From: Waterburya agarophytonicola KI4
GTDB taxonomy: Bacteria; Cyanobacteriota; Cyanobacteriia; Cyanobacteriales; Xenococcaceae
Direction: 5' to 3'
Assembly (NCBI RefSeq): GCF_020640915.1
Contig: NZ_JADWDC010000033.1
Span: forward strand, 1 to 51,633
Length of the DNA: 51,633 nt
The translations under genes and the position numbers were made by a program. The notes under the pieces were generated by a model. The model was not told the origin of the DNA and did no database searches. It saw only the letters and a program-made list of their open reading frames with translations. This document shows positions 1 through 51,633 of this stretch, in pieces. How positions within the stretch are numbered: position 1 is the first letter of the stretch; every line of letters begins with the position of its first letter.

Positions 1-53
1 AACAAGGAAATTATTCAGTTGAACGTTTGCTGTTTAATTAGGTGGAGCTACTT

Positions 54-1586
54 ATGAGTGGTTCGGTTTGGAATGAAGTGGATGTTTTACCTTTAGCCAA
101 ACAATTTGTCGATCACGATTGGATCGCTAATGATTGGTATCTTAATCTAGAAACTAACTATCGATATCTGTTTCAAATTATCTTTGGTTGGTTAATAGTT
201 CACCTGGGTTTTTTGGCTACTTCCATTATTGGACGCTTATTTTGCTATGGCTTAGTCGCTACTGGATTAGTATTACTCGGACAAAAACTAGGCTTGAATT
301 TAACCTATCTTCTACTCGCCACCATCGCCCTTACCTATCAAGGATACCTTCAAGGTGCGATCGCAGGAGAATGGTTTGTTGGGGGGTTAGAAGCTAAGGC
401 AGTAGCTTATGGACTAATTCTGATTGCGATTCCTTTAATGTTATCCAGACGCTATCTGTGGATGATGATGTTATTGGGATTAGCAACCTCTTTTCATGTT
501 TTAGTCGGCGGTTGGGCTTTTCTCACTACCTTGGGCTGGTTGTGTTTACCACCGAAAGCGCGTTTATTGAAACTAGGACAAAATATTTGGTTGTTATTTG
601 CAGTATACTTAGCTGCTAGTGCTTTTGCCATTCCCCCAATCCTACAGCAGTTAGTTGCTTCTACTCCACCAGGAAACATTTCTCCTTCTTTTATCTATGT
701 TTTTTTGAGACTTCCCCATCACTTAAACCCCTTTGCTTGGCATCCCTTATTGTGGCTGAGATTGGCTATTTATCTTGGCATCTGGATCTGGTGTGTAAGC
801 CTACTCAAAAATATTGCTGATGCTAAAGGCTGGCAGCCAGTGGACTACGCCCGTTTAGAATTAACCGAGTTTACTTTAATTAGTCTTGTACCCTTTGTTA
901 TCGGTATCGCGATCGCCTTTTTTGACAGTGAGGGAAGTTTCCTGCAATATTATCCTTTTCGCTTCGGCGATACGATCTTGCCCCTGGCTACCTATTTGTT
1001 AACTGCCTGTACTTTACAAACCAAGTTTTCTGTAAAAAAACATCGGTCGATCTGTTTTATCTTAATTGGCTGTATCTTATTTACCCAAATAACATTTTTT
1101 AGTCAAAGTGCGATCGCTGCTCAAAATTTTCCGACTCAACAACAGAATGTAGATCCCCAATGGAAACTAATGAGTGACTGGATCGAGAATAATACTCCTC
1201 AAGATGCGGTGTTTATTTCCCATCCTTGGTATTTGGCAAATTTCACCTGGATGACTCAAAGGGCTACAGTAGTAAAGCTTAAAATGTTTCCCCAAACCAA
1301 AGATGGAATTGTCGAATATTACCAGCGTCTGAACGATCTAAGTGGTGGTAATCTTGCTAAAATCTATTTTGGCAGTGAAAAATTAGACCAGGTAAAAACA
1401 GTTAAGGCAATTAGCGCGGGATTTTCTGCCCTTAACACTTCCCAGGTACTCAAATTAATGAAAAAATATCAGTGCGAGTACTTTTTAACTGAGATCGAAC
1501 ATCAGTTAGAATTACCTATTGTTCATATTCAAGCACCTTATATTCTTTATAAAAGTCAGTTGGAATCGAATGACCTAGAAAACTAA
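54..1586 (+). CDS. Polytopic membrane protein of unknown function
   Basis: I do not recognise this protein with confidence. It has about nine to ten hydrophobic segments, from residue ~25 to ~345, followed by a soluble C-terminal part of about 150 residues. That plan recalls GT-C-like or DUF6798-type bacterial membrane proteins. The ATG at 54 is preceded at a good distance by AGGTGGAG (40-47), so I chose it over the GTG at 42. An in-frame TAG lies at 39-41, directly before the GTG. The first residues (SVWNEVDVLPLAKQF) read like the loop after a first membrane helix, so the original N-terminus may lie upstream, cut off by this stop. The gene converges on phnE with a 1-base gap. The function is open; the coding assignment is firm. 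Confidence 0.7.
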   Translation: MSGSVWNEVDVLPLAKQFVDHDWIANDWYLNLETNYRYLFQIIFGWLIVHLGFLATSIIGRLFCYGLVATGLVLLGQKLGLNLTYLLLATIALTYQGYLQGAIAGEWFVGGLEAKAVAYGLILIAIPLMLSRRYLWMMMLLGLATSFHVLVGGWAFLTTLGWLCLPPKARLLKLGQNIWLLFAVYLAASAFAIPPILQQLVASTPPGNISPSFIYVFLRLPHHLNPFAWHPLLWLRLAIYLGIWIWCVSLLKNIADAKGWQPVDYARLELTEFTLISLVPFVIGIAIAFFDSEGSFLQYYPFRFGDTILPLATYLLTACTLQTKFSVKKHRSICFILIGCILFTQITFFSQSAIAAQNFPTQQQNVDPQWKLMSDWIENNTPQDAVFISHPWYLANFTWMTQRATVVKLKMFPQTKDGIVEYYQRLNDLSGGNLAKIYFGSEKLDQVKTVKAISAGFSALNTSQVLKLMKKYQCEYFLTEIEHQLELPIVHIQAPYILYKSQLESNDLEN

Positions 1587-1587
1587 T

Positions 1588-2421
1588 CTAAATGAGCCAG
1601 TTTCTTAACTTGGCAGAGATAGTATCAATAATGGTGGTGGCTAAAATTAAAATGATTAAAATAGAGCAAACTTTGCCATAGTCAAAAGACTGGAAGCTTT
1701 GATATAAAGAAACTCCAATTCCTCCCGCACCTACAATTCCCAATACCGAAGCAGAACGCACATTAGATTCAAAACGGTACAAAGCAAAAGAAGTCCATAA
1801 GGGAATTACCTGGGGAATGATGCCAAAAATAACCTCCTGGATCTTACTCGCTCCTGTAGCCCTTATCCCTTCAACTTGCCCTGGTTCGATCGCCTCAACC
1901 GCCTCAGAGAATAATTTACCCAAAGCCCCCGCAGTATGAATAAATAATGCCATAACTCCCGCAAAGGGGCCCAAACCTACCGCCACTACGAACACCAAGG
2001 CAAAAACAATTTCATTAATCGCCCGCATTGCATCCAAGATTCTTCTAATAGGCTGAACGATCCAAGGGGGACAAACATTTTCTGAGGCTAAGATGGATAG
2101 AGGAATGGCAGCGATCGCAGCTAGCAAAGTACCCCAAATTCCCATGGAGATAGTAATCAAAGTATCGTCGAGATAGGTTTTCCAGTAGGAAAAATCAGGA
2201 GGAAAGTAAGAGCTAATATACTCCACCATATTTCCTCCCCGTTGAATCAATACGGGAGGATTTAATTCACTTTGGTGATAAGAAAAAATTAGTAAGGCGA
2301 TCGCTATAATTAACCAGAAAATTTTTACCGTAGTTACCTGTTTATCTTCCTTAGCTAACATTTGCCTTACTTCAGAAGAAACTTTAGTATGATGATGATT
2401 AGATATATTCGGCGATCGCAT
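1588..2421 (-). CDS. phnE: Phosphonate/phosphite-type ABC transporter permease PhnE
   Basis: This 277-residue inner-membrane permease is the last gene of a phnC-phnD-phnE set. It has a membrane helix near residues 33-48 and further helices from about 88 onward. The cytoplasmic EAA loop, the contact to the ATPase, is visible as EAIEPGQVEGIRATGAS followed by IIPQVIPLW, as in PhnE proteins. Together with the binding protein and ATPase it should import phosphonates, phosphite or a related phosphorus oxyanion; permease sequence alone cannot tell which. It starts 34 bases after phnD and is probably co-transcribed. No C-P lyase or phosphite dehydrogenase gene is nearby. Confidence 0.9.
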   Translation of the reverse strand: MRSPNISNHHHTKVSSEVRQMLAKEDKQVTTVKIFWLIIAIALLIFSYHQSELNPPVLIQRGGNMVEYISSYFPPDFSYWKTYLDDTLITISMGIWGTLLAAIAAIPLSILASENVCPPWIVQPIRRILDAMRAINEIVFALVFVVAVGLGPFAGVMALFIHTAGALGKLFSEAVEAIEPGQVEGIRATGASKIQEVIFGIIPQVIPLWTSFALYRFESNVRSASVLGIVGAGGIGVSLYQSFQSFDYGKVCSILIILILATTIIDTISAKLRNWLI

Positions 2422-2455
2422 AATTTTCCCAAAATCTCCTATTGCCTTGGTTTAT

Positions 2456-3442
2456 TTACTTAATAGTTGCTAGTTGCTCGTTAAGTTCAGCAATCTGCTT
2501 GTCTTTATCAGTTTGGGATAAATTATCATTAGCTTGAATTGCTAGAATTTTCTCACCGATATCTAGTTCGCGGATGGGGTTCCAAACATTATCGGCAGCA
2601 GGAGCAAAGCCTTGCCATTCCAATGGTTCGAGTACGGCTGAATCTTTGTAATTGTAAAAGAAGTCTTTAAGCTTAGTTTTAAGATCTTCAGATAAGTCTG
2701 CACGCCAAGCGATCGGATCGCTTGGAATTAGTACCGATGTCCAAATAACCTCAATATTTTCTCTGGCTTGGGGATTAGTTGTTCCTAAACGACTCAATGA
2801 CTCGCTGTTGTTGGTAGCCACATCTACCTGATTATTTGCTACCGCTAATGCAGTTGCCTCGTGGTTTCCTGAAAATATCAAACGTTTAAACGCATCCTTG
2901 GGATTAACGCCATTTTGAGCAAAAACGTAGTAGCTAGGAACTAAATAGCCAGAAGTTGAATTAGTCTCGTTAAAGGCAAATGTAAGTTCGGGAGCGTTTT
3001 GAACTACAAACTTGTCTCCTCCCATTTCTTTTGCTTGAGCTAGCTTAGGATTATTTTTATTCATAATTAAATGAGAAACATAACCCTTCGTACCGTCAGA
3101 ATTAACAGTTTGGGCGAATACTTCCGCATCAGCGATTTTATTCGCTTCGATATAAGACTTTCCACCCAACCAAGCTAACTGCACCTGTCCAAAACGCATC
3201 GCCTCAATCACCCCTGCATATTGGGTGGCATAGAAAGCTTTGACGGGTATGCCAATCTCTTCCGACATGGCAGCAATAAACGGTTCCCAGATTGGCTTTT
3301 GATTGGCTTGAGATTCAGTGGAGATAATACCAAAATTAAGTTCTTTGAGATCTTGGGCTTGAGCGGATTTTGAGAATAATTTAGCTGCTGCTAGTGAGCC
3401 AGCAAATACTGAAGTATTTCTGATAAAAGATCGTCTTTTCAT
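2456..3442 (-). CDS. phnD: Periplasmic phosphonate/phosphite-binding protein PhnD
   Basis: This 328-residue solute-binding protein delivers substrate to the PhnE/PhnC transporter. The N-terminus MKRRSFIRNTS followed by a hydrophobic stretch and an AQA-Q cleavage region looks like a Tat-type signal peptide ending near residue 29. The mature protein starts with the family-typical ELNFGIISTESQ, and AGVIEAMRFGQVQLAWLGG matches the PhnD core that binds the oxyanion. The gene sits between phnC and phnE on the same strand. A GATAAT-type hexamer array lies just upstream (3449-3467). Substrate preference cannot be read from the sequence; a phosphite-binding PtxB-like role is equally possible. Confidence 0.9.
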   Translation of the reverse strand: MKRRSFIRNTSVFAGSLAAAKLFSKSAQAQDLKELNFGIISTESQANQKPIWEPFIAAMSEEIGIPVKAFYATQYAGVIEAMRFGQVQLAWLGGKSYIEANKIADAEVFAQTVNSDGTKGYVSHLIMNKNNPKLAQAKEMGGDKFVVQNAPELTFAFNETNSTSGYLVPSYYVFAQNGVNPKDAFKRLIFSGNHEATALAVANNQVDVATNNSESLSRLGTTNPQARENIEVIWTSVLIPSDPIAWRADLSEDLKTKLKDFFYNYKDSAVLEPLEWQGFAPAADNVWNPIRELDIGEKILAIQANDNLSQTDKDKQIAELNEQLATIK

Positions 3443-3448
3443 TGTCTA

Positions 3449-3467
3449 GATAATGATTATGATAGAT
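3449..3467 (-). promoter_or_regulatory. Fur-box-like hexamer array upstream of phnD
   Basis: On the plus strand this reads GATAAT GATTAT GATAGAT, three near-repeats of the GATAAT hexamer from which Fur sites are built. It lies 6 bases ahead of the phnD start codon. By my count it matches the 19-base Fur consensus at 13 positions. In an AT-rich spacer this may be chance. Confidence 0.2.
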
Positions 3468-3470
3468 AAA

Positions 3471-3490
3471 AATTAATTAGAATTAATTAG
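3471..3490. repeat. Perfect tandem 10-bp repeat AATTAATTAG x2 at the end of phnC
   Basis: Two exact copies of AATTAATTAG lie head to tail; the second overlaps the phnC stop codon (TTA at 3487-3489 on the plus strand). It may simply be a slippage product in AT-rich DNA. No function is known to me. Confidence 0.6.
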
Positions 3491-4320
3491 TGTGTTTCTG
3501 TCTTAGTCTTGACTAACAAATCCTCTCTTGTGGTAAAGTCTCCATGTCCGCGAACGACCAACTCTTCAACGGCTGAACCATAGATTTTAGTTAGCTTTTG
3601 TTCGTTTAGTTCGTTGACTGCGCCATCAAACATGACTTTGCCATCCCGCAGAGCGATCGCTCGTTTAAAATAGCGTTGTACCATCTGTACTTGGTGCAAA
3701 GAAGTAATGACAGTGATGCCTTCATCATTAAGCTCGCACAACAATTCCATTACTTTCCTGGCTGACTCAGGATCGAGGGAGGCTATGGGTTCATCGGCAA
3801 GAATAATTTTCGCCCCCTGAACCAAACAACGGGCGATCGCTACTCGTTGCTGTTGTCCGCCAGATAAAGTAGAAGCACGCTGATAGGCTTGTTCGAGGAT
3901 GCCAACTCTTTGTAGAGCTGCTAGGGCTTGAGTCTTTTCTGATTTAGAGAATTGACGAAAAAGCGATCGCGATAGAGAGATCTGGGATAAATTACCAATC
4001 AAGACATTTTCTACAACAGTCAAACGAGTGACTAAATTAAACTGTTGAAAAATAAAGCCAATTTGACTCCGTATTCGACGGATGTGCGAATGGTATTTGC
4101 CCTGACTTTGAAGGGGTGCATCAAAGATACTGACTGTACCTTTGTCCGCAAGATGTAAACCATTTATATTTCGCAACAAGGTTGATTTACCTGAGCCAGA
4201 AGCACCAACTAGAGCCAGCATTTCGCCCTCATTAGCTATCAAACCAACCTTATTCAAGGCTAATTTTCCTTTAAAACTCTTGCTTAAATTTTCAACCTTA
4301 ACTGCTTTAGCAATAGTCAA
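3487..4320 (-). CDS. phnC: Phosphonate/phosphite-type ABC transporter ATPase PhnC
   Basis: This 277-residue ATPase powers the PhnD/PhnE importer. The Walker A is GASGSGKS (residues 39-46), the Q-loop is FQQFNLV (91-97), the ABC signature is LSGGQQQR (152-159) and the Walker B is IILADEP (172-178). An H-switch follows in ITSLHQ, so all catalytic elements are present. It is the first gene of the minus-strand set, and the spacer before argS (4321-4563) should hold the promoter. That spacer contains CTTAAT-type repeats with 11-base phasing that resemble a cyanobacterial Pho box, and a GTA-N8-TAC motif (4327-4340) close to the start codon. Confidence 0.92.
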   Translation of the reverse strand: MTIAKAVKVENLSKSFKGKLALNKVGLIANEGEMLALVGASGSGKSTLLRNINGLHLADKGTVSIFDAPLQSQGKYHSHIRRIRSQIGFIFQQFNLVTRLTVVENVLIGNLSQISLSRSLFRQFSKSEKTQALAALQRVGILEQAYQRASTLSGGQQQRVAIARCLVQGAKIILADEPIASLDPESARKVMELLCELNDEGITVITSLHQVQMVQRYFKRAIALRDGKVMFDGAVNELNEQKLTKIYGSAVEELVVRGHGDFTTREDLLVKTKTETH

Positions 4321-4365
4321 TCTTAAGTACCTAAAACTACACTAGTTTAATAGTGTCTAGGATTT

Positions 4366-4406
4366 GAATTAAGACAACAGTAGGCTTAATTTATGAATCG
4401 ATTAAG
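4366..4406 (-). promoter_or_regulatory. Pho-box-like repeats upstream of phnC
   Basis: Read on the minus strand, CTTAATCG and CTTAATTC are spaced exactly 33 bases apart, three 11-base turns. A weaker CATAAATT sits in phase between them. Cyanobacterial Pho boxes are 8-base direct repeats of the CTTAACCT type with 3-base spacers. The two outer units fit partly and the third in-phase unit (CCTACTGT) poorly. The position, 46-86 bases ahead of phnC, is suitable. Confidence 0.3.
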
Positions 4407-4482
4407 ATTTGGGCGTTGTTTTTGGCTGATACTTTTTGCGTTGCTGAATCGAGGTATGATTTTACTGATATGCGATCGCTAA
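4393..4482 (+). other. 29-codon open frame in the phnC-argS spacer, doubtful
   Basis: An ATG frame of 29 codons would give a short peptide with a hydrophobic middle (CFWLILFALL). It lacks a convincing ribosome binding site. The stretch TTTTTGCGTTGCTGAATCGA reminds me of short interspersed sequences found near insertion-sequence remnants in other cyanobacteria, but I cannot verify that. The frame may be meaningless. Confidence 0.2.
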
Positions 4483-4563
4483 AAAATTAGGGTTATTACT
4501 TCCAAATGCTGATGTTCTAACTCTTATAAATTTATCTTGGTAATTCCTAAATTATAAATTATT

Positions 4564-6321
4564 ATGACTTCTATACTAGAACAGCTTAAAGATTCTGTTA
4601 GCAATGCTTTGGTGGCTGCTTTCGGCGCAGAAATGGCAGATAAAGATCCTTTGGTTGCACCGACTAATAACCCCAAATTTGGGGATTATCAATCTAATTT
4701 GGCTTTATCTTTAGCCAAACCATTAAAACAAAACCCTAGAGCGATCGCCCAATCGATTATCGACAATCTTGAGATAGATGATATGTGCGAAACTCCCACT
4801 ATCGCGGGGCCTGGTTTTATCAACTTTATGCTAAAATCGGACTACGTTGGGAGTCTACTGCAAAAAATTCAACCAGACGAACGGTTAGGAATCGAGAGAG
4901 TTGAATCGGCAGACAAAGTTATCGTAGATTTTTCCAGCCCTAATATTGCCAAAGAAATGCACGTAGGACACTTGCGATCGACTATTATTGGCGATGCGAT
5001 CGCGCGTATTTTAGAATTTCGAGGTTATGATGTGCTGCGTCTCAATCACGTAGGAGATTGGGGTACTCAGTTTGGGATGTTAATTGCTTATCTGCGGGAA
5101 GCCTATCCCGAAGCTTTAACTACTGCCGATGCCCTGGATATTGGCGACTTGGTATCCTTATATAAAAAAGCCAAGGTGCGTTTTGATGAAGACGAAGAGT
5201 TTAAGCAAACCGCCAGAGAAGAAGTAGTCAAATTACAAGCGGGTGCAGAGGATAGTCGTCGGGCTTGGAAGCTATTGTGCGATCAGTCTCGCAGAGAGTT
5301 TCAGGTTATTTATGATTTACTGGATATTAAATTAGAAGAGAGAGGAGAATCTTTTTACAATCCTTTTTTAGCAGACATTGTTAGCGAATTGGATGAGAAA
5401 GGTTTATTAGAAAAAAGTGAAGGTGCGATGTGCGTCTTTCTCGATAGCTTTACTAATAAAGAAGGAGATCCTTTACCTTTAATAGTGCAGAAAACTGATG
5501 GTGGTTTTAATTATGCCACTACCGATTTAGCAGCAATTAAATATCGAATAAAAGAAGACAAAGCAACTAGAATTATCTACGTTACTGACTCTGGACAAGC
5601 TAATCACTTTGCAGGGGTATTTCAGGTAGCAAAGAAAGCAGGAATATTACCCGAGTCTGTGGAAACAGTTCACGTACCTTTTGGTTTGGTACTAGGTAAA
5701 GATGGTAAAAGATTAAAAACTCGTTCTGGAGTAACAGTTAAACTAAAAGACTTATTAGACGAAGCTATAAATCGAGCAAAAAACGATCTAGAAACTAGAT
5801 TAAAAGATGAAGAAAGAAAAGAGACTCCCGAATTTATTGATCGCGTTGCTCAAGTAGTTGGTCTAAGTGCAGTCAAATATGCCGATCTCAGTCATAATCG
5901 TACATCAGACTATACATTTGATTATGATAAAATGCTCGACCTTAAGGGAAATACAGCACCATATTTGCTATATGCTTATGTACGTCCTCAAGGTATTAGT
6001 CGGAAAGGAAATATTGATTTTTCTAAACTAGATAATAAGACAAATATTGTATTAGCAGAAAAGGAAGAATTGGCTTTAGCAAAACATATCTTGCAACTAG
6101 AAGAAATAATTAAAGAAGTAGAGTCTACTTTATTACCTAATCGTATATGTTTGTATCTCTTTGAATTAAGTCAAAAATTTAATCAATTCTTTGAAGAATG
6201 CAATGTTTTAAATGCAGAAGAACCTCAGAAAACTTCTCGTTTAATCTTAGCTGACTTAACCGCACGTACTATTAAATTGGGCTTGTCTTTGTTAGGCATT
6301 GAAGTATTAGAAAGAATGTAA
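4564..6321 (+). CDS. argS: Arginyl-tRNA synthetase
   Basis: This 585-residue class I synthetase charges tRNA-Arg. The N-terminal Add-1 domain (about 1-110) is followed by the HIGH motif in the form HVGH (133-136) within [16 protein letters not shown]. The conserved [14 protein letters not shown] follows. The KMSKS position is degenerate (KRLKTRSG, around 382-389), as is usual in ArgRS. The C-terminal anticodon-binding domain is complete, with the typical ending [14 protein letters not shown]. The ATG at 4564 gives a family-typical length. The gene stands alone between the minus-strand phn genes and a histidine kinase gene. Confidence 0.97.
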
Positions 6322-6394
6322 TTCTTGAATTACTAATTGCCTAAAGAGAAGACGAACAAAATAAAAAGACTATTGACAGTAATTATTAACTCCT

Positions 6395-6410
6395 AATAAA
6401 TTAATTTATT
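6395..6410. repeat. 16-bp AT palindrome between argS and the kinase gene
   Basis: AATAAATTAATTTATT is a perfect palindrome in the short spacer between two convergent genes. It could be a weak bidirectional hairpin at the 3' ends, but it has no GC pairs and would not make a strong terminator. Confidence 0.3.
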
Positions 6411-6426
6411 TCTTAAAAGTTCATAA

Positions 6427-8148
6427 TTACTGTTCCGATTGTGCTGTTTTAATTACAGGCAAATGAGTTAAAGGTACGGTAAAAGTAACAGTCGAACCTA
6501 ATCCATCCCCCATACTATAAAAAGATATAGTTCCACCCATAGCTTCTACCAATTTTTGAGAAATCGCCAAACCCAAACCCGTACCACCATAAGATTTTGT
6601 CCGCGAACCATCTACCTGATAGAAATTTTCAAATAACTTATTTTGCTTTTCTAAAGATACCCCAATACCTGTATCGGCAACGCTGATTTTCACCATCCCT
6701 GGCAATTCAATACCTTGAGATTCGACTTTTTTATTATTGATCTCTGCACTGACAACAATACCTCCTTCTCTAGTAAATTTAATTCCATTGCCCACCAGAT
6801 TCAACATCACCTGAAGCAAACGTTGATAATTTCCATATAAAGTAACGGGAGTCATAGTTGCGGGATATTTAAACTGGAAGTTTAGTTTTTTTTGTTCTGC
6901 TTGAGTGCGAATCAGATTATCAACATTTTGGAACAACTCATCCAATTCTATCTCTGTTAATTCCAGATCCATTTTGCCAGCTTCAATTTTGGCAATATCT
7001 AAAATATCATTAATCAAATTCAACAAATGAATCGAAGACTTATAAGCTTCTTCAATAAACTCATGTTGTTCTTCGGCATTATCTGCCATCCCCTCTAAAA
7101 GCAACTTGAGGAAGCCAATAATACCATTGAGGGGAGTACGCAATTCATGGGATGTATTAGCTAAGAAATCACTTTTGAGGCGGTTTGCTTCTTCTGCTTG
7201 AATGCTGGCTTGTTCTACTTCCCGATATAGTTTGGCTAGAGAAATTGCAGCTTCTACTTGTTCGGCTATCTCCTTGAGCATTTCCATTTCTGCTGTTGTC
7301 CAATGACGGTAGCGATCGCATTGTTGCAAACAGATTAATACATTATCTTCACTGTTATAGTTGGTCGATACCACTAAGCTAGATTTACGCTGGAGGATAT
7401 CTACCCCCATAAAATCTACGGCTAAAGGATAGTTCGACACCAAAGCCTGTTGTAGATGAGTTTCGTTTTGCCAATTAATTTGATGTTCTGTAATAGAACC
7501 ATATAGATCTGAACAATATTCTGCTTCTACTGATAGCTGGGTGATATTGCTGTGATTTGTCAAAATTAAACAGCGACTAACAGCAAAAGTAGAACCAATA
7601 TTATTAACTGTCTGTTGATAAATAGTTTCCAAATCTAGGCTGCGACGAATCTTGCGCACCACCTGATTTAACAATTTTTGATAGCTATAAATAGGTGCGG
7701 GAGCTTCATCTTGGGCAAAAGAAAACATTTCTTCTTCCTTCAGCAAATGTCCCATAACCAAAACAGCATGGGGCTTTCTGCTGGCAGAAAGTATGGGACT
7801 GACGATCAGTTCAAAAGAACAAGAACTTTCTCCGCATCTAAACAAACAATAGCACTGTTCTGGCAGACGACGCTCGATCGCCCGTCTAATTTTCTCTAGG
7901 TAGGTTTGAGGATCTACGGGGGCAAAAATTGTATTAAATAAACTGGTAGAGCAATCACTATTTGAATTGACAAAGTTCCCAGGTAATCCATATTCCTCTG
8001 CTTTTGCCCACCAAAAAGAAAGATAGTTTCCCGCAATATCTTGAGTAAAGACCAATTCTGCTCCCAATTGCTGCCATTTTATTTCATTGGCTGACATAGT
8101 TGTATTGCTGTTAGATCGTTCTGAATCAAATCTAGGGAGCATGGGCAA
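6427..8148 (-). CDS. PAS-GAF sensor histidine kinase
   Basis: This 573-residue soluble kinase of a two-component system has no membrane helices. An N-terminal PAS-like domain (about 25-140) is followed by a GAF domain (about 160-305) and a short coiled linker. A HisKA domain carries the phospho-acceptor His334 in SHELRTP. The ATPase domain has its N box (NLVGNGIKF), G1 box (DTGIGV) and G2 box ([10 protein letters not shown]). No receiver domain is attached and no response regulator gene is adjacent, so the partner is encoded elsewhere. The GAF domain may bind a tetrapyrrole or small ligand, but I cannot assign one. An alternative start is the internal Met18 (8097), where the homologous-looking part begins. 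Confidence 0.9.
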
Positions 8149-8156
8149 GGGAGTTA

Positions 8157-8241
8157 GGCTTTAATCTAATATCAAGTTTTAAACATGGCTCTTCCCTGAA
8201 ACTATAACCTATAGATACATAAAAAAAGTTGGAATAAAGCC
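8157..8241. repeat. Short inverted repeat GGCTTTA/TAAAGCC enclosing 71 bases
   Basis: GGCTTTA (8157-8163) is matched by TAAAGCC (8235-8241). Between them lies a small hairpin sequence, CTATAACCTATAG. It could be a degenerate miniature element or chance; no target duplication is evident. Confidence 0.25.
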
Positions 8242-8296
8242 CTGAGTTTACCTAATATTCCCCATATTGCTGCGTTTTTATCTTTTTATCTCTCAA

Positions 8297-8578
8297 TCAA
8301 TCGTTCCATTCCCCTTGGGGTGGTACAGGAGGGTTGCGCCTAAAGGTACGAGTGAGATCTGTTTCTCCATCTCGTTCTCCATTGAGCCATTGCTTAATGG
8401 CGGTTTCGATAATTTTACTAGGATCGTTAGTTAAATGTTTGATCCGATTTAAGACTTCTGAATCTAAATCTATGGATACTCGTGTTTTTTCGGGATTGAT
8501 GCCCTCGCGAGGTAATTGGTTGTTGGCGAAAGATTCTTCTTCACTAGAAGACTCTAATTTTGTCAAATCGTCATTCAT
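8297..8578 (-). CDS. Small ribbon-helix-helix-like protein
   Basis: This is a 93-residue protein. Residues ~32-67 (TRVSIDLDSEVLNRIKHL, then SKIIETAIKQWL) fit a ribbon-helix-helix fold: one basic strand followed by two helices, as in CopG/Arc-type DNA-binding proteins. The N-terminus is acidic and the C-terminus is rich in Pro and Arg (RRNPPVPPQGEWND). No toxin gene is adjacent, so an antitoxin role is not supported. It may be a small transcription regulator or a structural nucleoid protein. It is divergent from lepA, with 173 bases between the two starts. Confidence 0.65.
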   Translation of the reverse strand: MNDDLTKLESSSEEESFANNQLPREGINPEKTRVSIDLDSEVLNRIKHLTNDPSKIIETAIKQWLNGERDGETDLTRTFRRNPPVPPQGEWND

Positions 8579-8751
8579 AACCGTTCTTGGTTTGGTTTAT
8601 TTTATTTTAATAATACCCGTTGGACTTATTTAAGGGCAAAACAAAACAATTAAAGTAATGATGTGCGATCAATAATGGAAAATAAGTAAAAATCAACATT
8701 ACAATAGTTTAAAATACTAACTTTTAAAGATTCTTAATCTAATAAATTTTT

Positions 8752-10563
8752 ATGACCGACGTTCCCGTCTCTCGTATCCGTAACTTCTCAATTATTGCTC
8801 ACATCGATCATGGTAAATCTACCTTAGCGGATCGAATGCTGCAAGACACTGGCACTGTGGCACAAAGACAGATGAAAGAACAATTCCTCGACAATATGGA
8901 TTTGGAACGAGAGCGAGGAATTACCATCAAGCTACAGGCAGCAAGAATGAATTACACTGCCAAAGATGGACAGAATTATGTTTTAAACTTAATCGATACT
9001 CCTGGTCATGTAGATTTCTCCTACGAAGTATCTCGCTCCCTAGCTGCTTGTGAAGGTGCGTTGCTAGTAGTGGATTCTTCTCAAGGAGTGGAAGCCCAAA
9101 CATTAGCTAATGTTTATTTGGCACTAGAAAACGATCTGGAGATCATTCCCGTACTCAATAAGATAGATCTTCCTGGGGCAGAATGCGATCGCGTTGCTCA
9201 AGAAATTGAAGACGTTGTGGGTCTAGATTGTAGCGATATTATCCAAGCTTCAGCCAAAATTGGTTTAGGTATTGATGATATTCTAGAATCGATCGTCCAA
9301 AAAGTCCCGCCTCCAGCAGATACGGTGGATCGACCCCTGAGAGCCTTGATTTTTGATAGTTATTACGATGCTTATCGTGGGGTAGTAGTCTACTTCCGCG
9401 TTATGGATGGTAAGGTTAAAAGAGGCGATAACGTGCGTCTGATGGCATCGGGTAAAGAATATGTCATTGACGAGCTTGGTATTCTTTCTCCCACCCAAGT
9501 TGAAGTAGAAGAACTTCACGCAGGGGAAGTGGGTTATTTTGCTGCTGCGATCAAAGCAGTAGAAGATGCCCGTGTCGGCGATACTATTACTCTAGTTGAC
9601 GAACCCGCACCCGAACCCCTTCCTGGATACACTGAAGCGAAACCAATGGTATTCTGTGGTTTGTTTCCCACCGACTCGGATCAGTATCCCGATTTGCGAG
9701 ATGCTTTAGATAAGCTCAAGCTTAACGATGCTGCTCTATCTTACGAGCCAGAAACTTCTAGCGCAATGGGTTTTGGTTTTCGTTGTGGTTTCCTTGGGTT
9801 ACTCCACATGGAAATCGTTCAAGAAAGACTAGAGAGGGAATATGATTTAGAACTTATTACCACCGCACCTTCAGTAATTTATCGCGTCACCACCATAGAC
9901 GGGGAAGTGATGGAAATTGATAATCCTAGTTTGTTACCCGATCCTCAGCAACGGGAAAAAATTGAAGAGCCTTTTATTAAGGTAGAAATTATTACTCCTG
10001 AAAACTATGTTGGTACTTTAATGGACTTGTGCCAAACTAGACGGGGAATATTCAAAGACATGAAATATTTCACCCAAAACCGTACCTGTCTGATTTACGA
10101 GTTACCTTTAGCCGAAGTAGTTACTGACTTTTTCGATCAAATGAAGTCGCGCACTAAAGGATATGCCAGTATGGAATATCAAATGCTTGGTTATCGCAAA
10201 GATCATTTGGTGAAGTTGGATATTTTGGTTAATAAAGATCCTGTCGATGCTTTATCAACTATCGTGCATCGAGATAAAGCTTATTATGTCGGTCGAGCAT
10301 TAACAGAAAAGCTCAAAGAATTGATTCCTCGCCATCAATTTAAAGTACCAATTCAGGCAGCTATTGGAGCCAAAATAATCGCCAGCGAACATATTCCCGC
10401 ACTGCGTAAGGATGTATTGGCGAAATGTTATGGCGGTGATATTTCTCGTAAAAAGAAACTATTACAAAAACAAGCCAAAGGTAAGAAAAGAATGAAATCT
10501 ATTGGTACTGTGGATGTTCCTCAAGAGGCTTTCATGGCAGTGTTGAAAATAGGTAAAGAATAA
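8752..10563 (+). CDS. lepA: Elongation factor 4 (LepA), ribosomal back-translocase GTPase
   Basis: This 603-residue translational GTPase acts on stalled or mistranslocated ribosomes. The G1 motif is AHIDHGKST (16-24), the switch region is [12 protein letters not shown]3 is DTPGH and G4 is [11 protein letters not shown]-like domains II, III and V follow. The LepA-specific C-terminal domain is intact, ending with [22 protein letters not shown] and [14 protein letters not shown]. Length and ending are typical for bacterial LepA. It precedes a tyrosine recombinase gene on the same strand, with a 155-base spacer. Confidence 0.97.
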
Positions 10564-10718
10564 GTAATAAGTAATTAAAGAGCGATCGCTTTTTTGATTT
10601 AAAGAGAAAGGCGATCTCTTGTAGGTGGATGCTGTCTGGGGATAGAAATTAGTTCTTTTTTTCTGAACTAGTTAAGAATGAATATGCTAGGATTGTGCCA
10701 AATTGAGCGATAGAATTA

Positions 10719-11705
10719 ATGCTAGCTACTCATAATTCCCCTCAGATTGATAAGATTACCACCAATAACTTATTAGTAGTGTTTGCTGAATTTTTGGATC
10801 TAGATGTTAGTGCGGGGGATGCTGCTAAAGACACCCTCAAAACCTATATTCGCCAGCTACATCAGTTTCTAGAGTGGTGCGATTGCCGTCTGTTAAATCC
10901 CGTTACTATAACTAAAAACGACATTAAAAAATATCGTCGTTGGATGATCGAACAAAAGAAATATAAGCCAGCCACTATCGCTTTGAAATTAGCTGTCGTG
11001 CGTCGTTTCTATCAAGCTGCGGTAGAAAAAGGGATGATTTCTATCAACCCTGCTGCGGGGGTTAAACCGCCACGAGAAAAACTAGATCCCGCCGAAAAAA
11101 TTACTTATTTAGAGCAAACAGAAGTAGAATCTCTTTTAGGTATCATTCCCGAAGATGGCACAATCATATCTGCCAGGGATAAGGCGATGATTGCGATTAT
11201 GGCTTTAGAAGGTACGAGAACGGTAGAATTACATCGTGCTGATATTGCTAGTTTGGTCAGACAGGGACAAAATTTGGGCATTCGGGTAGAGGGAAAAAGA
11301 AGCATTCGAGTTGTTCCTCTGACCCCAGATATTGCCCATCTTCTGGTTAATTATTTACATATTAGAGAAACCGCAGGAGAAGTATTAAAACCCACCAGAC
11401 CATTATTTATCGTTACGGGTAATAATTCACGGGGAAAAAGAATTTCCCGTCGCGGTATTCGAGCCATTGTCGACAAATACCTCCAACAAGCATCATTAAA
11501 ACATACTCCTGGTCGAACTATCTCTGCTCATAGTCTTCGACATACTGCTGGTACATTAGCCTTGCGATCTGGTGCAGATTTACGTCAGGTACAAGATCTA
11601 TTAGGACATAAAGATCCTCGCACTACCTCGATCTATGCTCACGTAGGCGATCGCTGGCAAAACAATCCTGCCTTAAAGTTAAATATTAATATACCTTCCC
11701 TCTAA
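10719..11705 (+). CDS. XerC/XerD-like tyrosine recombinase
   Basis: This is a 328-residue site-specific recombinase. The N-terminal SAM-like core-binding domain spans about 15-110. The catalytic domain has Arg167 (EGTRTVEL), a Lys in VEGKRS, His271 and Arg274 (AHSLRHTAG), His297 (LLGHKD) and the nucleophile Tyr306 (SIYAHV), so the active-site set is complete. Its size fits Xer-type or cyanobacterial integrase-like enzymes. I see no tRNA gene, direct-repeat att site or phage gene nearby, so it does not look like the integrase of a present mobile element. It may be a housekeeping dimer-resolution enzyme or a domesticated recombinase. Confidence 0.9.
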
Positions 11706-11708
11706 TAA

Positions 11709-12827
11709 TTAACTATCTAATTTAAACAAAATATTGGCACGGCTGATATTATCCTGTTTGCCTATATTTTGAATGGCGATCGCTTTGAGATGGGGAAATA
11801 ATGATTGTATGGCTAGTTTGGTTACTTTATAGAGGGGAATGCGATCTTCCAATAAAGATTTGCCATTGTTAATCTCTATATAAGCCAAATTGCGATCGTT
11901 GAAGGGTAAAGAATTTAAAATTTGTTGTAATTCCAGATTATCTAAAAAAGATTTATTATTCAAAGAATTTACTGTTGTCTTATCCGCCTCGATTAATAAA
12001 GTTCGAGCAGCTAAATCTGCTCCCTTAATTGATAGAGCAATACCCAAAATTGGCTTACTATTAGCTTGAGTTGAGATTGTCGATTTATCCAACCAAGCAG
12101 ATAAACCAAAAACATCAATGTAACCTATACCTATGTGAGGTTGTTGAATATTATTTAAAACATTTTGATAACTATCAGCTCGTGCCAAATTAAGCTCGAT
12201 CGCTTGGGCTTGATTGATCGCCTCTTTTAAAATTTGAGGTTGATTGGCAAATAAGACAAAATCTCCCACCACCACACTGCTCCAGAAATCAGAAATTCCC
12301 TTGGGAAAGATAATATTTGTTCCTTTATACGGCTCGATACTAATATTATTTTTGGTGCTATAAAACTGGCGTAAAGACTCTTTTGCTAAACCATTATTCT
12401 TCGTTGCTGCGGCTAAAATATATCCTGGTTGCGCTCCATTTTTCGGATTGCGATCGCTATCTAAACTAGCTATGGCTAAAGTAATCTCGTCTCCCAACCA
12501 GGGTTTAACGTCTCGTTGATAATTAAAACCTATTTTGCCCAACAAATCCGTTTCCCACTGTTGCCATTCTAGGCGTTCTCTTTGACGCTCTTGAAGAGGC
12601 AAAGTCACCCGATAGATAGCATTGAGCTTTTCAGGATTAGTGAGCAAAGAAACCATCCCAGGAGCTTGTTTGGGGATAAATGCCGCAGCCAGAGGAAAAC
12701 GATTTACCCCTCCTGGCAAAAGCGCGATCGAGCTAGAGCTTGCGATCCAACCCATGCCCACTACCGCGATCAAAAAGATAGTGATTGCTCCTGCGGTTAA
12801 AGTCCAGAAAAAAGAACGAAATTTCAT
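11709..12827 (-). CDS. DUF3352 domain-containing exported or anchored protein
   Basis: This 372-residue protein has an N-terminal membrane anchor or signal (about residues 8-33). The segment PLAAAFIPKQAPGMVSLLTNP and later WLGDEITLAIASLD are typical of the DUF3352 family, found widely in cyanobacteria and of unknown function. From memory, many members are considerably longer (above 500 residues), so this copy may be a short form, although its C-terminus (ANILFKLDS) looks like a natural end. It is convergent with the recombinase gene and divergent from the rhodanese gene. Biochemical activity is unknown. Confidence 0.75.
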   Translation of the reverse strand: MKFRSFFWTLTAGAITIFLIAVVGMGWIASSSSIALLPGGVNRFPLAAAFIPKQAPGMVSLLTNPEKLNAIYRVTLPLQERQRERLEWQQWETDLLGKIGFNYQRDVKPWLGDEITLAIASLDSDRNPKNGAQPGYILAAATKNNGLAKESLRQFYSTKNNISIEPYKGTNIIFPKGISDFWSSVVVGDFVLFANQPQILKEAINQAQAIELNLARADSYQNVLNNIQQPHIGIGYIDVFGLSAWLDKSTISTQANSKPILGIALSIKGADLAARTLLIEADKTTVNSLNNKSFLDNLELQQILNSLPFNDRNLAYIEINNGKSLLEDRIPLYKVTKLAIQSLFPHLKAIAIQNIGKQDNISRANILFKLDS

Positions 12828-12963
12828 TAAACAAGTATTTTAAAAACAGCAATTGTAGCTGTAAGTAACATTATATATCTTGGGAGTTAGTAAAAAAATT
12901 AACAATAAATCGTGATGAAACTGAGGGAAAATTAAAACATAGTAAATTTTATTAATAATAAAA

Positions 12964-13314
12964 GTGTTTTATAGTAGCCCAATTCCCGAAATTGATGTCA
13001 ATCAGCTAGCAATACGATTAGCCGAGGTAGAAGAATCACTTCAGTTAATCGATGTCAGAGAAAGAACCGAATTTGCGATCGCTCAAATTCCGCAATTCAA
13101 TCTATATCCTTTGAGCGAGTTTGAACAATGGTCGGAAAAAATTCTGATCGATCTTGAGCCGGAGACAGAAACAATAGTTATATGTCATCATGGAATGCGA
13201 TCGGCTCAACTTTGTCAGTGGCTAGCTATGAGAGGATTTAGTAACGTCCAGAATGTGCAGGGGGGAATCGATGCTTATTCTCGTTTCGTAGATAACCGCA
13301 TTAATCGTTATTAA
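12964..13314 (+). CDS. Single-domain rhodanese-like protein
   Basis: This 116-residue cytoplasmic protein is a complete rhodanese domain: LQLIDVRERTEFAIAQIP in the first half, active-site Cys74 in CHHGMRS, then GFSNVQNVQGGIDAYS. The active loop with Cys suggests sulfur transfer from a persulfide, but the donor and acceptor are unknown. The start at 12964 is GTG. It ends 86 bases before hrcA and is probably in the same neighbourhood in other cyanobacteria. An NtcA-like box begins at its stop codon, so hrcA may have its own promoter. Confidence 0.88.
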   Translation: MFYSSPIPEIDVNQLAIRLAEVEESLQLIDVRERTEFAIAQIPQFNLYPLSEFEQWSEKILIDLEPETETIVICHHGMRSAQLCQWLAMRGFSNVQNVQGGIDAYSRFVDNRINRY

Positions 13315-13315
13315 T

Positions 13316-13358
13316 GTACTTTTATGTACTAATATCACAAGCTATACTTGACTAAAAT
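13316..13358 (+). promoter_or_regulatory. NtcA-activated-type promoter upstream of hrcA
   Basis: A perfect GTA-N8-TAC motif (13316-13329) is followed after 23 bases by TAAAAT (13353-13358), which fits the TAN3T -10 box. This is the canonical layout of NtcA-dependent class II promoters in cyanobacteria. The hrcA start codon is about 43 bases past the -10 box. By contrast I see no CIRCE (TTAGCACTC-N9-GAGTGCTAA) here. Confidence 0.5.
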
Positions 13359-13400
13359 TCTCGACTTTACCCTACAAATAATTATCAATAATTATATTTA

Positions 13401-14483
13401 ATGGCACACCAACCCGATCTGAGTGCGAGACATCAAAATATATTAAAAGCTACTATAAAACACTATATTGCTACCGCCGAGCCAGTAGCTTCCAAGACTT
13501 TGGCACAAGAGTATGATTTTGACGTTAGTTCTGCTACCATTCGCAATGTTATGGGGCGTTTAGAAGAAGCTGGACTACTTTATCAACCCCACGTATCTGC
13601 GGGAAGAGTACCTTCTGATTCGGGTTATCGCACCTATGTAGACCATCTTATTGTCCCTAATGGTGATGTCAGTCAAATTATCCAAAAATCAGTACAGCGC
13701 GAGTTAAAAGTAGCTAGAGCAAGCTTTGAAGCACTATTACAAAAAGCAGCCAAAATTTTAGCAACCTTAAGTGGTTATATTGCTTTAATTACTTTCCCCC
13801 AAAATCTTAATAGTACTTTGCGCCATTTACAATTGGTCAGAATAGGAAGCGATCGCGTCATGTTAATTGTAGTAACAGATTCTTTTCAAACCCAATCAAT
13901 TTTGATTGAATCCCCCCTACAAAATGACGATCCAGACGAATCAAATATAGATCGCCAATTGCAGCTTTTATCTAACTTTTTAGATACCGAACTAAAAGGA
14001 AAATCGTTAGCCGAAATTGCTACTAATGATTGGTCGAATATAGATGATAATTTTGCTCGATATACCGACTTTTTTAGCATCTTATTTGACCAATTAAAAG
14101 CCAGTTTTAAAGACAATAATTCTAGTCCGATCTTAATTCATGGCGTAGCAGAATTTTTGCGTCATCCAGAGTTTTCTCAACTCCAACAAGTTCAAACTCT
14201 TTTATCTTTACTAGAAGAAAAACAAGAACAGTTACTACCAGTTATTTTCACCCTTCCTGAAGTAAAAAATTCCCTCCAACGGGTTAGCATTACCATCGGG
14301 GAAGAAAATTACCTCGAACCGATGCAAAGCTGTACTTTAATCTCAGCTAACTACTATCAAGATGGTACTCCTGTGGGTAGCGTGGGCATTTTAGGGCCCA
14401 AAAGAATGCTCTATGAAAATGCGATCGCTTTAGTCGAAAATACGGCTAACTATCTTTCTAACCCCTTTAAAATGTCAATTTAG
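13401..14483 (+). CDS. hrcA: Heat-inducible transcription repressor HrcA
   Basis: HrcA is a 360-residue repressor that binds CIRCE operators of groESL and dnaK-type genes and is kept active by GroEL. The N-terminal winged helix (about 5-75) carries the family signature: EPVASKTLAQEYDFDVSSAT, then IRNVMGRLEEAGLLYQPHVS and AGRVPSDSGYRTYVD. The GAF-like dimerisation domain follows, and the ending PVGSVGILGPKRMLYENAI is typical. No CIRCE element is visible in the 86-base upstream spacer, so autoregulation through CIRCE is not supported here. An NtcA-like box is present instead. The gene converges on the 7TM-HD gene. Confidence 0.96.
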   Translation: MAHQPDLSARHQNILKATIKHYIATAEPVASKTLAQEYDFDVSSATIRNVMGRLEEAGLLYQPHVSAGRVPSDSGYRTYVDHLIVPNGDVSQIIQKSVQRELKVARASFEALLQKAAKILATLSGYIALITFPQNLNSTLRHLQLVRIGSDRVMLIVVTDSFQTQSILIESPLQNDDPDESNIDRQLQLLSNFLDTELKGKSLAEIATNDWSNIDDNFARYTDFFSILFDQLKASFKDNNSSPILIHGVAEFLRHPEFSQLQQVQTLLSLLEEKQEQLLPVIFTLPEVKNSLQRVSITIGEENYLEPMQSCTLISANYYQDGTPVGSVGILGPKRMLYENAIALVENTANYLSNPFKMSI

Positions 14484-14506
14484 GGCGTGGGATGGATACA
14501 GAAAAA

Positions 14507-16981
14507 TCAGCTATTTGTTCTGTTCCGATTTAGACTAACATCTAATGCCCCTTTAGGATAGGCAATCCGTTTATGATTGAACTGTTGCCAGACTCGGATG
14601 AAAACATCTGCCACAATGGGTAATTCATCATAACTAAGACCACTATCGAGCAATTGACCGTCTTGCCAACGGGACTTGAAAATCTTTTGTACTGTAGATA
14701 AAGCCTGTTTGGGAGTAGCGTCTCTCAGGGATCGCAAAGCAGCTTCGCAACCATCTGCCAACATCATAATTCCTGCCTCTCTCGACTGGGGAATTGGACC
14801 AATATAGCGAAAATCAGATTCTAATACCGTAGCACCCTCTTCCTCCGCTTTTTGTTTTGCCTGATAGTAAAAATAAGCAATCAATAAAGTTCCCTGATGT
14901 TCGGGAATAAAATCTCTGATAGCTTTGGGCAAACCATATCGACGCGCCATCGCTAAACCTTCGCTGACGTGCTTTTTGATAATTTCCGCACTCAGCCAAG
15001 GATCGTCAATTTCATCGTGTTTGTTAGGTCCTCCCATTTGGTTTTCAATAAAGCCTAGAGGGTCGTGCATTTTGCCCACATCATGGTACAAAGTACCCGC
15101 CCTAATCAACTCTACATTGCAATTTAATTCCCTCGCAGCAGCTTCCGCTAGAGAAGCCACAAACATAGTATGTTGAAATGTTCCTGGTGCTTCAGTAGCC
15201 AATCGCTTGAGTAGGGGTAAATTAGGGTTCGATAACTCTGCCAACCGAATTGGGGTAACTAAATCAAAAAATCTTTCTAAATAAGGAGAAATTCCGATCG
15301 CCACCACACTCCAAGCAACCCCAAACAGACCGCAGATAGAAGCATCGGGTAAAATGGCAGACCAAATAGTAGCAGGACTAGCACTGGCGATTAAATTACT
15401 AATTAAATATACTGCTGCTTGAGATATCCCCACCATAATACCCAATCTGGCGATCGCTTCTCGTGATCGCAATCTACCAGCAAAAATAGCTGCAATCAAT
15501 CCTCCAGCACATCCTGCAAGCAAATAAGAATATCCAATAGCTTGGTTGCTAAACATGACTAAAGCTGCTACTAAAGCCACTTGGTATACAGCCAAACTGG
15601 GAGTATAAAAACTACTAACCAACAAACCAATCGCTGGCAAACTAGTATGAGGAAAATTAAACACGCTTAATAAAGGCGCGCTCAAACTTAATAGGCACAG
15701 TAAAAGATAATCGCGATTGCGGATTGAAGTATATACCCGTCTTTGAATCACCAAAAAGATGCCAAGAACAAAACTAACAAAAGTCGCACAGAGCTTTAAT
15801 CCGTCCCAATTAGTCCCTCGCTGACTGAGTTTGAAACCATCTAACAACACAAAATCTGCTTGAGTTATTCTTGCTCCTTGCTCGACAATCACTTCTCCTT
15901 GTTCGATTTCTACTATGACGGTATTAATTGCCATAGCTGCCTTTTCAGCAATATTTCTCGTAGCATCTTTATCTTCTTCTAGATTGGGTTCGAGTATTTC
16001 TAATAGTAAATTGTGAGCTAAAAATTCGGCATTTTCAGGTATGTCAGGATTGAGTTGAGCCGAGACGGCTTGCTCTAAAAGACTAGAAGGCATCCCCAAG
16101 GGAATACCTTGAGTTAAAATGCGATCAATCGCCAAAGAAATCGTATTTTTCGTAGTTTTCCAATCTTTTTCAGTCAAATCGAGAAGAATAACAATTTCTT
16201 TATCATCCAAGCGAACATTTTTTTTCTGAGCTAACTTTTTCCAAGCCTGAGCATAGCGATAACGAGTTAGGGTAATTTGGGCAATTAAAGTATTGAACTC
16301 CGTGTCCGATGTTTGTTCGCGATATGCCTTTAATTCTGAAGCAACTTGTTGCAATTTGATATTAAAATCTGGTCTTTTTTCTAAAGGCACGTTATGTTGA
16401 GGGTTGGCAGATTTTTCGCGAAAATTTTGAGCCACAGAAGCCAAAACTGATTTAAACTCTTCTTCTGGACAAAAACGAATATATTTTTGACTCGACAGAG
16501 AAAGTACTTCGGGATTGAAAAAAGGAAAAGGCTCAGTTAATTTTCTTAATTCATCTACGCTATCTAAATATGCTGCCAGCTTAGTTTGAATTTCTTCGGT
16601 TAAAAATGTATCTTGCTTTAATATGGGTACAATCCCGGTTTGAATTTCTTTGCGTTTCTCTAAAGTGGTTTTATTATCTTCAAATTTTTCTGAATAGGGA
16701 GCTTTAATCGTCAGGGGCGAAATTTTACCCACGGTTAATTGGGGCTGATTGTAGAAGCGATAGCCCACAACACTAGTTAACGCTACAATACTTACCAACA
16801 ACATCGCCAAAAAATCTCTCAGGCTGTTTTTGCTGTTTTTGTTGTATCTTCTTAAGGAAGATTGTCCTGAAAATTGAGCAGCTTTACTTGAGTTTTTGAT
16901 CCAGCCTAAAAAACTATGATGTAAATATTTGTCTCGCCATCCCTGAAAATATTCTATTAGTGAATGCCAGCTTTTCATCAT
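14507..16981 (-). CDS. 7TM-HD (PgpH-like) membrane phosphohydrolase
   Basis: This 824-residue membrane protein has a first helix near residues 57-77 and a large extracytoplasmic 7TM-HDED domain (about 80-390). A block of about seven helices (about 390-580) follows, then a cytoplasmic HD domain with the metal-binding pair His633-Asp634 in LYHDVGKMHDP. ENQMGG and IPEHQGT add the further metal ligands. In Listeria the related PgpH hydrolyses the second messenger c-di-AMP, so this is the probable activity. It is known widely in cyanobacteria. It converges on hrcA with a 23-base gap. Confidence 0.92.
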   Translation of the reverse strand: MMKSWHSLIEYFQGWRDKYLHHSFLGWIKNSSKAAQFSGQSSLRRYNKNSKNSLRDFLAMLLVSIVALTSVVGYRFYNQPQLTVGKISPLTIKAPYSEKFEDNKTTLEKRKEIQTGIVPILKQDTFLTEEIQTKLAAYLDSVDELRKLTEPFPFFNPEVLSLSSQKYIRFCPEEEFKSVLASVAQNFREKSANPQHNVPLEKRPDFNIKLQQVASELKAYREQTSDTEFNTLIAQITLTRYRYAQAWKKLAQKKNVRLDDKEIVILLDLTEKDWKTTKNTISLAIDRILTQGIPLGMPSSLLEQAVSAQLNPDIPENAEFLAHNLLLEILEPNLEEDKDATRNIAEKAAMAINTVIVEIEQGEVIVEQGARITQADFVLLDGFKLSQRGTNWDGLKLCATFVSFVLGIFLVIQRRVYTSIRNRDYLLLCLLSLSAPLLSVFNFPHTSLPAIGLLVSSFYTPSLAVYQVALVAALVMFSNQAIGYSYLLAGCAGGLIAAIFAGRLRSREAIARLGIMVGISQAAVYLISNLIASASPATIWSAILPDASICGLFGVAWSVVAIGISPYLERFFDLVTPIRLAELSNPNLPLLKRLATEAPGTFQHTMFVASLAEAAARELNCNVELIRAGTLYHDVGKMHDPLGFIENQMGGPNKHDEIDDPWLSAEIIKKHVSEGLAMARRYGLPKAIRDFIPEHQGTLLIAYFYYQAKQKAEEEGATVLESDFRYIGPIPQSREAGIMMLADGCEAALRSLRDATPKQALSTVQKIFKSRWQDGQLLDSGLSYDELPIVADVFIRVWQQFNHKRIAYPKGALDVSLNRNRTNS

Positions 16982-17147
16982 ATATGAAGACCAATAGAAG
17001 CTATAGAAATATTTTGCCTAATTGTGACCGAATAATATAACAACTTTGACACAAGAAATTTCGTTTGCCGAATTAATTATTGTTTTATATTTACTAAATT
17101 TATGCCTGCTATATAGTTGTATACAGTTGACAAATTTAACCCAGATT

Positions 17148-18128
17148 TTATTTTTGAGAAATAATTTTTAAATTTTGACGAGGTTGAATAATTTTAGGCA
17201 TAGCAACTGCATGAATTTCTGGGTTACAAAATAAATCTTTACTTTCTAAACTATGGTGTATGCCCAGCCAAGTTTGAAACAGTTGTTTGATAGTGTTTTT
17301 AGTCTCTTCCTCAACGCGATCGCTATTACTTGTTTCTCTCCAACTCCTCGGTATCCCAGCTACACCATTATATGCTCCTGAGATGGTAGCTGTTAGTATT
17401 GCAGTTGGTACGGATAACCTACTATTAATGTGACTGGCGCGTTTGACTGAAAGCATAAAATTTCTAGGGGTAGAGGCAAAACAGAACCAAGATAAAGCGA
17501 TCGCAATTGAGGCAGTTTCTACCTCATCTCGATCTTTATTTATTGGTTGACGTAATTGGTCGCTCAATTGTCTTAGACTTAAGCCATTTGACCAAGCTTG
17601 GCTTACCATCTCTAGTTTCTCAACCAAAGAAGTCGTCTTAATTTCTCCTCCACCCAAGAGTAAGTCGATGGACTTACTAACATTTGGCTCTTTAAATTGA
17701 AATTTGTTATTTAATACCAAAGTTAAAATATAACTCCATATTAAGAGATATTCCTTTAATTGTGATGTCTGGTCTGATTTAAAATGACATTGAGTAATAA
17801 TTCCTTTGCATATATATTTATTATCTTCGGCAAATAAAATGATGGGTAACAAAAGTGACATCAAACGATAAGGAAGATCGATAGGATCGATCGAAACACT
17901 TGTAGCATCATCAGATAATAACTCAACTAACTGGGAATCAATTCGATCTAGTCTTCCATCTTTGACAATTATTTGTCCGATTTTGTTTCTGGTGGCGATC
18001 CAATCGGGATTTTTATACCGTAGAATCTTAGTTCGATCCCCAAAATTTAGATCCTGAGATAAAGCCCCTGCGATCGCGCTTCCCCACCAAGCCCCTGCAA
18101 ATCGGTCAAAAGTAGAATAATTCATCAA
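17148..18128 (-). CDS. ADP-ribosylglycohydrolase-related protein lacking metal ligands
   Basis: This is a 326-residue protein of the ADP-ribosylglycohydrolase fold. The N-terminal motif FAGAWWGSAIAGAL (10-23) matches the family start, where GDALG is expected. The C-terminal region from ETASIAIALSWFCF (205) to ISGAYNGVAGIPRSW (249-263) matches the last conserved block. The acidic residues that hold the two Mg ions are missing: the Asp of the first motif is Ala, and the DTDT motif is replaced by NSRLSVP (235-241). I infer a catalytically inactive relative that may bind a ligand or a protein. It is divergent from the YbjQ gene. Confidence 0.75.
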   Translation of the reverse strand: MMNYSTFDRFAGAWWGSAIAGALSQDLNFGDRTKILRYKNPDWIATRNKIGQIIVKDGRLDRIDSQLVELLSDDATSVSIDPIDLPYRLMSLLLPIILFAEDNKYICKGIITQCHFKSDQTSQLKEYLLIWSYILTLVLNNKFQFKEPNVSKSIDLLLGGGEIKTTSLVEKLEMVSQAWSNGLSLRQLSDQLRQPINKDRDEVETASIAIALSWFCFASTPRNFMLSVKRASHINSRLSVPTAILTATISGAYNGVAGIPRSWRETSNSDRVEEETKNTIKQLFQTWLGIHHSLESKDLFCNPEIHAVAMPKIIQPRQNLKIISQK

Positions 18129-18204
18129 TCTCCTGCATTTTTTAAAAATCTATCAAAATAAACTGATAAGATACTCACAACCTATCAATCATCATCTTTC
18201 CTCC

Positions 18205-18531
18205 ATGTTAGTTACTACTACCGACACGATTCAGAATCAGTCTATTGAAAACTATTTAGGGATAGTTACTGCCGAAGTAGTATACGGTACAAATGTTTTG
18301 AAAGATTTTTTTGCGGGGATCAGAGACACTATTGGGGGACGTACGGGAAGTTATGAAAGAGTTTTTGAAAAGGGACAGCAAAAAGCGATCGAAGAACTCA
18401 AGCAACGCGCCCAAAAGTTAAATGCAGATGCAGTGATTGGCATCGAAATAGATACGGGTACAATTAGTGTGGATAATAAAGGAGTGTTACTTTTAATTAC
18501 TGCTACGGGAACGGCCGTTCAATTGAGCTAG
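18205..18531 (+). CDS. YbjQ/UPF0145 family protein
   Basis: This 108-residue protein matches the YbjQ family (DUF74). It has an early LGIVTAEVVYGTNVLKDFFA, the central IRDTIGGRTGSYERVFEKG and the ending with LNADAVIGIEIDTGTI. The family forms pentamers in known structures, and its function is not established, though heavy-metal binding has been suggested. The length is typical. It sits 48 bases upstream of a glycosyltransferase gene on the same strand; a shared transcript is possible but a functional link is not evident. Confidence 0.9.
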   Translation: MLVTTTDTIQNQSIENYLGIVTAEVVYGTNVLKDFFAGIRDTIGGRTGSYERVFEKGQQKAIEELKQRAQKLNADAVIGIEIDTGTISVDNKGVLLLITATGTAVQLS

Positions 18532-18579
18532 AAAGAGCGCGTTTGTGTGGTTATCCACCAATAACCAGAATCAAAAATT

Positions 18580-19335
18580 ATGTTGACTAAAGAGAGTAAT
18601 TTACCTGCCCCCCCAACCTTTCCTATTCTCAATCTTCACGTTCATCTCCTGGAAAACTATCAAGATTGGCTGTTAGCCAGACTAAAACAGGGTATTGGGA
18701 CTCATGTGGTAACTTTGAATGCCGAAATGACCATGATGGCAGAAGAGAATCCTGTTCTCAGCCAAGCTATAAAAGAGGCAGAATTGATTATTCCTGATGG
18801 TGCGGGAATTATCATTTATATGCGTTTGCGGGGGGTCAAACACCAACGCTGTCCTGGTATAGAACTGGCTGAATCTTTGATTGCCAAAACTGGGCAGGCT
18901 AATTCTGACAACTGTCTGGTTTTTTTTGGTGGAACTCCTGAAACCGCTGCTAATGCACTTCAAACTTGGCAGGAAAAATTTCCCAGCTTAAATATTTTAA
19001 GTCAGGACGGATATATTTCTGGAGATCGAGAAACTGAGTGGAAAAAAACTCTACAAGAGAAACAACCTCAGATTATTTTTGTTGGGATTGGAGTACCCAG
19101 ACAAGAACTTTGGATTAGAGAGAATCGTCATTTATGTCCCAATGCTGTTTGGGTTGGTGTTGGAGGAAGTTTTGATATTTGGGCGGGAAACAAGTCTCGC
19201 GCGCCTCAATGGTTGAGAAATAACAATTTAGAGTGGTCTTATCGTCTTTATCAAGAACCGTGGCGTTGGCGCAGGATGTTATCTTTGCCCAAATTTTTTT
19301 GGCGTTCTTTAGTTAGCTTAAAAGCAAAAAGATAA
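18580..19335 (+). CDS. WecG/TagA/CpsF-family glycosyltransferase (GT26)
   Basis: This 251-residue enzyme matches the WecG/TagA family, which moves a sugar such as N-acetylmannosamine or its uronate onto a lipid-linked acceptor in polysaccharide synthesis. Visible blocks are THVVTLNAEMTMMAEENP, IIPDGAGIIIYMRLRG, PQIIFVGIGVPRQELWIREN and VWVGVGGSFDIWAG. The C-terminal part LEWSYRLYQEPWRWRRM is the usual membrane-associating tail. The catalytic Asp in the PDGAG block is present. No other polysaccharide genes adjoin it, so its product is unknown. It converges on the DUF928 gene, with 4 bases between. Confidence 0.92.
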   Translation: MLTKESNLPAPPTFPILNLHVHLLENYQDWLLARLKQGIGTHVVTLNAEMTMMAEENPVLSQAIKEAELIIPDGAGIIIYMRLRGVKHQRCPGIELAESLIAKTGQANSDNCLVFFGGTPETAANALQTWQEKFPSLNILSQDGYISGDRETEWKKTLQEKQPQIIFVGIGVPRQELWIRENRHLCPNAVWVGVGGSFDIWAGNKSRAPQWLRNNNLEWSYRLYQEPWRWRRMLSLPKFFWRSLVSLKAKR

Positions 19336-19339
19336 TTGA

Positions 19340-20110
19340 CTATTTTTTGATAGAAGATTCAATCAATTGGCTTTCAATAAATGGCGCGTTAGCCACTTCT
19401 TTTAAACCAACAGACTCTAGTAATTCTGTCCATTTAGCTCTAATTATGGGCAGTTCTTCTGCTGATTGCTGGTTGTCGGCTAAAACAGAAAGAGCATCGT
19501 ACCAAAAACCTCGATCGCGATAAAGTTCTGCTTGTTGTGCGGGATTAGTTCGATCTAGTTTTTGCTGGGTAGCAACATCAACTGTTGACTGGCGCATCCA
19601 ACCTTCTACGACAATATCTCGCGATCGCTCTTCGGAATTGCAAATCATAGAAAGATACCAATGATACTTATTATCTTGTTCGATGATATCTTTTTGTACG
19701 TTGGCAGGAAGATCAACACTCATGATGCCTTTTCCTTCTGTAGTCAGAAAAGCTTCGTAGATTAATTCGTCTTGTTGGTTGCGGAGTACAAATTCTAAAG
19801 TTTTTTCTTTGCTGACTTTGGGTACGTAAAAGAATAATTTGGGAGTAGCAGAAACATTAACACCAACGGTTTTTTCAGGAATCAAAGCAGTTAAATTGCG
19901 ACTGTCAGCATCAGCTAAACAATTGCCTTTGCTGCTTCTGCTACCTCCATCTCGACGATGACTGGGTAAACCATAATCGGAGTTACTCGTTTGTGTAGTC
20001 GTTTTTTCTGCATTTACTGGATTTGCCAGACTTCCGAATACCATATTTAGCATCATTAGCGAGCCAAATATACTAATTGGTTTGCTTTTTTTAAGTTTAA
20101 TATTCAACAT
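19340..20110 (-). CDS. DUF928 domain-containing exported protein
   Basis: This 256-residue protein has a signal peptide (about 1-34, ending NPVNA). The block GLPSHRRDGGSR, then CLADADSRNLTALIPEKTVG and SATPKLFFYVPK, is characteristic of DUF928, a family found mainly in cyanobacteria. The function is unknown. It is divergent from the CHASE2-GGDEF-EAL gene with a 194-base AT-rich spacer. From general knowledge, DUF928 genes are often close to CHASE2 and CHAT genes in cyanobacteria, so a shared pathway is plausible. The mature protein is expected in the periplasm. Confidence 0.85.
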   Translation of the reverse strand: MLNIKLKKSKPISIFGSLMMLNMVFGSLANPVNAEKTTTQTSNSDYGLPSHRRDGGSRSSKGNCLADADSRNLTALIPEKTVGVNVSATPKLFFYVPKVSKEKTLEFVLRNQQDELIYEAFLTTEGKGIMSVDLPANVQKDIIEQDNKYHWYLSMICNSEERSRDIVVEGWMRQSTVDVATQQKLDRTNPAQQAELYRDRGFWYDALSVLADNQQSAEELPIIRAKWTELLESVGLKEVANAPFIESQLIESSIKK

Positions 20111-20304
20111 TATTAATTTAAGAAAAAAAAGATAATAAACATACTAAATATAGTAGTCTTATTTTATGTTCATTGTCCACTATTGAAAAATAAAACTATA
20201 CTTGTTTAAAACAATATTTTCTAGATTATTTTTTAGATATATTTACTTAGATATTTATAAAATATTAGTATTTTCACCGAATAGCTATACAGTATTTTTT
20301 TATC

Positions 20305-22833
20305 ATGAAAGCTTATAATAAATTCGCTAGATATAATGATTTGGGTTTCAAAAAAGTCAAGAAAAAACTTGGTACTTACACTCTGTCTTTGTTTCTGTTA
20401 ACTATCTTAATCACGACAATCGTCTTGGTTTCTAGATATTTTGGAAGTCTTCAGGTTCTAGAATTACTAGTTTATGATTGGATGGTAAATTTACACAATA
20501 AGAATGAAATAGATTCTAGATTCCTAGTAGTAGAAATTACAGATAAAGATATTCAAAAACAAAATAGTTGGCCAATTTCAGATGAAACTATAGCTCAGGT
20601 ACTTAAGAATCTTCAAAAACACCAACCCAAAGTAATTGGCTTCGATCTTTATCGAGAAGTTCCTTATCCACCAGGAACAAAAGCCCTACAACAAGAATTG
20701 CAACGAGATAATGTAGTTGTAATTCAGTTAATTGGTAACGGAGATAATAGCGTTGCTGCACCTCCTGGGGTAAAAAGAAAGCAAATCGGTTTTAACGATG
20801 TAGTTTTAGATATCGAAGGTGATGTCTTGCGACGTAATTTAATGTACGTCCAATTTGGCGATGGGGAAGACGAACAAATGTCTTCTTTTTCTCTTCAGTT
20901 GAGTCTTAAATATTTAAGAGAGCAAAATCTTCGGTTTCAAGTCGAACGTGATTTTTTGCAGATTGGAAATACAATATTTCCCGATCTAAAGGCAAATTCT
21001 GGCGGTTATCGCTTGGAGTCTTCCGAAACTGCGGGAAAACAAATTTTGATCGATTATCGCTCTCCTAATATTGCTAAAACAGTAACTCTAGGTGAAGTAT
21101 TAGCAGGAAAAGTCGATCCCAATCTAATCAAAGATAAAATCGTCTTGATTGGTACTAGCGCGCCGAGTATCAAAGATATAATTCCTACTCCCTATAGAGG
21201 TTCGCAAACCTTTATGCCTGGGGTGATAGCTCACGCTCAAATGACTAGTCAAATTTTGAGCGTGGTATTAGACGATGCAACCCTGATTTGGTTTTGGTCT
21301 GAGGGGGTTGAAGGTGTCTGGATCTGGGTTTGGTCGTTATTGGGGGTAGCGATCGCCTGGAAACTCAAACATCCTCTTTTGATCGCGATGCTGGGAATAG
21401 TCAGTATCGTTGCTTTATGGAGTATTTGTCTGATTGTTTTTGCCTTTTCAGGCTGGATTCCTTTTGTTCCTGCTGCGATCGCCTTAGCAGCTACTGCTGT
21501 AAGTGTTTTGGGTTATAAGTCTTTGTATAATTTGTTTTATGATTCTTTAACAGGATTGCCCAATCGCACTCTATTTGCCAAGCAACTAAAAGAACTCAAG
21601 CAGAGAAATCGTTTAAAATCCGAAGGCTATATTGCCATTCTCTGTTTGGATTTAGACCGTTTTAAACTGATTAATGATGGTTTGGGATATCAAGCTGGCG
21701 ATCGCATTTTAATCGCCACGGCTCAACGTTTACAAGACAATCTCGATTCTAAGGCTATTTTAGCTAGAGTAGGAGCAGATGAATTTGCGATCGCTTTTAG
21801 AACTAACGAGGATACGGGAGAGGCAATTTCTGTTGCCAATACATTGGATCGAGAATTAGCCATTCCTTTTCAATTAAAGGAACAAGAAGTTTTTACTTCA
21901 GCCAGCATTGGTTTGGCTCTCAATCGTATGAGCGAAGACTTTCAACCAGAAGAGTTATTACAAGCTTCTCATACGGCGATGTATAAAGCTAAGGTATCTG
22001 GCAAAAGTCAACATCAGGTATTTGCCACCAAAATGCACGAACAGGCATTAAAAAGACTACAACTAGAAGCTGACTTAAACCAGGCAATTGCCAATGAAGA
22101 ATTTGAACTTTATTATCAACCCATTATTTCTTTTACTACAGGAAAGATAACTGGTTTTGAAGCTTTAGTACGCTGGATTTCTCCCACACGAGGTTTTATT
22201 TCCCCAGGGGATTTTATTCCTGTTGCGGAAGAAACTGGCTTGATCGTACCGATGGGTAAATGGATTCTCGAAACTGCTTGTCGTCAAATGCAGTCGTGGC
22301 GATCGCAATTTCCCGAAGCGGAACAAGTGACGATGAGCGTCAATCTTTCTAGCAGACAGTTTTCTCAAGCAGATCTAGTGGCTCAGATTCAAGAGACTTT
22401 GATTGTAACCGAACTCGATCCAGCCAATCTTAAATTAGAAATTACCGAAAGTATGGTGATGGATGATGTTGAAAATACGATTATTTTGCTTAATGAGCTG
22501 AAAGAATTGAATATAAAAATTAGCCTGGATGATTTTGGTACGGGGTTTTCATCTTTTAGTTATTTACATCGCTTTCCTACCGATACTTTAAAAATAGATC
22601 GGTCTTTTGTGAGTAATATGAGTCAAGGGTCTAAAAATATCGAAATTGTCAATACTATTGTAATTTTGGCTCACAAATTGGGTATGGATGTGATTGCAGA
22701 AGGAATTGAAACGGTGGAAGAAAAAGAGATTTTGGCAGGTTTTAATTGTGAATATGCTCAGGGCTATTTTTTTGCTAAACCTCTCAAGCAAGATGATGCA
22801 ACAGAATTATTTGTCAACAAAGCTCAATGGTAG
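20305..22833 (+). CDS. CHASE2-GGDEF-EAL membrane protein, c-di-GMP signalling
   Basis: This 842-residue receptor has a first membrane helix (~28-48), an extracytoplasmic CHASE2 sensor (~50-310) and three further helices (~325-400). A GGDEF domain (~405-570) and an EAL domain (~585-835) follow. The diguanylate-cyclase motif is altered to GADEF (490-494), and I see no RxxD inhibitory site before it. The phosphodiesterase half keeps its motifs: EAL (619-621), NLSSRQF, EITESMV, DDFGTGFSS, LKIDRSF, AEGIET and AQGYFFAKPL. I therefore expect net c-di-GMP breakdown, with the GADEF half perhaps regulatory; cyclase activity is not excluded. It leads the plus-strand gene run to 28.1 kb. Confidence 0.92.
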   Translation: MKAYNKFARYNDLGFKKVKKKLGTYTLSLFLLTILITTIVLVSRYFGSLQVLELLVYDWMVNLHNKNEIDSRFLVVEITDKDIQKQNSWPISDETIAQVLKNLQKHQPKVIGFDLYREVPYPPGTKALQQELQRDNVVVIQLIGNGDNSVAAPPGVKRKQIGFNDVVLDIEGDVLRRNLMYVQFGDGEDEQMSSFSLQLSLKYLREQNLRFQVERDFLQIGNTIFPDLKANSGGYRLESSETAGKQILIDYRSPNIAKTVTLGEVLAGKVDPNLIKDKIVLIGTSAPSIKDIIPTPYRGSQTFMPGVIAHAQMTSQILSVVLDDATLIWFWSEGVEGVWIWVWSLLGVAIAWKLKHPLLIAMLGIVSIVALWSICLIVFAFSGWIPFVPAAIALAATAVSVLGYKSLYNLFYDSLTGLPNRTLFAKQLKELKQRNRLKSEGYIAILCLDLDRFKLINDGLGYQAGDRILIATAQRLQDNLDSKAILARVGADEFAIAFRTNEDTGEAISVANTLDRELAIPFQLKEQEVFTSASIGLALNRMSEDFQPEELLQASHTAMYKAKVSGKSQHQVFATKMHEQALKRLQLEADLNQAIANEEFELYYQPIISFTTGKITGFEALVRWISPTRGFISPGDFIPVAEETGLIVPMGKWILETACRQMQSWRSQFPEAEQVTMSVNLSSRQFSQADLVAQIQETLIVTELDPANLKLEITESMVMDDVENTIILLNELKELNIKISLDDFGTGFSSFSYLHRFPTDTLKIDRSFVSNMSQGSKNIEIVNTIVILAHKLGMDVIAEGIETVEEKEILAGFNCEYAQGYFFAKPLKQDDATELFVNKAQW

Positions 22834-22846
22834 TTTTTATTGAACA

Positions 22847-23395
22847 ATGAAGTATAAGTTGTTGTTGAAGCAGGGTTTGATTACTGTAGTTGGGGTTTTG
22901 ATAATTCTGACTAGTGCTGGCTGCCGACAAACTACAGTGGCGCAGTCAGAGATAGATAAGCGATCGCAGATTACTACCATGTATCGGAAATATGCTGAAG
23001 AATTTCCTCAAATAGAAAGTATTACTGTTGAGCAGTTACAACAGTGGCAACAGCAAGGTAAAAATATTATCTTGGTTGATGTGCGAACGCCGAAAGAAAG
23101 AGCTGTTTCAATGATTCCTGGGGCGATCGCTTTGGCAGAATTTGAAGAGAATTTGGAGCAATATAACGACGATAAGGCAATAATTGTTGCTTACTGTACC
23201 ATTGGTTATCGTAGCGGGAAGTATACAAGTAAGTTGAGACAAAAAGGTATAAATATTTTCAACCTGGAGGGGAGTCTCTTAGCTTGGAGTCATATTCAAG
23301 GAAAACTAGTCGATCGCAATGGTTTTACTAATAAAGTTCATGTTTTTGGACATCAGTGGCAACTCACGGCAGATAATTATCAAGCTGTTTGGTAA
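22847..23395 (+). CDS. Rhodanese-domain lipoprotein
   Basis: This 182-residue protein has a lipoprotein signal peptide with lipobox LTSAGC, which would acylate Cys26. A rhodanese domain (about residues 60-150) carries ILVDVRTPKERAVSMIPGAI and the active-site Cys117 in CTIGYRSG. It should face the periplasm attached to a membrane and handle sulfane sulfur or act as a redox-sensitive binding module. The start lies 13 bases after the CHASE2-GGDEF-EAL stop, which argues for one transcript. A link between the two products is inferred from position only. Confidence 0.88.
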   Translation: MKYKLLLKQGLITVVGVLIILTSAGCRQTTVAQSEIDKRSQITTMYRKYAEEFPQIESITVEQLQQWQQQGKNIILVDVRTPKERAVSMIPGAIALAEFEENLEQYNDDKAIIVAYCTIGYRSGKYTSKLRQKGINIFNLEGSLLAWSHIQGKLVDRNGFTNKVHVFGHQWQLTADNYQAVW

Positions 23396-23477
23396 ATATA
23401 AAGTTAGGTAAAACTGAAAATTGGGCAAACTAAGGCTGCGATCTATTGTCCCGATTTTATGAGTATTTATTGTAGTT

Positions 23478-26102
23478 ATGCCTGACAAATTCAGACAACG
23501 TTGCTTGCTATGGTTGGTCTTTATTTTATTAGGGTTATCGATTAGCTTATTTCCCAATCTTTATGGCATCTCCCCAGGGGTAGCTACAGAGATCTCCGTT
23601 AATCGACTAGAAAATACTCTAGACGCTACAGAATTAGAAAAACAAGGCAAATATTATTATTCGATCGCCCAATTCGACCGTGCGATCAACTCTTGGCAAC
23701 AGGCGTATCAAATCTATCTTCAATCTCAAGATATTCTCGGTCAAGGAAGGGTTTTAAGCAATTTGGCTTTGGCTTATAGCCAGTTAAACCATTGGCAACA
23801 GGCAACCCAAAGTATAGCCGATAGCTTAGAGTTGTTAGATCGAGATTCTAGTCTTAGTCCTAGGGATAAAGTCCCTGTATTGGCTCAAGTCTGGAATAAT
23901 CGGGGCATTTTAGAATTTGAACGGGGAGAAATAGAACGAGCGATCGCATCTTGGCAGCGAGCAAAAGTTAATTATCAACTCGTAGCAGACGATCTAGGGG
24001 TAATTCGAGCTTCAATTAATCAAAGCAGTGCATTCAAGGAATTGGGGTTTTATCATCGTGCGGTCAATACTCTAAGGGAAGTAGAACAAGATTTAACCCA
24101 ACAACCAGATTCCTCAATCAAAGCTACGGGATTGAGGAGTTATGGAGATATTTTACGTTTGGTAGGTCAAGTAAAGCGATCGCAAGAAATGTTAACAGAC
24201 AGTCTTGAAATCGTCAAAAATTTGGACGATCCCAGCGAAGAAGTCAAAACTGCGATTGCACTGGGCAATACCTATAAGGCAAGCAATCCTCAAAAAGCTT
24301 TAGAGATTTATCATCGTGGTTTGGCAACTTGTAGTCAAGATGCTGGCTGTCTGGCACAGGATTTATCTCTACAAGTTAATTTGGCAACCATTAATTTATT
24401 GTCGGATAGTCCTCAATGGCAAGACAGTCAAAAGTTAATTACACCTATTCAAGATGAATTTGCTCGTTTGCCGAACAATAGAGCCAATATTGATCGTAAG
24501 GTCAACTTTGCCCATGCTCTAATGAAATTAAATCGTAGATCTGCCCTTAAAAAAACTCACAAAACAAATATTCCCAACCTGTCAGCTATCGATGAGTTAT
24601 TAAAAGAAACCATCGAACAAGCAAAAGCGATCGATTATCAAAAGGCTCAATCCTATAGTTGGGGTTTGCGGGGACAAATTAAGGAAGAATTACAATCTTT
24701 CGACTTGGCGAAGAAGTATACTCAACAGGCTTTGATTTTAGGTCAAAGATTAAATGCACCCGAAATTGTCTACTTGTGGCAATGGCAGCTAGGCAGAATA
24801 AATAAAGCTTTAGGGGAGCTTCCAGAAGCAATAACCCATTATTCCCGTGGGGTGGAGTTATTAAAGTCATTAAGTCAAGATTTGGTCGCCATTGACCCTG
24901 ACGTACAGTATTCTTTTCGCGAAGGAGTCGAGCCTGTTTATCGACAGTTGGTTAGTTTATTATTAACTGCCGAATCTGGAAAAGAGATCCCTCAAGGCAA
25001 TTTAGAAAGGGGTAGAGAAGTAATCGAATCTCTTCAATTAGCAGAATTAAATAATTTCTTTCGAGAGGCTTGTTTGGATGCTCAAGTCGTGAATATAGAT
25101 AGTGTAGACAACCGCGCAGCAGTAATTTATCCGATTATCTTAGGCGATCGCTTAGAAGTAATTTTAAGTTTGCCCGATCGACCCTTACAACACTATGCCA
25201 CCGATATAGATCGAGATAAATTAGAAGCTACAATCGATCAATTCCGTCAAAGTATCGTAGTTCGTAGTCGCCGACATTTTTACGATCCTGCCAAGCAACT
25301 ATACGATTTATTAATTCGTCCTGCATTAAAAGATCTAACTAAAAATAAGATTGAAACTTTAGTCTTTGTTCCCGATGGTTCGTTACGCAATATTCCCTTA
25401 GGTGCTTTATACGATGGTAAGCAATATCTGATTGAAAATTATAATGTCGCTCTAACTCCTGGCTTACAGCTATTAGCACCCCGTCCCATAGAACAAGTAA
25501 AACTAAAAACTATTGCCGTGGGTTTGACTCAAAGCAGACAGGGCTTTTCTGCTTTAGACTTTGTTAACTCGGAGTTAGAACAAATTAACGATACTGTAGA
25601 TAGTGTTATCTTAGTCGATCGCGAATTTACCAGCGAAGCCCTCAAGCAAGAAATCCAACATTCCGACTATCCTATCGTACATATTGCCACTCATGGACAG
25701 TTTAGTTCTTCCATTGAAGATACCTTCTTGTTGGCTTGGGACGATCGCATTGATATCAATCAATTGGATAATATTCTTCAAACCAGAAATCTCAACCAAA
25801 AAAATGCGATCGAGTTATTGGTTTTAAGTGCTTGTGAAACAGCTACGGGCGATAACCGAGCTGCCCTAGGACTTGCTGGAATGGCAGTGCGGGCGGGAGC
25901 GAGAAGCACTTTAGCTACTCTTTGGTCGGTTAACGATCGCGCTACTACCAAATTGATGAGTGATTTTTACCACGAGCTATCAGACAACCATCTAGCTAAA
26001 GCCGATGCCGTGCGTCAAGCTCAACTATCTTTGCTACATAGCCCTGGATACGAACATCCTTTCTACTGGGCTCCTTATGTATTGTTGGGCAATTGGTTAT
26101 AA
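23478..26102 (+). CDS. CHAT-domain protease-like protein with TPR repeats
   Basis: This 874-residue protein starts with a hydrophobic signal or anchor (about residues 9-31). Tetratricopeptide repeats span about 50-480. A C-terminal CHAT domain (about 540-874), a caspase-like clan CD peptidase fold, carries the catalytic dyad His739 (HIATHGQF) and Cys786 (LVLSACETATG). GLAGMAVRAGARSTLATLW and a typical ending also match. Both dyad residues are present, so proteolysis is possible. Targets are unknown. If exported, it would act in the periplasm, unlike cytoplasmic CHAT proteases of the Craspase type. It lies 82 bases after the rhodanese lipoprotein gene. Confidence 0.9.
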   Translation: MPDKFRQRCLLWLVFILLGLSISLFPNLYGISPGVATEISVNRLENTLDATELEKQGKYYYSIAQFDRAINSWQQAYQIYLQSQDILGQGRVLSNLALAYSQLNHWQQATQSIADSLELLDRDSSLSPRDKVPVLAQVWNNRGILEFERGEIERAIASWQRAKVNYQLVADDLGVIRASINQSSAFKELGFYHRAVNTLREVEQDLTQQPDSSIKATGLRSYGDILRLVGQVKRSQEMLTDSLEIVKNLDDPSEEVKTAIALGNTYKASNPQKALEIYHRGLATCSQDAGCLAQDLSLQVNLATINLLSDSPQWQDSQKLITPIQDEFARLPNNRANIDRKVNFAHALMKLNRRSALKKTHKTNIPNLSAIDELLKETIEQAKAIDYQKAQSYSWGLRGQIKEELQSFDLAKKYTQQALILGQRLNAPEIVYLWQWQLGRINKALGELPEAITHYSRGVELLKSLSQDLVAIDPDVQYSFREGVEPVYRQLVSLLLTAESGKEIPQGNLERGREVIESLQLAELNNFFREACLDAQVVNIDSVDNRAAVIYPIILGDRLEVILSLPDRPLQHYATDIDRDKLEATIDQFRQSIVVRSRRHFYDPAKQLYDLLIRPALKDLTKNKIETLVFVPDGSLRNIPLGALYDGKQYLIENYNVALTPGLQLLAPRPIEQVKLKTIAVGLTQSRQGFSALDFVNSELEQINDTVDSVILVDREFTSEALKQEIQHSDYPIVHIATHGQFSSSIEDTFLLAWDDRIDINQLDNILQTRNLNQKNAIELLVLSACETATGDNRAALGLAGMAVRAGARSTLATLWSVNDRATTKLMSDFYHELSDNHLAKADAVRQAQLSLLHSPGYEHPFYWAPYVLLGNWL

Positions 26103-26188
26103 ATCGATCAGATAATCAATTTCAATCTACCAAGCAAAAACTAAAATAAGGACTATTATTTGATAACAGATCGTTGATAATAGAATTT

Positions 26189-27286
26189 ATGTTTTTAAAA
26201 CCTTTGAGCTTAGTATCTCTAATTGTCGTAGCTTCGATGGTTTCTCCAATGCCTGTATTAACCCAAACCAATCGCTTCGCGATCGCTCAAGAAAATCAGT
26301 TGGAGCTAAATAATTTACTCCTCAAAGGAAGACAATATGTAGAGACCGAAGATTACGATCAAGCTCTGGCAACTTACGAACAAGCTGCTGCCTTAGATGG
26401 GGCAAATTCTCAGATTTTTTCGGGAATTGGCTACGTGCAGATTCTCAAACAAGATTATGATGCTGCAATAGAAGCTTATAAACGAGCGATCGCCTTAACC
26501 CCCGATAATCCCAAATTATATTATGCTCTCGGTTATAGCTTGGGTACGAATGGAGATAACTCAGCAGCAGCAAAAGCCTATCAAAAAGCGATCGATTTAG
26601 AACCTTTAAATATTCAAAATCATATTGGCTTGGCGGTGGTTTTGGTCAGAGCTAAAGAATATGATCGAGCTATTCGAGCTTATAAAGTTGTCTTGGCTTT
26701 AGACCCCGATAACGAACAAGCTTATCGTATTCTTTCTCGTATTTTTATCGAACAAAAACGTTATCAAGAAGCCATTAATCTTTTAAGACCAGTTATTCAA
26801 AAATATCCTCAATTAATCGACTTAGACCTAGAATTAGCCGATGCTCTAATTGTTAAAGGAGAAATCGAAGAAGGTTTGCAAACATTAGCAACGGCGAAGA
26901 AAAATAATCCTCAAAATTATTTAGTTTATATTCACACTGGCAATGCTTTATATCAACAAGGAAAATTAAATGCAGCTTTAAAAGAATATCAACAAGCAAC
27001 CAAACTTAATTCTGACGCTTCAGAAGCATTTGCAGGAATAGGTGAAATTTATCTGGCTCAAAAAAGCTATCTTAAAGCAGTCATTGCTTTTCGCAACCTA
27101 ACGGAAATTGAACCTGATAATCCTCAGGGACATCACAACCTAGGTCTTGCTCTCAAAGCGAGAAGAAGAAATACTGAAGCGATCGCCGCTTTAAAGAAAG
27201 CCCAAAGATTATACAAAAAAGCAGGTAATGACAAGCAAGCCAAGAATGTTGCGATCTTAATTGACAAGATCGATAATGAGGAGTAA
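26189..27286 (+). CDS. Exported tetratricopeptide-repeat protein
   Basis: This 365-residue protein has a signal peptide in its first ~25 residues (SLVSLIVVASMVSPMPVLT). About eight to nine tetratricopeptide units of 34 residues follow, such as DYDAAIEAYKRAIALTPDN and EYDRAIRAYKVVLALDPDN. I chose the ATG at 26189, since the upstream TTG at 26174 adds residues (MIIEF) ahead of a normal signal peptide. TPR arrays bind partner proteins. The gene lies 86 bases after the CHAT-TPR gene on the same strand, so the two may be partners. There is no catalytic domain. Confidence 0.85.
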   Translation: MFLKPLSLVSLIVVASMVSPMPVLTQTNRFAIAQENQLELNNLLLKGRQYVETEDYDQALATYEQAAALDGANSQIFSGIGYVQILKQDYDAAIEAYKRAIALTPDNPKLYYALGYSLGTNGDNSAAAKAYQKAIDLEPLNIQNHIGLAVVLVRAKEYDRAIRAYKVVLALDPDNEQAYRILSRIFIEQKRYQEAINLLRPVIQKYPQLIDLDLELADALIVKGEIEEGLQTLATAKKNNPQNYLVYIHTGNALYQQGKLNAALKEYQQATKLNSDASEAFAGIGEIYLAQKSYLKAVIAFRNLTEIEPDNPQGHHNLGLALKARRRNTEAIAALKKAQRLYKKAGNDKQAKNVAILIDKIDNEE

Positions 27287-27381
27287 AAATCATTATTGCC
27301 ATGCCCAAATAATTAGAACTCTGGCGATCGAGAATTTATTCTATCCAATATATTTATTATCTATATTAATTGATTAAAAAC

Positions 27382-28116
27382 ATGGATATCATCGAGACTA
27401 TTGCTCAAATAAAGTCTCAGTTGAAAGAAATTGAGTTACAAGAAGAAACTAATCAAAAAGAACAAGCAAAAATTAATCAGCGCATAGTCGATTTAGAAAA
27501 AGAACTCCAACAACAAAATCAGCAACGCAATCAATTGGATCGCGAAGCTCTTAAACTTTATACTAGAGCCGAAGAATTAAGACCCAAGCTAGATAAATTA
27601 GAACGAATTGCTAACTTATCCAAAGAATTTTTAGAGTTACACACCGAATGTCAAGACAATCAAGATTTATTAAATACTTTATATTCTTCTGTATCTAATA
27701 TCTCAGGAGAAAATAGAAAGCCTGTGGTTACGGATATTTATATTGATAAGCCAGAATCTCCCCCCAGCGATCGAGCTAATTCCCAACCTAAGGATAATAG
27801 CAATTATGCTGATTATTCTATTTCTATAGATGATATTAAAAAAGCTCTGCCCAATGCCGAAAAAATTTATCAACAGCTTGTAGCTGGCTATCTGGAAGAG
27901 TATAAAACCTATCAAAATTATATTATTGATGGTTTAGATTTGGTTTGGTATGCCGTAGCTTTTATTGCCTTTGGACGCTCTTCTTATCGCAAAATGAGCT
28001 TTAAATATCATCCCGATCTTGATGGCTCGGAAATGGCAATGCAATTAATTAATACGGCTTGGTCTATTTCTCAGAATTTTCTGGGGGATTCTGATGAAGA
28101 AGATACCATGTTGTAG
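27382..28116 (+). CDS. Coiled-coil protein with C-terminal J-domain-like segment
   Basis: This is a 244-residue protein I cannot assign to a named family. Residues ~5-80 form a Glu/Gln-rich coiled coil. A variable linker (~105-150) is followed by a helical part. The C-terminus reads YRKMSFKYHPDLDGSEMAMQ and then LINTAWSISQNF. This matches helix II, the HPD motif (210-212) and helix III of DnaJ J-domains, which stimulate Hsp70 ATPase. The region before it (VWYAVAFIAFGRS) does not look like a normal helix I, so it may be a reduced J domain. The ATG at 27382 is preferred over the TTG at 27370. It ends the plus-strand run begun at 20305. Confidence 0.65.
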   Translation: MDIIETIAQIKSQLKEIELQEETNQKEQAKINQRIVDLEKELQQQNQQRNQLDREALKLYTRAEELRPKLDKLERIANLSKEFLELHTECQDNQDLLNTLYSSVSNISGENRKPVVTDIYIDKPESPPSDRANSQPKDNSNYADYSISIDDIKKALPNAEKIYQQLVAGYLEEYKTYQNYIIDGLDLVWYAVAFIAFGRSSYRKMSFKYHPDLDGSEMAMQLINTAWSISQNFLGDSDEEDTML

Positions 28117-28269
28117 TAAACCCATTAGTAAGTTTAATAAGTAGTCGTGCAAAATTAATTTTATACTAGAGGCTGGGAAAGGGTTAAGGGGTAAAGGGAA
28201 AATCTTCTACTCTAAACCCGTAGGTATAATATACATTCATAACAAAATAAAGCGATCACCTAAAACTAA

Positions 28270-28282
28270 ATACAATTTGTAT
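28270..28282. repeat. 13-bp inverted repeat ATACAA-T-TTGTAT between convergent genes
   Basis: The arms ATACAA and TTGTAT are exact with a central T. It lies 22 bases from the end of the minus-strand glucosylglycerol hydrolase gene and 154 bases past the end of the coiled-coil gene. It could be a weak terminator or a protein site. The nearby GGGAAAGGGTTAAGGGGTAA (28175-28194) resembles low-complexity spacers seen in cyanobacteria. Confidence 0.25.
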
Positions 28283-28303
28283 ATTTGTTCCATCAACTAA
28301 TAA

Positions 28304-30754
28304 TCAAACAGATCGCGTCAATAATAAACCTTGGCTATTGTTCAAGGTAATCTGACTGAGATCCTTAACTTTGAGATCGGGAGTTGCGGTCGCAATTTTC
28401 CACTCCGCTAAATCGATACCCAAAATTTCGGCTGCATTTAACTTAGTTGCTTCCCCTTCAAAATTAGCCAAGATTGCTACGGCAGGTTGTAGGTCAAGGT
28501 TGTGACGAACACCATAAATAACAGTTTTTTCTTTTTCACTGATTTTGTCAAAAGTATCTTGTTCGAGGAGATTATTCGCCAACCAAGGATGCTGATGGCG
28601 AAATTCTCTAGTGGTCAAATTAAACTTAGCTCTGGAAGAACTTACTTGAGACTCATAATTAGCAACATTGCAAACTTGATAGCAATCTTCCATAAACATC
28701 AAAGCAAAACTCTTAAGGCGATCCTCATCGAGCTTTTTGAGGAAACGTACCATTCCCCCTCGCATCAATTCAACCAAAGGTAATAAATCTTCAATACAGT
28801 GGGTGTCGGGGTTAGTACATCTCTGTAATACCTCTACTACTTCAGCCAAATTATAATCCTGCTGAACCATTGCATAATGTAAAGCCTGACCAAACTGTTT
28901 TAATTGTTTGAGTTGCTTGAAGCCCAGAGTTTTTAATCGAGGGAAACAATAAGATTTACGATATAAATCAGGGCTAATTTGCCAATCTAAAAAGCCTACT
29001 TCTTCCGAAACGACCTTAACTCCATATTGTTCGTCAGTATTGCGAAAAAATAGCCAAGGAGCGTGCATAGTGGCATTAATAAAATCCATTGGTAGCCCAG
29101 GACTAAAGCAATTGACCCACATAGTCACCGCAGGATTATCGTAAGCATTGTGCAATACTTCTGGTAAAGTCTTACCCAAATGCCAGTTGATTGCTTCCCC
29201 CGAATCGATCTGATTGCCTCTTCGTACAGTGTCATGATTGCCACAACCAGTAATCCAATGGTCGCCAATGGTCATTACTTCCATGACTCGCCCCCATTTC
29301 TTCTCCCAAAAACCTTTGATACTAGGAGTATTATGGGCAAAAATCAAAGGTCCCCATTGATAAGATTCTGGCTTTAATTCGATCAATTCCCGATAGGTAG
29401 ACTTTTCTTCCCAACCCTCTTCTGGCCAAGGACGACCATCTTCAAAGATAGTAAACATCAGTCGCTTGTGACCTTTTATTTCTTGAACTATGTTGCTCAT
29501 TTCCAATAAATAAGCATCATCTTGTTCTACTTTCCCTGAGAGGGGGTTGAAGAAACGGAAATCTTGTCCCCCATCAATACGTATACCATCCGCCCCCGTA
29601 TCGAGCTTGCGTCGCTGCATTTCCAGCAAGATTGCCCTTACCATAGGTAACTGATGGTTGAGGTCTTGACCATACATATTAGGTCCTTTGAGAAATTCAC
29701 GGGTAATTAATAATTCGCTTTGATTATCTGCGTGTCCGTAAACCAAATCATAAATTAGCTGAATTGGTTGAGAGGGAAAAGTATGCAGGGTTGCGATCAG
29801 ATCAACTACTTCATCAGGGCGTAAAGTACCCAGAAGTGCGGGATTAGTTGTACTAGAACCGAGGATAGGTACATCGTAGCCCCAATCTTGGGTGTTGGGT
29901 TTAAATAGCTCGATTTCTACAACATCACTATCTTCATCTTCTCCTAAAAAGCCAAAAAATTCGCTTTCAGGACTATATTCGTCGCGATATTCAATGGTGG
30001 GTTCGGTAGGTAACAATTCGATCGCATCATAACCAAGATAGTTTTGTTCTCTGGGAGTTAGAGTTTCTCCTGTTTCAGTTTTTTGAGCGATATCTTGATA
30101 AATGCGAGTCAACCCAGCAATTGTGCCTTCAGCCGAAGCAGTCCCCACGTGAATTTGTAGAATATTTCGAGGACTCTGAACGCGGGGAATTTTAATCTTG
30201 GGATTATCAGATTTGGCAGTACGTTCTAGATAATCTAAATCTGCTCTACTAGCCTGGAGACTATCCATGTCGTATAGTTCGGCAGGGGCAAAAATACCAT
30301 AGGGGAGTGAATTGGGTACTAGATCGCGAATTGTACGGAGTTTCTCTGCTCGATCAATATAGCGCAACCAATAAAATGAGCCAGCTCGTTCGCGGTTTCC
30401 TGGTTGCATTCCCGCTATTACACCCCAAATAAATTCACCTTGTTGTTCTAAGTGTAGGCGATCGCGTTTGAATTTGATTGTTTGTTCTTTTTCTTGCCAA
30501 TCAATTGATTCGAGGGGAGTGAAAACTTCTAAATAAATTTCTCTCTCGTGCAGTACATCTCTAATCAACCCTGGTACCCAAAAACCAATCTCCGTCAGTC
30601 CGTCGGGTCGATAATAAGCCCCCAATTTACGAGCAATGGCTTTGGTTTGTTCTAGATAAGTATTACTCGAACCTTCTAAACCCGATGCCCAAGCTAATAA
30701 TTTTCCTGTTGCTTCAGGGACTAATCTAATGGACGTATTTGCTGTTACTTTCAC
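28304..30754 (-). CDS. gghA: Glucosylglycerol hydrolase GghA
   Basis: This 816-residue GH13-like hydrolase resembles Synechocystis Slr1670, which breaks down the osmolyte glucosylglycerol into glucose and glycerol. GH13-type motifs are visible. The nucleophile region is ADGIRIDGGQDFRF (around 385-395), the acid/base region is MFTIFEDGRPWPEEGW and the transition-state His-Asp region is CGNHDT. No signal peptide is present, so it acts in the cytoplasm. It is divergent from the glucosylglycerol-phosphate synthase gene across a 273-base spacer, so synthesis and turnover sit back to back. The family name rests on this context plus recollection of the sequence; a generic alpha-amylase-family enzyme is the alternative. 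Confidence 0.85.
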   Translation of the reverse strand: MKVTANTSIRLVPEATGKLLAWASGLEGSSNTYLEQTKAIARKLGAYYRPDGLTEIGFWVPGLIRDVLHEREIYLEVFTPLESIDWQEKEQTIKFKRDRLHLEQQGEFIWGVIAGMQPGNRERAGSFYWLRYIDRAEKLRTIRDLVPNSLPYGIFAPAELYDMDSLQASRADLDYLERTAKSDNPKIKIPRVQSPRNILQIHVGTASAEGTIAGLTRIYQDIAQKTETGETLTPREQNYLGYDAIELLPTEPTIEYRDEYSPESEFFGFLGEDEDSDVVEIELFKPNTQDWGYDVPILGSSTTNPALLGTLRPDEVVDLIATLHTFPSQPIQLIYDLVYGHADNQSELLITREFLKGPNMYGQDLNHQLPMVRAILLEMQRRKLDTGADGIRIDGGQDFRFFNPLSGKVEQDDAYLLEMSNIVQEIKGHKRLMFTIFEDGRPWPEEGWEEKSTYRELIELKPESYQWGPLIFAHNTPSIKGFWEKKWGRVMEVMTIGDHWITGCGNHDTVRRGNQIDSGEAINWHLGKTLPEVLHNAYDNPAVTMWVNCFSPGLPMDFINATMHAPWLFFRNTDEQYGVKVVSEEVGFLDWQISPDLYRKSYCFPRLKTLGFKQLKQLKQFGQALHYAMVQQDYNLAEVVEVLQRCTNPDTHCIEDLLPLVELMRGGMVRFLKKLDEDRLKSFALMFMEDCYQVCNVANYESQVSSSRAKFNLTTREFRHQHPWLANNLLEQDTFDKISEKEKTVIYGVRHNLDLQPAVAILANFEGEATKLNAAEILGIDLAEWKIATATPDLKVKDLSQITLNNSQGLLLTRSV

Positions 30755-30850
30755 TCAATTCTCTCTGCTCTATATGGATAGTTGGCATTTTTCCCTTAGT
30801 TCATTCTGATCTATGATAGAAAACACGGCAACTCTTTGCTAGAATTTTTT

Positions 30851-30870
30851 AAAGTTCTATAAAGTTCTAC
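30851..30870. promoter_or_regulatory. Tandem AAAGTTCTAT/AAAGTTCTAC repeat between gghA and ggpS
   Basis: Two 10-base direct repeats, differing only in the last base, lie one helical turn apart in the shared control region of the divergent gghA and ggpS genes. That phasing suits a dimeric activator or repressor, but none is known to me for this motif. I see no convincing small upstream gene like Synechocystis ggpR. Confidence 0.4.
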
Positions 30871-31027
30871 TATCAATTACCCTTAGGGGGGATTGACTTG
30901 GAAGTCGGTGCGATCGCCCTCGATTTTGGTTCGGGACAGTAATTGGTGTAGGATTCAATTATATTAAGCTAGTTTTTGCTAGCGAGAAGATAGCTTGTTT
31001 ATCTACTTAATTTAATAACCAAAAATT

Positions 31028-32518
31028 ATGAAATCATCTTTAGTTATCCTCTATCACCGCGAACCACATGACGAAGTAATCAAAGATGGCAAAATTCATT
31101 ACGTACCCAAGAAAAGCCCCAATGGAATTGTTCCTACCCTCAAAAGTTTTTTTGCCGATGCCAATCAAGGAACATGGATTGCTTGGAAACAAGTAAACGA
31201 AGAACAAAAAGATAGTTTTGAAGAGCGAGTCAACATCGAAGGAGAAGCGAACTACAATGTACGGCGTATTCCTTTAGATGAGGAACAGGTAAAACAGTTT
31301 TATCATATTACTTCCAAAGAAGCTTTTTGGCCTATTCTTCATTCTTTTCCCTATCATTTCACCTCAGAAACTGCCGAATGGGAAAACTTTAAAAATATCA
31401 ACCGTTTGTTCGCCGAAGCTGCTTGTGAAGAAGCTGCTGATGATGCTTTAATCTGGGTTCACGACTACAATCTTTGGTTAGTACCTCAATATATTCGAGA
31501 ATTAAAACCCAATGCTCGAATTGCCTTCTTCCACCATACTCCATTCCCTTCGGTGGATGTGTTTAACATCCTACCCTGGCGGGATGCGATCGTTGAAAGT
31601 CTGCTTTGTTGTGATATTGTCGGCTTCCACGTACCGCGTTATTCGGAGAACTTTGTTAATGTTGCTCGCAGCCTCAAACCCGTCAAAATAACCAAGCAAG
31701 AAGCAGTCAACGGACATATGACTCCTGTCGGTATAGCGTTAGCCGAACCTGAAATGACAACTCAGTTAAGCTATGAAGGGCAGATAGTTAATATTGATGC
31801 TTTTCCTGTAGGAACAAATCCTCAGTTTATTAAATCGGTTTTGGATAAGACAGAAACTAAAAACAGGCTTTATCAAATCAAAGAAGAACTTGCAGGGAAG
31901 AAATTAATCATTGCCGCAGGACGAGTAGATTATGTTAAAGGTAATGAAGAAAAATTAGCAGCTTATGGTCGTTTATTGGAGCGTCGCCCCGACCTACACG
32001 GTAAAATTAGCTTTGTGATGACTTGTGTCCAGTCAGCCCCAGGAATGCGAGTTTATAAGACGGCTCAAAGCACTATCGAACAACTAGTGGGTCAAATTAA
32101 CGGTCGTTACGGCAAACTAGACTGGATGCCGATTAGATTGTTTACTCAGCCCATACCTATTCCTCATTTGATTGCTTATTATAAGGCTGCGGATATTTGT
32201 TGGACAACTCCTCTACGGGATGGTCTAAATTTAGTAGCAAAAGAATATATCGTGGCTCATGAAGGGGAAGATGGCGTATTAGTTCTTTCTGAATTCGTAG
32301 GTGCAGCGGTAGAATTGCCCGAAGCTATTTTAACTAATCCTTATTCTCTCAACGGTATGGATCGAGCGATCGAACAGGCTTTAGTTATGTCGGAAGAGGA
32401 ACAAAAAGAACGAATGACTAAGATGTATAAAACTGTTACTACTTATGATGTTAAGTATTGGGCAGATCGTCTTTTGGATAAGTTCAATAGTCTCAAACAC
32501 GAAACTGTTTCTGTCTAG
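31028..32518 (+). CDS. ggpS: Glucosylglycerol-phosphate synthase
   Basis: This 496-residue GT20-type retaining glycosyltransferase joins ADP-glucose and glycerol-3-phosphate to glucosylglycerol phosphate, the first step of osmolyte synthesis in salt-stressed cyanobacteria. Visible blocks are IWVHDYNLWLVPQYIREL, RIAFFHHTPFPSVDVFNILP, IIAAGRVDYVKGNEEKL and TPLRDGLNLVAKEYI. It resembles trehalose-6-phosphate synthases, but the N-terminus SSLVILYHREPHDE and overall match point to GgpS. There is no fused phosphatase, so a separate phosphatase (GgpP) must act elsewhere. In Synechocystis, enzyme activity is salt-controlled. A clear terminator follows the gene. Confidence 0.93.
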   Translation: MKSSLVILYHREPHDEVIKDGKIHYVPKKSPNGIVPTLKSFFADANQGTWIAWKQVNEEQKDSFEERVNIEGEANYNVRRIPLDEEQVKQFYHITSKEAFWPILHSFPYHFTSETAEWENFKNINRLFAEAACEEAADDALIWVHDYNLWLVPQYIRELKPNARIAFFHHTPFPSVDVFNILPWRDAIVESLLCCDIVGFHVPRYSENFVNVARSLKPVKITKQEAVNGHMTPVGIALAEPEMTTQLSYEGQIVNIDAFPVGTNPQFIKSVLDKTETKNRLYQIKEELAGKKLIIAAGRVDYVKGNEEKLAAYGRLLERRPDLHGKISFVMTCVQSAPGMRVYKTAQSTIEQLVGQINGRYGKLDWMPIRLFTQPIPIPHLIAYYKAADICWTTPLRDGLNLVAKEYIVAHEGEDGVLVLSEFVGAAVELPEAILTNPYSLNGMDRAIEQALVMSEEEQKERMTKMYKTVTTYDVKYWADRLLDKFNSLKHETVSV

Positions 32519-32551
32519 AAAATAGTTTTATTTAGTTAATTTAATTGCTTG

Positions 32552-32582
32552 AAAGGATGGAAATAGTTCTATCCTTTTTTTT
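32552..32582 (+). terminator. Intrinsic terminator of ggpS
   Basis: The stem AAAGGAT (32552-32558) pairs with ATCCTTT (32571-32577) around a 12-base loop, followed directly by a run of Ts to 32582. It lies 34 bases past the ggpS stop codon. Confidence 0.85.
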
Positions 32583-32634
32583 ATTGATTAAGATCTTGAT
32601 ATGTCGCGATCGCTTTTATTCTATTCAATCCTAT

Positions 32635-33552
32635 TTAATTGACAGAATTAAATGCTTTTTTAAATCCAGTACCTACCTGAACTGAAACTCTTTCATGACC
32701 GTAACAAGTCCAATGATTGTCATGTTCAAAACTCCAGTTTTCTTCTTTTTTTTCTAGCAAGATAGTCTTGAAACCTACCTCCTGAGCCTTTTTCACTATT
32801 GCTGGAGCGGTATCGGGATGCAAAGTTAAAATAATATTGGAAATATCGTATCGATCGCTGGTTAGTTCTAGTAGCTTTTCTACTTTGGCTAAGTGTTTGA
32901 ACTTTTTTTGTGCTTTTGAATTTATTTCTGATTCTTTATTTTCTGCTGCTGGTGTAGCTAGTCGATTAAAAAAATAAAAGGCTAGCTTCCAATTATATAG
33001 TATTTTTTTTGCTTGGGCATATTTTAACTGCCCTGGTATAATTTTAGCCCGTTCGAGGGATATTTGAGTGCGATCGCTATAGTTTCTCACTTCTTGAATA
33101 CTTTCAATAAAGTCATTATTTCTAGCATAAATTATATGATAATTGGGTTTTAAAGGAGTTAAATTTTGACTAATTTCCACTGCTTCAATAAATGTAACTC
33201 CTGGTCTGCCAGCCTCTACAAAATTATATTCAGGTAACTGTTTTTTTAAGAAAATATTCTGATGGCATTCTACAGGATTCATAAAGTTAGCAATATAAGA
33301 ATCGCCAATAATTGAAACTAAATTATCATAGTTTTGTGGTAGCTCTCCCGACCAACCTAATTTATTTACTTGCCAAGAATGTTCTCCAGTAGCCCAATAA
33401 CCTTTTTGATTGGGAATAAATTTCTGAATTCCATTGTTATCAACGGTTCTTTGAGGAACTTCTTGATTAAGACGGTTTGCTCTGACAATTACTTCTCCTA
33501 ATATTAAACTTAAAAAAGTAAATATAAAAATATTTAATAAAAATTTCTTCAT
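32635..33552 (-). CDS. SGNH-hydrolase-like protein paired with MBOAT
   Basis: This is a 305-residue protein with an N-terminal membrane anchor or signal (about residues 4-24). SIIGDSYIANF (81-91) carries a GDS block with Ser85, and HDNHWTCYGHERV near the C-terminus supplies a D-x-H-type block. Together these resemble SGNH/AlgX-like proteins that work with MBOAT acyltransferases in polysaccharide acylation. The ATG at 33552 lies 2 bases after the MBOAT stop, so translation is probably coupled. A longer reading from 33636 would overlap the MBOAT gene and lacks support. The substrate is unknown. Confidence 0.75.
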   Translation of the reverse strand: MKKFLLNIFIFTFLSLILGEVIVRANRLNQEVPQRTVDNNGIQKFIPNQKGYWATGEHSWQVNKLGWSGELPQNYDNLVSIIGDSYIANFMNPVECHQNIFLKKQLPEYNFVEAGRPGVTFIEAVEISQNLTPLKPNYHIIYARNNDFIESIQEVRNYSDRTQISLERAKIIPGQLKYAQAKKILYNWKLAFYFFNRLATPAAENKESEINSKAQKKFKHLAKVEKLLELTSDRYDISNIILTLHPDTAPAIVKKAQEVGFKTILLEKKEENWSFEHDNHWTCYGHERVSVQVGTGFKKAFNSVN

Positions 33553-33554
33553 AA

Positions 33555-34994
33555 TTAAAACTGGAAATAAATAAATTCTTGCTCTTGACCCGTGAATGAA
33601 AATATTGCCACAATTATTAAGTAATAAAATGCCCAACGTATCGGCTTGGGAAACACTTTTTTAATATCTTCAATAGCATACTTTTGTTCTCGACCCAGCC
33701 ATTCTATTAAAGTAAAAATACCAATTAAGCTTAATACTTTTATAGGAAAAACTTCAGGAATACTAAATAGGGATAGGGAAAAAATACCGTTAACATAACT
33801 AACTGCTTGAGTTACACTTTCAGCTCGAAAAAATATCCAAGCAAACACTGTCAAAGTAAAAGTAATAAGAATACTAAAGAATTCTTTTAAAGAAGGCAAA
33901 TATTTACCCTGAGCGACTACTTGTAAATTACTTCTATTGCGCTTCAACAGCAGCAAAGGTAGGAAATAAAGGGCGTTTAATGCCCCCCAAATAATAAAAG
34001 TCCAGTTTGCACCATGCCAAAAACCACTAACAACAAAAATGATGAATGTATTTCTGACTTTCATCCAAGTGTTTCCTTTACTACCGCCCAGAGGTATATA
34101 TAAATAGTCTCTAAACCAGGTTGATAAAGAAATATGCCATCTACGCCAGAATTCTGCTACATCCCTCGAAAAATAAGGAAATGCAAAGTTTTGCATTAAC
34201 TCAAAGCTAAATAATCTCGAAGTTCCAATCGCAACGTCGGAATAACCAGAAAAATCGCCATAAATTTGTAATGTAAAGAGAAAAGCACCTACCAAGAGAG
34301 TGCTACCAGAGTAGTTTGAATGGTTGGCAAAAATGTCATTGGCATAAAAAGCACAATTATCAGCAATAACCATCTTTTTAAACAAACCCCAAAGGATTTG
34401 TCTCATACCATCGACAGATTGAGCATAATTAAAAGTTCTACGACGATAAAATTGAGGTAATAAGTTAGTGGCCCTTTCAATTGGTCCTGCTACTAATTGA
34501 GGGAAAAAGCTCACGAAAGCAAAGAAGGCAATAATATCTTTAGTTGGTTCTAGTTTTCCTTTGTATACATCGATTGAATAGCTGAGAGTTTGAAAAGTAT
34601 AGAAGCTAATTCCTACAGGAAGTACTATATTCAAAAGAATAGGATCGACTGTAGAAGTTCCCAGAAGAGTAAAAGCTTGGGTAAAGCTATCGACAAAAAA
34701 GTTGAAGTATTTGAAAAATCCGAGAAAACCTAAATTGACTATAATACTTGCACTCAAAAGTAGTTTTCTTTGATAATCTTTCGTACTTTCGGCTAATTTA
34801 ATACCAATAAAAAAATCTACACAAGAACTAAAAACTATTAAAGACAAAAAACGCCAATCCCACCATCCATAAAATAGATAGCTAGCTGCTAATAATAATA
34901 GATTTTGTATTTTAAGACTTTTATTGAAGCAGAACCAATATAGACAAAATACGACAGGAAGAAATATAGCAAAATCAATTGAGTTAAAAAACAT
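33555..34994 (-). CDS. MBOAT-family (AlgI-like) membrane O-acyltransferase
   Basis: This 479-residue polytopic protein matches MBOAT acyltransferases such as AlgI, which pass acetyl groups across the membrane to extracellular glycans. The conserved blocks are PVGISFYTFQTLSY, FFPQLVAGPIERA, FSGYSDVAIG and RRWHISLSTWFRDYLYIPLG. The putative catalytic His327 lies in FWHGANWTFIIWG. The SGNH-like gene follows immediately and probably completes the acylation machine. Which polysaccharide is modified is unknown, since no glycan synthesis genes are adjacent. The 401-base region upstream should hold the promoter. Confidence 0.93.
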   Translation of the reverse strand: MFFNSIDFAIFLPVVFCLYWFCFNKSLKIQNLLLLAASYLFYGWWDWRFLSLIVFSSCVDFFIGIKLAESTKDYQRKLLLSASIIVNLGFLGFFKYFNFFVDSFTQAFTLLGTSTVDPILLNIVLPVGISFYTFQTLSYSIDVYKGKLEPTKDIIAFFAFVSFFPQLVAGPIERATNLLPQFYRRRTFNYAQSVDGMRQILWGLFKKMVIADNCAFYANDIFANHSNYSGSTLLVGAFLFTLQIYGDFSGYSDVAIGTSRLFSFELMQNFAFPYFSRDVAEFWRRWHISLSTWFRDYLYIPLGGSKGNTWMKVRNTFIIFVVSGFWHGANWTFIIWGALNALYFLPLLLLKRNRSNLQVVAQGKYLPSLKEFFSILITFTLTVFAWIFFRAESVTQAVSYVNGIFSLSLFSIPEVFPIKVLSLIGIFTLIEWLGREQKYAIEDIKKVFPKPIRWAFYYLIIVAIFSFTGQEQEFIYFQF

Positions 34995-35395
34995 AGTTTG
35001 AAACTAATTTAAAATTAATTTTTTTTTACCTAATATTTTTACAATAGGAATAAGTTTGTTAATTAAAGGTGTTTAAACTAGCGTCAAAACTGCTCTAAAA
35101 CAAGTGATTTACATTCAGCAAACCAACATAGTTTTACAAAGGAGATATTAAAAGATTGATAACATACTACCATTAAATTGCTCTACAACTTCGACCTTAC
35201 CTTGAAATTAACAATTGATATTTGTATGTTATTTACTAAATGTCTGCTCTAAAAGGATAAAGTAAGAATGCGAGCATCCAAATCAGTAGAAGTTGGAACA
35301 ATAATTAAAATCTCCAGAATATTACATTCCAATTGAGAAAACTCGAATCCACACCTTTGAGCAGATTGATAATTATGAGACATTGCAATTGAGTT
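34995..35395. other. 401-base AT-rich gene-free spacer
   Basis: This is the largest gene-free stretch. The longest frame I notice is about 22 codons (from 35269). There is no RNA-gene signature, no strong hairpin with a T run and no long repeat. It should contain the MBOAT promoter on the minus strand and the 3' end of uvrA transcripts, which also run on the minus strand. I cannot place an exact site in it. Confidence 0.5.
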
Positions 35396-38326
35396 CTAAT
35401 TTAAATCTGCTGTCACGGGGTAACGTTGCAATACTTGTTTTAAATACTTGGCTGTATAAGATTTTTTATGCTTCGCCACCTCTTCAGGTGTACCCACCAC
35501 AATGATTTCCCCTCCTTTATCTCCACCTTCTGGGCCAAGATCGATAATCCAGTCGGAACATCGAATCACATCTAAGTTATGTTCGATTACGATTAGAGAA
35601 TTGCCTTTATCTACCAAACGCTGCAACACATTTAACAAATGATGGACATCATAGAAAGATAAGCCTGTTGTGGGTTCGTCGATTAGATAAAGAGTCTTCC
35701 CCGTAGCGCGACGAGATAATTCTGAGGCTAGTTTAACTCGTTGGGCTTCTCCTCCTGATAGGGTAGGGGCTGGTTGTCCTAGTTTGACGTAACCCAAACC
35801 GACATCGACTAGGGTTTGTAGTTTTTTGGCAGCGCGGGGAATGTTTTGGAAGTTTTCTAAAGCTTCTTCTACCGTCATATCTAAAACATCAGCGATCGAA
35901 TAGTTTTTATATTTAGCCTGGAGGGTTTCGCGGTTATATCTCGCACCTTTGCACACATCACACTGAACGTAGACATCGGGCAAGAAATTCATTTCAATTA
36001 CATTCACCCCTTGTCCGCTACAGGCTTCACAACGACCACCTTTAACGTTAAAAGAAAATCGTCCTGCTTTATAACCTCTGGCTTTGGCTTCGATGGTTTC
36101 GGCAAAGATAGCCCGAATAGCGTCGAATACTCCCGTATAGGTAGCTGTATTAGAACGAGGCGTGCGACCAATAGGAGACTGATCGATTGTAATGACTTTA
36201 TCGATCGCACCTAATCCTTTGACTTCTCCTAAATCTTTAGGGAAGGGTACTTTGCGACTGAGGTGATGTTTTAAAGCAGGACGCAATAATTCATTTACCA
36301 AAGTTGATTTTCCCGAACCTGATACCCCAGTAATGCAGACAAACTTGCCTAGAGGAATAGTGATATCTATATGCTTGAGATTATTTTTATGACAGTCTTT
36401 GAGGGTCAAACCAAACGCTTTCCCTTGCCTTCTTGCGTCGGGAGTGGCAATGATTCTTTTTCCTGATAGATATGCCCCCGTTAAAGAAGTCTCCGAATCT
36501 AATAAGGCTTTTAAATCTCCTTGGACTACAATATCACCGCCGTGTACCCCTGCTTTAGGTCCAATATCCACCAAACTATCCGCAGCACGAATAGTATCTT
36601 CATCGTGTTCTACCACAATCAAAGTATTACCCAAGTCTCGCAGTTTTTTCAGCGTCCCCAATAACTTATCGTTATCTCGTTGATGCAAACCGATACTGGG
36701 TTCGTCTAAAACATATAATACCCCCGTCAATCCCGCACCAATTTGAGTGGCGAGTCGAATACGCTGGGCTTCTCCTCCAGATAGAGTCATAGCTGCCCGA
36801 TCTAGGGTCAAATAGTCTAAACCTACATCTAATAAAAATTTTAAACGGGCTTTAATTTCCTTGAGGGCTAATTCTCCAATTAACGCCTGACGGTTGGTTA
36901 ACTTGAAGTTATTGACTCGATCTAAACATTCACGAACGGGTACGCTAGTTAGATCGTTGATGCGGAATTGTCCTAAGCTTACTGATAAAGAAGCTGGCTG
37001 GAGGCGTTTGCCATTACAAGTATCGCAGGGTTGATCGATCAAATACTGTTCTAGCTTATTCTTAATCGAATCGGAATTAGTTTCCCGATAGTTGCGTTGC
37101 AACATTTTTAGCACCCCCGAATAGTGGCGATGATAACCCTTTGGTTCACCTCCCCGACTATCAGATTCAAAGTATACTGGGTCTTTTGCGCCAAAAAGAA
37201 TAATATTTTGCTGTTGGGCGGTTAAATCCGACCATTTAGTTTGAATTTCAAAACCAAAAGCTTTGCCTACTCCATGTAGTAAAGAGAGATAGTATGAATT
37301 ATCCTTATCCGACCAAGGGGCGATCGCGCTATATACTGGTTGGGTGGGATCTGGTACGACCAACTCAGGGGCAAAGGTGCGATGACTCCCCAAACCATGA
37401 CAATTGGGACAAGCACCATAGGGGGAATTGAAAGAAAACAAACGGGGTGATAATTCTTCAATTACCGCACCGTGTTTAGGACAAGCAAAGTTCTCGGAAA
37501 AGACGATTTTTTCTGATTGCTGATTATCTTTGGCATCCGTAGGGGGAATGACATCAATCTCGGCAATACCATCTGTCAAACGCAAACAAGTACCTAGAGA
37601 ATCAGCCAAACGTTCTGTAATTCCTGATTTTTTAACCAAACGATCTACTACTACTTCAATATTGTGCTTGTAGTTTTTATCCAACTCGATATTATCGTCT
37701 AGCTGTCTGACTTCGCCATTTATTTTAACCCTCACAAAGCCTTGGGAAGCTAAACTAGACAATAATTGTTTGTGCGTCCCTTTTTTACTCCGCATTACGG
37801 GAGCAAGAATCATGAACTTAGTTTTATCGGGCAATTCCATAACGCGATCGCACATTTGATCGATGGTTTGGGGTACGATAGAGCGATCGCATTTGGGGCA
37901 ATGGGGTTCTCCAGCCCGACCAAACAATAGTCTTAAGTAGTCGTAGATCTCCGTTACCGTACCCACTGTCGAACGAGGGTTGTGGGAAGTGGATTTTTGA
38001 TCGATGGAAATTGCTGGACTCAATCCCTCAATAGCATCTACATCGGGCTTATCCAACTGTCCCAAAAACTGACGGGCATAAGCACTGAGGGACTCTACAT
38101 ACCGTCTTTGTCCCTCGGCGAATATGGTATCGAATGCCAAAGAAGATTTACCCGAACCTGATACCCCAGTAAATACAATCAACTTATTACGGGGTAATTC
38201 CAAACTGATGTTTTTTAAGTTATGCTGCCTTGCACCTTTAATCCGAATTACATTTTCTTCGACAGAAGATGGTGAATGTTGATTAGTTTTGTCGTTGGAT
38301 TTTGTACCATTGCCAGAGGGGGACAT
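35396..38326 (-). CDS. uvrA: UvrABC excinuclease subunit A
   Basis: This 976-residue DNA-damage recognition ATPase works with UvrB and UvrC in nucleotide excision repair. The first Walker A is GVSGSGKS (54-61) and the second is in CITGVSGSGKSTL. ABC signatures LSGGEAQR occur in both halves. Zinc-binding cysteines appear in CPKCDRS, in CPNCHGLG and in GGRCEACSGQGV with YVQCDVCKGARYN. The ending DLGPEGGDKGGEIIVVGTPEEV is typical. A longer-than-minimal hydrophilic N-terminus (about 25 residues) precedes the conserved start. Damage-inducible control is possible, but I did not find a clear LexA box in the spacer. Confidence 0.97.
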   Translation of the reverse strand: MSPSGNGTKSNDKTNQHSPSSVEENVIRIKGARQHNLKNISLELPRNKLIVFTGVSGSGKSSLAFDTIFAEGQRRYVESLSAYARQFLGQLDKPDVDAIEGLSPAISIDQKSTSHNPRSTVGTVTEIYDYLRLLFGRAGEPHCPKCDRSIVPQTIDQMCDRVMELPDKTKFMILAPVMRSKKGTHKQLLSSLASQGFVRVKINGEVRQLDDNIELDKNYKHNIEVVVDRLVKKSGITERLADSLGTCLRLTDGIAEIDVIPPTDAKDNQQSEKIVFSENFACPKHGAVIEELSPRLFSFNSPYGACPNCHGLGSHRTFAPELVVPDPTQPVYSAIAPWSDKDNSYYLSLLHGVGKAFGFEIQTKWSDLTAQQQNIILFGAKDPVYFESDSRGGEPKGYHRHYSGVLKMLQRNYRETNSDSIKNKLEQYLIDQPCDTCNGKRLQPASLSVSLGQFRINDLTSVPVRECLDRVNNFKLTNRQALIGELALKEIKARLKFLLDVGLDYLTLDRAAMTLSGGEAQRIRLATQIGAGLTGVLYVLDEPSIGLHQRDNDKLLGTLKKLRDLGNTLIVVEHDEDTIRAADSLVDIGPKAGVHGGDIVVQGDLKALLDSETSLTGAYLSGKRIIATPDARRQGKAFGLTLKDCHKNNLKHIDITIPLGKFVCITGVSGSGKSTLVNELLRPALKHHLSRKVPFPKDLGEVKGLGAIDKVITIDQSPIGRTPRSNTATYTGVFDAIRAIFAETIEAKARGYKAGRFSFNVKGGRCEACSGQGVNVIEMNFLPDVYVQCDVCKGARYNRETLQAKYKNYSIADVLDMTVEEALENFQNIPRAAKKLQTLVDVGLGYVKLGQPAPTLSGGEAQRVKLASELSRRATGKTLYLIDEPTTGLSFYDVHHLLNVLQRLVDKGNSLIVIEHNLDVIRCSDWIIDLGPEGGDKGGEIIVVGTPEEVAKHKKSYTAKYLKQVLQRYPVTADLN

Positions 38327-38433
38327 ACAGACGGTGCTTAACAGTGCTTAAAAGTTCTTAATTATTTTAACGTTATATAGCGATCGAGTTCATCTATTGC
38401 TTTAAACGATCACACCCTAATAAAAACTGCAAG

Positions 38434-38667
38434 CTAATAATTGCGAGAACTAGCTTTTTTTCTAGCAAACAACAAAGGCAATAACCAGCCTAAAATCATA
38501 CCAATTGCACTACAAAGAGCCAGTAAAATTCCTACAGGAATAGTAATAGACTCAAACATCAAAAACTTGACCGAGACATTTTGAATATTTTGAATCGAAA
38601 AAATTGCGATCGCAAAAATCCAACTACCAACAATTAAACTATTAAATAGACCTGCAAATGCTTTCAT
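38434..38667 (-). CDS. LapA-domain (DUF1049) small membrane protein
   Basis: This 77-residue protein has two membrane helices (about 10-26 and 43-68) and a short basic C-terminus (RKKASSRNY). The pattern IAIFSIQNIQNVSVKFLMFESITIP between and after the first helix is typical of LapA-like/DUF1049 proteins. In E. coli LapA takes part in lipopolysaccharide assembly control, but in cyanobacteria its role is unknown. It follows the ExbD-like gene after 39 bases and ends 107 bases before uvrA begins on the same strand, so it probably closes the ribF gene string. Confidence 0.8.
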   Translation of the reverse strand: MKAFAGLFNSLIVGSWIFAIAIFSIQNIQNVSVKFLMFESITIPVGILLALCSAIGMILGWLLPLLFARKKASSRNY

Positions 38668-38706
38668 AATAATTATAATTAATAATTAAATTAAACCTCG
38701 ACTAGA

Positions 38707-39429
38707 TTACTGTACGCCAATAGACTTTCCGCCAGGAAGTTCCGATCCTAATATGGTGCGAATTTTAATCGGCGCGTCTTGAGGATGAGGCTCCCAACCT
38801 ACTTCGTATCCCGCAGCCCAAGCTTGTTTTCTCGCCTCGCGAAATGCTTCAAAACTATCTGGTCTAACAATAAAAATCAAGTAGTCTTTTTGAGCATTAT
38901 ATTTAGCTAAAACTTGTTTAAACTGAGAATCTGCTGCTATTAGCTGACTGGTGTTTTCTCCCACATCTTCTGAAATAGGATTAAAAAGCAAAGATACTCC
39001 TTCGTCTACAGTTCTTACATTATAGTTTTGAGTAGTAGCTCGAAAATTGCTTTGACGACCGACAATACTTAATAAACAAGATTGATAGCTGTCTTGACGA
39101 AAAGCATAATCAGGAGAATCTATGGAGCTTAAAGGTTTGTTACAGTTGGGCAAATTGCCCGATAATTCGAGTTCTTTTTCCCTTACCTGACGCAAATCTA
39201 AATGGCTGACTTTATTGTCTTTAATCTCGAACCACAATGACTCTTTATCGGTGTCAGAAGACAAAGGAGTTTCAATAGTTATCTTAGCTTTAGAACTACC
39301 CCCAGTGGCAATGAGAGTGACAAACAAACTAATAAACATCAATACACCAACGGTGTTAGTCAAAACATCTAAAAAAGAATCTAGGTTTTGATTTATTTGA
39401 TTGTTTCTGCGTCTGGCTCTACTTCTCAT
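38707..39429 (-). CDS. ExbD/TolR-like single-helix membrane protein
   Basis: This is a 240-residue protein with a basic N-terminus (MRSRARRRNNQ) and one membrane helix (about 22-42). The stretch NLDSFLDVLTNTVGVLMFIS, with Asp21 just before the helix, resembles the ion-motive helix of ExbD/TolR/MotB-type stators. The large C-terminal part (45-240) is soluble, probably periplasmic, and is not a recognisable ExbD domain. No ExbB/TolQ-like partner gene is in the window. It lies between the Ap4A phosphorylase and LapA-like genes in a minus-strand string. The function is unknown; the stator analogy is inference. Confidence 0.6.
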   Translation of the reverse strand: MRSRARRRNNQINQNLDSFLDVLTNTVGVLMFISLFVTLIATGGSSKAKITIETPLSSDTDKESLWFEIKDNKVSHLDLRQVREKELELSGNLPNCNKPLSSIDSPDYAFRQDSYQSCLLSIVGRQSNFRATTQNYNVRTVDEGVSLLFNPISEDVGENTSQLIAADSQFKQVLAKYNAQKDYLIFIVRPDSFEAFREARKQAWAAGYEVGWEPHPQDAPIKIRTILGSELPGGKSIGVQ

Positions 39430-39491
39430 TGATTGTTTATCTAAATAGCACTTCTAAATTTAATTGCATTATAAGCCTTCAATCAAGAACA

Positions 39492-40424
39492 TCAGCAATT
39501 ATGAAAAGCTACCTTGGCTAATAATTGAAGGGGAGTAATCTGTTTGAGCAATTCTAAAGAATCTAGATCGCGAACGAATAAAGAGCCAGCAAAACCCAGG
39601 GAATTGATCGGAATATTGGCAAAAGAATCTTGCGATCGCGGTACAATCAGCATCCAGTTTCTGGTAGCGAGAAAATTATATGCTCCTACTTGTTGGCTAT
39701 CTTTGTCTCTCTTTAAGCCAACTCGGTCTAATAATAAATGATATTGTTGCAACATCATCTCTGCTGCTGCGGTAGGAGAATGTTCCCTCGATAAATCCAA
39801 CTTAGCCGCCCCATGACGGAAAGGAAAACTGGCAATTGTTCCCATTGAGTCTTGAAAAGTAATAGTTGCGATCGCTTTTTCAATGGGAAGATGAACTACA
39901 TCAGCCATAAAAGGGAGAGGAATTAGCTGGAGATGTTTGTGTGGCTGAGAAGCTCCCGCAGCTCTTCCCCCGTTAAAAAAAGCCAATCCGTCTATCTCTT
40001 GGAGACACCACCACAAAGCGATAAAATCTTTCATGTTGAGCAACTCTGTTTGTAATTCAAACTCGCGAGTCACAATGAGCAAGTGATGGTCTACCACATT
40101 AAACTTATTGAGCAGACAAATGTGACTGGGGGAAATATCCCCGACAAACATGGCTGATTCGTAAGGCTGAAAGGGATCGCATCTTTTGCCTGTTTTTTGC
40201 TCTTGTTGGTTTTGCTGTTTCCTGGCTTGCTCTTTGCGTTTTAAGTTGCCTTTGGTACGAACTATAAAAGGAATACCATCTTGTTCGATTAATTGATATT
40301 CTGTTTCAATCGACTTGAGTGCGCCACATTCACGGGCAAATTTAGTTTGCTGCTGGGTTTTTGACCATAATGTACCTGGCTTTAAAAAAGAGCTTGGGGG
40401 TGGGTTTGTTACTGATTCTGCCAT
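39492..40424 (-). CDS. ATP adenylyltransferase (Ap4A phosphorylase)
   Basis: This 310-residue HIT-superfamily enzyme splits diadenosine tetraphosphate with phosphate into ATP and ADP. The active site HxHxQ is visible as PHKHLQLIP after GGRAAGASQ, and HHLLIVTREFE and FVGDISPSHICLLNKFNV match the family. The C-terminal domain (YNFLATRNWMLIVPRS) is intact. It clears a nucleotide made by tRNA synthetases under stress. It starts 36 bases after ribF and is probably co-transcribed with it; both proteins handle adenylyl chemistry, but a link is not proven. Confidence 0.93.
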   Translation of the reverse strand: MAESVTNPPPSSFLKPGTLWSKTQQQTKFARECGALKSIETEYQLIEQDGIPFIVRTKGNLKRKEQARKQQNQQEQKTGKRCDPFQPYESAMFVGDISPSHICLLNKFNVVDHHLLIVTREFELQTELLNMKDFIALWWCLQEIDGLAFFNGGRAAGASQPHKHLQLIPLPFMADVVHLPIEKAIATITFQDSMGTIASFPFRHGAAKLDLSREHSPTAAAEMMLQQYHLLLDRVGLKRDKDSQQVGAYNFLATRNWMLIVPRSQDSFANIPINSLGFAGSLFVRDLDSLELLKQITPLQLLAKVAFHNC

Positions 40425-40460
40425 AGTCTGTGGTGCGATCTATATATCCATCGTTGATTA

Positions 40461-41402
40461 TTAGTTGTTTAGTACCGCTTGACAATCTTGGGTAATTTGT
40501 TGCTTCAACGCCTCTACCGAGTCAAACTTTTGTTCGGGACGCAAAAACTGAAGTAAATTAACCTTGAGATCTCGACCGTATAAATCTCCCGACCAATTTA
40601 GCAAATGTACTTCAATAGTCGGAGTCTCGCCAGCTACCGTAGGACGACAACCAACATTCATTACTCCTTTAATGATATTCTGCTCTAGGTTTTGGTTCAA
40701 AAAGACGTCTACTGCATATACGCCATATCGGGGTAAAAACTTTTCAGGAGGTAATGCTAAATTGGCGGTGGGAAAGCCAATTGTTCTGCCTAGTTGTTGT
40801 CCTGTAACTACTTTACCCATCAGACTATAGGGTCTACCCAACATTTTATTAGCCTGTTTGATTTCTCCCTTGGATAATGCTTGTCGAATTAAAGAACTAC
40901 TTACTCGCACTGCTTGTCGATCGCGATCTTCATATTTGTGTAATGAATTCAGATGCACTGTAATGCCAAAATTACCCGCAATATTTTTTAAATCTTCCGC
41001 CATACCCTTTCTTTGATAGCCAAAGCGAAAATCCGCGCCAACACTAATGATTTTTGCTTGTAGCTGCTTGACAATTATCTCTTCGATAAACTCTTGGGGA
41101 CTCAAAGAAGCCATCTTGCGATCGAAAGCTAGAAGAATTAATTGCTTTATCCCTAGAATTGATAACTCCTCTGCTTTTTCGGGAATAGGAGTCAAAAGTT
41201 GTAATTTCCCTCCTGAAAAAAATTCGCGGGGATGGGGTGTAAAACTAACAACAGAAGGCTGTAAATCATTCTGGGGTTGAACCTGGAACGATTGAATAAT
41301 TGGTTGCAGCACTATTTGATGCCCTTGATGAATACCATCAAAATTACCAAGAGCGATCGCTGTGGGGGTTTTAATTTGGTCGGGAGAAGATACTATTAAC
41401 AC
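40461..41402 (-). CDS. ribF: Bifunctional riboflavin kinase / FAD synthetase
   Basis: This 313-residue enzyme makes FMN and FAD from riboflavin. The N-terminal FMN adenylyltransferase domain has the nucleotidyl-transferase motif GNFDGIHQGH (18-27) and SVGADFRFGYQRKG, then SSLIRQAL. The C-terminal riboflavin kinase domain has the signature GRTIGFPTANL, then YGVYAVDV and IEVHLLNW. It is complete. A stem-loop with a run of Us in the transcript (41457-41487) lies about 55 bases upstream on the same strand, which suggests premature termination control or a separate small RNA. Confidence 0.95.
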   Translation of the reverse strand: MLIVSSPDQIKTPTAIALGNFDGIHQGHQIVLQPIIQSFQVQPQNDLQPSVVSFTPHPREFFSGGKLQLLTPIPEKAEELSILGIKQLILLAFDRKMASLSPQEFIEEIIVKQLQAKIISVGADFRFGYQRKGMAEDLKNIAGNFGITVHLNSLHKYEDRDRQAVRVSSSLIRQALSKGEIKQANKMLGRPYSLMGKVVTGQQLGRTIGFPTANLALPPEKFLPRYGVYAVDVFLNQNLEQNIIKGVMNVGCRPTVAGETPTIEVHLLNWSGDLYGRDLKVNLLQFLRPEQKFDSVEALKQQITQDCQAVLNN

Positions 41403-41456
41403 GCTTTATATTTTGACGTGGAATGGGATATGTCGCAAGAAAGACGGAAAATAAGC

Positions 41457-41487
41457 AAAAAAAAGCCCCCAGGTACCAAACTGGGGG
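41457..41487 (-). terminator. Intrinsic terminator in the leader ahead of ribF
   Basis: On the minus strand CCCCCAG pairs with CTGGGGG around an 8-base loop and is followed by C and eight Ts (A run 41457-41464 on the plus strand). The stem is mostly GC and perfect. The plus strand has no T run, so it acts on minus-strand transcripts only. No gene ends there, so it must end a leader or a small RNA. Confidence 0.85.
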
Positions 41488-41560
41488 AAATTCATGTAAC
41501 AGATAATATCTGTTGCATAGCTCTATCTCTTCTCTAATATCACTTATGTTTTTCATGATG
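41457..41560 (-). ncRNA. Candidate structured leader or small RNA upstream of ribF
   Basis: Upstream of the terminator on the same strand is a second strong hairpin. AACAGATA/TATCTGTT (41498-41514) is a perfect 8-bp stem extended by ATG/CAT (41494-41518) across one mismatch. The two hairpins are 7 bases apart, as in a small RNA or attenuator. The 5' end is not known; I set it near 41560, where the structure begins. A 61-codon frame (41556-41371) runs through the hairpins but has no protein-like features. No known Rfam family comes to mind. Confidence 0.5.
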
Positions 41561-41703
41561 GTCGTGATCTCGATCGCAATTAGTAAATTAATTAAATAAT
41601 AAATATAAAGATTTCTTAAAGAATAGCTTAATTTAGTCGCTTATTTTAAAAGTATCGATTAGAACTGTTGAAGCAAAAATAATAATAACTTTGGTAATAA
41701 ATT

Positions 41704-42366
41704 TTGCATAAATATTTCGATAGCGCGATCGCCTTGACCAGTATTTGCTCTATAGGCTTGGCAACCTTGACCCTTGCAGAAGATACAATTGCTTACGAAC
41801 AACCAGACACGGTTAAGGATCTTCAATTACAAAGACTAGATAATTCTTTAGCAGCCAATATCAAGAGTCTGAAAGAAGTCGAACCTCTTGTTCCCCCTGA
41901 ACCCGCACCTCAGCCGATCTCCATCGCTGCCATCAATACGATCAAAGAATTTGAAGGATTTGAAAGTCAAGCTTATATCGATACTGATGGTACTCCTGTG
42001 ATTGGTTATGGTTTATCTGCTATAGGAGGCGTACCAGTGCAAATAGGCGATCGCATTGACTCTAACGAAGCTGATGCTGCACTCCACGCTCAACTACAAG
42101 TAATTCAACAAAAATTAGACAAAGCGATTTCCGTAGATTTAAGCGATCGCCAATTAGGTGCGATCGCATCTCTGGCTTTTAATGCGGGAGTCGATTCTAT
42201 TGAAAAAAGTAGCTTAGTCCGAAAAATTAATGCAGGTGACTATCACGGTGCAGCCGATGAATTTTTACGATGGGATAAAGCCAACGTCAGAGGTATATTG
42301 GTACAATTGCCTGGATTGACTAGAAGAAGACAAGCAGAAAGACAGTTATTTTTACTAGATAGTTGA
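41704..42366 (+). CDS. GH24 phage-type lysozyme-like exported protein
   Basis: This 220-residue protein has a signal peptide (about 1-25), a linker with VPPEPAPQP (63-71), and a lysozyme domain of the T4/GH24 family from about 74. The catalytic Glu84 (EFEGFE) and Asp93 (AYIDTDG) are in place, but the position of the T4 Thr26 is Val99 (TPVIGYG), and the usual His after GYG is Leu. The C-terminal GLTRRRQAERQLFL matches the family. It may cut peptidoglycan as a cell enzyme. The reading starts at TTG (41704); no ATG exists nearer the signal peptide. No phage genes flank it. Confidence 0.85.
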   Translation: MHKYFDSAIALTSICSIGLATLTLAEDTIAYEQPDTVKDLQLQRLDNSLAANIKSLKEVEPLVPPEPAPQPISIAAINTIKEFEGFESQAYIDTDGTPVIGYGLSAIGGVPVQIGDRIDSNEADAALHAQLQVIQQKLDKAISVDLSDRQLGAIASLAFNAGVDSIEKSSLVRKINAGDYHGAADEFLRWDKANVRGILVQLPGLTRRRQAERQLFLLDS

Positions 42367-42373
42367 TTGTTGT

Positions 42374-43084
42374 TTAACTATCGATAATATTCAAAGAAAC
42401 ACGCAGATCTTTTAAAGAAGTCGACCACAATGTATTCCATTGGATACCAAATAAAGGTTTTGCCTGCTGCGCCATTGTCCATCCTTGAGAGATCGCATTT
42501 AGATATTCTCCTGCGGTTTCAATGTCATCAACAACTGCTTTAACTAGATTTTTGGCAATCAAAGCCAACCAAAAACGAGAGGCATAAAGTTGTGCCACAT
42601 AAAATGCTTCTAGCTGAATTTCGCCGATGATATCCGTATCAAAACCCGTAACGACGTGCCAAATATCGTGGGTTTCCCGAAGGTGAGTAATAAAAAACTG
42701 GTAATCATTATTGCTTTTGCTCATTTCTAATGGCATCGCGCCATTTCTCATCATTTGCTTGGCGTAAACATAACCCAGAGTGTCTTCGGGCAAAGTAAGA
42801 AGTTGTGGCAGATCTACATGACCCAAGCGGGGGCGATTTAGAAAGGCTTGCCTTCCTTGTGAATTGCGAGACAGAAACTCGATGATGATATCTAAGGTTT
42901 CAGGATTATTGAGAGTTTTGGAAAGATAAGCCACCGCTTCAAAGTTTCCATCGGGTGCGTTGACCATATTAAAAAAGCTTTCCAGAGCCTGTTCCTGCCA
43001 CTGTTGGTCTACATCTGTTAAGTTTTGCATCCTCAAAAATTTATGTTGTTGCTGAATATTGCCAATCAATCGTGAGAAATCCAA
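42374..43084 (-). CDS. Coq4-family protein
   Basis: This 236-residue protein matches the Coq4 family by the zinc-binding signature HDxxH-x11-E, seen as HDIWHVVTGFDTDIIGE. Yeast Coq4 supports ubiquinone synthesis and can remove the C1 carboxylate of a precursor. Cyanobacteria make plastoquinone instead, so a prenylquinone role is a guess. Its start overlaps the end of the invertase gene by 19 bases, so the two are translated together. The remaining regions are mostly helical, as is typical. No other quinone gene is nearby. Confidence 0.85.
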   Translation of the reverse strand: MDFSRLIGNIQQQHKFLRMQNLTDVDQQWQEQALESFFNMVNAPDGNFEAVAYLSKTLNNPETLDIIIEFLSRNSQGRQAFLNRPRLGHVDLPQLLTLPEDTLGYVYAKQMMRNGAMPLEMSKSNNDYQFFITHLRETHDIWHVVTGFDTDIIGEIQLEAFYVAQLYASRFWLALIAKNLVKAVVDDIETAGEYLNAISQGWTMAQQAKPLFGIQWNTLWSTSLKDLRVSLNIIDS

Positions 43085-44484
43085 TCGATATACTTAGGCT
43101 GGTCAATAAGTTCCTGAGCGAGTAAGAAACTAGATATTGTCCAGTTTTGGAATTTTCTGGCTTCTTTTCCTACCAAACGACCATTTTTTCCATCATAATA
43201 TTCCGCCCACTCGTCTTTGTGTAAGCGTTTAGCGGCGATCGCGATCGCTTGACGAGCTAAATCAGAACGATCCATTTTCACAGCTGCTGCCACAAAGAAA
43301 CACAACAAAACAGGCCAATTACCGCCATTATGGTAAGACCAAGGACGATTTTTCGGATCGCAGCCTGTAAGTATTTCCCAGTCGCGATTTTTCAAAGCAG
43401 GGAAGCAAATTTTCATCGGCATCCACCCGATTAAATCTGTCCATTTTTGCTCGATGGTGTGCATAATTATCTGCCCCTGTTGACGCATTACCAAAGAAGA
43501 TAAAATTGCCATCATGTTACCCAAGGCAAAAAAGCGACAGTCAAGATGAGATGGCCCTAAATTTCCTGCTAGATAACCCCCTTCTTCGGGAAACCATTCA
43601 CTTAATTCTGCATAGGGAATTGATTCGGAGTAAATATTGAATTGGTTTAAAGCGTCCTCGCCATATTCTTCCGAACCATAACGATAAATAACATTGAGCT
43701 TTTCTGGATCTAACCAGTAGTTGTGACGAATGTGGCTGGTTAGAGGAGGAATACGATTATTGATTGCTTGAATAATTTTGATGTTTTCTTGATTGTCTAG
43801 CAACAATTCCTTGGCACACCGTAGAGTAGTGTGAAATAAAGCTTGAATCTCTAGAGGGTGTCCGTTAATTCCCATACGGCGATCGATCATACACGCTCCA
43901 TCGGGCACGAGGAGAGTCGGATACATATCGAATCTGGCTGAGAGGCAAAGCTCGATAATCAATCTAATACCCTTTTGCATTTCAGGACTATGGGCAAAAG
44001 AACTTTCTCCCGTAGCACTAACATAAGCCCGCAAAACAAACATCCACCACAAACAAGAATCGACAGGAGTTACTCTACCAATGGCGTGGTCGCCAAAATC
44101 AGCCTTGAGAAATTCTTCATCTCCCTGATGAAGTACTTTGAAACTAGCGGGCATCAAACCCCGTCCTGGTTCTAAGAAATCTAGCTGTTTTTCTTTAATT
44201 TGCAACCGCAGAGTCTCTAATAAAAAATTCTGGACAATTTCAGTTCGACCCCGAATCAGAAAAATTAAGGCTGCGGGAACAAAATCTCGGACAAAACACT
44301 GATCGTAATTTAAGGAAGGCGAACTATAGTCACAAGCTGCTAATGTCCCTATAGGGCGACCTCGATAATAGATAATCGACGATTCTAAGGCTTGCCATGC
44401 TTCGGCAGCAACCACATAACTTTGTTTGGCAGTCAATTTTTTAAACCCCTGGTAAATTACGATCTGGCTAGTTTTTACGCACAA
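43066..44484 (-). CDS. GH100 alkaline/neutral invertase
   Basis: This 472-residue cytoplasmic enzyme splits sucrose into glucose and fructose. GH100 blocks are visible: YDQCFVRDFVPAALIFLIRG with the nucleophile Asp, RVTPVDSCLWWMFVLRAY, FPEEGGYLAGNLGPSHLDCR and RPWSYHNGGNWPVLL. There is no signal peptide. Its 3' end overlaps the Coq4-like gene by 19 bases. In cyanobacteria such invertases set sucrose turnover under salt and nitrogen changes, so it may complement the glucosylglycerol genes; this is inferred. Plant neutral invertases derive from such genes. Confidence 0.93.
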   Translation of the reverse strand: MCVKTSQIVIYQGFKKLTAKQSYVVAAEAWQALESSIIYYRGRPIGTLAACDYSSPSLNYDQCFVRDFVPAALIFLIRGRTEIVQNFLLETLRLQIKEKQLDFLEPGRGLMPASFKVLHQGDEEFLKADFGDHAIGRVTPVDSCLWWMFVLRAYVSATGESSFAHSPEMQKGIRLIIELCLSARFDMYPTLLVPDGACMIDRRMGINGHPLEIQALFHTTLRCAKELLLDNQENIKIIQAINNRIPPLTSHIRHNYWLDPEKLNVIYRYGSEEYGEDALNQFNIYSESIPYAELSEWFPEEGGYLAGNLGPSHLDCRFFALGNMMAILSSLVMRQQGQIIMHTIEQKWTDLIGWMPMKICFPALKNRDWEILTGCDPKNRPWSYHNGGNWPVLLCFFVAAAVKMDRSDLARQAIAIAAKRLHKDEWAEYYDGKNGRLVGKEARKFQNWTISSFLLAQELIDQPKYIDWISHD

Positions 44485-44632
44485 TATTCAACCTAAAATA
44501 TGGACGAAAAAACCTGGCTGATTGGTTTATTATCGTAAGTTTACCAAGTTTCGATCTAATCGATCGCATTATGTTAAAAGCTCATAGAATAACATCCCAG
44601 TAGCTTTTAATAGTGCAAAATTAATGTTAGTT

Positions 44633-45679
44633 TCACCAAGAAAACTGTTTTACTGTGTCAAAGAAGTAACCGACATTTTCTTCTGGGGTTCCCACCAGTA
44701 CGCCGTGTCCTAAATTGAGAATGTGACCCGTCTTGCCAGCTTTATGGATAGTATTGATAATGCGATCGCGAATTAGCTCTTGAGAGCCAAATAACACCCC
44801 AGGATCTATATTGCCCTGAACTTTGACATCTTTGCCTAATTTCTGTCGGGCTTCTGCCATATCGACCGTCCAATCTAAACTAATAATATCTACTCCCGAT
44901 TGGCTCATTTGCTTCAAGATCCCCGCACTGCCATTGATATAAAGAATTAAAGGGGTGTCGGGATGAGTTTCTTTTACCTGACGCACTACCTGCTGTTGAT
45001 AGGGGAGGGCAAATATTTCATAATCTTGGGGGCATAATTGACCAGCCCAAGAGTCAAATAACTGGATAACTTGCGCTCCACAGTCGATTTGATAGCGAGC
45101 ATAAATTGCGATCGCATCTGCTAGCTTGCTCAACAACTGATGTAATATAGTGGGGTCGGAAAATGCCATCTGTTTGATGATGGAATAAGTCTTGGAAGTC
45201 TTGCCTTCAATAGCATAGGTAGCCAGAGTCCAAGGCGCACCCACAAAGCCGAGTACGGTAGATTTGTCCCCTACTTCTGTCCTCAAGGATTGAAGAATTG
45301 TTTTAATAAAGGGCAGAGATGATTCGGGATCTAAGTCGTGTAAATTATTGACTTGTTCGGCGGTGCGAATTGTATGTTCAAATAAAGGTCCTTGACTTTC
45401 GCTAATTTCAAAATCAATACCGATACCAGGAAGGGGAGTTAAAATATCAGAAAACATAATCACACCATCGGGTTGAAAAGCTTTCCAAGGTTGCAAAGAG
45501 ATTTCAATTGCTAAGTCTTGATTTTCCGAACGTTCGCGAAATCCTGGATACTTTTCGCTCAAATCTTGATAGGCTTTCATATATCTACCTGCTTGGCGCA
45601 TCATCCATACAGGAGGACGAGCAACAGCTTTGCCCTGGGCAGCTTGTAATAGCAAAGGTGTCGATCTTGATGTTGTCAT
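44633..45679 (-). CDS. hemE: Uroporphyrinogen decarboxylase
   Basis: This 348-residue enzyme removes four carboxyl groups from uroporphyrinogen III to give coproporphyrinogen III, for heme and chlorophyll. The substrate motif [13 protein letters not shown], the catalytic Asp in [11 protein letters not shown], and [12 protein letters not shown] are all present, as is [16 protein letters not shown] near the end. I chose the ATG at 45679 (protein begins [14 protein letters not shown]) because homologues start here and a purine-rich AGAGA site precedes it. The longer reading from 45721 adds 14 unlikely residues. It is divergent from recG. Confidence 0.96.
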
Positions 45680-45796
45680 AAAGTCTCTGTCATAAAATTT
45701 CAATAGTTTTGAGCATATCATCTATACCCAATTAGTAATTAGTTTGAATGCTCGTCTAAAATATAAATTCGCGATCGATAACTGCTAAAAGTGGGC

Positions 45797-48265
45797 ATGA
45801 ACGAACAAACGTTAGATTGGATTAGGTTGCAAAAAGCACTGTCTGTAGAAGCAGAAAGAGGCTATATAGATATAATGGGCAACCAATATCGTTTTAGCGA
45901 GTTTATCTGTCTGAGTTTGGGCAAACCACCGAAAAATATTTCAACAGGAGATAAGATCCAGTGGCATGATGTAGCGCAAAAGTTTGCCAACTATAGTAAT
46001 TTAAGTTCTTCCCAAAGAAAGCAATTAGTGATTGGTACGCGCAATTTTCTGCACAAGCAAAAGGTTTTAACCGAAACCCCTTCCACACCACCCAATCCCA
46101 AAACTCCCCGCACCGCAGCCTTAAATAGCTCTCAAGCTAAGACATATTTTAAGCAAGAGATAAGTTTAGATATGCCTTTAAGTAAGGTGATTGATATTGG
46201 ACGTAGAAGTAATTATTTAGAGCGACTGGGTTTATATACCGTCAGGGACTTATTATTTTATTATCCCCGCGATCATTTAGACTATGCCCGTCAGGTACAA
46301 ATTACTCATCTCGAAGCAGGAGAAACCGTAACTGTAATAGGTACCGTTAAAAGTTGCAAATGTTTTAGCAGTCCCAAAAATAAAAACCTGACCATCTTTG
46401 AATTGGTTTTAACCGATCCTACGGGAAGATTAAAGCTAAATCGGTTTTTGATGGGTGCGAGGTTTGGCAATCCTGGTTCCCAGGCTAGATATAGGAATCA
46501 GTATCCTGTCGGTTCGATTGTGGCTGCATCGGGGTTGGTCAAGCAAAATAAATATGGCATTACTTTAGATAAGCCCGAAATCGAAGTATTAGATGGTGCA
46601 GGTGCGAGTATAGAATCGATTAAGATCGGTCGAGTGTTGCCCGTATATGCCCTAACCGAAGGAGTACCCGCCGATACTGTGAGAAAGTCGGTAGTTGCTG
46701 CTTTACCCGCTGCTAAATATTTAGCAGATCCTTTGCCGAGGGAATTGCGCAATCAATATGGCTTAGTCAAATTAAAAAATGCGATCGCCTGTATTCATTA
46801 TCCAGAGAATTGGGAGGAACTCACCCACGCCAGACGCAGACTGGTATTTGATGAATTCTTTTATCTTCAGCTAGGTTTTTTGCAGCGTCGCCAAGAGCTA
46901 AAACAAAAGCAAAAAGGAGCAAGTTTTGCACCTGAAGGTAAAATCATTGAGAGTTTTAATAATATACTGCCCTTTACTCTCACCAATGCCCAACAAAGAG
47001 TAGTCAATGAAATATTCGGAGATTTAGGTAAAGCTGACACTCCCATGAATCGTTTAGTCCAGGGAGACGTAGGTTCGGGTAAAACCATTGTGGCAGTATA
47101 TGCCATTCTTGCTGCCATTCAGTCTGGCTATCAAGCTGCATTCATGGCACCTACGGAAGTATTGGCAGAACAACACTATCGTAAATTGGTTGAGTGGTTT
47201 AATCTCCTCCATCTCCCCGTAGAGTTGCTGACGGGGTCGACTAAAACAGCAAAACGCAGAGATATACATTCTCAATTAGCTAATGGCGAATTACCCCTCT
47301 TAATCGGCACTCATGCTTTAATTCAAGACCCCGTTCAATTTCATAAGCTAGGTTTGGCGGTAATCGACGAACAACATCGCTTTGGGGTGCAGCAAAGAGC
47401 GCGTTTATTAGGTAAAGGTAAATCTCCCCATGTCTTAACCATGACTGCAACACCTATTCCCCGTACCCTGGCTTTAACCCTCCACGGCGATCTTGATGTC
47501 AGTCAGATCGACGAACTACCTCCAGGAAGACAGCCGATTAAGACTATGATGAAAAAGGGTAAAGCAGATCGCAAAAAAGTCTATGACTTAATTCGTCGTG
47601 AAATTGCCCAAGGCAGACAGGCTTATATTATTTTTCCCTTAGTCGAAGAATCGGAAAAGCTAGACTTAAAGGCGGCGACAGAAGAACACAAACGTTTATC
47701 AGAATCAATCTTTCCTGAATTTCAAATTGCCTTATTACATGGTCGCATGAGTTCGGCAGAAAAAGATGCAGCTTTAAATTCCTTCCGCGATAATAAATGT
47801 CAGATTATTGTTTCCACTACGGTAATTGAAGTAGGGGTAGATGTTCCCAATGCAACGGTAATGGTTATCGAACACGCCGATCGCTTTGGTTTGTCGCAAT
47901 TGCACCAGTTACGAGGACGAGTAGGCAGGGGTAGCAGTAGTTCTTTTTGTTTTCTAATGAGTAGCAGCAAAAATGTCGAAGCCAGACAGCGTTTAGCAGT
48001 ACTAGAAGAATCCCAAGATGGTTTCTTTATCTCAGAAGCAGATATGCGCTTTCGGGGGCCTGGTGCAGTATTAGGGACTCGTCAGTCGGGATTGCCCGAT
48101 TTTGCCCTAGCAAGCTTGGTAGAAGACCAAGAAGTGCTAACTTTAGCTAGAGAAGCAGCAGAAAAGATTATTGCAGCGGACAAAATGTTGGATAATTCTC
48201 CTTCTTTAAAACAAGAGTTGGAGATTCGCTATCGCCGTTTGATGGGGGGAGATATTTTAAATTAG
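45797..48265 (+). CDS. recG: ATP-dependent DNA helicase RecG
   Basis: This 822-residue helicase reverses stalled replication forks and branch-migrates Holliday junctions. An N-terminal cyanobacterial extension (about 1-115) precedes the OB-like wedge domain (about 150-270). The helicase motor follows: Walker A GDVGSGKT (423-430), DEQH motif II, TATPIPRTLAL, LHGRMSSAEKD and the QLHQLRGRVGRG motif VI. The C-terminus with FRGPGAVLGTRQSGLPDF is typical. The ATG at 45797 is preferred over the GTG two codons upstream. It converges on the fusion gene at 48275 with 9 bases between them. Confidence 0.96.
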   Translation: MNEQTLDWIRLQKALSVEAERGYIDIMGNQYRFSEFICLSLGKPPKNISTGDKIQWHDVAQKFANYSNLSSSQRKQLVIGTRNFLHKQKVLTETPSTPPNPKTPRTAALNSSQAKTYFKQEISLDMPLSKVIDIGRRSNYLERLGLYTVRDLLFYYPRDHLDYARQVQITHLEAGETVTVIGTVKSCKCFSSPKNKNLTIFELVLTDPTGRLKLNRFLMGARFGNPGSQARYRNQYPVGSIVAASGLVKQNKYGITLDKPEIEVLDGAGASIESIKIGRVLPVYALTEGVPADTVRKSVVAALPAAKYLADPLPRELRNQYGLVKLKNAIACIHYPENWEELTHARRRLVFDEFFYLQLGFLQRRQELKQKQKGASFAPEGKIIESFNNILPFTLTNAQQRVVNEIFGDLGKADTPMNRLVQGDVGSGKTIVAVYAILAAIQSGYQAAFMAPTEVLAEQHYRKLVEWFNLLHLPVELLTGSTKTAKRRDIHSQLANGELPLLIGTHALIQDPVQFHKLGLAVIDEQHRFGVQQRARLLGKGKSPHVLTMTATPIPRTLALTLHGDLDVSQIDELPPGRQPIKTMMKKGKADRKKVYDLIRREIAQGRQAYIIFPLVEESEKLDLKAATEEHKRLSESIFPEFQIALLHGRMSSAEKDAALNSFRDNKCQIIVSTTVIEVGVDVPNATVMVIEHADRFGLSQLHQLRGRVGRGSSSSFCFLMSSSKNVEARQRLAVLEESQDGFFISEADMRFRGPGAVLGTRQSGLPDFALASLVEDQEVLTLAREAAEKIIAADKMLDNSPSLKQELEIRYRRLMGGDILN

Positions 48266-48274
48266 GGCGTGTCT

Positions 48275-50803
48275 TTAAAATCCGACAATAACTTGCCACA
48301 TCCCTACAGCCAAGGTAACAATAGCGAGATGTTGGGGTAGAAGATATTTAACCCGCTGGCGAGCGATTTTTTGAGTCAAGATAATCGATAATAAAACCCC
48401 CACCATCAGAGTTGCACCCTGTAAAAAAGCAATGACCGCAGGATGAGCGATTAATATAGGAAGATTCGCCCCATCTAAACCGAAGGTAGCCATAGTCACG
48501 GGTAGTATTTTACCGCCTTCTCCTAAACCCATACGGAGATAGTGGGATAAGTTACCTGCTAAAACTAGGGGTAAATAGCCGTAAGCTAATTCGATAAATT
48601 GGCGGGGTTTATATTGCTGACTTACTTTTCCGAGAAATGTGATCGCAATATTAGCCACAATTGGAATTAAGATCGGTATACTCAAAGCGATCGCAGATGT
48701 TAAGGCATGATAATTGAAGTTATCTAAATGCAAATCTAAATTCAACTTATTTGATATTTCTGGCAAACGATGGAGAAAGACAACGTTTAATAAGAGAAAC
48801 AATAAAGCTACTTCATAACTGCGGGGAGTATGAGTCGTCCATAGTTCGATCCCAGGTGGGCGTAAGTTAAACTCAACAGATCTATGAGGACAGGCTTTTA
48901 AACAAGTCATGCACAATACGCAATCGCGGTTTTCCGTTAGCTGAGCGGGATGAGAATAGAGGGGACAACCATTGGTCTCTTGTCCTTCTCCCTTGGCTGC
49001 ACCGCCTTTATAACATTGGTAGGTAGTACATTCTGCCGAACAAGTGCCTTGCTGCGCTCGTAATTCTGTCATGGAAAGTTTGGCAAATAAGCCATTCATT
49101 CCTCCAATAGGACATAAATAGCGACACCAAAAACGACGCTCAAAAATAGTCGAGAAAATCATTGCTCCTGCGGTAATTAATAATAGCAAGCAAGCGGAAA
49201 GATAAGCGGTATTTTCTAAATTCCATAATTCTTCCCAAAGGAGAATTAAAGTAAATAAACCAAATAAAAACCAACCTCCCCACTGGTCGGCAGAATTTCT
49301 CGGCCATTTTTTAAGCTGTCGAGGAAATAAGATTAAAGACAGTTTTTGAGTTATTTCGCCATAGATCATAAAAGGACATACCGCACACCACAATCGACCA
49401 ACAAAGGGGAAAGAAATTAGAACAGCGGGCCACCACCAAGCCCAAAATAAATTGAGGGCAAAGTTGGATTCGCGGTTTTGGGGTGCAATAAATAGGACTG
49501 AAACTATGAAAGCAAAAAATATCACCGTAAAGCCATAATTTATTTTATCGGGAAATAGATCGCTACGTAAAAAATAGCGCAACTGGGGATATTTATTGAG
49601 TAGATTTAGGCGATATTGTTTCTTTTTACTTTGACCTTGCCAAACAACTTCTTCGGTAATATCATCGCACCCCTGTAGTTGAGTTAAGGCTCGTTCGACA
49701 ATACTTTCTAATTCTCTTAAATTATTGGGAAAATCATAAGTTTGTAAGTTTCTAATTGCTTCGGGAGTAATGTTAGTTTTGTTGGAGCATTTATTTCTTC
49801 CAATTAGGTTTAAATAATAATTAATTTGCTCGTCTAGATCTGCTTTTCTAACTCTTAATGGGGGAACTTTAATTAAATTTTTAACTACACAATTGATCCC
49901 ATGTATTGTTTGCTCGGAAATTAAAATAATTCTGGCTTGAGATGTTTTTACTTTTGGCGATTCCCCCCCAAGACGCATCACAGGAATATATTCAGACTTT
50001 TGAATTAAATTCGCGATCGCCTTAATCAACTCCTGGGGTAATAAATGAATATTATTTAAAATTAAAGTACCTTGGTCCAAGCTAGCAATCAAACCAGGCT
50101 TACCACCACTACGACCGAATAATTCTGCTCCACTTGTCTGTAATTTGGCACAGTCTACTAGAATAATTGGTTGCCGACGGTATGCCGAACCAAAATGAAT
50201 TAGTGCTGCTAAATTATCCTTTTCTAGACCTGGTTCGCCAAATAACAATACCGATTCTCTGGTTTCTGAAGCTTGTTTGATTTGCGATCGCAATCTAGTT
50301 GCGTAGCGACTTTTCCCGATTACTCCTCGTTTTGCCTTACTAACTAAATAAGGTCTTAATATTATTTGCCTTTCTCGTTCAAATTCTAGTTCATCTGATA
50401 ATTCTTTAACTTCTGTTGCTAATTCTCGGGCAAAAGATTGAGCTATTTCGGGATAACGATTAATTATTTTTCTAAGATCGGAACTATTAACAAACCAAAC
50501 TTTGGTTTCAGTAAGAGTTTTTACGGTATATTCTACTGGTTTCTCTAATAATAAAGCATATAAATTTAATACCGTACCCGAAAGCAAACTACTTTCAACA
50601 AATTGTAATTTGCTATTGCTAGATAACTTTCCTTGATGAATTATATATAAACCATCAGGTTCTTTATCCTCAGTAATAATAACTCGATCTGCTGCAATAG
50701 TTTGTTCCGATAATGCAGATGCGATCGCCTGTAAAACTTCTGTTGATAAATTGCTCAAGCAGGTCTTTTGTTGGAGGAAAGCAACTAAATTCATTTTAAT
50801 CAT
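48275..50803 (-). CDS. cNMP-binding / degenerate AAA+ / polyferredoxin fusion protein
   Basis: This 842-residue protein combines three modules. Residues ~1-135 form a cyclic-nucleotide-binding-like domain (EPDGLYIIHQGKL). Residues ~155-390 resemble the AAA+ domain of sigma-54 activators: a Walker A-like GEPGLEKD (189-196), GTLILNNIHLLP (245-256) where GTLFLDE is expected, PPLRVRKADL, and YDFPNNLRELESIVERAL. The GAFTGA loop is absent and Walker B lacks its Asp-Glu. Residues ~420-842 form a membrane polyferredoxin of NapH/NosR/CcoG type with WCAVCP, WCRYLCP and a classic 4Fe-4S motif (Cys628, 631, 634, 638). I infer membrane electron transfer coupled to a sensor. The target is unknown. Confidence 0.85.
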   Translation of the reverse strand: MIKMNLVAFLQQKTCLSNLSTEVLQAIASALSEQTIAADRVIITEDKEPDGLYIIHQGKLSSNSKLQFVESSLLSGTVLNLYALLLEKPVEYTVKTLTETKVWFVNSSDLRKIINRYPEIAQSFARELATEVKELSDELEFERERQIILRPYLVSKAKRGVIGKSRYATRLRSQIKQASETRESVLLFGEPGLEKDNLAALIHFGSAYRRQPIILVDCAKLQTSGAELFGRSGGKPGLIASLDQGTLILNNIHLLPQELIKAIANLIQKSEYIPVMRLGGESPKVKTSQARIILISEQTIHGINCVVKNLIKVPPLRVRKADLDEQINYYLNLIGRNKCSNKTNITPEAIRNLQTYDFPNNLRELESIVERALTQLQGCDDITEEVVWQGQSKKKQYRLNLLNKYPQLRYFLRSDLFPDKINYGFTVIFFAFIVSVLFIAPQNRESNFALNLFWAWWWPAVLISFPFVGRLWCAVCPFMIYGEITQKLSLILFPRQLKKWPRNSADQWGGWFLFGLFTLILLWEELWNLENTAYLSACLLLLITAGAMIFSTIFERRFWCRYLCPIGGMNGLFAKLSMTELRAQQGTCSAECTTYQCYKGGAAKGEGQETNGCPLYSHPAQLTENRDCVLCMTCLKACPHRSVEFNLRPPGIELWTTHTPRSYEVALLFLLLNVVFLHRLPEISNKLNLDLHLDNFNYHALTSAIALSIPILIPIVANIAITFLGKVSQQYKPRQFIELAYGYLPLVLAGNLSHYLRMGLGEGGKILPVTMATFGLDGANLPILIAHPAVIAFLQGATLMVGVLLSIILTQKIARQRVKYLLPQHLAIVTLAVGMWQVIVGF

Positions 50804-50854
50804 TTAGCATTACTGGAGTTATTAGTGCTTAAATGGCGTTTATAGACTGATATC

Positions 50855-50868
50855 GTATACTGTATACT
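50855..50868. promoter_or_regulatory. Tandem GTATACT operator-like motif between divergent genes
   Basis: GTATACT occurs twice head to tail, each unit holding the palindrome GTATAC, in the 126-base spacer between the fusion gene and the GntR-type gene. FadR-subfamily regulators often bind TGTATACA-like palindromes, and NanR binds tandem GGTATA, so an autoregulatory operator is likely but unproven. Confidence 0.45.
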
Positions 50869-50929
50869 GTAAAATGTTGAAATAAGTTTTCAACTCTTAA
50901 AAGTCTCTTGTGAGTCAAAACTCAAAACT

Positions 50930-51595
50930 ATGATTTCTATTCAAAGAAGTCAGTCTTTACGACAGCAAGTATACCAAGCTTTAAAGCAAATTATTCTTAA
51001 AGGAGATTTAGCTTCGGGGGAGCGAGTAGTAGAAACCAAATTAGCCGAATGGCTACAGGTTAGTCGTACCCCTATTCGCGAAGCAATTGGTCAGTTGAAA
51101 CGGGAACAACTAATAGTATCTAAGCCTAATGGTGGTTTTAGGGTTGCTACCCTTTCTGTTGCTGATGCAGCTCAACTTTACGATTGCCGTATAGCTTTAG
51201 AACAGCTTTCTGTTGCTGATGCCTGCGAACAAATCACCTCTAAACAGCTAAAACAGCTAGAAAAATGCGTACTGGTGGCAGAAAAATCGGTAAAATCAGA
51301 ATCTAGTGAATCTGATAGCTCAAAGCTTCTAGAAATAGATTATCAATTTCATCATTTAATAGCAGAAAGTTCTAATAATCAATGGCTGTTAGCTTTATTA
51401 GAACAGGTTTTTGACAAGATGGCATTGCTCAGAGTTCAGACTACAAAACACAATCCCCAAGTTCTAGAAATTCGTCTAGAACACAGAGAAGTTTATCAGA
51501 CGATCGCTCTAAAAAATGTAGATTTGGCCCGATCGACTATCAGAGAACACTTAATTGCCAGTAAAGCCAGAGTGGTGACAATACTTCTTGTTTAA
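50930..51595 (+). CDS. GntR-family (FadR/FCD) transcriptional regulator
   Basis: This is a 221-residue regulator. The winged helix (about 8-75) shows LRQQVYQALKQIILKGDLAS, then LAEWLQVSRTPIREAIGQL and LIVSKPNGGFRVA. The C-terminal FCD domain (about 80-215) has the usual metal ligands in LEIDYQFHHLIAESS, EHREVYQTI and REHLIASKARV, so it may bind a metal and an organic acid. It is divergent from the fusion gene, so control of that gene and of itself is the natural guess. The effector cannot be read from the sequence. The window ends 38 bases later. Confidence 0.93.
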   Translation: MISIQRSQSLRQQVYQALKQIILKGDLASGERVVETKLAEWLQVSRTPIREAIGQLKREQLIVSKPNGGFRVATLSVADAAQLYDCRIALEQLSVADACEQITSKQLKQLEKCVLVAEKSVKSESSESDSSKLLEIDYQFHHLIAESSNNQWLLALLEQVFDKMALLRVQTTKHNPQVLEIRLEHREVYQTIALKNVDLARSTIREHLIASKARVVTILLV

Positions 51596-51633
51596 GCCCA
51601 GAAGAAAGTAAAATGATGATTATTTTGAAAATA

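Follow-up and report, generated by a model that had tools for sequence, protein, structure and literature searches.

Two groups of described proteins are among the closest to the one reported here. The sigma-54 activators – NtrC1, PspF, NifA and VpsR among them – share with it an AAA+ core and a lid, in family assignment as in fold, and passages of PMC3162934 state that sigma-54 and its activators are absent from 29 cyanobacteria. NapH, NosR and RdhC resemble it in having two Cys-Pro motifs in the membrane and, on the cytoplasmic side, a ferredoxin-like region; an excerpt of PMC5928378 ties the module common to NapH and NosR to quinol oxidation and electron transfer. The protein that joins these two kinds of part is encoded in the cyanobacterium Waterburya agarophytonicola KI4, in a stretch of 51,633 nucleotides that is termed the window in what follows.

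Architecture and distribution of the fusion

The gene occupies 48275..50803 on the reverse strand (where all its parts given below also lie) and is a single frame of 842 amino acids with an ATG start and no internal stop. It specifies a cNMP-like part, a pseudo-AAA+ core, a lid and a membrane polyferredoxin. Every Pfam domain of the window protein exceeds its own gathering score: cNMP_binding at residues 34-117 (50453..50704; E 1.7e-10), Sigma54_activat at residues 162-299 (49907..50320; E 4.9e-14), AAA_lid_14 at residues 317-378 (49670..49855; E 2.4e-10) and Fer4_5 in two stretches (E 8.4e-9). The triple fusion that a first-pass annotation of this DNA had claimed is thus borne out by one intact reading frame.

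That the fusion is widely conserved is evident from the class as a whole, where a family member at E up to 1e-60 was found in 170 of 242 sampled genomes and in 89 of 113 genera. We take the spread from this sample because a phylum-wide protein search (146/291 genomes at E<=0.001) mixes in matches to the cNMP-like part or the Fe-S part only. A scan of public genomes returned 370 relatives; 80 loci were kept, all with cyanobacterial titles. The closest named relative comes from an uncultured Pleurocapsa (84%), and the genome itself, a 5.1 Mb draft, contains another member of the family, encoded on contig 50, with 39% identity.

The alignment comprises 136 rows: 119 of subfamily A, which include the window protein and also close relatives, such that one species may appear twice; eight of subfamily A', from picocyanobacteria; and nine of subfamily B, to which the contig-50 paralog belongs. 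Dropped before counting were repeat copies of the window gene or its paralog (L001, L002, L010), a further copy of the window (L009), a locus cut by a contig end (L045), two reading frames each of L142 and L143, and a fragment (L150). L151 was aligned solely as a canonical control. A tree of the AAA+ module (31 rows) sets A and A' apart from B and a canonical activator with support of 100/99.

A frameshift, an assembly error or mere chance could also place such parts in one frame, and four relatives (L142, L143, G459 and G503) do consist of two reading frames, while a few matches hold a stop. Separate genes for the two halves would have spoken against a genuine fusion; the break points of these relatives differ from one to the next, which is what frameshifts or assembly errors would produce. 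Set against the artefact are the 119 aligned A rows, 115 of which have an N-terminal part of cNMP length, and the 170 of 242 genomes. Spread and alignment together rule it out, and we give it next to no chance.

The composition of the architecture raises the issue of which parts are essential. The cNMP-like part is absent from 4/119 A rows, from 8/8 A' rows and from 1/9 B rows. Its family score identifies a cNMP-binding fold. The phosphate cassette of cyclic-nucleotide-binding domains has a conserved Glu and a conserved Arg; no such pair is conserved in columns 76-83 and 87-95 of either A or B, Arg peaking at column 92 in 26/119 A rows where the alignment is loose. Canonical cAMP sensing is therefore unlikely, and the idea of a cAMP sensor is not upheld. 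Since the domain has non-canonical binding residues and is missing from some clades, the AAA+ module and the polyferredoxin are, as judged from sequence, the core of the architecture.

The altered AAA+ module and the sigma-54 question

The motifs on which ATP turnover depends in activators are changed in the window protein, and they are changed in the manner first described from the bare sequence. Walker A reads GEPGLEKD (residues 189-196; 50216..50239), Walker B reads TLILNNIH (residues 246-253; 50045..50068) with asparagines at 250-251, and the place of the activators' GAFTGA loop, which is absent, is taken by an ELFG segment (residues 227-245; 50069..50125). In subfamily A residues G189, E190, K195 and D196 are invariant (119/119), as is N251, with N250 in 116/119. 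At position 194, where a normal Walker A has Gly, 101 of these rows have Glu, 12 have Gly, four Gln and two Asp. Subfamily A' has GEPGLEKD in 8/8 rows; its residue 250 is either Asp or Ser, and its residue 251 is never acidic. Subfamily B has GKT in 9/9, Asp250 in 7/9 and Asn251 in 9/9. A catalytic Walker B and a GAFTGA loop in relatives would have told against the proposal, and neither was found: among the 136 aligned members, the window's own included, there is no GAFTGA-like motif, no Glu or Asp at position 251 and no DE. The segment corresponding to the arginine fingers of PspF is not kept as such, one position having Arg in 59/119 A rows where the alignment is unsure; the sensor II Arg position is Arg in 51/119 A rows and Lys in another 51.

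The first-pass annotation had called this module eroded, a description at odds with the conservation of the altered motifs and with the selection acting upon this part of the protein. Median dN/dS within A is 0.10 for the AAA+ module, 0.08 for the membrane half and 0.22 for the cNMP-like part (133 mutually non-independent pairs, window gene excluded). The AF2 model (pLDDT 85.5, pTM 0.61) retains the activator fold, with a TM-score of 0.84, by target length, against NtrC1 (3m0e). Because the altered motifs are conserved and purifying selection is strong, the module is not decaying: it is a conserved pseudo-enzyme, predicted from its sequence to be catalytically dead. Nucleotide may nonetheless be bound, and in B to some extent turned over, given that the Walker A Gly persists in 12/119 A rows and GKT in all B rows.

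A separate variant occurs in a single genus (L169, L170, L171), where relatives of 1121 amino acids have a cNMP-like part and two tandem AAA+ copies ahead of the polyferredoxin, GEAGVGKV and LDHLQD being the motifs of the first copy.

Fold and family scores, together with a best PDB sequence match to VpsR (7v2b, E 9.3e-19), would on their own invite the reading that the protein is a sigma-54-type transcription activator. Unlike such activators, it lacks the GAFTGA loop and the Walker B Glu, each missing from all 136 members; a Pfam scan of the window protein found no DNA-binding domain, and the C-terminal half is a membrane protein to which the AAA+ part is fused. A partner polymerase factor is missing too, as had been supposed: sigma-54 (PF04552) has no match in this genome, and across the phylum it matches 9/291 genomes at E<=0.001 and 2/291 above the curated cut-off, counts that agree with what the cited passages of PMC3162934 report. 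We reject the activator reading on the missing sigma-54, GAFTGA and Walker B Glu, and consider it extremely improbable.

Two observations on sigma-54 elsewhere in the phylum deserve mention. One genome of the class holds a 207-amino-acid frame (L121, G119:C1:411956-412339) resembling the sigma-54 DNA-binding domain (E 2.3e-16), which may be a real gene, a remnant or contamination. A distant genome of the phylum encodes a protein of 653 amino acids with two sigma-54 activator domains (L151:6683-8644), of which at least the first is canonical, with GETGTGKE, GAYTGA and DE.

The membrane polyferredoxin and its relatives

The membrane half (48287..49558) has nine predicted helices within residues 416-839. 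Twelve cysteines – 473, 476, 560, 564, 588, 592, 597, 613, 628, 631, 634 and 638 – are conserved in 136/136 rows; taken as a statement about sequence motifs, the early count of at least four cysteine clusters is correct. Four of the cysteines form two membrane Cys-Pro motifs, C473xxC476P (CxxCP, residues 473-477; 49373..49387) and C560xxxC564P (CxxxCP, residues 560-565; 49109..49126), whose prolines are invariant or nearly so (68 rows). The other eight lie in a ferredoxin-like region (residues 588-639; 48887..49042) that reads, from its sequence, as one regular CxxCxxCxxxCP and one irregular four-Cys set. The AF2 helices and the charge of the loops place this Fe-S region in the cytoplasm, on the same side as the AAA+ module. 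Y741, E762 and Q795 are invariant in the last helices (136 rows). Modelled alone, the membrane half gives a confident fold (pLDDT 84.7, pTM 0.85) with the exception of the Fe-S region (residues 191-235 of the modelled piece), where pLDDT falls below 50.

Similarity to the NapH group is real, yet partial. The NCBIfam NapH/MauN subfamily matches residues 467-646 (E 2e-13), reaching 50.5 bits of a cut-off of 213.05. Whereas NapH, NosR and RdhC have CX3CP, the first motif of the window protein is CxxCP and its second Fe-S motif is irregular; it has, moreover, five extra helices past the Fe-S region and an AAA+ module in front. A profile search of the PDB (E<=0.01) found nothing related to the membrane half, and Foldseek gave no convincing match (best E 0.8). 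Quinone binding is for this reason a guess, and it may be that neither the membrane fold nor this path for electrons in oxygenic phototrophs has been described before.

Outside the cyanobacteria the membrane half has relatives that stand alone. Proteins named '4Fe-4S binding protein', encoded on plasmids of Deinococcus ficus and of haloarchaea, match residues 394-832 or parts thereof, with 31% identity for Deinococcus (E 5e-41) and 22-25% for the haloarchaea. They have neither the cNMP-like nor the AAA+ part, and the Deinococcus protein has, by eye, a cysteine pattern like that of the window protein; their occurrence indicates that the membrane half can exist without AAA+. The Deinococcus protein is in turn about 30% identical, over some 210 residues, to a Rhizobium protein (L165) that we take to resemble FtrD, the 4Fe-4S protein of FTR1 iron operons. 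This FtrD-like protein is related to the window protein only indirectly, through Deinococcus, and has no AAA+ module. FtrD is assigned to no known redox family in the portion of PMC11966278 consulted.

The open-access literature searched yielded no paper on this family. The parts are of known kinds; for the combination, the pseudo-AAA+ and the membrane fold no description was found there, and the family seems to be a type of regulated redox protein that has yet to be described. About 70% of the class's sampled genomes carry it, under strong purifying selection. As an example of a transcription-activator motor retained without its sigma factor, by sequence without catalysis, and joined to redox machinery, it would be clear-cut.

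Genomic neighbourhoods and the proposed role

The surroundings of the window gene say little about subfamily A at large. recG lies tail to tail with it, nine bases away, and a GntR/FCD regulator lies head to head across a gap of 126 bases. Neither gene is a conserved neighbour: near other A genes recG has one weak match (L020) and the GntR gene one, 8.8 kb away in L077. No neighbour is common to more than 12 of the 80 A loci; zur is near none and znuA/B near one. The cysK-like genes 3-7 kb from four A loci we read as background, and none of the neighbourhoods examined connects the protein with nitrogen metabolism or respiration.

Regulatory boxes were equally uninformative. With a 15-base palindrome that we take to be the cyanobacterial Zur box, the 126-base gap upstream of the window gene has no match within three mismatches; upstream of A there is none with <=2 mismatches and 50/125 with 3-4, slightly above the 163/625 mononucleotide shuffles with <=4 mismatches, an unconvincing excess; and upstream of A' the count is 0/9 with <=4. 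Zur regulation is set aside on these counts. NtcA boxes occur upstream of A in 5/125 cases, against a shuffle mean of 10.2.

The sister subfamilies are more telling. For A' there are 34 distinct picocyanobacterial loci, a non-random draw in which 30 are the nearest matches of 75 positive genomes with 1.5 kb flanks. In eight of the 34, all from one genus, an SDR gene, A' and zur follow one another on one strand, A' directly before zur; A' is broken in one of the eight (L143), and the zur of L137 is closest to the solved SynZur (7ne9, E 9e-66). In two loci of a second genus A' adjoins znuB and znuC, with zur farther away. Because the two genera are sisters in trees, the zinc linkage may count as a single event. 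At the other 24 loci a glutathione S-transferase gene is head to head with A' in 16 and a GGCT-like gene, so named by eye, tail to tail in 11. Transcription of zur in Synechococcus WH8102 is zinc-independent according to passages of PMC9337993, which name no Fe-S gene among the genes found; as far as those passages go, the result is neutral, neither for nor against a zinc role.

Subfamily B adjoins cysK in 8/12 loci (6/10 genome loci, 2/2 plasmids), and some B loci also have SQR-like, ArsR, rhodanese, DsrE, extra petC or psbA genes. Around the paralog on contig 50 (L008, 1-14000) there is an island of sulfide-type genes: an SQR-like flavoprotein, a persulfide-dioxygenase-like gene, two ArsR genes, cysK and an extra petC, several of them named by eye. 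In Pseudanabaena galeata and Aulosira laxa (L162, L163) the B genes are plasmid-borne and lie near cysK, an extra petC and a psbA; together these make up a movable island for photosynthesis of the sulfide type.

What the neighbours of A' and B have in common is thiol, sulfide and zinc-thiol chemistry. We can only infer this theme for A by analogy, borrowing it from the sister groups because A has no widely shared neighbour, no zur nearby and znuA/B at a single locus.

What, then, might the protein do? The reading that fits best is a redox protein bearing a scaffold or sensor; quite probably the protein is of this kind, with its dead AAA+ module as the one or the other. Stated in full – a membrane Fe-S electron-transfer protein, with the dead AAA+ as a ligand-sensing or oligomerising scaffold, acting in the field above – the proposal has a little less than even odds, and the thiol, sulfur and zinc field by itself is a tentative assignment. 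The protein would belong to a cyanobacterial NapH/NosR-like kind of polyferredoxin engaged in membrane electron transfer, with the pseudo-ATPase as its cytoplasmic front end. Electrons would pass between quinone or ferredoxin and a partner, using the membrane cysteines and [4Fe-4S] clusters of the ferredoxin type. With no turnover of ATP, the AAA+ part would bind a ligand or pack into oligomers, and might so control the coupling of the relay to its partner, in the service of thiol, sulfur and metal redox balance. That the AAA+ part truly gates electron flow, as first suggested, is rather unlikely, and the more specific version, in which GEPGxxKD binds the ligand and quinone or ferredoxin electrons are gated to thiol, sulfide or zinc-thiol chemistry, is more doubtful again.

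Two other roles have to be weighed. Instead, the Fe-S part could sense the state of quinones or thiols, with the AAA+ part relaying the signal to a soluble regulator that it might, for instance, tether to the membrane. A membrane redox sensor of this sort would make sense of zur beside A' in the eight picocyanobacterial loci, of ArsR beside B (L008, L163) and within about 4 kb of 6/119 A loci, and of a protein with no DNA-binding domain found of its own, but no regulator is conserved beside A; we hold it to be unlikely, if plausible. Alternatively, the polyferredoxin might reduce metal or cysteine ligands to help a partner mature or carry out transport, a role already put forward for other proteins in the wider group of polyferredoxins. 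Such an assembly or metal-handling factor would fit znuBC beside A' in the two loci, CbiMNQO near two A loci, the metal transporter and P-type ATPases near the Natronorubrum relative, the nickel-type ABC genes near that of Natrinema pallidum, and the FTR1/cupredoxin/iron-transporter operon around the Rhizobium relative of the Deinococcus protein. These cases are few and scattered, however, most A loci show none, and the plasmid relatives are a biased sample, all of which leaves this role fairly improbable. We retain the reading of a redox protein with a scaffold or sensor. A part in defence was also considered and set aside, PADLOC having given only AAA+ (RtcR-type) and cNMP/TIR-type matches.

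Two further features of the window may be recorded. The 126-base gap to the divergent GntR/FCD gene contains a short perfect palindrome, GTATACAGTATAC, at 50855-50867, which is perhaps that regulator's own site. At 20305-26102 the window encodes a CHASE2-GGDEF-EAL protein and, after it, a TPR-CHAT protein.
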